IMG/VR virus record: IMGVR_UViG_3300032050_000353
Location: 1-38,276 of that record
Reading direction: 5' to 3' (one strand)
DNA length: 38,276 bases
From: a virus
Part shown: positions 1 to 38,276 of the stretch, piece after piece
How the letters are laid out: the number at the start of each line of letters is the position of its first letter
How positions within the stretch are numbered: the stretch's first letter is position 1
Position numbers and translations under genes: made by a program
Notes under the pieces: generated by a model
Database searches by the model: none
What the model was told of the DNA's origin: nothing
Seen by the model: the letters and a program-made list of their open reading frames with translations, nothing else

Positions 1-127
1 AACACCAAGCGCAAGCCCTGCGAGGATAACCTGAATAAAAGGGGTAGTGAATAGCACGAGGTAGTACATTGGCTTCCATTCTTGCGAGTGCGGTTTTTCC
101 TCGAACATATTTTTGAGTGCGGCGGCT
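1..127. repeat. Terminal direct repeat, copy 1 (assembly overlap)
   Basis: Bases 1-127 are identical to 38150-38276. An exact overlap of 127 bases is what a de Bruijn assembler leaves when a circular or circularly permuted molecule closes with k = 127. A reading frame continues intact through the join, so the true circle is 38,149 bp. I regard it as an assembly mark rather than a biological terminal repeat. Confidence 0.93.
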
Positions 128-168
128 TGTCGTGCCTGTTCTGTCTTTTCGTAGTTTTCGCTTTTCAT
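1..168 (-). CDS. N-terminal part of junction-spanning membrane/coiled-coil protein
   Basis: This is the first 56 codons of the gene whose remainder lies at the right end (37247-38276). The ATG is at 168-166 and the frame stays open to base 1. When the circle is joined it continues in the same frame at 38149, giving a protein of about 356 residues. The real start adds 20 mostly charged residues (MKSENYEKTEQARQAAALKN) before the internal Met that begins the right-end frame. It lies 12 bp after the stop of the DUF3310 gene in the same leftward operon. The first transmembrane helix begins near residue 34. Function is described under the right-end entry. Confidence 0.88.
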   Translation of the reverse strand, partial: MKSENYEKTEQARQAAALKNMFEEKPHSQEWKPMYYLVLFTTPFIQVILAGLALGV

Positions 169-180
169 TTTGGTAGGTTT

Positions 181-561
181 TTAATTATGTTCTGTATAAT
201 CAGTTATTAGTTCTTGGACTCTGTAAATCGTAGCGTCGTAATTACTCAGCAGCACTTGCTTTATTATCATTACTTGCATAGGATTTAAAACCCATGAATT
301 TTTATCGAAAAATGTTTTTACTATCGGGTTGTCTATTCTTTCAAAGTTGTAAGTTTCGCCGTAACCTTCCGCATGAAAATCTTTCAACATCTCAGCATAG
401 TGCAACGCTTTCTCTAAGTCTTGCAGACCGTTTTTAAACTTGTATCTGCAAACGTACTTAATGACGTTACCCTGACAAAAGTTTAAACCCATCTTGTGTA
501 TAAATTCCGTAGGTTGAAACGGGAATTGTTGATAGTGATTGCCACCGATTTGTTTTTGCAT
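181..561 (-). CDS. DUF3310 domain protein (T7 gp1.7-like)
   Basis: A 126-residue protein. Its N-terminal half carries the DUF3310 signature: GGNHY near residue 7, an F-Q-P-T-E-F-I stretch, FCQGNVIKYVCRYK near residues 28-41, then KNGLQDLEKALHYAEML. DUF3310 is widespread in phages. In T7 the family member gp1.7 is reported to phosphorylate deoxynucleotides (dTMP, dGMP), so a role in nucleotide supply for replication is plausible but not shown here. The C-terminal 60 residues are not recognised. Its ATG shares a base with the stop of the upstream methyltransferase (TAATG), so the two are probably translationally coupled. Confidence 0.85.
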   Translation of the reverse strand: MQKQIGGNHYQQFPFQPTEFIHKMGLNFCQGNVIKYVCRYKFKNGLQDLEKALHYAEMLKDFHAEGYGETYNFERIDNPIVKTFFDKNSWVLNPMQVMIIKQVLLSNYDATIYRVQELITDYTEHN

Positions 562-1208
562 TAGAATAGTTTTGATTGTGACGTTACTAATTGAAATCGT
601 TTCTTTGACGCTTCGTAGTATTCGCTGTCAAGTTCGCTTGCTACCAATTCGCACCCGAAATAGTGAGCGGCTATTGCGTGGCTGCCTGAGCCTAAATGCG
701 TGTCAAGTATTTTGAAGTCGGGTTTTGCGTATCGGTGTAAAAGCCAGTTGTATAGTGCTACGGGTTTTTGCGTTGGGTGGATGCGGTCTTCTTTGTTTTT
801 CATATCGCCCTGAATCATTCCATTCCAAGTATATTCAAATATTTGAACGCTTTTGTGTGTTGAACAAATTGCTACTTCGCCTTCGCCAAATGCAGTGCCG
901 TTTTTATTCCAAACAATTGCACCGCCGCAAAGACCTAAATAATTACCGCCCCAAATTATTTGATGCTTTGAAACTCTTTCAAGCTCTAAATAATAATCAT
1001 TATTAGGAGCTATGTTGTCAAATAAACGATACTGCTTTCTTTTTGTAGCTTGTTTACCTTGTTTCTTATTATCCATTAAACCTATTGCGTCAATATTTTG
1101 GTACGGAGGATCACAAATAGCCAAATCAAACCACCCATCATGATAACGCCCCATCAAATCCATGCAGTCACCGTTAAAAACGCTTATTTTATCAGTCCAG
1201 TTTTCCAT
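561..1208 (-). CDS. Orphan DNA adenine methyltransferase
   Basis: A 215-residue SAM-dependent DNA methyltransferase of the N6_N4 family. Visible motifs are FNGDCMDLM, the catalytic DPPY (residues 33-36 from this start), IIWGGNYL, HPTQKP, and a late SAM-binding motif LDTHLGSGSHAIAAHYFG followed by ASELDSEYY. The DPPY-before-SAM-motif order is typical of beta-class phage enzymes. No restriction nuclease is adjacent, so it likely protects phage DNA from host restriction or marks it. I chose the ATG at 1208. An in-frame ATG at 1304 would add 32 residues, but that DNA is a diverged copy of the helicase 3' end and reads as protein in another frame, whose stop lies just before 1208. Confidence 0.88.
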   Translation of the reverse strand: MENWTDKISVFNGDCMDLMGRYHDGWFDLAICDPPYQNIDAIGLMDNKKQGKQATKRKQYRLFDNIAPNNDYYLELERVSKHQIIWGGNYLGLCGGAIVWNKNGTAFGEGEVAICSTHKSVQIFEYTWNGMIQGDMKNKEDRIHPTQKPVALYNWLLHRYAKPDFKILDTHLGSGSHAIAAHYFGCELVASELDSEYYEASKKRFQLVTSQSKLF

Positions 1209-1209
1209 G

Positions 1210-1317
1210 CTATACCTTCCGTTTTTCTCGCGCTCGTACCCGATGCCATGCCCAACCTTTTGGGTTTTCATAGCCTCGCGACTTTGCAAGGTTAAAAAAA
1301 TCATTTACGTTTCTGCA
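1210..1317 (-). other. Out-of-frame second copy of the helicase C-terminal repeat
   Basis: This stretch, just past the helicase stop, encodes in the +1 frame a sequence matching the last ~33 residues of the helicase: CRNVNDFFNLAKSRGYENP against CRNFEDFFNLAKERGYKYP, followed by WAWHR against WAKHR and a basic end. The copies start 88 nt apart (TGC at 1405 and 1317), which is not a multiple of three. Many differences are synonymous (AAT/AAC, TTG/CTT, AGA/CGA, GGT/GGC, TAC/TAT), so this frame has been under protein-level selection. It ends at TAG 1212-1210, just before the methyltransferase ATG. Either a +1 frameshift extends the helicase or a recent indel removed its last repeat. Confidence 0.7.
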
Positions 1318-2785
1318 TCGTATTAGCTCGATGCTTTGCCCATTGTTGGGGGTATTTGTAACCTCTTTCTTTTGCCAAATTAAAAAAGTCCTCAAAGTTT
1401 CGGCACATCCCTTCTTGTTTTCGGTTGTCCTTGAAAATTGCTTTGCGTTCTAATTCAGCTTCTATTCTTTCCGATTTTTTGCGCTCAGCTTCGGCTAACT
1501 TTTCAGCTTTCTTTCTTGCAGCTTCGGCTTCAAACACAACCTTTTCAAGTTCTCCATCCACCTGCAATATTTCCCTCGCTTCTTTCTTAGGAATAACAGC
1601 GCCGCAATGTGGGCAAATAGGAGCGGCTTCGATAACAGCGGCGCAATTACCGCAAAAATCGTACTTATCAGGAGCGGCTTCGGCTTCTTTCTTTTTGCCT
1701 TTCTTTTTCATGCCCTCCAAAGTCCAGTTCCTATCTTCACAGGGATGCCCGTGACGCTTATAGTTATCGACGTGGTCAATTATTATACAGCTATCTTTCC
1801 CCTCGCAGGGTCGGAGTCCGCGTCCGTTCATCTGCATATACAAGCCGAGCGACTGAGTAGGTCGCAAGTGTCCGATACAGCCAATTTTCGGTATGTCCGT
1901 ACCTTCTGAAATTAGGTCGCAACTTGTAACCACCTGAATAGCACCCGAACCCAAGCCCGACAAAATGCGCTTAATCTCGCTATCTTCGAGTGTTCCATAA
2001 ACGGCTTCAGATGTGTAGCCTGCCTGCCTAAACTGTTCGGATACGTGCTTACAATGTTCGATGTTGATGCAGAAGTAAACTGCGGGCGTTCCGCTGCAAA
2101 GCTCGCGATATTTCTGTATTGCGTCGCCTGTAATTGTGGGCTTGTCTATTACGGTAACAAGCTGCTGCTCGTTATAATCGCCATCCGATTTAATCTTGAC
2201 CCCTGACAGGTCGCCCTCAAACTTAGGGCGGTAAACCGTAGGCATAACCAAAGAACCCGATTTTATCAAATCCATAATCTGCGGACCTAAAACCATGTCC
2301 TGAAACACATCCCCCAAGCCTTGTCCATCGGTTCGTATTGGTGTAGCCGTAACACCTAAGACGTGCCTATCTTGATAGTGGTCTAAGATTTTGCGCCAGC
2401 TCCCTGCATTCGAGTGGTGGGCTTCATCTATGATTATCAAATCGGGAACAGGCAGCGTCGGGTCGTTTAGTCGGTTAATAAGTGACTGAACGCTGCAAAC
2501 CTGCGCTTTGAGATAGTGCTGTTTTGGCTTGTTACCTGCTATAAAGCCATGCCTAATGCCGAAGTCGGATAAGGATTTAGATATTTGAGATACAAGCCCT
2601 TTTTTATGCACGAGGAAAAAAACCGTTTTACCCTTATCGAGTGCCATTTTTGCGGCATAGGTGAACGTGTAAGTCTTTCCGCCGCCCGTTGGTAGCACAA
2701 ATAACACTCGTTTGTTGCCTTGCCTATATGATGCTCTAATCTCGTCATAGGCTGTTATCTGATACTTGCGTAGATTGATTTCCAT
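1301..2785 (-). CDS. Superfamily 2 DNA helicase with zinc ribbon
   Basis: A 494-residue SF2 helicase. Motif I LPTGGGKT is at 31-38, motif II DEAH at 120-123, motif III VTATP near 145. The second RecA fold contains SEGTDIP and a Q-M-N-G-R-G-L-R-P arginine-finger motif. A four-cysteine zinc ribbon follows (CGNC and CPHC near 377-396), then a lysine/glutamate-rich helix and a ~33-residue C-terminal repeat (CRN...DFFNLAK). Such helicases act in phage replication or recombination by unwinding or remodelling DNA. It lies directly downstream of the HTH gene (4 bp gap) and its stop overlaps a possible ATG at 1304. An out-of-frame duplicate of its C-terminal repeat follows the stop. Confidence 0.93.
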   Translation of the reverse strand: MEINLRKYQITAYDEIRASYRQGNKRVLFVLPTGGGKTYTFTYAAKMALDKGKTVFFLVHKKGLVSQISKSLSDFGIRHGFIAGNKPKQHYLKAQVCSVQSLINRLNDPTLPVPDLIIIDEAHHSNAGSWRKILDHYQDRHVLGVTATPIRTDGQGLGDVFQDMVLGPQIMDLIKSGSLVMPTVYRPKFEGDLSGVKIKSDGDYNEQQLVTVIDKPTITGDAIQKYRELCSGTPAVYFCINIEHCKHVSEQFRQAGYTSEAVYGTLEDSEIKRILSGLGSGAIQVVTSCDLISEGTDIPKIGCIGHLRPTQSLGLYMQMNGRGLRPCEGKDSCIIIDHVDNYKRHGHPCEDRNWTLEGMKKKGKKKEAEAAPDKYDFCGNCAAVIEAAPICPHCGAVIPKKEAREILQVDGELEKVVFEAEAARKKAEKLAEAERKKSERIEAELERKAIFKDNRKQEGMCRNFEDFFNLAKERGYKYPQQWAKHRANTMQKRK

Positions 2786-2789
2786 TTTG

Positions 2790-2984
2790 TTACTCTGTTT
2801 TTTCTTGTTCCTGTTCGGTTAAAAAATTGTCTATCTTATCGTAAATCTCAATCGTTTTCGGTGTTTTGCGCTGCCAAGCAGGTAGGGTCTGAGCGGATAT
2901 GCCGACCTTTCTTTGTAGTTCCTGAATTGAGATACCAAGCGCAGCGGCTCGGCTTTGGATTTTCTTATAAACTTCCGTTGCCAT
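2790..2984 (-). CDS. Small helix-turn-helix regulator at the early switch
   Basis: A 64-residue protein with a helix-turn-helix: AAALGISIQELQRKVGISAQTL spans the first helices and is followed by PAWQRKTPKTIEIYDKIDNFL, the order seen in small Cro/XRE-type repressors. It is the first gene of the leftward operon and faces the overlapping divergent promoter pair at 3017-3050, the usual place for an autoregulating phage repressor or Cro protein. It is shorter than CI-type repressors and has no cleavable C-terminal domain. Whether it represses or activates either direction is inference from position. Confidence 0.7.
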   Translation of the reverse strand: MATEVYKKIQSRAAALGISIQELQRKVGISAQTLPAWQRKTPKTIEIYDKIDNFLTEQEQEKTE

Positions 2985-3016
2985 CCTAAATATTTTTTAT
3001 AAAAATGAACTAATAA

Positions 3017-3050
3017 TTGCAAATGTACAATATTTTTTATATCTTTGCAA
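3017..3050. promoter_or_regulatory. Overlapping divergent early promoters (switch)
   Basis: Two Bacteroidetes-type promoters are superimposed in a 34-bp imperfect palindrome whose ends are TTGCAAA and TTTGCAA. Rightward: -33 TTGC at 3017-3020, a 19-bp spacer, -7 TATCTTTG at 3040-3047. Leftward, on the complement: -33 TTGC at 3050-3047, a 19-bp spacer, -7 TACATTTG at 3027-3020. Each -33 box overlaps the -7 box of the opposing promoter, so the two directions should compete for polymerase. Rightward leads to the annealing protein (ATG 3079), leftward to the HTH gene (ATG 2984). Confidence 0.75.
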
Positions 3051-3078
3051 GTATTATTAACAATTAAATTTATATTTT

Positions 3079-3735
3079 ATGAAAATTCCAACATTACAGG
3101 AGCTAATCTCCGAAACGCCCGAAAGCTTAAAGCAAAACGCGCTTATGCTTCTGCTTAACCAAGACCCGCCTGCGAATTGGTTGCAGCAGCACCCTATGAT
3201 TAATAACTATAAATACCTACCTATCGAGCGCATAGAGTGGTTATTAACGCGCATTTTCGGTCGTTGGTGGGTAGAAGTGCGCGAGGTGCAAACAGTTGCT
3301 AACAGCGTAGTTGTAACGGTTCGCCTTTTCGTTATCAATCCATTGACAGGTGATACCGAGTTTCAGGATGGAATAGGAGCAGCACCAATCCAAACGGATA
3401 AGGGCGCAGGCGCAGCAGATTGGAACGCGGTAAAAACCGATGGCGTACAAAAAGCAGCACCAGCAGCAGAAAGTTACGCTATTTCAGACGCAGCCGATAA
3501 GTTCGGCAAGATTTTCGGGAAGGACGTAAACCGAAAACAGAAATTAGACTATAACGAGTTAGCTCTCGAAGGCAACAAGCCCGAACCGCAAAAAATAGTC
3601 TTAGACCAAAACTACAAAGGATGGGCTAAAGCATTAGAAGCGTCTAAGGATGGAACTATACCTGCAAAGGAACAAATGCTTCTAACTTATCACATTCCTG
3701 AATCGGCTCTTAAAATCCTATACCCTAATGCCTAA
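3079..3735 (+). CDS. Rad52/ERF-type single-strand annealing protein
   Basis: A 218-residue protein resembling phage Rad52-like recombinases. It has a conserved ERIEWLLTRIFGRWWVEVREV core, then DGIGAAPIQTD, and a lysine-rich YAISDAADKFGKIFGKDVNRK segment near residues 130-152 that matches the 'A-x-DA-x-KLGK-xFG-x-DLNRK' pattern of these proteins. Annealing proteins pair complementary single strands exposed by an exonuclease. The next gene, overlapping by 8 bp, is a YqaJ-type exonuclease, so the two should form a lambda Red-like pair. The family choice (Rad52 rather than ERF) is from motif resemblance only. Confidence 0.72.
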   Translation: MKIPTLQELISETPESLKQNALMLLLNQDPPANWLQQHPMINNYKYLPIERIEWLLTRIFGRWWVEVREVQTVANSVVVTVRLFVINPLTGDTEFQDGIGAAPIQTDKGAGAADWNAVKTDGVQKAAPAAESYAISDAADKFGKIFGKDVNRKQKLDYNELALEGNKPEPQKIVLDQNYKGWAKALEASKDGTIPAKEQMLLTYHIPESALKILYPNA

Positions 3736-4372
3736 GCACGGACACGTCACGCCCTCTAATTTTGCCAAAGTTATGACAATGGCACATTACAGGGCTATTC
3801 TTAAAAACCCTGACAAGCTGTACGAATTTTCAGCAACAGCAGAAAAGTACGCTATATCAGTCTGTCGGGGCTTCATAGGTGTAGAGGATAGAGAAATTAC
3901 AGCGCGCGCATTAGAACATGGTAGAACGTACGAACCAATGGCACGCGCACGGTACGAAAACGAGAATTTTATAGTAGTTCCCGAAATTACAGAACCGATT
4001 TATCACCCTCGTTTTAAATTCGTTTGTGGTATCCCAGATGGATTGGTAGGCTGTAACGGTTTAGTAGAAATTAAGTGTCCTGAGTCGCCAGATAATCACT
4101 TTTTGAACATTTCGGAAGGTTTGCAAATTGAAGACTATTATGCCCAAATGCAAGGCTATATGTGGATTACAGACCGAAAGTGGTGTGATTTTGTTTCTTT
4201 TCATCCTGCGTTTCCTGAAACACTCATGTTACACACGCAAAACGTTGATAGAGATGATAGTTACATAGAAATATTGGAAAAGAAGATAACAGCGTTTTTT
4301 GACCTTATTTTAGACAAAATGCGCACCGTATCACCCGAACACGCTACATATATGAAAAATACATATTTATAG
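3728..4372 (+). CDS. YqaJ/lambda-type 5'-3' exonuclease
   Basis: A 214-residue PD-(D/E)xK nuclease of the YqaJ viral recombinase family. The active-site string is visible as GIPDGLVGCNGLVEIKCP near 101-118, giving Asp104, Glu114 and Lys116, with an upstream ALEHGRTYEPMARARYE helix (61-77) that supplies the conserved Glu. YQMQGYMW-type downstream residues (AQMQGYMWIT) also fit. It should resect double-stranded ends to feed the annealing protein encoded immediately upstream. It ends the short rightward early operon and is followed by the non-coding origin-like region. Confidence 0.88.
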   Translation: MPKHGHVTPSNFAKVMTMAHYRAILKNPDKLYEFSATAEKYAISVCRGFIGVEDREITARALEHGRTYEPMARARYENENFIVVPEITEPIYHPRFKFVCGIPDGLVGCNGLVEIKCPESPDNHFLNISEGLQIEDYYAQMQGYMWITDRKWCDFVSFHPAFPETLMLHTQNVDRDDSYIEILEKKITAFFDLILDKMRTVSPEHATYMKNTYL

Positions 4373-4845
4373 CCAAATTCGATAACAACCTAATTACTAA
4401 GCAGTTAATTAAATTTAGCTGCTTATTTTTTATTTTAAAACATAACGCTTGCAATTACGACTTGTTACACGTAACAGCATTATAAATCAATAAGTTACAA
4501 AACCACTTTTCAAATTGTAACAGCTTGTAACAGTCTTTGTTACGCTGTAACGCCCACCACCATTGGTTTGTAACAATGTAACGCTTTTTTTGCAAAAATA
4601 CGCTTAATTAGAATAACATTATTATATTCTCTTATATAGATATATATTTATACTGTTACATTGTTACAATATAGTAGGATGTAGTAGTAGTGGGGGTTAC
4701 AGCGTAACAAAACTTTTTTATTTTTGTAACGGTTGTTACAGCCCACCATCACTACGTTTCAGTTTTAGAACTCAATAGGAATGCCTGTTACAAGCCCCTA
4801 TTTTTTACATTTACATTTTTCAGCAAAAAGAACTATCTTTGTATT
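4373..4845. promoter_or_regulatory. Iteron-rich non-coding region, candidate replication origin
   Basis: This is the longest non-coding stretch in the genome. Between 4464 and 4791 it holds 16 copies of GTTAC or its complement GTAAC, mostly in pairs 7-10 bp apart (4464/4471, 4517/4527, 4539/4547, 4570/4578, 4655/4663, 4696/4704, 4726/4735). About 0.6 would be expected by chance at even base use. The blocks at 4539-4582 and 4655-4708 form an interrupted inverted repeat sharing GTTACGCTGTAAC, a CCCAC block and TTGTAACAATGTAAC. Between them (4583-4654) is a very AT-rich core. Iterons flanking an AT-rich unwinding segment are the classic form of a replication origin. An operator array is the alternative. 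Confidence 0.65.
4834..4841 (+). promoter_or_regulatory. Late-class promoter of the packaging/tail operon
   Basis: TATCTTTG followed by TATT and then the ATG at 4846. There is no TTTG box 19 bp upstream (TTAC is found there). A -7 box only 4 nt from the start codon implies a leaderless or nearly leaderless transcript. Confidence 0.6.
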
Positions 4846-5334
4846 ATGGAAATCGAAATTGTCAAAATCCAGTCCGCAGGCGTTGTGCCTATCAAAACCG
4901 AAGTTGTGCTATTGTTTGGCGAACATAGCAGCGACCTGTTTCACATTGAAGGCATAGAGGAAACGACAGGGCTATCCCTAAGCGATGCACTCAGCTATCC
5001 CGAAACAGAAACGGACGGTTACATATACGGATTAGTGAACGTTACAAGCGAGGGCCCAATTTTCTTTTTCACAAATATAACCCGATTAGCCCACGAAATC
5101 GATTTAAATGGCATTTTAAGCGTGTTTAATTACTTAGGGCATGAGATACTTCACCTAACACGTTTAATTCAAGCACAGGCGATTTTAGGGGCTAATCTTA
5201 TCAATGGCGAATGGCCGACTATCGGAGGGGATATTACCGAAGCAGACACGGCGGAACTTATGAGCGCAATTTATGACGCAATTTGTCCCGTTTTTATAGA
5301 ATTTTTAGAAGCACATACCGAGTATGGCATATAA
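4846..5334 (+). CDS. Hypothetical protein with HExxH motif
   Basis: A 162-residue protein, first gene of the packaging/tail operon, overlapping the small terminase by 11 bp. It is acidic and has no signal peptide. Residues 99-103 read HEILH inside a predicted helix (GHEILHLTRLIQAQAIL), the zinc-binding arrangement of metallopeptidases, and a glutamate-rich helix at the C-terminus could supply a third ligand. The rest is not recognised. The motif is short enough to occur by chance, so peptidase activity is only a possibility. Position suggests a late function near packaging. Confidence 0.6.
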   Translation: MEIEIVKIQSAGVVPIKTEVVLLFGEHSSDLFHIEGIEETTGLSLSDALSYPETETDGYIYGLVNVTSEGPIFFFTNITRLAHEIDLNGILSVFNYLGHEILHLTRLIQAQAILGANLINGEWPTIGGDITEADTAELMSAIYDAICPVFIEFLEAHTEYGI

Positions 5335-5701
5335 CACAGATGAACTTGAAGCACTTGCAGTTAATGCAATCAAACAGCACAGTCTTACAACTATCGAGGA
5401 AGTTGTAAGCTTTTTACCGTGTTCAATGTCAACATTTTACCAACATAAATTGGAACAATCGGAAGCTATAAAAGAATCTATCTACAAAAATAGATGTTCG
5501 ATTAAAACAGAACTAAAAGGGAAGTGGAGGGAATCAGAAAACCCAACGCTGCAAATATCACTTTATAAGCTCATGGCAAGCGAAGAAGAACTGCGCAGGC
5601 TTTCAGTAGCAAAACAAGAAGTGAGCGGCAACGAGGGTCAAGACCTGAAATTTAATATTACCGTTTCAAACAACGCTCCCCCAATAACCGAAGAGGACTA
5701 A
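5324..5701 (+). CDS. terS: Terminase small subunit
   Basis: A 125-residue protein directly upstream of TerL, with its stop adjacent to the TerL ATG. The N-terminal half (TIEEVVSFLPCSMSTFYQHKLEQSEAIKESI) reads as a helix-turn-helix DNA-binding domain like those of phage small terminases. The middle (QISLYKLMASEEELRRLS) looks like the oligomerisation helices. Small terminases recognise the packaging site and regulate the large subunit. The identification depends on position and domain layout more than on strong sequence identity. Confidence 0.75.
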   Translation: MAYNTDELEALAVNAIKQHSLTTIEEVVSFLPCSMSTFYQHKLEQSEAIKESIYKNRCSIKTELKGKWRESENPTLQISLYKLMASEEELRRLSVAKQEVSGNEGQDLKFNITVSNNAPPITEED

Positions 5702-6847
5702 ATGAAAGCAAGCCCTGTTTTTTTGTGGAACTACCAAACCGATGCCGATGTGGTAATAAACCAGGGCGGTACAAGTTCGGGCAAAACTTACAGTATTTTG
5801 CAGGTTCTTTTTTTGCGAGCGATGGAACAGAAGGGATTGGTTGTTACTGTTTGCGGTCAAGACATACCGAACTTGAAACGAGGTGCGATAAGGGATGCAA
5901 AAACGATTGTAAACACTACTCCGCAAATCGCTTCACACATAAGCAGCTACAATGGAACGGATAAGATATTCACATTTACCAACGGCTCAATAATAGAGTT
6001 TACAAGTTACGACGACGCTCAGGACGCAAAGAACGGAAAGCGCGACTACCTGTTTATAAACGAGGCAAACGGTGTGCCTTATGAGATATACCATGAGCTA
6101 CAAGTTAGGACGCGAAAACAAGTATTTATAGACTACAATCCCAATGCGTCGTTTTGGGTACATGAGAAACTAATCCCACTTATAAACGACCCTGACAGCC
6201 CTACAAAAGTAGTTCGTTTTATTTCTAATTACACGCACAACGATTTCTTAGACGAGGTGACAATCAAGCGCATCGAAGCTATGAAGACAGATGAAAACCT
6301 GTGGCGCGTTTACGGATTAGGATTTACAGGTAAGGTCAAGGGCTTAATTTTTCCGAAGTGGGAACAGGTGTTCAAGTTTCCTGAGGATGCGAATAACATC
6401 GCAATCGGTTTAGACTTTGGATTTTCTGAAAGCAAATGCGCGGTCGTTATCTGCGGAATATATGACAAACAAATCTTTGCAAAGCAGTTGATATATGAAA
6501 CAGAATTGAGTAACTGTGACCTAATAGATAAACTAAAAGCGTTCAATCTTGGAAACATTCCGATTTATGCCGATAGTGCCGAGCCAAAAAGCATAAGCGA
6601 ACTGAGAAAAGCAAAGCTTAATATTATGCCGATTAACAAAGGCGGTGACAGTATAGCCTTCTCAATCAAGAAAATAAATGAGTACGAAGCACTAAACGTT
6701 ATCGGGCTTGATTTTATGAAAGAAGTTTCAACCTACGCTTACAAAAATGGCGTACCAATCAAGAAAGATGACCACTTAATAGATGCGCTTAGGTACTATA
6801 TTTTAGGCACACATGGCAGGGTTTCCACCAGTTTCAAACTATACTAA
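5702..6847 (+). CDS. terL: Terminase large subunit
   Basis: A 381-residue packaging motor. The Walker A motif GGTSSGKT is at 22-29, the Walker B segment YLFINEAN at about 116-123 with catalytic Glu121, and the C-terminal RNase H-like nuclease has IGLDFGFSESKCAVV (first catalytic Asp near 238), YADSAEPKSISEL, and HLIDALRY near the end. This is the PBSX/phage terminase 'FINEAN' type, at normal length. It translocates DNA into the prohead through the portal and cuts the concatemer. The portal gene is unusually far away, at 24.4 kb. Confidence 0.96.
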   Translation: MKASPVFLWNYQTDADVVINQGGTSSGKTYSILQVLFLRAMEQKGLVVTVCGQDIPNLKRGAIRDAKTIVNTTPQIASHISSYNGTDKIFTFTNGSIIEFTSYDDAQDAKNGKRDYLFINEANGVPYEIYHELQVRTRKQVFIDYNPNASFWVHEKLIPLINDPDSPTKVVRFISNYTHNDFLDEVTIKRIEAMKTDENLWRVYGLGFTGKVKGLIFPKWEQVFKFPEDANNIAIGLDFGFSESKCAVVICGIYDKQIFAKQLIYETELSNCDLIDKLKAFNLGNIPIYADSAEPKSISELRKAKLNIMPINKGGDSIAFSIKKINEYEALNVIGLDFMKEVSTYAYKNGVPIKKDDHLIDALRYYILGTHGRVSTSFKLY

Positions 6848-6848
6848 A

Positions 6849-7118
6849 ATGAAAGCAACAGAATTAAAAACGAAATTAAACACACTAATCGAAGAGGTGA
6901 GCGAGATGCAACAGTCTGCAATCGTGCGACGCATCCGTATGTTACTCATGTCTGCAAACGTTGCGACTGATTCGATAATTAAGGGCGAGGCTATCTTGGA
7001 AAAGCAGGGCAAAGAATATTTTGACACTACTCCCGAGATTGAGCAGCCGATTAAGATTGAGGTTAAACCTGAGCAGGAAAAGAAAACCGATAATATCAAA
7101 AAGCCGAGCCGTAAATGA
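6849..7118 (+). CDS. Hypothetical small protein after TerL
   Basis: An 89-residue protein starting 1 bp after the TerL stop. A longer start at 6813 would overlap TerL and is less likely. It is a charged helical protein (LKTKLNTLIEEVSEMQQSAIVRRIRMLLM) with a C-terminal tail rich in Pro, Glu and Lys (EQPIKIEVKPEQEKKTDNIK). No family recognised. Its ATGA overlap with the next gene shows membership in the same operon. Confidence 0.7.
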   Translation: MKATELKTKLNTLIEEVSEMQQSAIVRRIRMLLMSANVATDSIIKGEAILEKQGKEYFDTTPEIEQPIKIEVKPEQEKKTDNIKKPSRK

Positions 7119-7297
7119 TAGTGGGAATTTGCAAGTCTAAAAAACTAAAAGCTATCGCAGCGTTTAATGCATGTATATTCAAGCTTAAAAAATGCAAGAA
7201 AGCAACGTTTGAAATTAAAAAAATAAGCGAGTGGCGAAAGCTTATAAAAAAATCGAGAAGACTTTTCAGGACTTACGAAAAAATATACGGCAAATGA
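7115..7297 (+). CDS. Hypothetical small basic protein
   Basis: A 60-residue, strongly basic protein (about 19 Lys/Arg) with three cysteines in the first half. It overlaps both neighbours by ATGA junctions (7115 and 7294), which supports real translation. No family recognised. The charge would suit DNA binding or a small virion component, but nothing decides this. Confidence 0.6.
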   Translation: MIVGICKSKKLKAIAAFNACIFKLKKCKKATFEIKKISEWRKLIKKSRRLFRTYEKIYGK

Positions 7298-7947
7298 TAA
7301 ACATTAAAATACTCGGCAACAAATACGCGCTCCCTTCCTGCAAAGAAATATCAATCAGCAGGTTTATTGAGTTCTTGACTTTTGCCGATGCTAACCAACC
7401 TGAAAGCCTAAAAAATCCCGATTATGAAGGTGAACGCAGTTATATAGGCGAGGCTAAATATTTCGCTTTAGAATTAAACTTTTGGACAGGTTGCCCTTTG
7501 CCCGATTTACACCGCCACAACATCGAAGAGCTGTATTCAATTTGGGCTATGCACCAACCTTACTTGTACTGCGCACCTGAAACGAACTACAATTGTTTTC
7601 AAGTTGGTACTGATATTTATTATCTGCCTGCTAAATTTATGACTAACAGCACAATTGAAACTTATGCAGAGGCGAATGAGTATGAGCGCAATCTCGCAGA
7701 CGTGGCGAATGGAGTTTATGAAGCTCTACCAAAGATTGCAGCGGTTATTTGCCGCAAAGAAGGGGAAAGGTTCGGACAATACGACGTCGAAGAACGCTCG
7801 CAACTATTTTCAAAAGAACTGACCGCGTGGGATGCTTTTCAAGTAGGTTTTTTTTTGCAGAGACAAAGCGAGAAATTGTCGAAAGATTTCCAAATTTATT
7901 CGACGAGCCTGACACTCGCGCAATTAAAGCAGGTGTACAAGAACTGA
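7294..7947 (+). CDS. Probable tail/neck protein, 0-frame product of a frameshift pair
   Basis: A 217-residue product in the unshifted frame. The start at 7294 overlaps the preceding stop (ATGA), and a start at 7231 in the same frame would overlap the whole basic gene. The protein is acidic and rich in aromatics (FWTGCPLPDLHRHNIEELYSIW), with an alpha-helical second half. Near residue 185 it meets a run of nine T (7848-7856). A -1 slip there enters a well-formed frame that continues to 8111. Tail assembly chaperones of long-tailed phages are commonly made this way. Family not recognised. Confidence 0.72.
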   Translation: MINIKILGNKYALPSCKEISISRFIEFLTFADANQPESLKNPDYEGERSYIGEAKYFALELNFWTGCPLPDLHRHNIEELYSIWAMHQPYLYCAPETNYNCFQVGTDIYYLPAKFMTNSTIETYAEANEYERNLADVANGVYEALPKIAAVICRKEGERFGQYDVEERSQLFSKELTAWDAFQVGFFLQRQSEKLSKDFQIYSTSLTLAQLKQVYKN

Positions 7948-8111
7948 TTACACCGTTCGGTTGGTTCGCTACGTTTGTAAGTTTGGCGAATGATGACATA
8001 CTAAAGCTTGAACAAGCAGCACAAACACCATTGTACACGGCACTAACCTTTTTGAGTTTGGCAGCAGCAAAGGGCGAATTTAATAAACGATTATCGGAAC
8101 TGAAACAATGA
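7848..8111 (+). CDS. -1 frameshift extension of the preceding gene
   Basis: This frame has no convincing start of its own. The only ATG (7749) would begin with an arginine-rich stretch that is out-of-frame coding of the upstream gene. From the T9 run onward it reads ETKREIVERFPNLFDEP, then ITPFGWFATFVSLANDD and a helical end, which looks like real protein, and its stop overlaps the next ATG at 8108. Joined by a -1 slip at 7848-7856, the fusion would be about 272 residues. A one-base homopolymer error in the assembly would give the same picture. Confidence 0.68.
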   Translation, partial: FFFAETKREIVERFPNLFDEPDTRAIKAGVQELITPFGWFATFVSLANDDILKLEQAAQTPLYTALTFLSLAAAKGEFNKRLSELKQ

Positions 8112-8680
8112 CAACAGCACAAGTATCTAACCTATTCAACATCATAGTACAGAACACGCCCGACTTCGAGTTTTACCACTTCGGGTGGCCTAATGATATG
8201 AACTTGAATATCAATAATAACTTTGATGCTATTGGCAGCACAGGCGCAAAGTTTCCCTATCTGCTTATGATTCCCCCACGCATCACAGGGCGCGTCATGG
8301 AAAGCCAAACGCAAAGCATTTACAAAACGTTTAGGTGTGAGTTCATCATTACAGATACATATAGTTTCGAGCAGCAGACGCTCGGATTTAAAAAAGATAC
8401 AAGCGCGGACGTACTTTCAAAGCTCGAACTACTTGCGGCTAACCTGCTAAACTACGTCAATCAATACAGCGAATATAGCGAAACACAGTTCACTGTTTCA
8501 GATTACCAGGCAGACTTAGACCCTTACCGATTCACAGCGTCCACGCGCTCAATTCGCGTTTCGTTTGATTTGGCATTCTTAACACCTTGTCCTGCATCGG
8601 GCTTAGACTTGTCTTTTTTGCCTGCTACATTTCAAGACTTACCGACAACCGATTTAGAAACACCTGAAATACCAACGTAA
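8108..8680 (+). CDS. Probable neck/tail-completion protein
   Basis: A 190-residue protein linked by an ATGA overlap to the frameshift product. It has beta-rich segments (TFRCEFIITDTYSFEQQT, TRSIRVSFDLAFLTPCP) and a middle helix of LSKLELLAANLLNYVNQY, a pattern seen in tail terminator or completion proteins in this position. It ends in a Pro/Thr/Leu-rich tail. The family is not firmly recognised; the role is inferred from its place between TerL and the HK97 gp10-like gene. Confidence 0.58.
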   Translation: MTTAQVSNLFNIIVQNTPDFEFYHFGWPNDMNLNINNNFDAIGSTGAKFPYLLMIPPRITGRVMESQTQSIYKTFRCEFIITDTYSFEQQTLGFKKDTSADVLSKLELLAANLLNYVNQYSEYSETQFTVSDYQADLDPYRFTASTRSIRVSFDLAFLTPCPASGLDLSFLPATFQDLPTTDLETPEIPT

Positions 8681-8713
8681 TGCAAGCACATTGGCACACA
8701 TACATCGAAACTT

Positions 8714-9214
8714 ATGCAAGACAGAGAACAACTACTCAAGAACTTAGCGGATATAGTAGTGGCAGAAATGCGGTCACAGCTACGAATTGCAGGTCACGTA
8801 ATGACAGGGTCGTTGTCCGAAAGCGTAGAGGAACGCATAATGAACACAATAACGGGCGCATCGATAGAAATATGGCTGAATAACTACGGCATAGCACTTG
8901 ACCAAGGCGTTCCTCCTGAGCGCATACCGTTTACAGAGCCGAGCGGACGCGGTGGTAGGTCTGCTTACATCGAAGGCTTGCAACGTTTCGCACAGCTAAA
9001 ATTAGGCGTTACCGACCAACGCGAAAGCTTAGGCATAGCGTTTGCCATAGCTCGAAAGCAGAAAGAAAAAGGAATGCCGATAGCAGGAGCTACCGAGTTT
9101 ATACAGAAAACTATAAACGCAACACAGGCGGACGTTACCGAGTTTATAGAAAATTGGGCAGCCGCGATATTTGAAGCCCAAATTGATTTGTTAATTCAAA
9201 ATGTAAGAGCATGA
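8714..9214 (+). CDS. Head-tail/tail-completion protein, HK97 gp10-like
   Basis: A 166-residue protein. The opening helix (LLKNLADIVVAEMRSQLRIAG) followed by H-V-M-T-G-S-L-S-E-S-V, a long central loop with VPPERIPFTEPSGRGGRSAYIE, and the C-terminal FIENWAAAIFEAQIDLL helix follow the layout of HK97 gp10-type completion proteins that join the tail to the head. The start at 8714 is 33 bp after the previous stop; no in-frame alternative precedes it. It overlaps the next gene by ATGA. Confidence 0.6.
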   Translation: MQDREQLLKNLADIVVAEMRSQLRIAGHVMTGSLSESVEERIMNTITGASIEIWLNNYGIALDQGVPPERIPFTEPSGRGGRSAYIEGLQRFAQLKLGVTDQRESLGIAFAIARKQKEKGMPIAGATEFIQKTINATQADVTEFIENWAAAIFEAQIDLLIQNVRA

Positions 9215-9498
9215 TAAACTTTCCCTTCACACTATACAACGACGCAGACAGCGAGGTGCTACTAAACGCACAGCAAGACGCGCTCGATGCTATACCCTAC
9301 GCAGCTACAATGGTACGATTAGACGTTCAAGCCTTCGCAGTTGCGCCAGTTCCCGATGACCTTGCAGCTGCATTCTCAGCTGCTAACTACGCAAAGAAGT
9401 TAGTAATGATAAACATAGCACAGCAGGTTATAACTACTAACATTGTTGCCGATTACAACACAGCGTATCACGCTATTTATGACCCTTTATATCCATAG
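9211..9498 (+). CDS. Hypothetical small protein upstream of endolysin
   Basis: A 95-residue, mildly acidic, alanine-rich protein (14 or so Ala) with no transmembrane helix or signal. Its start overlaps the previous stop (ATGA), and the endolysin starts 4 bp after its stop. No family recognised. Context suggests a minor structural protein. Confidence 0.62.
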   Translation: MINFPFTLYNDADSEVLLNAQQDALDAIPYAATMVRLDVQAFAVAPVPDDLAAAFSAANYAKKLVMINIAQQVITTNIVADYNTAYHAIYDPLYP

Positions 9499-9502
9499 GC
9501 AA

Positions 9503-10141
9503 ATGAAAAAAACACTTATATTCGTCAATGCAGGTCACGGCGGAATGGACGACAAAGGCAACACGCTAACCAATCCTATTGATGGAAAGAAAACACTGCA
9601 CACGAACGGCAAGTTTTACCACAATGGCAGTTGGTTCTACGAGGGTAGCAGCAACCGTGATTTTGCGATGGAATTTATAGCAGCCGCAAGCCTTGCAGGG
9701 TTCATCTGTATGCCTATATTTGACGCTCAATTAGATACTAACCGATTAGACCGCATTGCGTTCGCTAACAACTTAGCTAAGGGCAAAAAATCTATTTACT
9801 TGTCGTTTCATTCCAACGCGGCAGGTAATTCAATTAACCCTCAGGCCCTTGCAGAAGGTGTGTGCTGTTTTGTTGGTAGCCTATCGGGTACGGGCGGAAA
9901 GCTCGCAGCCGAAATAATGCCCGATGTACAAGCCGTGTTCGATAAGTGGGGCAGCAAACGCAGGGCGCAGTTAGTACATGACCGACCACTCGACGAAACA
10001 GCGCGTACCTTTATGCCTGCGATTCTTTTCGAGCTTGGTTTTTTCGATAATGCGAACAATGCCGACCTGCTTATAAATCCTGCATTCAGAGCCGAAGTAA
10101 TTACCGCAATCGTTGCCAAACTAAACAAACTATGCCTGTAA
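9503..10141 (+). CDS. N-acetylmuramoyl-L-alanine amidase endolysin
   Basis: A 212-residue Amidase_3 family enzyme that cuts the bond between muramic acid and the peptide stem of peptidoglycan. Zinc-ligand positions fit: His12 in NAGHGG, Glu47 in YEGSSNRDF, His103 in LSFHSNA, and the catalytic Glu177 in LFELGFFDN. It is a catalytic domain alone, with no signal peptide and no cell-wall binding repeat, as usual for Gram-negative hosts. I start at 9503, just after the previous stop; a start at 9443 would overlap that gene. It lies among tail genes, far from the candidate holin/spanin genes at 28.4-28.8 kb. Confidence 0.9.
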   Translation: MKKTLIFVNAGHGGMDDKGNTLTNPIDGKKTLHTNGKFYHNGSWFYEGSSNRDFAMEFIAAASLAGFICMPIFDAQLDTNRLDRIAFANNLAKGKKSIYLSFHSNAAGNSINPQALAEGVCCFVGSLSGTGGKLAAEIMPDVQAVFDKWGSKRRAQLVHDRPLDETARTFMPAILFELGFFDNANNADLLINPAFRAEVITAIVAKLNKLCL

Positions 10142-11376
10142 TTTCAAACCCTCAGTACAACCCGACAAGCGCATATCAGCCGATTGTCTATAATGTACTT
10201 TACACATCTTCTCCCGACATTGTAAAGTATTGCGAGTTTACGGTCTATGTGAATGGCACAGCGATAGCCACAGGGCGCAACACGTACTATGCAACAGCTC
10301 CGACCTTCGGTTCTACCGAGTATTATTTCTTGATTGATATTCAAGACTACCTGCAACGGTGGCTCGCTCCTAACAGGGCTAAAAGCTCGATGTTCGGAAC
10401 GCTAAACACAGCTACGCAAATTGATAATACCGATGCTTATGCTGAAGTGTATGTCGAGTTTCGTTATCTGTTAGTATCTGCAACGACAGGCAAAATAGTT
10501 GAGGCCCCAAGTTTTGACACGTCCGACCTGCGAATTGTGGACATGGCAACACGTCAAAACGGTGAATCCCGAAGTCTTGATGAATTTATTTGGACTCCGA
10601 CCGTTACGCCTGCGCGCTTCTTATCTAATATGCCAGTTGAGCAAGATATTTGCAGTACTGACAACGCTTTTGTTTCGTTTATGTCCGATTGGAATTGGTT
10701 TAGGGTTCGGACGTATGACTCAGGCGGTGTGCTGATAACCGATAGCTATGCGCAGACAGGCGGAACAGGTAACGTAGGACATTGTACGGTGGGGACAGGC
10801 ATACCACAATTGCAGAGCGTTGTTTGGTTCGATGCTCAAAACCCTAACTTTACAAACGCGGCTTTCTATATCGTAACGTTTGGAATCGGTTTTGTTGCCA
10901 ATCCAACTACCGTTGTATTTGTAGGCAATCCAATACAGAAAATATACAGGATTGTGGACTGCTGCGATAAGAAGCTAAAACTATTTTGGCTTAATCGTTT
11001 GGGAGGTGTTGATAACTACAATTTTTGTTTTGTAAACCGCGAGCAGAAAGTCGAGTCACAAGTATTTGAAAAGGCTTTAGGATGGCAGAACCTGAGCGAC
11101 CCACCACATACACAGTACGACTTCGGGAAAGCCGTTACGAATATAAAAGCAAGCCGCAGCTATCAAGTAAAGGACATTATCACGAATACGGACGCGGATT
11201 GGATTCGCGAACTATTCGCCAGTGCGGAGGTATATATCCAAAATCCCGATGGTAGTGCTGAATATTGGCGCGTGTTCATATCGCCTGCATCGTTTGTCGA
11301 ACAGGTGAACAGGGGAACGGTGGCGATTGGTTTTGAGCTAAATATATCGCAGGACGTTGTTACGCATAGGATATAA
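10132..11376 (+). CDS. Tail/baseplate structural protein
   Basis: A 414-residue beta-rich protein. The opening NPQYNPTSAYQPIVY, the FWLNRLGGVDNYNF segment near residue 285, and the terminal RVFISPASFVEQVN followed by GFELNISQDVV recur in tail-region proteins of Bacteroidetes phages as far as I recognise them. No enzymatic motif is visible. It overlaps the endolysin by 10 bp. It is the last gene before the first antisense insertion. Confidence 0.6.
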   Translation: MPVISNPQYNPTSAYQPIVYNVLYTSSPDIVKYCEFTVYVNGTAIATGRNTYYATAPTFGSTEYYFLIDIQDYLQRWLAPNRAKSSMFGTLNTATQIDNTDAYAEVYVEFRYLLVSATTGKIVEAPSFDTSDLRIVDMATRQNGESRSLDEFIWTPTVTPARFLSNMPVEQDICSTDNAFVSFMSDWNWFRVRTYDSGGVLITDSYAQTGGTGNVGHCTVGTGIPQLQSVVWFDAQNPNFTNAAFYIVTFGIGFVANPTTVVFVGNPIQKIYRIVDCCDKKLKLFWLNRLGGVDNYNFCFVNREQKVESQVFEKALGWQNLSDPPHTQYDFGKAVTNIKASRSYQVKDIITNTDADWIRELFASAEVYIQNPDGSAEYWRVFISPASFVEQVNRGTVAIGFELNISQDVVTHRI

Positions 11377-11398
11377 AAAAAGCCCCTGAGTTAGGGGC
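11375..11398 (-). terminator. Terminator of antisense gene 11406-11651
   Basis: Stem GCCCCT/AGGGGC (11382-11387 with 11393-11398), 5-base loop, followed on the minus strand by seven U. No T run follows on the plus strand, so it should stop leftward transcription only. Confidence 0.8.
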
Positions 11399-11405
11399 GG
11401 TGGGT

Positions 11406-11651
11406 TTAAATATGGCGTTGCTGTATTTTTAATACTTCAAAATTTTCGTCGCCGTTGAAAGGACATTTTCCACCGTATTTTTTTTGCCATTGCTCATTGA
11501 CTTCATCAGCCGAAATATTTGTATTTGCGTTACCTGACGGGCTCAAATGTACCGTAGTATATTTTTCCCCAAATCTTTCAGCCGAATAAGTAACGAAAAA
11601 TTCGCCTTTTACTTTTTGGCTTTCGCCTCTGTTTGAAAATATTGCATTCAT
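11406..11651 (-). CDS. Antisense moron-like gene, hypothetical protein
   Basis: An 81-residue protein on the strand opposite the surrounding tail genes. It reads as a compact soluble domain (VKGEFFVTYSAERFGEKYTTVHL, then SADEVNEQWQKKYGG and a short tail). No family recognised. It has its own promoter and terminator, the layout of a moron: a self-contained unit inserted in the late region, often conferring host-fitness or exclusion functions. Its promoter and 5' leader closely resemble those of the second antisense gene at 14257-14421. Confidence 0.72.
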   Translation of the reverse strand: MNAIFSNRGESQKVKGEFFVTYSAERFGEKYTTVHLSPSGNANTNISADEVNEQWQKKYGGKCPFNGDENFEVLKIQQRHI

Positions 11652-11701
11652 AATGTGTATGTTTTTGATGTGTTATTGAATTGCTTTCCGATTTGTTGTT
11701 A

Positions 11702-11709
11702 CAAAGATA
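11702..11709 (-). promoter_or_regulatory. Promoter of antisense gene 11406-11651
   Basis: Minus-strand TATCTTTG followed by TAACAACAAATCGG. No TTTG box 19 bp upstream. The leader of about 50 nt carries ATAACACAT shortly before the ATG, as does the other antisense gene's leader. Confidence 0.65.
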
Positions 11710-11766
11710 GCACGAGTTTTTTTATTATCCTAATATTTTATAAATTATTTTATAATTATTTTCAAT

Positions 11767-12114
11767 ATGGCAATTTTAAACGCTGAAACGCTCGCTTTAT
11801 TATCGGGTAAATCCTTTGCCTTTACAGGTCTTGTTGTCGATGGCACAGCAGGAACGCCACCACGCGACCAACAGTACGACTTTGGCACGGTGTCCACGCT
11901 TGCAGGTAACGTGTCTATCGTTGCGGATAGCGAAATAGACGGAGTTGATTATTTCGGCGGACGCTTTACTGCTAAAATCGGGGTAGGTTTTGCGCTCGAA
12001 AACTTGCGTCATGAGTACCTTAGCGCAAAGCAGCGTATTGTTTCGCTCGATTTGACAGGGGTAACGCTTGTTATTGATTACGGTAATTTTCAAGAAACTT
12101 ATACGCAGCTCTAA
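11767..12114 (+). CDS. Probable small tail structural protein
   Basis: A 115-residue beta-rich protein lying between two tail proteins, its stop overlapping the next start. Its sequence (FAFTGLVVDGTAGTPPRDQ, IDGVDYFGGRFTAKIG) is not assigned to a family. The upstream DNA is very AT-rich but no clear TAnnTTTG box is seen, so it is probably transcribed from further upstream. Position suggests a minor baseplate or hub component. Confidence 0.6.
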   Translation: MAILNAETLALLSGKSFAFTGLVVDGTAGTPPRDQQYDFGTVSTLAGNVSIVADSEIDGVDYFGGRFTAKIGVGFALENLRHEYLSAKQRIVSLDLTGVTLVIDYGNFQETYTQL

Positions 12115-14222
12115 TGTACAGAAAACTAATAATTGACAATATCGAAACCGACTTGCCAACGGATTTTAATCCCTCGCTAACCTATGAGATTAACGAGGAT
12201 GGGGTTATAGTTGCGGCACGTGCAAAGCGTTCAATCCGCCTACCTGCAACGACTACTAACGATACGCTGTTTCAGGATTGGGGAGCGGTCGCAACAGAAA
12301 ACCCGAAAGCAACTGTATTTAGAGACTTTACTTTCGAGAGCGGCGGCATTACATTGTTTGCAGGCAAGGCGCAGCTTCAAAGCTCGGACTTAAACTCAGC
12401 TCGCTATCGGTTCAAAGCGTCGGGTTATGATGTGGACTTGTACGGCACCAATGCAGATTGGTTTTTTCTGCTTAAAGATACGCTACTGCGCGACCTGACA
12501 TATACCGACAAAATCTATAATACGGCTGCTGTCATTACGGGATGGGATGCGGCTTATGGTGCAGGCGATGAGTCAGGATTTTGCCTTGTAAAGTGGAAAG
12601 AGTGGGCAACGGCTGGACAGGTAGATATTGATGAGTTCACACCATTCTTATTTATTCGCTCGATATTAGACAAGGCTTTTGATTCAATAGGCTATACAAT
12701 ACTATCGGACTTCTTCGACAGCCCGAATTTTAAGCGTTTAATTTTGCTTGCGCCATTGCCTGACAGATACCCTGCTGCATTTTCTGAGGATTATCTGAAT
12801 GTTCAGCTGTCGCAAGTCCCAACGAATACAAGTAGCATTTCTAATACTTTTGCGTTTTCAAACTTTACACAGCCAAATATAGGCACACCATACAACAGCG
12901 CAACTGGCTTTTATACTGCGCCGTTTTCGGGGTACTATGAAGTCGCTATAACTGCAAATGTATTGAGCAGCGTCGGAACGTGGGCGGCTTATTTTGCGGC
13001 TTGCGTAAATGGTGGAGCGTTCCCGATAAACGGATCTGTCGTTGGATTTGGTAGCGGACTATTGACTCCACCTGTATCGGGCAACGACTTCGGCTCTGCT
13101 ACTTCGGATGTGGTGTTTTTAAATGCAGGCGATACAATCTCGCTGCTTCATTATTTTACAGCTACCGACCCTTCAACGACTTTCGAGTTCTCTTTGAACA
13201 TTATAGGCGAAGCCGAAACCGCTTTCGGTTCTCTTATCGCTTTTCGCTACCTGCTGCAAGATTGGAAAGTACGCGATTTTATTAAGGGCTTGCAACAAAT
13301 GTTTAATCTTAGATTTGAAGCCGATGTACAACGCCAAACGATACGGATAGAACCTGCTGATAACTACTTGATGCGTACCCGGCCAACAGCCGAACAGCTC
13401 TACACGGGTTTTTATACCGATAACCTTACGGACTTAGGGCAAAACTTAGACCTTAGCGTAGAGGGCAAACTGTACAGCGATAACGACCAACCACAGACAA
13501 CCGTTTTGCAGTACATAACGGAAGGCGAAACGGATGAATTTGTAGATGAGAACAACGTGCTTGGATTCTTTGCGGCTCAGTACACTTTGCCTGCGGACAA
13601 ATATAACAGCCGTATCGAAACAAAAGAAAATCCATTCTTTGCCAAAACGATTAGCACGATTGACAACGAGCTTCGAGATGTGACATCATTAGTTGAAGTG
13701 CAACTACCTTTGATTTATCCACAAAACTATATTTTAGACCCAACAGCGACAGAGGCAAACTATCAAGTGCAACCTCGAATTTTATACTTTGCAGGCTTTC
13801 GCGGTCTTGATGGAATTATAAACTATTCGTTTTTAGGTGCGCCAATAACCTACCCTTATGCGTTTATGACTAACTATAACAGTCCGCAAGATTGGTCTAT
13901 CAGCTTTGCAAACGAAACGGTACAAGGGCAATCGGTAACGGGATTACTCGATGCATTTTATTTGCAAGATTTTGCACGAAAAAGAATTGCAAAACGTTTG
14001 GAAATAGCATACTTTTGGGATAGTTTGCAGATACTCGCGTTATCGTTTAGAAACAAAATCGTACTTGACCGCGTAGAATACATATTGCAGAAGATAGATG
14101 GGTATAAGCCACTTGAAGACAGCAGCACTTTGACGGTTTTGATTAAAGACCAAGCTCCTGAGCAAGAAGATGTGGACGCTATTACGGGCGGTTTAGTTTT
14201 GGGAATTGCTAACTTGACATAA
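12114..14222 (+). CDS. Large tail/baseplate protein with C1q-like insert
   Basis: A 702-residue structural protein. The N-terminal 250 residues and the C-terminal 330 (DFIKGLQQMFNLRFEADVQ, then QTIRIEPADNYL) match what I know of large tail/baseplate proteins of Bacteroidetes phages. Around residues 255-365 sits a segment of the C1q/TNF-like kind (NSATGFYTAPFSGYYEVAITA, a glycine-rich centre, and VVFLNAGDTISLLHYF). Such trimeric jelly rolls often bind surface ligands, so host recognition is plausible. No enzymatic motif seen. Confidence 0.65.
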   Translation: MYRKLIIDNIETDLPTDFNPSLTYEINEDGVIVAARAKRSIRLPATTTNDTLFQDWGAVATENPKATVFRDFTFESGGITLFAGKAQLQSSDLNSARYRFKASGYDVDLYGTNADWFFLLKDTLLRDLTYTDKIYNTAAVITGWDAAYGAGDESGFCLVKWKEWATAGQVDIDEFTPFLFIRSILDKAFDSIGYTILSDFFDSPNFKRLILLAPLPDRYPAAFSEDYLNVQLSQVPTNTSSISNTFAFSNFTQPNIGTPYNSATGFYTAPFSGYYEVAITANVLSSVGTWAAYFAACVNGGAFPINGSVVGFGSGLLTPPVSGNDFGSATSDVVFLNAGDTISLLHYFTATDPSTTFEFSLNIIGEAETAFGSLIAFRYLLQDWKVRDFIKGLQQMFNLRFEADVQRQTIRIEPADNYLMRTRPTAEQLYTGFYTDNLTDLGQNLDLSVEGKLYSDNDQPQTTVLQYITEGETDEFVDENNVLGFFAAQYTLPADKYNSRIETKENPFFAKTISTIDNELRDVTSLVEVQLPLIYPQNYILDPTATEANYQVQPRILYFAGFRGLDGIINYSFLGAPITYPYAFMTNYNSPQDWSISFANETVQGQSVTGLLDAFYLQDFARKRIAKRLEIAYFWDSLQILALSFRNKIVLDRVEYILQKIDGYKPLEDSSTLTVLIKDQAPEQEDVDAITGGLVLGIANLT

Positions 14223-14245
14223 AAAAGCCCCGCGATGGGCGGGGC
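14221..14245 (-). terminator. Terminator of antisense gene 14257-14421
   Basis: Seven-bp stem GCCCCGC/GCGGGGC (14227-14233 with 14239-14245), 5-base loop, six U on the minus strand. It abuts the stop of the upstream plus-strand gene. Confidence 0.85.
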
Positions 14246-14256
14246 GTGTGGTGGGG

Positions 14257-14421
14257 CTAATCTTCAATTTCTTCTAATTGTTCAACAGGAAGCTTACCCT
14301 CTAAGAGTACTTTTCTATCACCGCTTTTCCCATCGTACCGACAAAGCACTTCACCGTTTTCAATTTCCCCAATGACAAAAACTGTTTCGTTCCATCCTTT
14401 GTGTTTCATTAGCTTTTCCAT
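14257..14421 (-). CDS. Antisense moron-like gene, 54-residue protein
   Basis: A short gene of 55 codons including the TAG stop. The product begins MEKLMKHKGWNETVFVIGEI and ends EGKLPVEQLEEIED; it is a small charged, beta-then-helix protein without membrane segments. No family recognised. It is bounded by its own promoter (14478-14471) and terminator (14245-14221), and its 5' leader resembles that of the antisense gene at 11406-11651. The conserved regulatory flanks make translation credible despite the small size. Confidence 0.68.
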   Translation of the reverse strand: MEKLMKHKGWNETVFVIGEIENGEVLCRYDGKSGDRKVLLEGKLPVEQLEEIED

Positions 14422-14470
14422 AATCTTAAAAGTTTTTATGTGTTATAAATTATTACCTGATTTGTTGATA

Positions 14471-14478
14471 CAAAGATA
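14471..14478 (-). promoter_or_regulatory. Promoter of antisense gene 14257-14421
   Basis: Minus-strand TATCTTTG followed by TATCAACAAATCAGG. Compared with the other antisense promoter, positions differ at one base over the first 17 (TATCTTTGTAwCAACAA). No -33 TTTG at 19 bp. Confidence 0.68.
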
Positions 14479-14515
14479 GAAAAACATTCCAATAGGTAGG
14501 TAACATTTTTGCAAT

Positions 14516-14523
14516 TATTTTTG
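14516..14523 (+). promoter_or_regulatory. Candidate late promoter before the tape measure
   Basis: TATTTTTG followed by TAAA, 17 nt before the tape measure ATG. No TTTG box 19 bp upstream. It would restore plus-strand transcription beyond the antisense insertion. Confidence 0.45.
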
Positions 14524-14540
14524 TAAAATAATAAAAATAA

Positions 14541-17500
14541 ATGAAAGTAATAGGTTTAAAGATAGAAATAGACGGTCTTAGCGACATCACAAAGGAAGTC
14601 GTTAAGCTCGAACAGGAATTAAAAACCCTGAATAACGACCTGAAAGGTGCTGAGATTGGTAGCGATGCTTACATAGACCTGCGCAATCAGATTGTTGCGA
14701 CGAGTGAAGCTCTGAAAGTTGCCAAAAAAGAGCAGAAAGACTTTGTAAAATCTGCCGAAGCGACCAAAGCGGCGGAGGGTTCTTACTATGCGCTCAATCA
14801 GGAGTTAGTTGATTTGAAGAAAGCCTACAAAAACCTAAGCGCAGCCGAACGCGAAAGCGCAAAAGGCGATGAGCTGCAAAAGAAAATACAGGGGCTTGAT
14901 GCTGAACTCAAAAAAATAGACAGCGGCATCGGACAATTCCAAAGAAACGTCGGGAACTATCCTAAAGGCATCGGTAAAATAGTTAAGGGCTTAGAACAAG
15001 TAATACCAGGCTTTGAAAATTTTAGCAAAAGCCTACAAGATAGCTCAGGAAAGCTTAACATTTTTGGCAAAGCTCTTGTCGGTGGATTCTTAGCTTTTCA
15101 AGGTGCTAAACTGATAGGGCAAGCGATTAAAGCCCTTGATGAATTTGTTTCTAAAATCAACGAAACGCGCGAGGTGGTCGCTGAATTTTCGGGCGCATAC
15201 GGTGACGACCTCGATAATATAACGGCAAGCACCACCGCCTTAGCTACCACGTTCGATACGGACGCTAAACAGATAGCAGAAGCAGCGCAGGCGCTATCGC
15301 AGCAGCTCGGTATAGGCTTTGAGGATGCGCTCGGCAAGCTCGAAGGCGCATTGGTAGAAGGACGCGGCAACGCATCGGACTATCTCAGCACAATAACGGA
15401 ATATCCCGAAGCATTTAAAGAAGCAGGAACGGAAGTTACGCAGTTTTCAGAGCGCAATCAGCAGCTTTTGGACACAAACAAAGAGCTTGCAGCCTCGCAG
15501 GTGGATGTGGCAAAGCGTTTGACAGGTGTAACGGATGGACTAAAACAGGCAGGGAACGCGATTTATACAGGACTTTTCCTGATTTTGGCGCAACTTATAG
15601 ACCTATTCAAACCCGTTGGTGCTGCGTTTGCTAAACTTGGCACGGCTGTTTCGGGATTGTTCGGTACGTTTAAGGCGGCAGGCGATGAAGCCTCACTGTT
15701 TTCTAAGATTATACAGCTTACACTTGTCCGACCGTTTCAGATTCTCGCAGGCATCTTGCAAGTTGGGGCGGATGTTTTGACGTTTTTTGTTGATGGGCTT
15801 AAAAGCATCATCGAACAAAGCCCATTTTTGCAGGCTGTATTTAAACGCATATCGGATTTTGCAACGTCCGTAAATGAGGGCTTCACTAATCTGCCTGCGG
15901 TCTTTGCAGGTGTTATCGAAGCATTGAAACAATTAGGTAGAAACTTTGTGGACTTCTTTAAAGTCCTAAGCTTAGACACTCAAATATTTGGAAACCAAAT
16001 AAAAGAGTTTTTCGGCGCAAATGTAAACGCAGCCATAGCCGAACTAAAGCGACGTAGAGCCGAAATAACGGACGAAAGCCGAACCGTAGGACAAGCTTTT
16101 GCGGATGGGTTTAATAATGCGAAAGCCGCAGCCGATAAGAGCGCAGCAGAGGAAGCACGCAAGAACGCTGCAATCGAAGCGGACAAAGCAAGACAGGCGG
16201 CTGCAACTGAAAGCAATAAAGACCTGAAAGCGCGTGCCGAAAAGCAACGCGAAGCCGCAAAGAAGTTAGCCGAAGACCGCAAGAAATACGCAGAGGATGA
16301 AATCAAACAAGCTCAGTCACGTGCTGCACTCTTAGCTGACTTACAAGCGCGTGTTATTGATGCAACGATAGACAATATCGAAAACGCTCGCAGCCGTGAA
16401 ATAGCAGCTATACAGGATGGATTTAACGACCAAGTAGCAGCCTATAAAAAAGGATATGACGATTTGGTGGCTCAGGGTCAAGAACGTGAAAAGGAACTGA
16501 TAGCACTATTTGGACAAAACAGCACTGAAGTGTTGAATGCTCGCAAAGCTTTGACCGCTGACTTAGCTCTAATCCAAGCCGAACAGAACGCGATTTTAAA
16601 GCAGCTCGAAACTAAGCGCAATGCAGATATTGCAAAGGTAAATGAGGACTACCGCACAGCCGAAATTGAAAAGGCAAAACAGTTAGCGGACGACCTACGC
16701 ACATTTAGAGATGAAGCTCTAAGCTCCGAGATTGAATACATTGACAGGCTTTCAGATATTCGCAGCGATGAGCAACAGGCGGCACTCAATCAGTTACTCA
16801 CAAACGAAAAGGACGCGGCTAAACGCTCGGAAATTATACGTTTGCAGCTCGAACAAGAAACAGCCGATAAGCTTGCAACGCTTAGACTGAAACTCAGAGC
16901 GGTGGACGACCAAGAAGCCTTCCTAAATTCTCAGAAAGCCGCAGGCATACAAATTAAACAAGAAGAGTTCGACGCGGTCTTAGCAGCAAGGGCGCAACTA
17001 AACAAAGATTTAACGGCTTTGGAATTGGAACAAACCGAGCGCGTGCGAGCTGAGTCCGAAAAGCAAAAGCAAGCAAGACAGCAACAGCTTGAACAGGTTG
17101 CTGATTATGTCGAGCAAGGCTTGTCCGCGTTGGATGGGTTCTTAGACGCTGCGAACGCAAGACAGGAAAAGCAAATTGAGGAACGCATCGAAGCGAGCGC
17201 AGAAAGACAGTCACAGCTCGAAAGCGAAATCGAAAACGCAACGGGACTACGCAAAAAGTTCTTGCAGCAGCAGCTTGCAAACGAGGTGGCGAACGCGGAA
17301 AAGCTCGCAAAGGAACAGGAAAAGATACAGCGCAAAGCAGCGATAGCAGACAAAGCAATAGCCCTAACCCAATCTATTATACAAGGCTTGTTAGGCGTGG
17401 CACGTGCATCGGCATCGGCTCCCCCTCCGTTCAACATTCCTGCAATCGTTGCGGCTTCGATACAAGGCGCGGCACAAACGGCACTAATCGCAGCGCAGCC

Positions 17501-17933
17501 ACTTGCAGATGGTGGTGCTGTTGGTGGTGACGCGATTATAGGCACAGTTTCTCCCGTGTTGCTACCCGATTCAGGTGGTAAAATCGTAATGGCTCAAAAC
17601 ATACCGACCACAGGCAAAGGTGATAACGTACTTGTTGCGGCTCGTGTGGGTGAAACGGTTTTGAATGCGGAACAGACTAACCGACTAAGACCGTACCTAA
17701 GCGCAGCACGAGTGCCAGGCTTTGCAACAGGTGGACTGATTGGTGGCGTTTCTACCGTGCCAAATCTTGCAGGTGTAACATCGGGCGGTTCGGATGCAAT
17801 TCGAGCGTTTAACGAGCGAACAGAAGCGATTAAGGAACAGGTGCTAAGCACTAAGGTTATACTTGTAACGGACGACTTGAAACGCGATAACGAGAATAAC
17901 GACAGGATAACGAAACGCGCAAGATTTGAATAA
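14541..17933 (+). CDS. Tail tape measure protein
   Basis: A 1130-residue protein, the longest in the genome. Residues 1-125 form a coiled coil (SDITKEVVKLEQELKTLNND), a hydrophobic block lies near 330-430 (IYTGLFLILAQLIDLF; FQILAGILQVGADVLTFFV), a very long Ala/Glu/Lys/Arg coiled coil covers about 540-930, and the end is glycine-rich (GGAVGGDAIIGTVSPVLLPD; VGETVLNAEQT; PGFATGGLIGG), typical of tape measures. It sets tail length; at roughly 0.15 nm per residue the tail would be near 170 nm (estimate). It has its own candidate promoter and a bidirectional terminator. Confidence 0.93.
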   Translation: MKVIGLKIEIDGLSDITKEVVKLEQELKTLNNDLKGAEIGSDAYIDLRNQIVATSEALKVAKKEQKDFVKSAEATKAAEGSYYALNQELVDLKKAYKNLSAAERESAKGDELQKKIQGLDAELKKIDSGIGQFQRNVGNYPKGIGKIVKGLEQVIPGFENFSKSLQDSSGKLNIFGKALVGGFLAFQGAKLIGQAIKALDEFVSKINETREVVAEFSGAYGDDLDNITASTTALATTFDTDAKQIAEAAQALSQQLGIGFEDALGKLEGALVEGRGNASDYLSTITEYPEAFKEAGTEVTQFSERNQQLLDTNKELAASQVDVAKRLTGVTDGLKQAGNAIYTGLFLILAQLIDLFKPVGAAFAKLGTAVSGLFGTFKAAGDEASLFSKIIQLTLVRPFQILAGILQVGADVLTFFVDGLKSIIEQSPFLQAVFKRISDFATSVNEGFTNLPAVFAGVIEALKQLGRNFVDFFKVLSLDTQIFGNQIKEFFGANVNAAIAELKRRRAEITDESRTVGQAFADGFNNAKAAADKSAAEEARKNAAIEADKARQAAATESNKDLKARAEKQREAAKKLAEDRKKYAEDEIKQAQSRAALLADLQARVIDATIDNIENARSREIAAIQDGFNDQVAAYKKGYDDLVAQGQEREKELIALFGQNSTEVLNARKALTADLALIQAEQNAILKQLETKRNADIAKVNEDYRTAEIEKAKQLADDLRTFRDEALSSEIEYIDRLSDIRSDEQQAALNQLLTNEKDAAKRSEIIRLQLEQETADKLATLRLKLRAVDDQEAFLNSQKAAGIQIKQEEFDAVLAARAQLNKDLTALELEQTERVRAESEKQKQARQQQLEQVADYVEQGLSALDGFLDAANARQEKQIEERIEASAERQSQLESEIENATGLRKKFLQQQLANEVANAEKLAKEQEKIQRKAAIADKAIALTQSIIQGLLGVARASASAPPPFNIPAIVAASIQGAAQTALIAAQPLADGGAVGGDAIIGTVSPVLLPDSGGKIVMAQNIPTTGKGDNVLVAARVGETVLNAEQTNRLRPYLSAARVPGFATGGLIGGVSTVPNLAGVTSGGSDAIRAFNERTEAIKEQVLSTKVILVTDDLKRDNENNDRITKRARFE

Positions 17934-17934
17934 T

Positions 17935-17965
17935 AAAAAAGCCCTGCGAAAGCAGGGCTATATTT
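17935..17965. terminator. Bidirectional terminator after tape measure
   Basis: Stem AGCCCTGC/GCAGGGCT with GAAA loop (17940-17959), preceded by six A and followed by TATATTTT. Strong for the leftward gene (six U) and weaker for the rightward tape measure. Confidence 0.8.
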
Positions 17966-18342
17966 TAGTTGTAGTTTTGGCGCATAATATCGCTCGATTT
18001 CGTACAAAAGTATTTTAAGTTTTCATCCCAAGTATTTTCGCCAAATAAATGAAAGTTTGGGCTTAGTGTAAACCTAAATCCTACTATGGCAAATTGTTTG
18101 CGTTCCATATCAAGTTCGCCAGCGATTTCGACAGCTTTATTTTTTGCGGCATCGTAACTACTTGCAATAAATATTTTAATACCTTCGTCAGTAACGACTA
18201 TAATAATTGTATTCTTTTTTATTCTTTTTGAGAATAGGTTATCTTGTAAATACTTTTCATATTTTTTGCAGGCAAATTCATTAAAATTATTTGCAATTTC
18301 ATCGTTGCTTATTTTTAGCAACTCGTTAATATCAGTAATCAT
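17965..18342 (-). CDS. Antisense hypothetical protein
   Basis: A 125-residue protein convergent with the tape measure. It reads as a soluble alpha/beta domain: helical start (ITDINELLKISNDEIANNF), a strand IIIVVTDEGIKIFIASSYDAA, then AVEIAGELDMERKQF and FRFTLSPNFHLFG. No family recognised. This is the third minus-strand insertion in the late region. Unlike the other two it lacks a visible promoter cassette; its start codon overlaps the first bases of the plus-strand promoter for the next gene (18342-18349). Confidence 0.68.
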   Translation of the reverse strand: MITDINELLKISNDEIANNFNEFACKKYEKYLQDNLFSKRIKKNTIIIVVTDEGIKIFIASSYDAAKNKAVEIAGELDMERKQFAIVGFRFTLSPNFHLFGENTWDENLKYFCTKSSDIMRQNYN

Positions 18343-18349
18343 ATCTTTA
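18342..18349 (+). promoter_or_regulatory. Candidate leaderless promoter for 18354-18853
   Basis: TATCTTTA then AATA and the ATG at 18354. The 4-nt distance from the -7 box to the ATG is the same as at 4834 and 20580. No -33 TTTG at 19 bp (CAAC is there). Confidence 0.5.
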
Positions 18350-18353
18350 AATA

Positions 18354-18581
18354 ATGCACCCTAAACAGCATCTAATACCCTCCGACCATATCGAAGAAAT
18401 AAAAACGCTATCGGGTTGGTTAGAAAATTTACCGCGTGGACTCCCACAGGGGGACGACAGAACGCGATATTTATTTGAAATATACAACACTTACCTAAGC
18501 AGTAGCAACCGTGAACAGCTGGAAACCTGTTCATCTTGCAGAGGCAAAGTGTTGATGAATATTAAACTAATCTTAGAATGA
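18354..18581 (+). CDS. Hypothetical protein with CxxC
   Basis: A 75-residue acidic helical protein (DHIEEIKTLSGWLENLP) with a single CSSC pair near residues 59-62 that could bind metal or be redox active. The start sits 4 nt after a TATCTTTA box. Its stop overlaps the next ATG (18578). No family recognised. Confidence 0.6.
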   Translation: MHPKQHLIPSDHIEEIKTLSGWLENLPRGLPQGDDRTRYLFEIYNTYLSSSNREQLETCSSCRGKVLMNIKLILE

Positions 18582-18853
18582 CAAAGCAACAACTAACTAA
18601 AAACCTTGCCACCGCTTTAGCTGAAACCCTACTCAGCAAAGCCCTTACTCCCGAAACGCTCGCAGACTTCTTGCTCAGTTCGGGTCTTGTTTCCGAAATG
18701 CGAGCGCGTCAATACTGCGCCGTTCGGGAATTTTACAGGCTCTATGCGTCACAAAAGAAGTGCGAGCTAATCGAAGAAATGTCGCAAAAATATGCGGTTT
18801 CGGCTCGGCTCATGAAGAGTTTGACGACTGAGCAGCGCAGGTTTAGTTTTTAA
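18578..18853 (+). CDS. Hypothetical helical protein
   Basis: A 91-residue all-helical protein. The segment EEMSQKYAVSARLMKSLTTEQ could form a helix-turn-helix, so DNA binding is possible but unproven. It is coupled to the upstream CxxC gene by an ATGA overlap, and its stop overlaps the convergent sigma factor gene by 4 bp. No terminator separates the two convergent genes. Confidence 0.6.
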   Translation: MTKQQLTKNLATALAETLLSKALTPETLADFLLSSGLVSEMRARQYCAVREFYRLYASQKKCELIEEMSQKYAVSARLMKSLTTEQRRFSF

Positions 18854-19671
18854 AGCTGTGCCACTCGTTGCATTGTGCTGCGCATCTTAATGAGCGACTT
18901 GTCAACAATCTGCTGAATGCGGCTGCGTGTGAGGTTCATATCTTTGGCTATATCGTTTAAGAATTGCGGTGTGTAGTACCCGATACCGAAATAGCGTTTA
19001 ATTATTTCGGCATCCCTTTCAGATAGCACACTAAGCCCTTTTTTTACGAGGGTTTTTGTGTATTCCTCGTTTCGCTCTGCGTCTATGTCGATATCGCCTT
19101 GCAGCTCGTAACATTCCTCACTTTCAGTTTCATCTATCGGGCGGTCAATCTCGAAGATGGTATAATTTGCGGCTACTGAATTGCGTAGCTCCGTTTCAGT
19201 TATGCCTAAACGCTCGCATAGTTCTTCGTCTGTTAGGTATTCGCCCTTGGTCTTCAGGGCTTTTATTTGTTGGTTATGCCGTTGCGGGTGCATAGGGCAA
19301 TATATAAGGTTGCCCTTATCCTGGATATACGCGCTTATTCGCTGTCTAATCCACCATACAGCAAATGAAATAAAACGCACACCCTTAGTCGGGTCAAAGC
19401 GTTGCGCCGCAAAGATAAGACCCTCGTTGCCTTCTTGAATCAAGTCCGAAAGCCTAACATTGTGATTGAGGTAAAACTTAGCGATAGAAACGGCAAAGTG
19501 CAGGTTACTTGTAACGAGTTTCTCGCGTGCTGCTTCGGGGTCGTTGTCGAAATCACGCAGCAGCTCGGCTTCTTCTGCGTGGCTCATGTGTTTCAATGGC
19601 CTAATGTCGTTCATGTATTTGCCGAGTTCGGCGTGGGGTGTGGTGCGTGATGTTACTTTGAATTGTCGCAT
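18850..19671 (-). CDS. Phage RpoD-like sigma-70 factor
   Basis: A 273-residue group-1/2-type sigma factor. It opens MRQFKVTSRTTPHAELGKYM, matching the start of Bacteroidetes RpoD. Region 1.2 is PLKHMSHAEEAELLRDF. Region 2 holds LVTSNLHFAVSIAKFYL, RLSDLIQEGNEGLIFAAQRFD and FISFAVWWIRQRISAYI (2.3-2.4). Region 3 is YLTDEELCERLGITETEL. Region 4 is LSERDAEIIKRYFGIG, with FLNDIAKDMNLTRSRIQQIV forming the -33-binding HTH. All regions are present, so it should redirect host core RNA polymerase, most likely to the late phage genes. It is the last gene of a three-gene minus-strand operon. Confidence 0.95.
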   Translation of the reverse strand: MRQFKVTSRTTPHAELGKYMNDIRPLKHMSHAEEAELLRDFDNDPEAAREKLVTSNLHFAVSIAKFYLNHNVRLSDLIQEGNEGLIFAAQRFDPTKGVRFISFAVWWIRQRISAYIQDKGNLIYCPMHPQRHNQQIKALKTKGEYLTDEELCERLGITETELRNSVAANYTIFEIDRPIDETESEECYELQGDIDIDAERNEEYTKTLVKKGLSVLSERDAEIIKRYFGIGYYTPQFLNDIAKDMNLTRSRIQQIVDKSLIKMRSTMQRVAQL

Positions 19672-19841
19672 GATTTGATGTTTTGAATGCTGTCTAATGC
19701 TGTTTTGTAGCCGTTTTCGTAGCTATTTTTAGCTACTTGATAAGTGAAAGAACTAAACCACCATAAAATAAAAACGACAACTACAATGCTACAAAGTATA
19801 ACGTTTTTTAAATCGGTTTCAAATATCTTAGTTTCTTGCAT
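19653..19841 (-). CDS. Small single-pass membrane protein
   Basis: A 62-residue protein with one strong transmembrane helix at about 14-32 (NVILCSIVVVVFILWWFSSF). The start at 19841 lies 4 bp after the upstream gene's stop; an in-frame start at 20093 would overlap that gene throughout. It overlaps the sigma factor start by 19 bp. No family recognised. Confidence 0.65.
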   Translation of the reverse strand: MQETKIFETDLKNVILCSIVVVVFILWWFSSFTYQVAKNSYENGYKTALDSIQNIKSCDNSK

Positions 19842-19845
19842 GGTC

Positions 19846-20463
19846 TTATAGTTTATAAAATTTACTAATTTGTTCAGGATTAAAGCAGCCGTCGGGTTTG
19901 CCTTCTTTGAGCGGAATTGCGTATAGTTCGCCATCGTGTTCATAAGCTCGGCACTGAGTCGCAAAGCCTTCGGTTGTGAGGACTCCGCACAGTTCGTCGT
20001 GCTTGGGGGTGAATGTTTCAGGCGTTGGCGTAAATGTAATTTGAGCCGTTCTAAAAACCCAATTACCAAAAGAGCCGTCTTTGTATTTAACATAAATAGA
20101 CCTGTCGAATTTACTTAATACATCTATTTTACCTTCGATTACGATTTTAACATCATCCCCAACTTTCAACTCCTTCTCAATTGCTTCCTCAACTGTGCAG
20201 GTAATTTGATGCGGGGTGGGTTGGGGTTGTGCGTTATCAGAGTGGCGACCTGCTGTAAAATAATACGCGTCAGTATCGAACCACGTCCATTTTTCGCCTT
20301 TCTGCCAATAACTACTATCACCTTCGGTTGCTTCGTTATGTTTAGAACAAATGCAATGATGCCCTTCTTCTTTATTACTTTCTAATACCTGCCATTCTAC
20401 ACTCAATCTATCGTCGTAGAAATAAGTATCTTTTTCTAAGTTATTAAATTCTTCCTTTGTCAT
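19846..20463 (-). CDS. Hypothetical protein, first gene of the sigma operon
   Basis: A 205-residue soluble protein with several beta-rich segments: VEWQVLESNKEEGHHCICSK, VGDDVKIVIEGKID plus VKYKDGSFGNWVF (an SH3-like barrel pattern), and LCGVLTTEGFATQCRAYE. Cysteines are scattered, without a clear zinc motif. No family recognised. It is transcribed from a well-formed early-class promoter (20535-20505) together with the membrane protein and the sigma factor. Confidence 0.7.
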   Translation of the reverse strand: MTKEEFNNLEKDTYFYDDRLSVEWQVLESNKEEGHHCICSKHNEATEGDSSYWQKGEKWTWFDTDAYYFTAGRHSDNAQPQPTPHQITCTVEEAIEKELKVGDDVKIVIEGKIDVLSKFDRSIYVKYKDGSFGNWVFRTAQITFTPTPETFTPKHDELCGVLTTEGFATQCRAYEHDGELYAIPLKEGKPDGCFNPEQISKFYKL

Positions 20464-20504
20464 AGATTTAATTTTATACAGCCTGCGCTGTGATTAACGA
20501 TGCA

Positions 20505-20535
20505 CAAATCTACAAACATTTTTATAATTCACAAA
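20505..20535 (-). promoter_or_regulatory. Early-class promoter of the sigma operon
   Basis: Minus-strand -33 TTTG (20535-20532), exactly 19 bp, then -7 TAGATTTG (20512-20505). This is the full Bacteroidetes consensus, so the host polymerase should read it. The leader to the ATG at 20463 is about 35 nt. Confidence 0.75.
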
Positions 20536-20579
20536 CTTTTAAGTACATTTTTTTGCATTTTATCAATTTATTTTTGGAC

Positions 20580-20587
20580 TAACTTTG
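20580..20587 (+). promoter_or_regulatory. Late-class leaderless promoter of the head operon
   Basis: TAACTTTG followed by TAAC and the ATG at 20592. There is no TTTG box 19 bp upstream. Same geometry as the packaging operon promoter at 4834. Confidence 0.62.
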
Positions 20588-20591
20588 TAAC

Positions 20592-21674
20592 ATGGGAAAA
20601 GACATACATATAGAGGGCGAAATTTCAACCAATTGGGGAAATATTGTGAGCGACTTAGCAGCAGCTAAGGACGCAACTATCTATGTAAATAGCGGAGGTG
20701 GTTCTGTAACCGAAGGCTTCGCAATGGCAGACGCTATCCGCAGGCACTCAGCTAATAACACGGTCGATATTATCGGCACTGGTGTTGTTGCTTCTATCGC
20801 AACTATGATTTTGCTTGCAGCGAAAAAAGGACATCGCAAAATGACCGCTAATAGCTTTCTCATGATACATAACCCTACCGTACAAGTCGGTGGGGATGCG
20901 TCTGTTTTGCGTGGCTATGCTGATACGCTCGAAAGTATGACCGCTCGATTAGTTCAAAACTACTACGACGCGATTGCTTCTAACGGCAAGCTAATTAACG
21001 ACAGCGAACAGGAAACGAAGGCGCAAATACAAGTTTGGATGGAATCAGAAACGTGGTTTACCGCACAGCAAGCACTCGAAGCAGGGTTTATTGATGCCGT
21101 TGTCGAAGCGTCCGATTATGACATCGTTACGGTTAAAAACTACTGCAAAGGCTATACCAATACACCAAATGCAATACTTGAAGATATGGAACATACTAAA
21201 GAAGAAAGAACACTATTTCAAAAGTTCTTAGATTTTTTCAGAGCTGAAAAAGCTCCTATTTCAGAATCAAATACAACAGTTGAGAATATGACAAATGAAC
21301 AAATGGTAGAAGCCCTTGTTGCGGCTGGCTACTCAGTAGAAAAAGAACCAATCGAAGAGGAAAAAGTATTAACCGAAGAAGAAATGGTCGCAGCTCTCGA
21401 AGCTACGGGTATGAAGGTTAAGAAAGCCCCTGCTGCTGAAGTTGTAGTCGAAGAAAAGGTCGAAACCAAAGCCGAAAACAAGATGCAAAACGAGCTTCAA
21501 GCCATGCGCGAAGAAATTGCACGTTTGAAACTTGGCAACAAAGCACCGAAAGCCGAAGCTAAAACCGAAACTGCAAAGGGCGAAACACGTCGCGAGCAGG
21601 TTATGAATCAGTTTATCGCCGATAATCAGGACAAACTCAAAGCAATCGCTCAAAAAATCAAAGGCAGTCTTTAA
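20592..21674 (+). CDS. ClpP-like prohead protease fused to scaffold domain
   Basis: A 360-residue protein. Residues 1-180 are a ClpP/crotonase-fold protease: YVNSGGGSVTEGFAMADAI, nucleophile Ser68 in GTGVVASIATMILLA, His93 in FLMIHNP, and a FTAQQALEAGFIDAV end. Residues 200-360 are a Glu/Lys-rich helical region (EEEMVAALEATGMKVKKAPA; LQAMREEIARLKLG), consistent with a scaffold that is cleaved during head maturation. This protease-scaffold fusion just ahead of the capsid genes is common in tailed phages. It opens the head operon. Confidence 0.9.
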   Translation: MGKDIHIEGEISTNWGNIVSDLAAAKDATIYVNSGGGSVTEGFAMADAIRRHSANNTVDIIGTGVVASIATMILLAAKKGHRKMTANSFLMIHNPTVQVGGDASVLRGYADTLESMTARLVQNYYDAIASNGKLINDSEQETKAQIQVWMESETWFTAQQALEAGFIDAVVEASDYDIVTVKNYCKGYTNTPNAILEDMEHTKEERTLFQKFLDFFRAEKAPISESNTTVENMTNEQMVEALVAAGYSVEKEPIEEEKVLTEEEMVAALEATGMKVKKAPAAEVVVEEKVETKAENKMQNELQAMREEIARLKLGNKAPKAEAKTETAKGETRREQVMNQFIADNQDKLKAIAQKIKGSL

Positions 21675-21700
21675 TTAACTAAACTTATCATTAAAATATA

Positions 21701-22423
21701 ATGGCAAAGCAAAAGCAAATGCAAAAACGTGCTACATTCGCGCACGTTACGCCTAACAGCGGCGCACTCGTTCTACGTGGTGTAGACCCTGGATTCGACA
21801 CAACAGCACCCGAATTTACTATCGTAATTGCAGCAGGTGGAAACTCGGCAACGGCTACACTTTCGAGTGGTAACGCTTCTCTTTTTGAGTTTATTCGCGT
21901 GGAAATGTCCGACGGTAAAGGTCGTACTGCATCGGGTTCGTACGCAGGTGGTGTTATCAACTTGAATACAACCAACGTATCAAAAGCAAGCAGCTCAATT
22001 TATCCGAACATTACCTTTATGGTTGTTTACAAACTGAAAGATGGTGTTTCTTTGGGTGATGACGTTCCTGTTCAAAACTACCAAATTCCTTTGGATGCAG
22101 CAACAGTTGCGGCAGGTGTTACAATTCGCACAGCAGACCGTTTGAATACCACCGACAGAGGAACGCAAATCGCAATTGCCGTAACTTACGACGATATAGC
22201 AGAAGACACTACAATCGACGTAACTGCAATCGCTGCAATCGGCTTGACATTCGATGTGCTTAGAGGCGGTGTTTCTCAGGGTTCAATCACAATCGGCTCG
22301 AATGGAACAGGACAGCTTGTTGATGCTGGTGCGCTCGTTGCGGGCAATTATGTATTCAAAGCAATCTGTACAACTGCGGGCGCGGCTTTCGGAAGCTTCG
22401 CAGAGGTAACAATCACTGTTTAA
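21701..22423 (+). CDS. Probable head decoration protein
   Basis: A 240-residue, beta-rich, glycine/alanine/threonine-rich protein between the protease and the major capsid protein, the usual place of a decoration protein. The last 85 residues (YDDIAEDTTIDVTAIAAIGLT; GSITIGSNGTGQLVDAGAL; EVTITV end) look like an Ig-like beta sandwich. No family firmly recognised. It is followed by a GC-rich hairpin in the 55-bp gap before the capsid gene. Confidence 0.6.
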   Translation: MAKQKQMQKRATFAHVTPNSGALVLRGVDPGFDTTAPEFTIVIAAGGNSATATLSSGNASLFEFIRVEMSDGKGRTASGSYAGGVINLNTTNVSKASSSIYPNITFMVVYKLKDGVSLGDDVPVQNYQIPLDAATVAAGVTIRTADRLNTTDRGTQIAIAVTYDDIAEDTTIDVTAIAAIGLTFDVLRGGVSQGSITIGSNGTGQLVDAGALVAGNYVFKAICTTAGAAFGSFAEVTITV

Positions 22424-22478
22424 ACCTATTAAAAAATCATGCGGCGGCTTTCGGGTCGCTGCTTAATAACATAACTAA

Positions 22479-23486
22479 ATGGCAACTGAATCAGGTAGCT
22501 TAGACCTTAGGCTGAACACTCAGCAAACTATCACAATGATGTTAGAGCCTATCTTCACCGATGGACTTTTGGCAGACTCATTTTCTATTGTAAAAAACTT
22601 TTACGGCGGTGAATACGCTATCGGGCTTTTGGGTGCGATGCGTAACGTTACAGGCAAACAGCAAGCGTGTAGCCCTAAGTATAAGGGCGCGGCTACTTTG
22701 TCCGAGCGTAAATTGATTGCAAATTACCTCGAAGCGGGCGCAGTGCTTTGCTATGAGGAATTTATGCGTACACATTACGATTATCTTGCGCCGTTGTACA
22801 CAACTGCTCAGGGTACTCCGAACTTGACGCAGCTCGTTAATATCTTGATTACCCTTTTGGGTGACGGTATTCGAAGAGATGTTGAGCGCGTGGCATGGTT
22901 TGGAAATTCTGCAAGCACAGACGAAAATATCAACTTTGCCGATGGTGTATTCAAGTATATTGATGACCTTATCACAACCACCCAAATCGGCTACCGTGTG
23001 AACAGCACGCAAGGCACTTTGCTGACAGACCAACAAGCCTATGAGCTTTTGCAAGACGTAGTACAAAACGCCACAAGCGCATTGAAACGCTACAACCGTG
23101 CCGATAAGATTATTCATATCAGCGGTAACCTTTGGGACCAAATCCTGCGCTACTTGATGGACGCGTCTATCAGTAACGGTCTTATCAAAATCTTTGAAGA
23201 GCCACAGGGCGAGATGGTCGGCACATTTATGGGTATCAAAGTTTTGGCGCACTACAACTGGGATGACATCTCTTTTGAATATTTCGGCTTGGAACACCAA
23301 AACAAAATCATCTACACCGTTAAGTCTAACCTTATCATGGGTACGGATTTACGCGCAGATGCTTTGGGCGGTCAGGCTTTCTTCAAGACCTACCAAGACC
23401 CAAAAACAGACGAGATTTTCATGTCTTCTAAGTTTATACTCGCGGTGAACTATGTATGGCCTGAGCTTTTCAGCGTTGCGTTTTAA
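22479..23486 (+). CDS. Major capsid protein
   Basis: A 335-residue protein with an HK97-fold-like layout: N-terminal arm, ERKLIANYLEAGAVLCYEEFM helix, GDGIRRDVERVAWFGNSAS, a central domain with YNRADKIIHISGNLWDQILRYLM, and MGIKVLAHYNWDDISFEYFG before the terminal strand. It directly follows the protease/scaffold and decoration genes and is flanked by transcript-ending hairpins, as expected for a highly expressed gene. The call rests on length, context and pattern. Confidence 0.85.
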   Translation: MATESGSLDLRLNTQQTITMMLEPIFTDGLLADSFSIVKNFYGGEYAIGLLGAMRNVTGKQQACSPKYKGAATLSERKLIANYLEAGAVLCYEEFMRTHYDYLAPLYTTAQGTPNLTQLVNILITLLGDGIRRDVERVAWFGNSASTDENINFADGVFKYIDDLITTTQIGYRVNSTQGTLLTDQQAYELLQDVVQNATSALKRYNRADKIIHISGNLWDQILRYLMDASISNGLIKIFEEPQGEMVGTFMGIKVLAHYNWDDISFEYFGLEHQNKIIYTVKSNLIMGTDLRADALGGQAFFKTYQDPKTDEIFMSSKFILAVNYVWPELFSVAF

Positions 23487-23501
23487 TCGAAACAAAATTT
23501 A

Positions 23502-23521
23502 AGGGGGTGTAATAGCCCCCT
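23502..23521 (+). terminator. Weak hairpin/attenuator after major capsid gene
   Basis: Stem AGGGGG/CCCCCT (23502-23507 with 23516-23521), 8-base loop, followed by AACTTTAAA rather than a clean T run. It may attenuate transcription or protect the capsid transcript end. Confidence 0.5.
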
Positions 23522-23541
23522 AACTTTAAATATATTTTCAA

Positions 23542-24081
23542 ATGGCTATTATAGCAGGTTTAAGCAAGAATTGCGGTACGCTGTGCGGTGGTGGTGTCAA
23601 GCGACTTTGGGTTGCAAACTATGACGACATTGCTTCTTTCACGTTTGGCGTTGATAACAGCGTTACTACTATCACAATGGTAGCAACAAAGAAGTTTTAC
23701 GAGGTCGAATTGAAGCGTCAAAGCAAGATTTTTACCGAAACTACCAACGTATCTGAGGGTGGATGCGGTTATTCGCTCGCTCAAAACTTTACTGGTATAG
23801 GTCAATGCCGTGACCAAGATGCGCGTAACTGGCTTTTGTCAGTTGCCAAACAATCTTGTTGCGGAATTGTAGCAGTTCACGAGGAAGCTAACGGTTTTGT
23901 TGGCGTTTGGGGCTACATTAAAGACCAATCTATCTACTTGGGTGGTGGTACTGTTATCTCAACAGGTACAGCCCTTGCAGACCCTTCACAAATAACGCTC
24001 GAATTGTTGTGCGATACCACTATGGATGGTCTTGCGACTGAACTTACAGGTGGTGTGGCTGCGATTGAAGCACTTACATAA
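23542..24081 (+). CDS. Probable major tail (tube) protein
   Basis: A 179-residue beta-rich protein, alone between two hairpins and thus likely expressed at its own level. It has an unusual cysteine content (CGTLCGGG near 12-19, GGCGY, GQCRD, KQSCCG, LLCDTT). The strand pattern (SVTTITMVATKKFYEVELK, QITLELLCDTT) fits a tail tube subunit, and no other tube candidate was seen, but the family was not recognised. Confidence 0.55.
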   Translation: MAIIAGLSKNCGTLCGGGVKRLWVANYDDIASFTFGVDNSVTTITMVATKKFYEVELKRQSKIFTETTNVSEGGCGYSLAQNFTGIGQCRDQDARNWLLSVAKQSCCGIVAVHEEANGFVGVWGYIKDQSIYLGGGTVISTGTALADPSQITLELLCDTTMDGLATELTGGVAAIEALT

Positions 24082-24106
24082 TATTTCGCTTTTCATTTTA
24101 GGGGGA

Positions 24107-24128
24107 GGGGCAGCGATGCCCCTTTTTT
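24107..24128 (+). terminator. Rho-independent terminator after tail-tube candidate
   Basis: Stem GGGGCA/TGCCCC (24107-24112 with 24117-24122), GCGA loop, six T. It is well formed, yet the portal operon begins 30 bp later with no obvious promoter, so it probably acts by partial readthrough. Confidence 0.8.
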
Positions 24129-24140
24129 AAATCTAATCAA

Positions 24141-24410
24141 ATGGCAAACATAAAATTTAGAGGGAACTCAGGCGATTTAGAGACGTCGTTCCCGATAACA
24201 GGCACAAAACACGCGGTTCGCAAGAAACTGAAAGATGCAACCGATGCAGAGTTAAAGTGGTACATTGACAGCCTAATGGCTAACCCTAAAAACTTCAAGT
24301 TCTTATTGAACGTCTGTTTTGAAAGTACATACGACGAACTAAAAGAGTTCTCGGAATCGCAGCAAGCAGAACCCCGAAAAATAAACAAACCGAAAAAAGA
24401 AACTGAATAA
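24141..24410 (+). CDS. Hypothetical protein upstream of portal
   Basis: An 89-residue charged protein with a helical core (HAVRKKLKDATDAELKWYIDSL) and a Lys/Pro-rich tail. It shares its last base with the first base of the portal ATG. No family recognised. It could be a tail assembly or head-joining factor. Confidence 0.65.
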   Translation: MANIKFRGNSGDLETSFPITGTKHAVRKKLKDATDAELKWYIDSLMANPKNFKFLLNVCFESTYDELKEFSESQQAEPRKINKPKKETE

Positions 24411-25861
24411 TGGAAAAGCCCAAAAATAACTTCTCGTTAAACTTTGCAGCAACCGAAAACGTAGTCTTACCTCAAGACTTATATTTCGAGATAGCAGATA
24501 ATACCCGAAGCGTTTTTGGGCTTAACGATTATTTACCTTTTATCCGTACTGGTGAACTCGAACACCTGCTATCACTGATATACAACAGCCCAACCGCTCA
24601 AAGTATCTGCAATAAAGTGTCAGCGTACACCGTTGGTGAAGGGTTCTATCTCAAAAAAGAGCGCAGCATCTTAGGCGATAAGAAGCTGCAAGAACTAACC
24701 GACCAAGAAAAAACAATCCTTTGGCGCATCCTAAAGCGCAAGAATAGTGATGGCGATACTATCTTGGACGTGTGCCGCAAAGCTGCGTTTGACTTTCAAG
24801 CAGTCGGTAACGCATTTGTGCAACTCGACGTTGTCGCAGGTGTTACATTTGCCACACATCAAAATATAAACTTTGTACGACCGTTCCGCTCAGTCGATTT
24901 GAAGACTCATTTTTTTGGCGTTTCTGCTGATTGGGCTATACTGCCGTTTTCAAGTCAGGGTCGCAATTATCGAAAAGAGGATAACATCACAACTAATATT
25001 GTGGACGTGCCGTTATACCCCACTTTCACTGGCGAATTTAATGAAATAGAGGAAATTGAATACGGTATCGGCACAAACGTAGCAGATTTTTACGGCTTCG
25101 ATAAGTCTTCGATGTTGCACGTGAAAAGATATGCGCCATTGATGTACCAATGGGGCTTGCCTTCATGGACAGGTGCTAAACATTGGGTCGAACTTGAATA
25201 CAGGATACCGAAATTTAACGTTTCGCGATTCAAGAACGGTCTTACATCTTCGGGCTTGCTGCAATTGTTTGGCAACCTTACCGATAATGAAAAGGACGCA
25301 TATCAGAAAGCATTTACCGAGAAAATGACTAATACAGGCAATGATTTTAAAGTCATTTTGCAGATTCTTGAAGACAAAGAACTAAAAGCGAACTGGCAGC
25401 CCTTTGAAAATACCTATACAGGCTATTTCATGGAGCTTGCAAACTTAGCTAAGGAGCTAATTGCGACAGGCTTTGAGATACCTCTATCACTCGTACAAGC
25501 AACAGCTGGGCAACTCGGAAATAATCAGCAGATTAGAACTGAATTTGAAACGCTTTACAGGACTAAAATCTACGATATTCAAGAGGAAATACTGCGAGGT
25601 ATCGTTGCGCCATATTTGGCAACAGTTGCGGAAAATGAAGGCTTAGATTGGTTGCAAGATGTGGAGTTAGGTTTTAGTAATATTATCCCTGTTTCGTTCT
25701 TAGGTGACTTAGACCCAAGCAAATATATTACGACTGACGAAGCTCGCGAGGTGATGGGATTTGCAGAACTAACCGAGCCACTACCAACAGCCGAACCTGC
25801 GCCCGAACAACCTGCAACGGGCTTAGTAAACAGATTCAAGAACCTATTTAAGCGCAAATAA
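24410..25861 (+). CDS. Portal protein
   Basis: A 483-residue phage portal. The start carries the common loading region (ELEHLLSLIYNSPTAQSICNK), the wing includes LDVCRKAAFDFQAVGNAFVQLD, and the clip/stem region shows LPSWTGAKHWVELEYRIPKFN, then ALVQATAGQLGNNQQIRTEFE-like residues (SLVQATAGQLGNNQQI), and EILRGIVAPYL. A disordered acidic/proline tail follows. Portal dodecamers form the DNA entry ring. Here the gene follows the capsid gene instead of preceding it, about 17.5 kb from TerL. Confidence 0.92.
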   Translation: MEKPKNNFSLNFAATENVVLPQDLYFEIADNTRSVFGLNDYLPFIRTGELEHLLSLIYNSPTAQSICNKVSAYTVGEGFYLKKERSILGDKKLQELTDQEKTILWRILKRKNSDGDTILDVCRKAAFDFQAVGNAFVQLDVVAGVTFATHQNINFVRPFRSVDLKTHFFGVSADWAILPFSSQGRNYRKEDNITTNIVDVPLYPTFTGEFNEIEEIEYGIGTNVADFYGFDKSSMLHVKRYAPLMYQWGLPSWTGAKHWVELEYRIPKFNVSRFKNGLTSSGLLQLFGNLTDNEKDAYQKAFTEKMTNTGNDFKVILQILEDKELKANWQPFENTYTGYFMELANLAKELIATGFEIPLSLVQATAGQLGNNQQIRTEFETLYRTKIYDIQEEILRGIVAPYLATVAENEGLDWLQDVELGFSNIIPVSFLGDLDPSKYITTDEAREVMGFAELTEPLPTAEPAPEQPATGLVNRFKNLFKRK

Positions 25862-26430
25862 TGGCACAATTCATCAAAGCAGTAGAAGTCGTAAAAGGCG
25901 GCTACGTTAAAATAGCTCCGACTGATACACAGTTCGATAGCACCTTATTAGCGTCGCATTGTGATAATGCCGAGCGCGAATATGTACGCAACGCAATAGG
26001 CAACACGTTTTTTGAGTACCTGAAAACGCAGCGAACGTCGGGAATTATCAATTACAATGCCGATTTGGGTGTGGTGGTACCTGCGTTCACTAATCCCGAT
26101 TTAGAAGCCTTGTTTTTAGATGGTAAGCTGTTCGACTTAATCGGTAACGCGGTAGTTAAAGTGGCATTACCTTACATTCATTTCAAGATTACAAGTTCGG
26201 GTGTTCAAGTTCCTGTCGCATCGTTTGCAACAGCAGGCACGGGAAGCGATATGAGATATTTAGGGGATAGCATGGCAAAGACTTTGACATTCTTAACCAA
26301 AGAAGTACAAGACTATTTGTGTGCTAATGAAGCTACCTTTGCGCCGTTTGGGTTCGATGGTTCGGAGTTCTGTACTCACTGCAAGAAAGACAATAAAATT
26401 AAACAGTCTAACCTACCAATAATATATTAA
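25861..26430 (+). CDS. Head-tail connector-like protein (DUF6712 type)
   Basis: A 189-residue protein overlapping the portal stop by one base. The helical layout (FDSTLLASHCDNAEREYVRNAIGN; LDGKLFDLIGNAVVKVALPYIHF; LTFLTKEVQDYLCAN) resembles adaptor proteins found next to portals in Bacteroidetes phages, which I recall as DUF6712. It ends with CTHCKKDNKIK, a possible metal-binding tail. The connector role is inferred from position. Confidence 0.65.
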   Translation: MAQFIKAVEVVKGGYVKIAPTDTQFDSTLLASHCDNAEREYVRNAIGNTFFEYLKTQRTSGIINYNADLGVVVPAFTNPDLEALFLDGKLFDLIGNAVVKVALPYIHFKITSSGVQVPVASFATAGTGSDMRYLGDSMAKTLTFLTKEVQDYLCANEATFAPFGFDGSEFCTHCKKDNKIKQSNLPIIY

Positions 26431-26431
26431 A

Positions 26432-28036
26432 ATGGCAAACTATCCAAAATTAAAAGTATTTGAAAACGGCGGCATGATTCAATTTGCAACCGAAGCAGAC
26501 GAGCTTATCACGTCCGAGCCTAAAGGCAGTGTAAGAATACGGCAAGTAGGTGAAGGCTTTTCGTTTGAGCATATAATCACGTGTTCGGGCATTGCATCCG
26601 TTACGAACTTTGCCGATATTCTCGACTCGAGCGGCGTGGTTTACGGTGCGAGCTTTGCCGATGTGCTGACTGCGCTCTCTTTTTTTTTTGAGGTAGCAGG
26701 CGGCGGTGGCACGGTTACAGGCGCAAATAATGGACTAAGCTTAGATGGGGCAAATGTTCAATTGGGCGGTGCTTTGGTTAAAAATACTACCATAACAGAA
26801 AACGGATTCCAAGCAGTACAAACAAGGCTCGAAACTGTAAATAGCGAGCCAGTGTCAGTTTCTCACTATACAGAAAACAACGACCCCTTTTCAAGTGGGA
26901 TACCTGGCTATTCTCGCTTATTGGGCGTTGCATCTGCCACAGGCAATGCTTATTGCGGCATTTGGTCTAATAATGCAGACGATGCGACCGCATTTTTAAG
27001 AGCAGAAGCGGGCGATTGGCAAAGCAATACAGAGGTAAGAGCTACAAGCGTTTTGTTAAAAGTAGTAGAGGCAGGAATTATACAAAGTTCTTGGAGCTTG
27101 CAGGGCAACGCAATAACGGCAGCCTGCGACCGCGTAGAATTTTTCGCTACTACTGCTGTTCGTTTTCATACAGACAAAGTAGAACAGCAAATAACAGGTA
27201 AGTATATTTTTGGAGAATCTAATACAGATGGCTCTATAAGAATAGGAGAGTCGGGCGGTGCATTTGTAGTTGAAAAAAGAATTGGTGGTGTTTGGGTGGT
27301 GCAAAACATTGCTCCTGCTCCTGTTACAATAGCCAAAGATGAGCTTATTTTTTGCGATAGCTTTGTTCAACCTGCAATAACGAGCAACTGGTTTTCAAGT
27401 ACCGCAAGCGGTGGAGCTATTGACCTCAATCAACTCGGAGAAACTGGCGTTGTTGGTATGGCTCGATTTTCAGTATCAAACAGCGTAACTTCACGATATG
27501 GAATTTTAGCAAAAGGTATTTCAGGACTTGTAAGAACTTATCAAGATGGTAATACATTTTTATACAAAACGAAAATAAGACCCGAAGCTTTAGGTTCGCT
27601 CACTAACCGTTTTGTTATCAATATGGGTTTTCTTTCAAGTACTGCTGTATTAAATCCAACTGTCGGACTTTATTTCTGCTATGACTTTACAGACTCGCAG
27701 CGTGTAAATCCTGCTCCTGCAAACTGGTCGCTCGTTAGTCGCGTGAACAATGTTGATAAAGTCGTTTTGAATAGTGGAGTTCCTGTTGTTATTGGTCTTT
27801 GGACTAAGCTTGCAATTCAAATTGATACTGCTACAAATACAGCTATGTTTTATATAAATGGCATTTTGGTAGGCTCGATTGTTTGGAATGTTATTAGTGG
27901 AATTAACTCTAATTTACCTATGGTCGGAGCTTCGACCGAGTGCAGTTGGGGTGCTTTGCTTGCTAATTCAGGTGTTGCGGCTACTGGAACAGGTCTAAGA
28001 ATTGATTATATTGACGTATATAAAGATTTTGGATAA
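26432..28036 (+). CDS. Tail fibre with C-terminal jelly-roll domain
   Basis: A 534-residue protein. The N-terminal 80 residues form a conserved head (YPKLKVFENGGMIQFATEADE), a glycine-rich hinge follows (VAGGGGTVTGANNGLSLDGA), then a fibrous middle, and residues ~305-534 look like a LamG/concanavalin-type fold (DSFVQPAITSNWFSS; WTKLAIQIDTATNTAMFYINGI; GLRIDYIDVYKDFG). It most likely binds the host surface. A run of ten T at 26680-26689 encodes SFFF near residue 84; losing or gaining one base puts a stop right after it. Confidence 0.75.
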   Translation: MANYPKLKVFENGGMIQFATEADELITSEPKGSVRIRQVGEGFSFEHIITCSGIASVTNFADILDSSGVVYGASFADVLTALSFFFEVAGGGGTVTGANNGLSLDGANVQLGGALVKNTTITENGFQAVQTRLETVNSEPVSVSHYTENNDPFSSGIPGYSRLLGVASATGNAYCGIWSNNADDATAFLRAEAGDWQSNTEVRATSVLLKVVEAGIIQSSWSLQGNAITAACDRVEFFATTAVRFHTDKVEQQITGKYIFGESNTDGSIRIGESGGAFVVEKRIGGVWVVQNIAPAPVTIAKDELIFCDSFVQPAITSNWFSSTASGGAIDLNQLGETGVVGMARFSVSNSVTSRYGILAKGISGLVRTYQDGNTFLYKTKIRPEALGSLTNRFVINMGFLSSTAVLNPTVGLYFCYDFTDSQRVNPAPANWSLVSRVNNVDKVVLNSGVPVVIGLWTKLAIQIDTATNTAMFYINGILVGSIVWNVISGINSNLPMVGASTECSWGALLANSGVAATGTGLRIDYIDVYKDFG

Positions 28037-28054
28037 TTTAAAAATAATATAAAA

Positions 28055-28399
28055 ATGTCACAAGTAGGCGAATACATTTATGCTCTTAATCAAGAGATAG
28101 AAATCACAGCAGACACTAATGATTTGGGAATTACAAACACTTACGTTTCTTTTGTAGGTTCGGGTAATTATAACATTACAGGCTTTCAAGCTCCTGTTAC
28201 AGATAAACACGTTGCTGCAATTGTTGTTGTAAACGAATCATCGGGAATAAAAACATTGAAGCACAACGACGCAGGAAGCGCAGTAGGAAACCGCATTAAA
28301 ACAGCAGGCGGTGTTGACCTTGCTATGCCGCCAAATTACATTGTGCAGCTTAGAAAAATAGGCGACTTCTTCTATGTAGTTGGCGCATTTTCGGTATAA
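28055..28399 (+). CDS. Small beta-rich protein, possible fibre tip
   Basis: A 114-residue beta-rich protein after the fibre gene (TYVSFVGSGNYNITGFQAP; GIKTLKHNDAGSAVGNRI; YIVQLRKIGDFFYVVGAFSV). Such domains occur as stalk or tip modules of phage fibres, so it may be a fibre accessory or head-binding piece. Family not recognised. Confidence 0.6.
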   Translation: MSQVGEYIYALNQEIEITADTNDLGITNTYVSFVGSGNYNITGFQAPVTDKHVAAIVVVNESSGIKTLKHNDAGSAVGNRIKTAGGVDLAMPPNYIVQLRKIGDFFYVVGAFSV

Positions 28400-28411
28400 A
28401 AAACAAAACTT

Positions 28412-28621
28412 ATGAGCATCGAAGCGTACACCCTGACAGTTGCAACGCTTGCAACTATCGCTCTGCTTTGGTGGATAGTTTCAGAACTAATCGAACGCAG
28501 ACAGCACACCCATTTAATGAATACTATTCAAGAACAAGATAAAAAAATTAAGGAATTGCAACATGATAACTCAGAGTATTACGCGAGATTTGGCATTATC
28601 AAGAAAGACGGCGAGAAATAG
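28412..28621 (+). CDS. Single-pass membrane/coiled-coil protein, i-spanin-like
   Basis: A 69-residue protein with an N-terminal transmembrane helix (TVATLATIALLWWIVSELI, about 8-26) followed by a charged coiled coil (NTIQEQDKKIKELQHDNSEYY). This is the layout of an inner-membrane spanin or a small holin-like protein. The next gene starts inside it in another frame (59-bp overlap), as spanin pairs do. Gram-negative lysis by an amidase without signal peptide needs a holin, and this pair is the best candidate region. Confidence 0.55.
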   Translation: MSIEAYTLTVATLATIALLWWIVSELIERRQHTHLMNTIQEQDKKIKELQHDNSEYYARFGIIKKDGEK

Positions 28622-28781
28622 CACGTTTGTAGTGCTGTTTTGGGCTATTATTTCGGCTGTGGTGCTAAATGTATCAGCATCGGCAGAAAAAGAGCCGCAA
28701 ACGGGCAACAGCGAGCCTAAGAAGATAAAAGTTTGGGCTATTAAACCCGAAACCGATAGCGATAAATTTGCAAATAGGTAA
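28563..28781 (+). CDS. Small exported protein overlapping 28412-28621
   Basis: A 72-residue protein reading in a different frame over its first 59 bp. Residues 22-40 are hydrophobic (FVVLFWAIISAVVLNVSASA) and end in an ASA signal-peptidase-like site, followed by a charged Pro/Lys tail. The overlap recalls Rz/Rz1, but there is no lipobox cysteine, so it is not a standard o-spanin. Function unproven. Confidence 0.5.
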   Translation: MITQSITRDLALSRKTARNSTFVVLFWAIISAVVLNVSASAEKEPQTGNSEPKKIKVWAIKPETDSDKFANR

Positions 28782-28793
28782 AAACCCTTATAC

Positions 28794-29906
28794 ATGGAAG
28801 CGAATGACAAACGTAGTGGTGATGATAGAGTTATCGAACTAAATAAGACCTATGTACAAACCGAGCAGCAGCTTATAGAAGCCTGTCGAATTGATACAAA
28901 CGTTTGGGAAATCGTTTCTATGCACGTCAAGTCGTACCAAGCAGGAGCGAATGACAGCGCAGGTGAGTATAATATACATCAATTATTCAGCGTTTCGGCA
29001 CGGTTCAAACGCAAAAACGATAATTTTGTTAAATTTTGGGAGAATGTTCAAAACGGCTTGTATCAATATGCTGAATACAAGCCGTTGCCTATTTATGGAG
29101 CGAGCGACAAAAAAGCCCTTATAGTCAATCTTTATGACGCGCATATAGACAAGGTCACGCGAGTGAAAGAAACGCGCAAATACAGCGATTTAAAAGCTAA
29201 TTGCAAGGTGTTTAACGATGCGATTGACAGACTACTTGAAAAGACTTTGAAAAACTGCAATCCTGAATTGATTGTTTTTCCAGTTGGGAATGACTTTATA
29301 AACGTAAACAGCGCGTTAAGTACAACGACTAAAGGCACACCGCAGGATAGCATTTATCATATTGAGGATGTGTTCGAGGTGGGATTAAATCTTGTTAGGG
29401 GTGTTATTGACCGCCTGCGAAACATTGCACCTGTTAAAATTCCCATAATCAGGGGAAATCATGACACGAACATGACAGGCTTTTTAGGAGTTGCTTTGGA
29501 TGCGCTGTATAGAGATGACAAAGCGGTAACGATTGACAATAGCAGGGAACAACGCAAATATATTCAATACGGCAAAAATATGTTTCTTTTCGCTCATGGA
29601 GATAAGGAAAAGCGCAGGATTAAAACGGATGGGATTCCGTTAATTATGGCAAATGAAGAACCGATATTGTGGGCTAAATCGGACTTTCGTTTTGCTTATT
29701 TTGGTGATATACATCACCGAGATGAAACGCACTTTAAAAGCGGTAAGGATTATATAGGCGTTTATATCCGTTTCTTGCGTGCTATGTCTTCTCAGGACGC
29801 TTGGCACCACGCGCAAGGGTACATCGGAGTACCAAAAGCAGCCGAAGCCGTGTTGCATAGTTTGTGTGGCTCGGAGGTAGATAATTTTTCGATAGCGTTT
29901 AAATAG
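28794..29906 (+). CDS. Calcineurin-like metallophosphoesterase
   Basis: A 370-residue protein with the full metal-binding motif set: DAH at 115-117, GND at 165-167, GNHD at 221-224, H268 in FAHGD, and GDIHH at 304-308. The N-terminal 100 residues, absent from minimal phosphoesterases, are helical (TEQQLIEACRIDTNVWEIVSM) and may bind DNA or a partner. Phage members are often annotated as DNA repair exonuclease-like. Substrate unknown. It is the last rightward gene and ends at a strong bidirectional terminator. Confidence 0.85.
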   Translation: MEANDKRSGDDRVIELNKTYVQTEQQLIEACRIDTNVWEIVSMHVKSYQAGANDSAGEYNIHQLFSVSARFKRKNDNFVKFWENVQNGLYQYAEYKPLPIYGASDKKALIVNLYDAHIDKVTRVKETRKYSDLKANCKVFNDAIDRLLEKTLKNCNPELIVFPVGNDFINVNSALSTTTKGTPQDSIYHIEDVFEVGLNLVRGVIDRLRNIAPVKIPIIRGNHDTNMTGFLGVALDALYRDDKAVTIDNSREQRKYIQYGKNMFLFAHGDKEKRRIKTDGIPLIMANEEPILWAKSDFRFAYFGDIHHRDETHFKSGKDYIGVYIRFLRAMSSQDAWHHAQGYIGVPKAAEAVLHSLCGSEVDNFSIAFK

Positions 29907-29907
29907 G

Positions 29908-29937
29908 AAAAGCCCCTCGATAGTGAGGGGCTTTTTG
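29908..29937. terminator. Bidirectional terminator between convergent operons
   Basis: Stem AGCCCCTC/GAGGGGCT (29911-29918 with 29925-29932), 6-base loop, flanked by AAAA on the left and TTTTT on the right, so it works for both strands. Confidence 0.9.
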
Positions 29938-30120
29938 TTATCGTGTTTTTCGGGTTAAGTGATTAGCTATAATCAAATCAAGTACCAAAGTCAAAACCAC
30001 AAACAAGGCTGCGGTCGTCTTATCCCACTCACCAATGTCAGCGTTAATGCACAGGCCGAAAACGCAGTACAGCGCAAAGCTAACCATGCAAGATAGAAAT
30101 AAAAAATTAAGTGCGTTCAT
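29938..30120 (-). CDS. Small two-helix membrane protein
   Basis: A 60-residue protein with two hydrophobic segments (LFLSCMVSFALYCVFGLCI and ALFVVLTLVLDLIIANHL) separated by a short polar DIGEWDKT loop, ending in TRKTR. The hairpin topology suits a small holin or an exclusion-type membrane protein. It is expressed leftward and so is separate from the late operon. It overlaps the upstream gene by 14 bp. Confidence 0.6.
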   Translation of the reverse strand: MNALNFLFLSCMVSFALYCVFGLCINADIGEWDKTTAALFVVLTLVLDLIIANHLTRKTR

Positions 30121-30412
30121 TTTCAGATAGTTTTTGATAGTGATTTAATTGCATTTCTAAATATAACAAGCGCGGTTCAGAATCGAATCTGCGCCAAAAA
30201 AAAGCGTCTGTTATATTGTTATTGTATTTGTATTTATACAATTCGCTTCTTAGAAATGCATCTTCTTGAAGGTTTGTTGATTTGTCGCTGAGTAAATTAC
30301 TAAAAAACCTACATAAGCCTGCGCAATATGACCTTCCTGTTATCCTTAAAAAAGTGCCTTTCCACAAGGCTATAACTTTTCGATACAATTCCGCCTTTTC
30401 TTTGTTTGTCAT
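30107..30412 (-). CDS. Hypothetical helical protein
   Basis: A 101-residue basic helical protein (MTNKEKAELYRKVIALWKGT; DAFFWRRFDSEPRLLYLEMQ). No motif or family recognised. Its start overlaps the upstream stop by 4 bp, indicating an operon. Confidence 0.6.
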   Translation of the reverse strand: MTNKEKAELYRKVIALWKGTFLRITGRSYCAGLCRFFSNLLSDKSTNLQEDAFLRSELYKYKYNNNITDAFFWRRFDSEPRLLYLEMQLNHYQKLSENERT

Positions 30413-30636
30413 GCGCGTGGTATTTGAAAATTAACTAATATTTTACTATCCTTAGCCGTGAAACTCATCACGGCTTTATGCCGGTTCGCTATTGTTGCAA
30501 GCACTTCTAAGTCGTAACGGCTTAAAGCGTCCGCTGTACATTCTACGCTGTTGGTATTAAATACCGTGTTTGCTGCTACGTTTTGCACTCTGCCCAAGTC
30601 AAGGCGCATCATAATTAACGGATGATTTGCTTGCAT
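30409..30636 (-). CDS. Hypothetical protein
   Basis: A 75-residue protein. I start at 30636; an in-frame start at 30669 would overlap the upstream gene further. It reads as a small soluble domain (SRYDLEVLATIANRHKAVMSF). No family recognised. Confidence 0.5.
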   Translation of the reverse strand: MQANHPLIMMRLDLGRVQNVAANTVFNTNSVECTADALSRYDLEVLATIANRHKAVMSFTAKDSKILVNFQIPRA

Positions 30637-30821
30637 GGTGCTGCATTTTGTATGTTGCGACGTGTGCAATATTGATTATCAGGGGTCGCTGTGATGTAAT
30701 CGGTTAAGCTCGCGGCGAATAGCCAGTAATTGCGCTGTGCTGCGTGCGAGCGGAATTTATGCGCCGTATGAAAGTAGGCAAAGTATTTTGTTTTCGGGTG
30801 TGGTGTGGTAGGGTTTTGCAT
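30615..30821 (-). CDS. Hypothetical basic protein
   Basis: A 68-residue basic protein rich in His, Arg and aromatics (KYFAYFHTAHKFRSHAAQ). It overlaps the following gene by 22 bp. No family recognised, and its codon signal is weaker than that of its neighbours, so it is less certain. Confidence 0.45.
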   Translation of the reverse strand: MQNPTTPHPKTKYFAYFHTAHKFRSHAAQRNYWLFAASLTDYITATPDNQYCTRRNIQNAAPCKQIIR

Positions 30822-30884
30822 AAAGGTATCGAAATTGATAGGTTTAAAAATATGCAGTTGTTCGGATGCTGCTCCCCGTGCTGA

Positions 30885-31172
30885 TTAACAGCTATAAGCG
30901 TAAAACTCGCGGTCGAACTGTTCGCGTACAGCTCCCTCTAATTTGTTCCAATATTGCTTATTGGAATACGCGATATTAAAGCGCAAAAACATTTTGTCAG
31001 GGTCGATGCCGTCAATACTGATAATGTCACAAATTTCGTCCGAGTCGAACTCAGTAGGACGACCGTATTCGTCACGGTCAGCAGGTTCGGTTGGTTCGTA
31101 TTCTGCGATGATTAACATTTCGCGTTCGATACCGTCGTTGTCTTCCATTAAAATTGTTGCTTCGATTTGCAT
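30885..31172 (-). CDS. Hypothetical acidic protein with strong promoter
   Basis: A 95-residue, very acidic protein (about 25 Asp/Glu; EYEPTEPADRDEYGRPTEF). Small acidic phage proteins are often DNA mimics or inhibitors of host factors, but no family is recognised. It is the first gene after a consensus early promoter (31244-31214) and probably leads the leftward genes down to 29.9 kb. Confidence 0.65.
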   Translation of the reverse strand: MQIEATILMEDNDGIEREMLIIAEYEPTEPADRDEYGRPTEFDSDEICDIISIDGIDPDKMFLRFNIAYSNKQYWNKLEGAVREQFDREFYAYSC

Positions 31173-31213
31173 AGTTGTAAGTATTTTGTGTTAGCTGAAT
31201 TACTAACTTGATG

Positions 31214-31244
31214 TAAAGATACAACTATTTTTGTAATCTGCAAA
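31214..31244 (-). promoter_or_regulatory. Early-class promoter upstream of 31172
   Basis: Minus-strand -33 TTTG (31244-31241), 19-bp spacer, -7 TATCTTTA (31221-31214). Same spacing as the switch and sigma-operon promoters. Leader about 35 nt. Confidence 0.72.
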
Positions 31245-31251
31245 TTTATTT

Positions 31252-31288
31252 ATAAAAAAAGTGCAATTATTTTTCAATAACTGCACTT
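31252..31288 (-). terminator. Terminator of gene 31318-31725
   Basis: Stem AAGTGCA/TGCACTT plus inner TTATT/AATAA (31259-31288), followed on the minus strand by an uninterrupted U run. It insulates the upstream leftward genes from the promoter just beyond. Confidence 0.85.
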
Positions 31289-31317
31289 AAACCCTATTAA
31301 CACAAAAAAACAAAAGA

Positions 31318-31725
31318 CTATTTCTTGAAAACTTCTTTGCTGTGCTGATAAATCGTAACGACTGAAAACACGATACTGATTGTTTCAAGTAGTATGTCTT
31401 CGACAAAAACCCATGCCTTAACATCTTCCAATCCTGATACCTTAGCAACGTGTGCCACAAGCTCGTTAATCTCGGATTTTGTCAAGTCCATAAGTTCAAA
31501 GCGCAAATCTGCAAGTTCTGCAACGGTTTCTTTGCCTACATTGATAAGCTCCATGCCTGTCATAATTCCCTCAAGCCAAGATAGTTTTTTATCTTCAAGT
31601 CGACTGTGAATGTTTTTCCAAATGCCTGCAATATCGGCTGCAAGGTCTTTGAGTTGTTCGATGCCGTATTTGTTAGCGTCGTTTTTTACGAGGGCAAGTT
31701 CTTTGCCGTTTAGTTTTAGTTGCAT
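31318..31725 (-). CDS. Hypothetical helical protein
   Basis: A 135-residue protein, mostly helical (GIEQLKDLAADIAGIWKNI; ETVAELADLRFELMDLTKSE), with a hydrophobic C-terminal helix (VFVEDILLETISIVFSVVTI) that could insert in a membrane. No family recognised. It is followed by a strong terminator. Confidence 0.65.
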   Translation of the reverse strand: MQLKLNGKELALVKNDANKYGIEQLKDLAADIAGIWKNIHSRLEDKKLSWLEGIMTGMELINVGKETVAELADLRFELMDLTKSEINELVAHVAKVSGLEDVKAWVFVEDILLETISIVFSVVTIYQHSKEVFKK

Positions 31726-31761
31726 TTATATTTTAGTTTAGTAGGTTGAAAGTAAAATAAG

Positions 31762-31922
31762 CCCACCCCAAAAATCAACCGACTGCATATCTTTCAATGC
31801 TTCGCAACTTTCGTAGTCTTCCGCATTTCCCTGCGAACCTAACTCGATGGGTGGGATGGGTTAAAAATAAGCCGCTGCTCGAACTCAATCCGCCCTAATC
31901 TCCAGTAAGGCACAGCGGCTTA
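31762..31922 (-). other. Structured non-coding segment
   Basis: Two long-range stems are visible. TAAGCCGCTG (31868-31877) pairs perfectly with CAGCGGCTTA (31913-31922) around a 35-base loop, and on the minus strand this is followed by TTATTTTTAA. CCCACCC (31762-31768) pairs with GGGTGGG (31849-31855). One minus-strand frame stays open for about 39 codons to a TAA at 31734 but has no usual start codon. It may be a terminator plus leader for the next gene, a small RNA, or a decayed gene. Confidence 0.45.
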
Positions 31923-31930
31923 TAGGTTTA

Positions 31931-32140
31931 TTATGATTGCAGCGAGCTTATAAGCTGCTTCATTTCTTCATAAGTTTCAATTATCATAATATCGCCTTTT
32001 AGCGTCCCAATAATTGATTTTGCAAGGCTTTCAGATTCTTCTTTATAAGGTGCAATATACATTATATACTCAACCTGTTGCATGATTTCTGTTACTAAAT
32101 TATCCTTGCCGACAGTATTAACTTTGATAAATTTTGGCAT
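31931..32140 (-). CDS. Hypothetical small protein
   Basis: A 69-residue soluble alpha/beta protein (VTEIMQQVEYIMYIAPYKEE; GDIMIIETYEEMKQLIS). No family recognised. It lies 113 bp downstream of the tmRNA; its leader contains a GGTGG/CCACC hairpin (32176-32192) without a U run, which may mark the end of tmRNA processing. Confidence 0.6.
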   Translation of the reverse strand: MPKFIKVNTVGKDNLVTEIMQQVEYIMYIAPYKEESESLAKSIIGTLKGDIMIIETYEEMKQLISSLQS

Positions 32141-32253
32141 TGCTTTATGTTTTAGGGGTTATTTTGGCGGCCTGTGGTGGTTTCTTTCCACCATCCCCCG
32201 AACTCTTAATCAGGATTTTGAGCAATGCCCCACTTAAACTAACAGACCATTTG

Positions 32254-32560
32254 TGGAGGTGGTGGGAGTCGAACCCACGTCCAATTACTCGTTTTAATTC
32301 AGGATTTTACAGGCTTAGTCAGTTTTGGAAAGTCTGACAACTTAGGCCGTCCGAAGACAGCTCCACCATTCAATTATTTGCAGAATTGAAACTGTTTTGT
32401 GCAGGCCGTCCCTGCTTGAGTCTATGCTGCTATTGCAGCTGCGGAGCAAAGACTAACTACTCTTGCGGTGCGACCCTGAGGTGCGTTTGCTGTTGTGCCG
32501 TTTAAAGCTGTTTTGCCTGACTGAAAAACTCGTTTGTAACTGTCGAAGCCAGTCACCCCC
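32254..32560 (-). ncRNA. ssrA: Transfer-messenger RNA (tmRNA)
   Basis: A complete tmRNA of about 307 nt. The 5' end GGGGGUG pairs with CACCUCC at the 3' end (with one G-U pair), followed by discriminator A; CCA is not encoded. The 5' domain has the conserved UGGCUUCGACAG, and the T arm is GUGGG-UUCGACU-CCCAC. The tag frame ends GCA AUA GCA GCA UAG (stop at 32424-32422); counted from AGU at 32454 it gives SLCSAAAIAA. The terminal AIAA fits a protease tag, though host Bacteroidetes tags usually end in ALAA or AMAA. tmRNA frees stalled ribosomes. No dedicated promoter is visible. Confidence 0.92.
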
Positions 32561-32567
32561 ATGTTTT

Positions 32568-32595
32568 AAAAAAGCCCTGACACGCATCAGGGCTT
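32568..32595 (-). terminator. Terminator between tRNA-like element and tmRNA
   Basis: Nine-bp perfect stem AAGCCCTGA/TCAGGGCTT (32572-32580 with 32587-32595), 6-base loop, six U on the minus strand. The tmRNA 5' end lies only 7 nt after the U run. Confidence 0.82.
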
Positions 32596-32641
32596 AAACT
32601 TAATATGTCGAATAAGAACTTTTTCTGTTTTCGATTTGCTG

Positions 32642-32708
32642 TGGAGGTATCGGGACTCGAACCCGAACTCACGCGCGTAAACTGGTTTTACCATTAAACT
32701 ATACCCCC
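32642..32708 (-). tRNA. Degenerate tRNA-like element
   Basis: A 67-nt cloverleaf-like sequence. Acceptor GGGGGUA pairs with UACCUCC (one G-U), with discriminator A and no encoded CCA. The D arm is GUUU-AAUGGUA-AAAC and the T arm is UCGGG-UUCGAGU-CCCGA, both intact. Between D and T arms only 18 nt remain where 22-23 are needed, and they do not form a proper anticodon stem; there is no U33 in place and effectively no variable loop. No amino acid can be assigned. It is flanked on both sides by terminator hairpins. Confidence 0.7.
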
Positions 32709-32711
32709 TTC

Positions 32712-32744
32712 AAAAAAACCGCTATACTAAGAGCAGCATAGCGG
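32712..32744 (-). terminator. Terminator ending the leftward early operon
   Basis: Stem CCGCTAT/ATAGCGG (32719-32725 with 32738-32744) with seven U on the minus strand, 60 bp after the AAA+ gene and 4 nt before the tRNA-like element. Confidence 0.85.
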
Positions 32745-32804
32745 CTTCACTATCAATCTATGCACTACAAAAATAGGCCTTTATTTTCATAAGTGAAAAT
32801 ATTA

Positions 32805-34535
32805 TTATAAAAATATTTCATTTATCGGAATTGCAACACCTCTACCTGATACACCTGCACTATATCTTTTCACTCCTGACTTGATTGCGCCCTTCATCCT
32901 ACTAAGCACTATGTTATAACTCACAGCCCAAGCCGCGCCCGACTTTTGCAGCAATTCTTTTACGAACTTTGCACCGTTTAGGATAAACAGATATTCGATT
33001 CCATCTTGAACAGCAACCTGCAAGCCTAAACGCTTTAGTTTGTCGTTTGCCTCGTCTGATTTTATGCCGTTGGTTACGCAGGGTCTTGAGCTTGCAATTT
33101 CTACAAGTTCGCCAAGTGTACGTACCCCGATAAAATCGAGCGACTCTATACGCTGCTCACTACTCAAAATAAGCTGCAAGCATCTTTCTTCGTCCGTGCT
33201 ATCCTTTGCGCTCTCAGCTTGTCCGATAGCCTTTAAGATAGCCTCCGACTCTGCTAATGCCGTTTCGTAACTTACCTCTTCATCATTCAAAGTATGCCAC
33301 CATCCACCTAACAGCGTGCCGATTTGGTCGCCTGTGGATTTTACGCCTGTTATCGCAGTAATTGCACTTACAAACGTTTCTATACTGCGCATCATTACGG
33401 GCAAAATGCTAATCATTCGAGCTTGGAAACGACCTGCATAGTCGGGTGTAAGCATCTCAGCGCGTCCGCTTTCGATTTTGCGGAATGCTTCATTGTCTTT
33501 TAATTTCGCTATCTCTAAAACGCAAAAGCGACGTTTATCAGAGTCGAGGGCTATCTGTGGGTTTATTGAGCTGAGAAGAAAGCAAGATTTTACAGTATAT
33601 TCTTTTGCTTTTCCATCTTTCGAGCCTTTAGTCTGCGCTGCTCCATCCTTAGAACTTGCAGAACGGCATACGGACAAAACGCCCTGCATACGGTTTGCGC
33701 TGCGCTCGTCGTTGCCTTCTGCTTCATCAAATGTAACCGCAAACGCATCATTATTCAATCGCTGTACAATACCCATTTCGGTAGTGTTGCCTTGAAAGTT
33801 CACACCTAAGCTGCCTAACATCTTGTTGATGACGTTTTCAAGTAACCAAGACTTTCCGCTGTCTTTCGTACCAGTTAGCCAAATGTGAGGTCGCCAGTTC
33901 AACACACCGCAAACAGGCGCAATTGCTATCCACCCCGATAATAGGCGTGAGTCCGCAGCCGTGCCGAAATTCAAAAGCTGCAACATTTTTGTAAGGCGCG
34001 AGGATTCTTTGGATTCCATCGGGGTCTCGATGTGCATTTTGACAGGTGAGCGCATTTCATAGATAAACTCCGTATTAGTTCCGAGCGGCACACGTTGCCC
34101 TTCGATTATAAGCTGAGTACCTGCGTGAATAACAACGCGCCCCTTATCCATCCAAGCACCACGACCGCGTACCTTATCCACCGAAAAGAACCCGATTGCG
34201 TTGGATAAGCTGATAAGAAAATCAGCAGCAGCAAGCGCATCAAATGAACCACCTGCCGCGAAACGTTCCACCCAAAACTCTAAAGGTGCAAGCATCAAAA
34301 GGTTTTGCTTCGACATTTTAGCCGCTGCCAGTTTGATAATGCTTTTGCAGCTCGAAACATAAAAATAGTATTGTAGCACTCGTTCCTCTGAATCCCATCC
34401 AATCGGCATAAAATAGCCCTGAATGAATCCCGTTTTATCGCTCGCAGGTGTGGCTGAGGGCGCTTGCTTTGCGGTCGTTTTGCGTGTCTTTTTGGGCTGT
34501 TGCTCTTCGCTGTCCCAGTTGATAACTTTTTTCAT
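32805..34535 (-). CDS. Replication ATPase (AAA+/DUF927-like helicase)
   Basis: A 576-residue protein with a basic, disordered N-terminus. The ATPase core has GWIAIAPVCGVLNWRPHIWL leading to Walker A TGTKDSGKS (221-229), Walker B AVTFDEAEGND with Asp270-Glu271, and a sensor/arginine-finger region SSINPQIALDSDKRRF (323-338). This arrangement is found in phage primase-helicase C-terminal halves and DUF927-type ATPases. No primase catalytic motif is visible. The upstream gene, overlapping by ATGA, is a DnaB N-terminal domain, so the two likely act together as replicative helicase/loader. Exact family uncertain. Confidence 0.75.
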   Translation of the reverse strand: MKKVINWDSEEQQPKKTRKTTAKQAPSATPASDKTGFIQGYFMPIGWDSEERVLQYYFYVSSCKSIIKLAAAKMSKQNLLMLAPLEFWVERFAAGGSFDALAAADFLISLSNAIGFFSVDKVRGRGAWMDKGRVVIHAGTQLIIEGQRVPLGTNTEFIYEMRSPVKMHIETPMESKESSRLTKMLQLLNFGTAADSRLLSGWIAIAPVCGVLNWRPHIWLTGTKDSGKSWLLENVINKMLGSLGVNFQGNTTEMGIVQRLNNDAFAVTFDEAEGNDERSANRMQGVLSVCRSASSKDGAAQTKGSKDGKAKEYTVKSCFLLSSINPQIALDSDKRRFCVLEIAKLKDNEAFRKIESGRAEMLTPDYAGRFQARMISILPVMMRSIETFVSAITAITGVKSTGDQIGTLLGGWWHTLNDEEVSYETALAESEAILKAIGQAESAKDSTDEERCLQLILSSEQRIESLDFIGVRTLGELVEIASSRPCVTNGIKSDEANDKLKRLGLQVAVQDGIEYLFILNGAKFVKELLQKSGAAWAVSYNIVLSRMKGAIKSGVKRYSAGVSGRGVAIPINEIFL

Positions 34536-35167
34536 TGCTGCGCCGTTTTATGTCTTGCTAAATTCACAGGTTCAATGCCCTGTATTTGTTCCATAAGCTC
34601 AAAGCAGTCTACCGTATCGTCATAAGCTGCTTTGATTGTTTCCGTGCAACGCTGTATAATTTCACGCTGTAAGAATTTCTGTACTATTATTTTAGAGTGG
34701 TACGAAATATTAGCAGACGATGCAACGCGCTCGGTTAAAAAGCAGAGGTAATAAGCATCTTCGATACCTTTTTTCTTCTGCTCGGTAGCTACTGTAACGA
34801 GGTCAATTGGTATTCGCTGCGCTTGCATCTCGATAAGTAGCGCATAAAGCTCCACGTGCTTCTTATTGTAAAAGTGTTCGGGCTTTAGGAACTCCGAAAC
34901 CTGAGATAAGGCTGCGCTGTCGCATAGAATTGCGCCTAAGACAATCATTTCAAGGTCTTGCACCTGTGGCATAGGCTTGCCGAACATTTTAACCTCTTGC
35001 GGGTCTTGACTAACTATTACCATCAAGTCGTTAATAGTATCAATTTGTTCCTGTTTAAGATTTTTATAAGCTTCTTGTTTCTCTTTGGAAACGTATTCGC
35101 GCATTCGTTTTGCTTCTTGAATAAGCTGCGCCTGCAATAGCTCGGCGCGGTTTAGTAGTTCTTGCAT
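34532..35167 (-). CDS. Stand-alone DnaB N-terminal domain protein
   Basis: A 211-residue protein. After a coiled N-terminus, residues ~75-180 match the DnaB helicase N-terminal domain: DLEMIVLGAILCDSAALSQV, LKPEHFYNKKHVELYALLIEM, IDLVTVATEQKKKG, AYYLCFLTERVASSANISYHSKIIVQKFLQR. The protein stops there; the RecA-like ATPase domain of DnaB is missing. That domain mediates hexamer assembly and primase contact. The next gene supplies an unrelated ATPase, suggesting a split or replaced replicative helicase. Confidence 0.85.
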   Translation of the reverse strand: MQELLNRAELLQAQLIQEAKRMREYVSKEKQEAYKNLKQEQIDTINDLMVIVSQDPQEVKMFGKPMPQVQDLEMIVLGAILCDSAALSQVSEFLKPEHFYNKKHVELYALLIEMQAQRIPIDLVTVATEQKKKGIEDAYYLCFLTERVASSANISYHSKIIVQKFLQREIIQRCTETIKAAYDDTVDCFELMEQIQGIEPVNLARHKTAQQ

Positions 35168-35180
35168 AGATAGATAGATT

Positions 35181-35474
35181 TTAATATTTATATTCGCCTG
35201 TGTATATTATGAAGTCTTCTTGCATCATCTCGAACATATCGAATTTGTAATTTTCGTTCTTTTCGCCTGTATGCAGGTTTTCACAAACTATCTGTATGTC
35301 TGCATAAGGCGGAACTTTCAAATAAAATACATGAGGGAATCGAAGCTGAAACCTTGTAATTTTATTACCGAGCCGAAGGTACAACAAAGCTTGCGAAAAA
35401 CAAAGAAAATTATTCTTATTTGTTTCATTTAGTACCAATTGCTCAATATCGTTTAATTTTTCAAGTCTTCTCAT
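35181..35474 (-). CDS. DUF2829-like protein, possible Tad2-type anti-defence
   Basis: A 97-residue protein. The pattern FSQALLYLRLGNKITRFQL, then a hydrophobic strand VFYLKVPP, and near the end FDMFEMMQEDFIIYTGEY resembles DUF2829, where 'F-x-x-AL-x-x-L-x-x-G-x-KI-x-R' is followed by a closing 'EDW-x-I' segment. Tad2, an inhibitor of the Thoeris defence system, belongs to this family. The match is by eye and the usual tryptophans are replaced, so this is tentative. It overlaps the VRR-NUC gene by 4 bp. Confidence 0.5.
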   Translation of the reverse strand: MRRLEKLNDIEQLVLNETNKNNFLCFSQALLYLRLGNKITRFQLRFPHVFYLKVPPYADIQIVCENLHTGEKNENYKFDMFEMMQEDFIIYTGEYKY

Positions 35475-35779
35475 ACTTCCTCAACTTTAGCGATGCCACC
35501 AGCATCATTAACGATTTTAATAAATTGCACCTGCTGTGCTGTGGGCTTTTTACCCTTCTTCTTTACTTCAATTGCCGTAAACACTGCGAGCTTTTGCCCT
35601 ACCATATCGGCTGTAATTTCAATCTCAGTCCATCCGATTAAGTCCGAACTGCCTTTGCATAACCCGAAGGTTATAAACCGACCATCGGCAGTAGTTACCG
35701 CTCCTGTATTGTTGCGAAAAATGCGCCCCTGCGATGCGTGCGCAGCGCAAAGGCGGTTATAATGTGCTTGTTCTTTCAT
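35471..35779 (-). CDS. VRR-NUC nuclease
   Basis: A 102-residue minimal VRR-NUC domain of the PD-(D/E)xK superfamily. Visible active-site elements are CKGSSDLIG with Asp46, FTAIEVKKKGKKPTAQQVQF with Glu71, Lys73 and Gln83, and the closing NDAGGIAKV. Stand-alone phage VRR-NUC proteins are proposed Holliday-junction or structure-specific nucleases acting in replication or recombination. It overlaps both neighbours by ATGA. Confidence 0.9.
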   Translation of the reverse strand: MKEQAHYNRLCAAHASQGRIFRNNTGAVTTADGRFITFGLCKGSSDLIGWTEIEITADMVGQKLAVFTAIEVKKKGKKPTAQQVQFIKIVNDAGGIAKVEEV

Positions 35780-35976
35780 CTCATGTCTGCATTATGTTTA
35801 CCGCTTAGAATTGATATTTTTTTTATTTTAACGTCATTGTATTGGCTAAACTCTTTTAAAAATCGAGTTTTAGCATCTGCTTTGGTTCTGCCTGTGTAGT
35901 ATCGCATTATTTGAAAGAATCCAGCACAGCCAAAAACACGAAATATTCGAGCACTGCAAGTAGTGTGCGCGCTCAT
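35776..35976 (-). CDS. Hypothetical small basic protein
   Basis: A 66-residue basic protein. The second half (MRYYTGRTKADAKTRFLKEF) is a charged helix. ATGA overlaps at both ends favour the start at 35976, although a Met at residue 24 is an alternative. No family recognised. Confidence 0.6.
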   Translation of the reverse strand: MSAHTTCSARIFRVFGCAGFFQIMRYYTGRTKADAKTRFLKEFSQYNDVKIKKISILSGKHNADMR

Positions 35977-36236
35977 CTTATAGGTTTACGGTTACGAGTT
36001 TTCCAAAAACTTTCTTTTTGCGGTTCGCCTTCCAAGAACTCTTCAGGGCTAAACTCTTTTATCGGTTCACTAAATTTAATCGCATCGCCTACACTTATTT
36101 TAGTAATCCACATTTCGTCACCTTCTAAAGCGTCGAGTGCTTCCTTTGGCGCATAGAAGCTGCCGCAAATAATTAGACATTCTTTACCATCGAGCGTCTT
36201 TGCTTTTCTTACAAGCATTTTACCAACTACTATCAT
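35973..36236 (-). CDS. Hypothetical protein
   Basis: An 87-residue protein with a beta-rich first half (MIVVGKMLVRKAKTLDGKEC; EMWITKISVGDAIKFSEP) and a basic C-terminus (KTRNRKPIR). No family recognised. ATGA overlaps on both sides. Confidence 0.6.
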   Translation of the reverse strand: MIVVGKMLVRKAKTLDGKECLIICGSFYAPKEALDALEGDEMWITKISVGDAIKFSEPIKEFSPEEFLEGEPQKESFWKTRNRKPIR

Positions 36237-36478
36237 GCGCTGAGCAGATTTTTAAAGCCCTTCTCAATTAGAAAGCTGCCCGTTAGAAATTGCAGGTTTT
36301 GTTCTCCTGTTGCTTTGAACTCTTCGATTAGTTCGGCACTAAACACCTGATTAGATGCGATGCCAAAAACGCGAGCTATTTCTTCTATGCCTGCGTTGTT
36401 CACTGATATAAGGAACATATAGCATTCCTTAATTTTGCCCATCGTGAGGTGGGCTTCTTTGATGTGTTCGGGTTTCAT
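36233..36478 (-). CDS. Hypothetical protein
   Basis: An 81-residue helical protein starting MKPEHIKEAHLTMGKIKECY. I chose the ATG at 36478 because it overlaps the upstream stop (ATGA); a start at 36613 would lie mostly inside the ASCH-like gene. A segment IEEIARVFGIASNQVFSAEL could be a helix-turn-helix. No family recognised. Confidence 0.6.
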   Translation of the reverse strand: MKPEHIKEAHLTMGKIKECYMFLISVNNAGIEEIARVFGIASNQVFSAELIEEFKATGEQNLQFLTGSFLIEKGFKNLLSA

Positions 36479-36810
36479 GCTGTTGCTGTTTTTAAATTGC
36501 CTCGTTCTAAAATTTTGCCTAAGTAAATCATGAAGTCGCCTTTTTCTATATCTACTTTTAGGCCGTTTGAATAATGCTGCGAGAATGGCTCGTTTATTTC
36601 CGCAAATCCCCAAAATTCAATTATAAAATAGGGTTTATCTTTTCCGTAACCGTTTGTGAATTTTATAGCATCGTAATCCCTCTTGTTACCTTTCTTGTCA
36701 AATAGCCTTGTTTTTATCCAATCAGTAGGCTTTCTAAATTCATGTCGCTTTTCGCCTATCTCCATCACATCGAACGGTAATTTAGTAAGGCTTAGGTGTA
36801 ATATTTTCAT
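36475..36810 (-). CDS. ASCH-like domain protein
   Basis: A 111-residue protein whose opening, LHLSLTKLPFDVMEIGEKRH followed by EFRKPTDWIKTRLF, matches the start of ASCH/PUA-like domains ('L-x-L-x-x-x-x-F-x-x-I-x-x-G-x-K-x-x-E-x-R'). Later strands (YDAIKFTNGYG; YFIIEFWGFAEI) fit the same small beta barrel. ASCH domains bind RNA or modified nucleotides, and phage members are common in accessory regions. Role here unknown. Confidence 0.6.
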   Translation of the reverse strand: MKILHLSLTKLPFDVMEIGEKRHEFRKPTDWIKTRLFDKKGNKRDYDAIKFTNGYGKDKPYFIIEFWGFAEINEPFSQHYSNGLKVDIEKGDFMIYLGKILERGNLKTATA

Positions 36811-36812
36811 GC

Positions 36813-37061
36813 TTAGAATAGTTTTTGTTGATTTTCATCTTTAGTTTCAGGACTGTATTTTTTGCCCGACCCTTTTTTATAAGTGCCGCGTTTCTCTCTA
36901 AACAAGTCGCCCGATTTTACGAGCGTAGTAAGAACCTCTCCGACGTGATGCCCTGCATTGCAATAGTAGTTACTTTTACATAGTTCAATAGCTTTCGAGG
37001 TTGTTATTTCCCCATGCTCTTGAACGTACTGTATTATTTTTTTTCGGGTTGCGACACTCAT
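36813..37061 (-). CDS. Winged-helix DNA-binding protein
   Basis: An 82-residue protein with a winged helix-turn-helix: RKKIIQYVQEHGEITTSKAI, then HHVGEVLTTLVKSGDLFREK and RGTYKKGSGKKY as the wing. It probably binds DNA as a small early regulator or host-takeover factor. It overlaps the upstream membrane protein gene by ATGA. Confidence 0.65.
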   Translation of the reverse strand: MSVATRKKIIQYVQEHGEITTSKAIELCKSNYYCNAGHHVGEVLTTLVKSGDLFREKRGTYKKGSGKKYSPETKDENQQKLF

Positions 37062-37246
37062 TCCGTTTCATGTTCTATGACCTGCCCGGTCCGCAAATCC
37101 CAAGAAACGCACAAGTACTTTGTATTACTTGCAGGTTTCTCAGGTTCGGCTTCGGGTTCGGTCTGTGGTGAATCTTGTTTGCTGTACAAAAGTAGGTTAA
37201 TTATTGAAATTATGCAAACAAATATAAATATTTTTATATATATCAT
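37058..37246 (-). CDS. Small N-terminally anchored protein
   Basis: A 62-residue protein with one N-terminal transmembrane helix (IYIKIFIFVCIISIINLLLY), a Pro/Glu-rich linker (DSPQTEPEAEPEKPAS) and a short beta end (KYLCVSWDLRTGQVIEHE). It directly follows the large membrane protein gene with no gap. No family recognised. Confidence 0.62.
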   Translation of the reverse strand: MIYIKIFIFVCIISIINLLLYSKQDSPQTEPEAEPEKPASNTKYLCVSWDLRTGQVIEHETE

Positions 37247-38276
37247 TTAGTTTTTGTCAAGTTTAGCTTTCATCTGCTCAAAATATGCTTTGCGTTCGCC
37301 TTTGGTATTGCTGATATTAGATGACAATTCAGACTTTGAATAGGCTTGCAGGCTACCATCGGACTTCTTGCAGATAATAAGCAGCTTGTTCCCCTCGCTG
37401 ATAATTTTGCCTTCTTGATTGAAGCCGATTGAAGGGGCTTCGTTCCCTGCTTCATGGCTCTGCTTAGTAAGCGGCTTACTAAGTTTAGCGGGTTCAAGTT
37501 CGCAGTATTGGTGGTACTTATAGTCATACAACCAAAACATAGCACCTAAAAATAAGAACTCGATTACCAAGCAAACTAACGCGAATATCCAACCGACATT
37601 TTCAACTTCGTTTTTGCGTTCGGCTGCGTGTGCTTTGAACTCATCCTGTGCCGTTTGCCATGCCGTTGCGCGTTCGGTTTCAAATCGGGCTGCGTAGGTG
37701 CTTAGGCTGTCGGATGCTGCTTTCGCTTGCTGTTCGAGCTGTAAGATATTAGACCGTGCTTCTTTGATAGTTGTGCCTTTCCAATTGTTCTGCGAGTGGA
37801 TTTTATTCGCTGCGGTGGTCGCATCTTTCTGCTGTGTGAGGAAAAAAGCCAGTTGCGCATCGCGTGTGCTGTCAATTCGACCAAGCACTTCGGCTTCGGT
37901 AGGGGGTATAGGTTTAGCCGAAAACTCTTTTACTAAGATTGGCGTACCGAAACCGCTCATAACGATAGAAGCGAGCGAAAAAGCTGCTACACTTAGCTTA
38001 AGCTTAGTGCTAAGTTTACCGATATAGTAGCTTTTGAACGCCTTGCCTGCGATAAAGCGTTTGCCGAGTTCTAACAAAGTAATCGCTACTAAGCCCGCAC
38101 AAAGCCCAATACTTAGCGAATTGAATAATACTTTGCCTGCGTAAACAGGAACACCAAGCGCAAGCCCTGCGAGGATAACCTGAATAAAAGGGGTAGTGAA
38201 TAGCACGAGGTAGTACATTGGCTTCCATTCTTGCGAGTGCGGTTTTTCCTCGAACATATTTTTGAGTGCGGCGGCT
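37247..38276 (-). CDS. Membrane protein with coiled coil (junction-spanning)
   Basis: This is the C-terminal 343 codons of a protein of about 356 residues that starts at 168 near the left end. After the cytosolic N-terminus come three transmembrane helices (YLVLFTTPFIQVILAGLALG; LSIGLCAGLVAITLLELG; LSVAAFSLASIVMSGFGTPI), a ~100-residue coiled coil (LQLEQQAKAASDSLSTYAAR), a fourth helix (VGWIFALVCLVIEFLFLGAM) and a soluble tail. Topology suggests a coiled coil between membrane segments, possibly periplasmic. As an early gene it may alter the host envelope or exclude other phages; no family recognised. Confidence 0.8.
   Translation of the reverse strand, partial: AAALKNMFEEKPHSQEWKPMYYLVLFTTPFIQVILAGLALGVPVYAGKVLFNSLSIGLCAGLVAITLLELGKRFIAGKAFKSYYIGKLSTKLKLSVAAFSLASIVMSGFGTPILVKEFSAKPIPPTEAEVLGRIDSTRDAQLAFFLTQQKDATTAANKIHSQNNWKGTTIKEARSNILQLEQQAKAASDSLSTYAARFETERATAWQTAQDEFKAHAAERKNEVENVGWIFALVCLVIEFLFLGAMFWLYDYKYHQYCELEPAKLSKPLTKQSHEAGNEAPSIGFNQEGKIISEGNKLLIICKKSDGSLQAYSKSELSSNISNTKGERKAYFEQMKAKLDKN
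38150..38276. repeat. Terminal direct repeat, copy 2 (assembly overlap)
   Basis: Identical to 1-127. Removing one copy closes the circle. Confidence 0.93.

Follow-up and report, generated by a model that had tools for sequence, protein, structure and literature searches.

The window, i.e., the whole stretch of 38,276 nucleotides of viral DNA that was analysed, carries a dense array of GTTAC/GTAAC words that is very probably the start site of phage genome copying, and whose type, by analogy, is best read as an iteron-flanked AT-rich origin of the Sfi21/SaPI kind. We consider it highly probable that the array is a replication origin at which a 576-aa initiator-helicase of the Cch/SaPI-Rep/D5 kind binds the words, melts the core and loads itself. 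The observed basis of the origin reading is the array itself, the selective conservation of its words, the co-occurrence of such arrays with helicase genes across phages, the plan shared with the annotated Sfi21 origin and the fold predicted for the protein. From these we infer that copies of the 576-aa protein would attach to the GTAAC words by their C-terminal domain and gather to the left and right of the AT-rich core. They would then melt the core and self-load as helicase rings, and priming would start forks in both directions.

Organisation of the array

The two ends of the window share 127 bp, and therefore the genome measures 38,149 bp and looks like a complete circular phage map. The 328 bp of non-coding DNA at 4464–4791 hold eight GTTAC and eight GTAAC words (extended form (T)GTAAC(A)), and the sole listed open reading frame touching this region encodes 58 aa and starts at 4781; the remaining 38 kb of the genome contain 83 words, corresponding to 0.7 per 328 bp. 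An order-2 Markov model trained on the same intergenic stretch gave 1.6 words on average and never more than 7 in 3000 trials, and the same type of model trained on the genome gave a maximum of 6 across the entire 38-kb genome. When any 5-mer was counted, the best value in simulated genomes was 7–10, compared with the 16 observed. Spacings of 7–10 bp between words were also in excess (37 of 118, against a random mean of 12.5 and a random maximum of 23).

The words are arranged in inverted arms, which pair 4536–4560 with 4687–4711 (25 nt, 92%) and 4568–4582 with 4655–4669 (15 nt, 100%), so that an AT-rich core has short repeats to its left and right. The inner pairs GTAACaatGTAAC and GTTACattGTTAC, each 8 bp apart, face one another over this core of 72 bp (4583–4654), whose AT content of 82% falls in the top 0.5% among the 72-bp windows of the genome. 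Both the sixteen copies in non-coding DNA and the inverted arms described in the initial annotation are thus confirmed, the former by the count and by simulations that never exceeded 7, whereas the core, which had been called AT-only-like, proved to be AT-rich and not AT-only. The third related block is also present, with GCCCACCA at 4741, but this repeat is not conserved in the related phage L086, and for this reason the block is the weakest part of that description. The coordinates of the array and of the genes discussed below are reported in Table 1.

Table 1. Features of the window related to the putative origin (strand "." where none applies).
Feature	Position	Strand	Remarks
YqaJ-type exonuclease gene, ending before the array	3728..4372	+	PF09588
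Inverted repeat in a T-rich stretch behind the YqaJ gene, probable terminator	4391..4432	.	conserved in L086
Putative origin array	4464..4791	.	16 GTTAC/GTAAC words
Word starts, left of the core	4464, 4471, 4494, 4517, 4527, 4539, 4547, 4570, 4578		
Word starts, right of the core	4655, 4663, 4696, 4704, 4726, 4735, 4787		
Left inner arm	4536..4582	.	GTTACGCTGTAAC, CCCAC block, inner tandem pair GTAACaatGTAAC; identical in L086
AT-rich core, presumed melting region	4583..4654	.	
Right inner arm	4655..4711	.	inner tandem pair GTTACattGTTAC, GTGGGGG, GTTACAGCGTAAC; one word changed in L086
Outer right words and GCCCACCA repeat	4726..4791	.	repeat not conserved in L086
TATCTTTG, Bacteroidota-type −7 box before the 162-aa gene	4834..4841	+	present in L086 too
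162-aa gene after the array, no known family	4846..5334	+	conserved in L086
Probable small terminase gene	5324..5701	+	position before TerL; homologs in L003, L099, L128
576-aa initiator-helicase, proposed word binder	32805..34535	−	P-loop GTKDSGKS; predicted C-terminal alpha/beta domain; phrog_35358
Free-standing DnaB N-terminal-domain protein, possible primase adaptor	34532..35167	−	PF00772

At 4300–4900 no exact match to DnaA boxes (TTATNCACA) was found, which does not fit an origin of the DnaA/oriC type. The GC skew did not mark the array as an origin; its turning points, at 3225 and 31218, fall where the genes switch strand and, since they follow gene orientation, are uninformative on this question. 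DNA similarity searches with the array in phages and plasmids gave chance-level matches only, and the first pattern match, in L084, turned out to be a coincidence within coding sequence.

Conservation of the words in a related phage

L001 is the same phage (99.99% identical). L086, in contrast, is a true relative, about 86% identical over the array and the 162-aa gene. In L086 only 1 of 80 word bases differs from the window, compared with 55 of the 321 other bases (p = 4e-5), a result that answers positively the question of word conservation in relatives raised in the initial annotation. The small and large terminases of L086 are unrelated to those of the window, and the protection of the word bases despite this exchange therefore indicates selection on the words that does not act via the terminase. 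As for the rest of the region, the YqaJ protein of L086 is about 40% identical to that of the window across the regions that matched, and a different gene stands in place of the Rad52-like one. The unrelated terminase genes (L086:5845-7699) lie in an otherwise similar backbone, as in a packaging-module exchange, and the 162-aa protein was kept alongside the array while the terminases were exchanged.

The 576-aa candidate initiator-helicase

The 576-aa protein is related to phage primases (phrog_35358). Its structural model, obtained with 47 aligned sequences, reached a mean pLDDT of 85.7, compared with 33 for a single-sequence prediction. When searched with Foldseek against solved structures, the model gave as top matches SCCmec Cch, the primase-helicase of phage NrS-1 and vaccinia D5, with SaPI5 Rep also among the matches. 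The best structural match was Cch (5dgk; Z 14.4, residues 30–576), aligned at 8.9 Å, and the domain arrangement therefore differs from that of the 576-aa protein; MCM helicases scored equally high in the ATPase part. On the basis of the model, the replicon is predicted to encode an initiator-helicase of the Cch/SaPI-Rep/D5 class.

The gene sits 8.1 kb from the array round the circle, and this lack of adjacency is a point against the origin reading. The initial annotation, according to which no recognisable initiator is encoded next to the array, was literally right in this respect; a candidate initiator-helicase is nevertheless present at this distance, in an arrangement that is kept in close relatives. 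The adjacent gene for a free-standing DnaB-N protein has counterparts at 30 of 35 loci whose helicase is devoid of a long N-terminal extension (most of these 30 loci belonging to one clade) and at none of 45 loci with the extension. A possible role of the DnaB-N protein is to bring in the host primase, DnaG, in trans.

Comparison with known origins

In the Streptococcus thermophilus phage Sfi21, an origin that follows the primase gene has reportedly been characterised, and record NC_000872 annotates an origin at 34487–34784 (302-bp non-coding element). This element contains 11 GTTAC/GTAAC words. As in the window, tandem pairs of the same 5-bp word, 8 bp apart, flank an AT-rich core, with inner distances of 76 bp in Sfi21 and 77 bp in the window, and AT contents of 89 and 82%, respectively; the window thus has the words and the geometry of an annotated member, with inner pairs of opposite orientation, which point outwards in Sfi21 (<< >>) and inwards in the window (>> <<). 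A further difference is that the Sfi21 origin directly follows the Pox_D5/DUF5906 helicase gene, whereas the array of the window is distant from its helicase. The two helicases show very weak sequence similarity (hhalign probability 13%) and are linked by fold class only. The Sfi21 origin has been described as an independent origin, activated by infection (PMC6356513). The origin of unknown type proposed in the initial annotation is well supported as an origin, through word conservation, helicase co-occurrence and the Sfi21 match, but not as one of unknown type, given its Sfi21/SaPI plan.

In SaPIs the iterons flank an AT-rich region, and the alpha protein of bacteriophage P4 acts as a primase-helicase and, as proposed for the helicase of the window, also recognises words repeated within its origin; the P4 iteron is different, and P4 has a second site, crr. 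SaPI replication combines short iterons with a self-loading initiator-helicase, and the C-terminal domain of SaPI Rep recognises iterons just downstream of the rep gene (PMC7581432). The window shares with SaPIs the short iterons and an initiator-helicase that resembles SaPI5 Rep in fold, whereas host and iteron sequence differ; the array is set beside SaPI origins by description and is not a SaPI origin in the strict sense, in which the iterons lie directly downstream of the helicase gene. As for SCCmec, the isolated C-terminal domain of Cch2 binds a putative origin with 5-nt iterons (PMC7581432), and the words of the window are also 5 bp long, but they number sixteen compared with three at the Cch2 site. 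Moreover, DUF927, the domain of Cch, was neither reported as a match of the 576-aa protein nor present among the 25 families that its homologs matched most frequently.

GTTAC arrays beside helicase genes of other phages

Among contigs picked only by their helicase homologs, GTTAC arrays (at least 8 words in 330 bp) were found in 8 of 36 clusters, compared with none of 79 control contigs chosen by their terminase (p = 5e-5). The available flanking DNA of the other 28 clusters contained no array of this size, the causes being short flanks, a different word or real absence; a stricter geometric detector for any word, of low sensitivity, found arrays in just 6–8 of the 36. In phages whose helicases are 30–34% identical, GTTAC arrays are among the strongest non-coding word clusters. 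Acinetobacter phage Acjo_20 has one just upstream of the helicase gene, and others occur in Serratia phage MQ-4 and in Bordetella phage PY223, likewise chosen by helicase homolog. In a close group (helicases 46–48% identical) the array lies 5.4–9.3 kb upstream of the helicase gene, past a Rad52-like gene, an arrangement comparable to that of the window.

The reverse search disregarded genes and looked in viral contigs for tandem pairs of the single word GTTAC, in opposite orientation and 60–90 bp apart. At least 119 and at least 120 stretches were obtained for the two orientations (at least 239 in all), compared with 9 when one scrambled word with the same composition was used. Among the matches listed, 190 of 198 loci, counted without dereplication, had at least 7 words in 400 bp. 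An initiator-helicase gene of one of five families, with membership assigned by iterated profile searches and a Pfam check for some members, was present at 122 of these 190 strong arrays and at 2 of 79 controls, and many of the loci without an assignment lie near an end of the contig DNA. The 122 loci comprise D5-like (48), window-like (29), Toprim-AAA_25 (18), VirE-like (16) and DUF927/Cch-like (11) helicases; the array was on the 3′ side of the helicase gene in 114 of them, and abuts the gene in most families. The signature of tandem GTAAC pairs in opposite orientation around an AT-rich core of 60–90 bp thus locates probable origins in many uncultivated phages. In L180, L230, L249 and L318 the arrays lie within about 30 bp of Toprim-AAA_25 genes, a primase-helicase type not recognisably related to the helicase of the window, and in L356 a DUF927 protein with HTH_56 is encoded beside the array.

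Other helicase homologs follow the same plan with GCTGAC, GTTTAC, GTTAG or GTTGCA-type words, and L003:640-1000 follows it with CCTTAA. The latter word is also found at L128:1680-2050, where the gene order YqaJ–array–small terminase is that of the window and the small terminase is 57% identical; judging from these sequences, L128 is a natural word swap at the same place, and the change at a fixed place offers a natural experiment on the joint change of initiator and origin. The helicases of Synechococcus phage S-H1 (GTTAG) and L165 (GTTAC) are 81% identical in the ATPase part and about 52% in the C-terminal part, a divergence that fits word recognition by the C-terminal part, and other helicase pairs likewise vary most there. 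It is a tentative suggestion, which could well prove wrong, that pairs of GTTAC/GTAAC flanking an AT-rich core serve at least five phage helicase families, unrelated ones included, as a common origin code, acquired by origin-module exchange or by convergence, and that related phages switch to other words (CCTTAA, GCTGAC, GTTTAC or GTTAG), in at least one case without a change of genomic position. A literature search on GTTAC in phage origins, in which subscription papers were sparsely covered, found nothing, nor did the same literature yield a description of one word and geometry beside several helicase families. Thus, the breadth across at least five helicase families is the part that we did not find described, while the array itself very probably belongs to a known kind of origin.

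Alternative explanations

The array could also be an origin whose words are recognised by another protein (the 64-aa HTH protein, the DEAD helicase, the 162-aa protein or a host factor), which would then load the helicase. We regard this as rather unlikely; it stays a rival because one word is common to several helicase families, whose C-terminal parts, compared across the five, gave no clear similarity and no convincing alignment. The HTH, DEAD helicase and 162-aa genes are, in fact, conserved in L086. On the other hand, no HTH homolog was found in Acjo_20, MQ-4, Sfi21, L176 and L149, all with GTTAC arrays, and the HTH protein put forward in the initial annotation seems unneeded; homologs of the 162-aa gene were found in L001 and L086 only; and a single host factor is at odds with hosts that span several phyla and with a word that varies among phages. 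Together with the position of the array against the helicase gene in most families, these results make the initiator-helicase the probable reader of the words.

The remaining identities considered for the array, i.e., packaging site, operator and RNA gene, are unlikely. It lies just upstream of the terminase genes, a usual place of cos or pac, and might be a packaging site read by the small terminase; we give this hardly any credit, since L086 keeps the words with unrelated small and large terminases while L128 has a similar small terminase and the same gene order, yet another word. The two phages dissociate word and small terminase both ways, so that the latter does not determine the former, and in most other phages the array is beside the helicase gene. 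Only marginally less improbable is an operator region at which a repressor or activator would control the late operon, suggested by the promoter box TATCTTTG (4834), 43 bp beyond the last word: sixteen words, set in mirrored arms about an AT core, exceed the usual need of an operator, the arrays of other phages lie next to helicase genes, on the 3′ side, and not at a fixed promoter position, and the Sfi21 equivalent is annotated as an origin. Finally, Rfam searches gave no family at the gathering score and only sub-threshold miRNA matches across the palindrome, which makes a structured RNA gene unlikely.

Genes following the array

The 162-aa gene precedes the terminase genes, of which the small one was assigned by position because it had no Pfam or PHROG match. 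Only 4 bp separate the box TATCTTTG from the ATG that starts the 162-aa gene, which suggests a leaderless transcript or a later start. The phage also encodes a sigma-70-type factor, at 18850–19671.

Follow-up and report, generated by a model that had tools for sequence, protein, structure and literature searches.

The phage genome IMG/VR record IMGVR_UViG_3300032050_000353 carries a complete one-piece tmRNA (ssrA) gene that, with a probability that we put at roughly 0.6, encodes a working phage tmRNA, acting together with the SmpB, EF-Tu and AlaRS of the host and tagging nascent chains for AxAA-type proteolysis. We refer to this record, 38,276 bases analysed over its whole length, as the window. 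Phage tmRNAs are already known, having been counted in 402 of 18,146 phage genomes (2.3%; PMC9004378), and the gene described here is an unusual variant. Three features escaped the first-pass annotation: pseudoknot 1 has been lost, the tag is long, and the adjoining tRNA-like gene has no anticodon arm. Its description of a complete phage tmRNA as rare holds only in part: in addition to the frequency given above, dozens of IMG/VR contigs carry such a gene, with the qualification that tmRNA was found in none of 48 records with a related terminase, most of which are fragments.

The gene was called both by ARAGORN and by the RF00023 covariance model (Infernal), which matched 32560..32251 over the full model (1-374) with 83.2 bits (E 5.4e-31), above the gathering score of 47 bits. 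The complete tmRNA proposed in the first-pass annotation is thereby borne out and its fold accepted, with the strand corrected to minus (Table 1). The tRNA-like domain has an intact acceptor stem of seven pairs (GGGGGUG with CACCUCC), discriminator A73 and, as the third pair, G3:U70, the pair that marks tmRNA for alanine. Also intact are the T arm (GUGGG UUCGACU CCCAC), the GACUGGCUUCGAC D-loop region, which has no D stem, and the GACUAAGC motif; the 3' end reads ACAA in place of an encoded CCA. Two properties of the molecule count against a working tmRNA. Its score (83 bits) is lower than those of all 60 Bacteroidota host genes found (105–198 bits, from 60 of 61 genomes), and the helix-2 duplex (−12.2 kcal/mol), equalled by 4.6% of shuffles, beats shuffled sequence only modestly. 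ARAGORN also made a second, "permuted" two-piece call (32331-32731), which joins the adjoining tRNA-like gene to the tmRNA; we rejected it, an artefact being the best reading.

Table 1. Features of the tmRNA region, in window coordinates
Feature	Position	Strand	Basis or remark
Small ORF	31931-32140		Other flank of tmRNA gene
tmRNA (ssrA) gene, one-piece, 308 nt, CCA not encoded	32253..32560	-	ARAGORN; RF00023; same sequence in L105
Tag frame ANAPQGRTARVVSLCSAAAIAA + TAG stop, 22 aa	32422..32490	-	Probable resume codon GCA 32490; ARAGORN start GCA 32484
Linker, 24 nt, helix 2a to resume codon, usual site of pseudoknot 1	32491..32514	-	Deletion here in RF00023 alignment
Helix 2, 5' strand	32515..32541	-	AGUUAC/UUCAG/CAGGC pair with GUAAUU/CUGAA/GCCUG near 32280-32312; RF00023 alignment
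Terminator-like hairpin AAGCCCTGATGCGTGTCAGGGCTT + T run, 11 nt before tmRNA 5' end	32572..32595	-	Fold −15.3 kcal/mol
tRNA-like gene without anticodon arm, 67 nt	32642..32708	-	RF00005, 47.6 bits; missed by ARAGORN
Terminator-like hairpin, 7-T tail, after primase gene and just before tRNA-like gene	32716..32747	-	Sequence fold
Primase gene	32805-34535		One flank of tmRNA/tRNA-like region

The window ends in a 127-bp terminal direct repeat, and the phage genome is therefore probably complete and terminally redundant. A contig from sample 3300008120 (L105) has an identical tmRNA over the 480-nt region compared, and the two assemblies are 99.9% identical across about 12 kb. When close relatives were sought with the primase, only this same phage was found, and a search with the virion structural protein encoded at 22479-23486 returned nothing; the tmRNA is thus known from one phage population, which counts against its being a working molecule. 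Relatives of the terminase (40–48% identity) occur in the genomes of Mucilaginibacter, Xanthocytophaga and other Bacteroidota, and judging from these the host is probably a member of the Bacteroidota. No SmpB gene was found in the phage, which must therefore borrow the host's SmpB, as is thought for other phage tmRNAs. Elsewhere in the window, the minus strand encodes a sigma-70 family factor with regions 2 and 4 (18850-19671; about 31–33% identity to the closest phage sigma factors) and a 211-residue protein comprising the N-terminal domain of DnaB helicase only (34532-35167), directly before the primase-like protein gene. A 25-nt inverted repeat, 92% complementary and with arms 126 nt apart, lies at 4536-4711.

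Because ssrA is a common integration site, and host-type ssrA near one contig end is frequent in IMG/VR, we considered whether the gene is an attachment-site copy or a recently captured host ssrA. This is highly improbable. The gene is complete with both ends present, no tyrosine or serine recombinase/integrase was found in the phage, and whole-gene BLAST against 296 Bacteroidota genomes matched almost only the last 30–38 nt, the part formed by T arm and acceptor, which are conserved universally; the exception, G074, matched 74 nt at 77%. An attachment-site relic, consisting of the 3' end alone beside an integrase, was the reading to which identity with a host ssrA 3' end would have pointed, and we rejected it. 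Methylophage Melnitz (PMC9004378) similarly has a complete tmRNA, no integrase and no relic of this kind; however, its tmRNA is of the permuted two-piece form and lies under a glutamine riboswitch, whereas that of the window is in one piece.

The tag frame follows an A at −4 and ends in AIAA and a stop. ARAGORN read the tag as APQGRTARVVSLCSAAAIAA, beginning at GCA 32484, which is probably short by the first two residues. The resume-codon context of other phage tmRNAs is NNNGCAAACG and that of the window ACAGCAAACGCA; since GCAAACG is common to both, GCA 32490 is the likelier first codon, giving 22 residues. Both candidate codons have an A at −4, and as they share one frame the choice alters two residues only. 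E. coli tmRNA requires the A at −4 and tolerates at −5 the C that is found here (PMC2481249). The tag contains neither acidic nor aromatic residues and is neutral to basic.

For comparison, tags were read at 36 Bacteroidota host loci (GENNYALAA, ANDYSYAMAA, DNNYSYRLAA and similar; an ARAGORN read judged implausible, ERSQPFSKSSRAGN, was set aside) and from viral contigs, the latter found via three DNA patterns, with two tags read by eye from RF00023 alignments. The 52 distinct viral tags leave out a few clearly host-type ones (ANDENYALAA and close variants of it) on prophage contigs that flank ssrA, and the comparison is indicative rather than controlled, the host lineages being different. A further pattern, GACTAAGCNTGTAAANNC, was discarded as a tmRNA finder, yielding almost only non-tmRNA loci; among 36 new loci ARAGORN found no tmRNA. 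The longest distinct host tag kept has 10 residues, and the first-pass claim that the window's tag is unlike those of Bacteroidota hosts stands against the 36 loci. The AIAA end, which had been taken as part of its oddity, is not unusual: 5 of the 52 distinct viral tags share it, and ANDEQYAIAA was found in contig L312. Tags of at least 18 residues make up 15 of the 52, and only one tag other than that of the window lacks both acidic and aromatic residues. Several long tags have a common C-terminal style (ASLFGEVAIAA, FSLLGEEVAVAA, AEIFGEVAMAA), to which the VVSLCSAAAIAA of the window bears, by eye, a loose resemblance. IMG/VR phage tmRNAs with tags of 24–38 residues, such as GDKSLQGLEVDWHLANQERMFDTFIEPARTSQPSHAYA and DKTQSSRVAEGEAILASLFGEVAIAA, include L101:635-1041, L092:3120-3439, L091, L123, L429, L434, L444, L451, L466 and L501; several have an SLxxEVAxAA-like end, and no tags of this length and ending were found among the Bacteroidota host genes sampled.

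The gene of the window stands out by lacking pseudoknot 1, an element usually present, though not strictly required, after helix 2 and ahead of the resume codon. The linker at this place holds no pseudoknot even with 3-bp stems allowed, and 3 bp is the longest hairpin stem that it can form. Counted from tmRNA position 39, the resume codon of the window is reached after 32 nt (38 with the later GCA), as against 51–64 in hosts and 43–58 in the other phages compared. A simple H-type search detected a pseudoknot in 31 of 32 distinct host sequences; among 18 phage sequences 16 have one, and the window and L092 do not. Allowing 3-bp stems yielded a pseudoknot in L092 and in a compact phage group with the tag DNAELAMAA, each matched by 7–10% of shuffles. 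Under the 4-bp rule, further phage genes, including L429 and L446, likewise yielded no pseudoknot, and the window may therefore not be unique. The absence counts against a working tmRNA; however, E. coli tmRNA accepts a hairpin or single-stranded RNA in place of pseudoknot 1 (PMC4236655), and by analogy the loss of this element is probably tolerated here.

The neighbouring tRNA-like gene lies 81 nt upstream of the tmRNA. Its acceptor pairs at all seven positions, with G3:U70 as the third pair and A73, its D stem is intact and its T stem has five of five pairs. In place of an anticodon arm with a 7-nt loop and a variable loop, 18 nt separate the D and T stems (about 22–23 nt is usual), which could form no more than a hairpin with a 4-nt loop. 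Charging with alanine would be possible, since AlaRS recognition does not involve the anticodon, although the RNA cannot decode. A search of 50,697 phage records and 148 Bacteroidota genomes found no near relative of the gene. Of 57 distinct IMG/VR matches to a pattern for tRNA-like genes with an anticodon arm lost or reduced to a mini-hairpin, 30 have a good acceptor and T stem; the idea that such phage genes form one designed class was not upheld, the mini-hairpin being better than in shuffled sequence in only 6 of the 30, and that of the window not being one of them. Genes of this kind, with a reduced or lost anticodon arm (that of the window and L187, L206, L213, L219, L234 and L235), may reflect decay or a non-decoding function. 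The hairpin that follows the primase gene probably ends the primase operon. As terminator-like hairpins lie directly before both RNA genes, their expression is in some doubt, and this too counts against a working tmRNA.

These observations bear on whether the gene is in the early stages of decay from a formerly working phage tmRNA, with pseudoknot 1 gone, a terminator-like hairpin in front and a crippled neighbour in like state. The score below those of all host genes compared, the missing pseudoknot, the armless neighbour, a helix 2 modestly above chance and the lack of tmRNA among the terminase relatives would all fit decay. We nevertheless consider it unlikely: a 22-codon frame with a canonical end persists together with the intact acceptor and T arm, and a useless 308-nt relic would be expected to vanish quickly from a compact phage.

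The reduction of the region before the tag beside a well-kept tRNA-like domain, and the presence close by of another alanine-type acceptor, on an RNA with no anticodon arm, could also point to a decoy, in which the tRNA-like domain binds SmpB (and EF-Tu/AlaRS) and damps host trans-translation, the tag being vestigial and the neighbour acting likewise. A precedent exists in mycobacteriophage DS6A, which encodes a tmRNA-type tRNA-like domain that, like the one in the window, has no anticodon and could serve as an SmpB sponge; a tmRNA of the DS6A kind strongly inhibits tmRNA in E. coli (PMC4131195, PMC11915505). The DS6A RNA, however, consists of the tRNA-like domain only, whereas the window gene keeps the full mRNA-like part, and its intact 22-codon frame with the AIAA end would be needless for a pure decoy. 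The 67-nt neighbour is not of the DS6A type either, and we rejected its reading as such a domain: it has a true tRNA D arm and is tRNA-derived, scoring 47.6 bits as a tRNA against 22 bits as a tmRNA, and the tmRNA model gives 17–25 bits also to other short host-genome segments that are probably ordinary tRNAs. A decoy appears unlikely as well. Yet more doubtful, and frankly speculative, is a two-RNA alanine module, in which the pseudoknot-less tmRNA with its long neutral tag and the anticodon-less alanine-type tRNA would jointly capture AlaRS, EF-Tu and SmpB and re-set or blunt host ribosome rescue in the course of infection, long phage tags being phage-specific signals read unlike host tags.

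The reading that we prefer, a working tmRNA, is supported by the agreement of two methods on the gene, by the intact acceptor and T arm with G3:U70, and by a stop-free frame whose AIAA end is in the right place and whose style is like that of many phage tags. The A at −4 with a tolerated C at −5 (PMC2481249), the replaceability of pseudoknot 1 (PMC4236655) and the many phages with full tmRNAs (PMC9004378) are consistent with it. In the mechanism that we propose, CCA would be added by the host and the RNA charged with alanine by host AlaRS; host SmpB and EF-Tu would bring it to stalled ribosomes, which would move to the GCA resume codon, so that the nascent chain would gain Ala plus ANAPQGRTARVVSLCSAAAIAA. 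The hydrophobic AIAA end would then act as the signal for a ClpXP-type protease. In sum, ribosomes would be kept recycling while the infection lasts, and broken proteins of phage and host would be removed. That the tag may steer stalled products to a different fate, or that the RNA may replace a host tmRNA degraded in infection, are conjectures of the first-pass annotation.

The gene shares with the standard one-piece bacterial tmRNA (RF00023; Bacteroidota ssrA) the tRNA-like domain, the G3:U70 acceptor, a long helix 2, a GCA-type resume codon and the AxAA end. Bacteroidota ssrA differs in its length (about 350–400 nt versus 308), in possessing pseudoknot 1 and in a tag of at most 10 residues, whereas the window's tag has 22 and no acidic or aromatic residue. 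Other phages, namely the mycobacteriophages Bxz1, Catera and Wildcat and Bacillus phage G (listed in PMC4131195), as well as those surveyed in IMG/VR, likewise encode a complete tmRNA. Long tags recur among the surveyed ones; unlike the window, most of them keep pseudoknot 1, and the window differs further in its neutral to basic tag and its 38-kb genome.

Although phage tmRNAs have been counted, hardly any has been put to the test, and the window unites three testable departures in one small genome: pseudoknot 1 is missing, the tag is long and free of acidic and aromatic residues, and the tRNA alongside has no anticodon arm. The recurrence of long tags in phages, with none among the sampled Bacteroidota host genes, raises the question of their purpose. 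If active, the tmRNA of this phage would offer a natural test of how far the mRNA-like part can be reduced before trans-translation fails.
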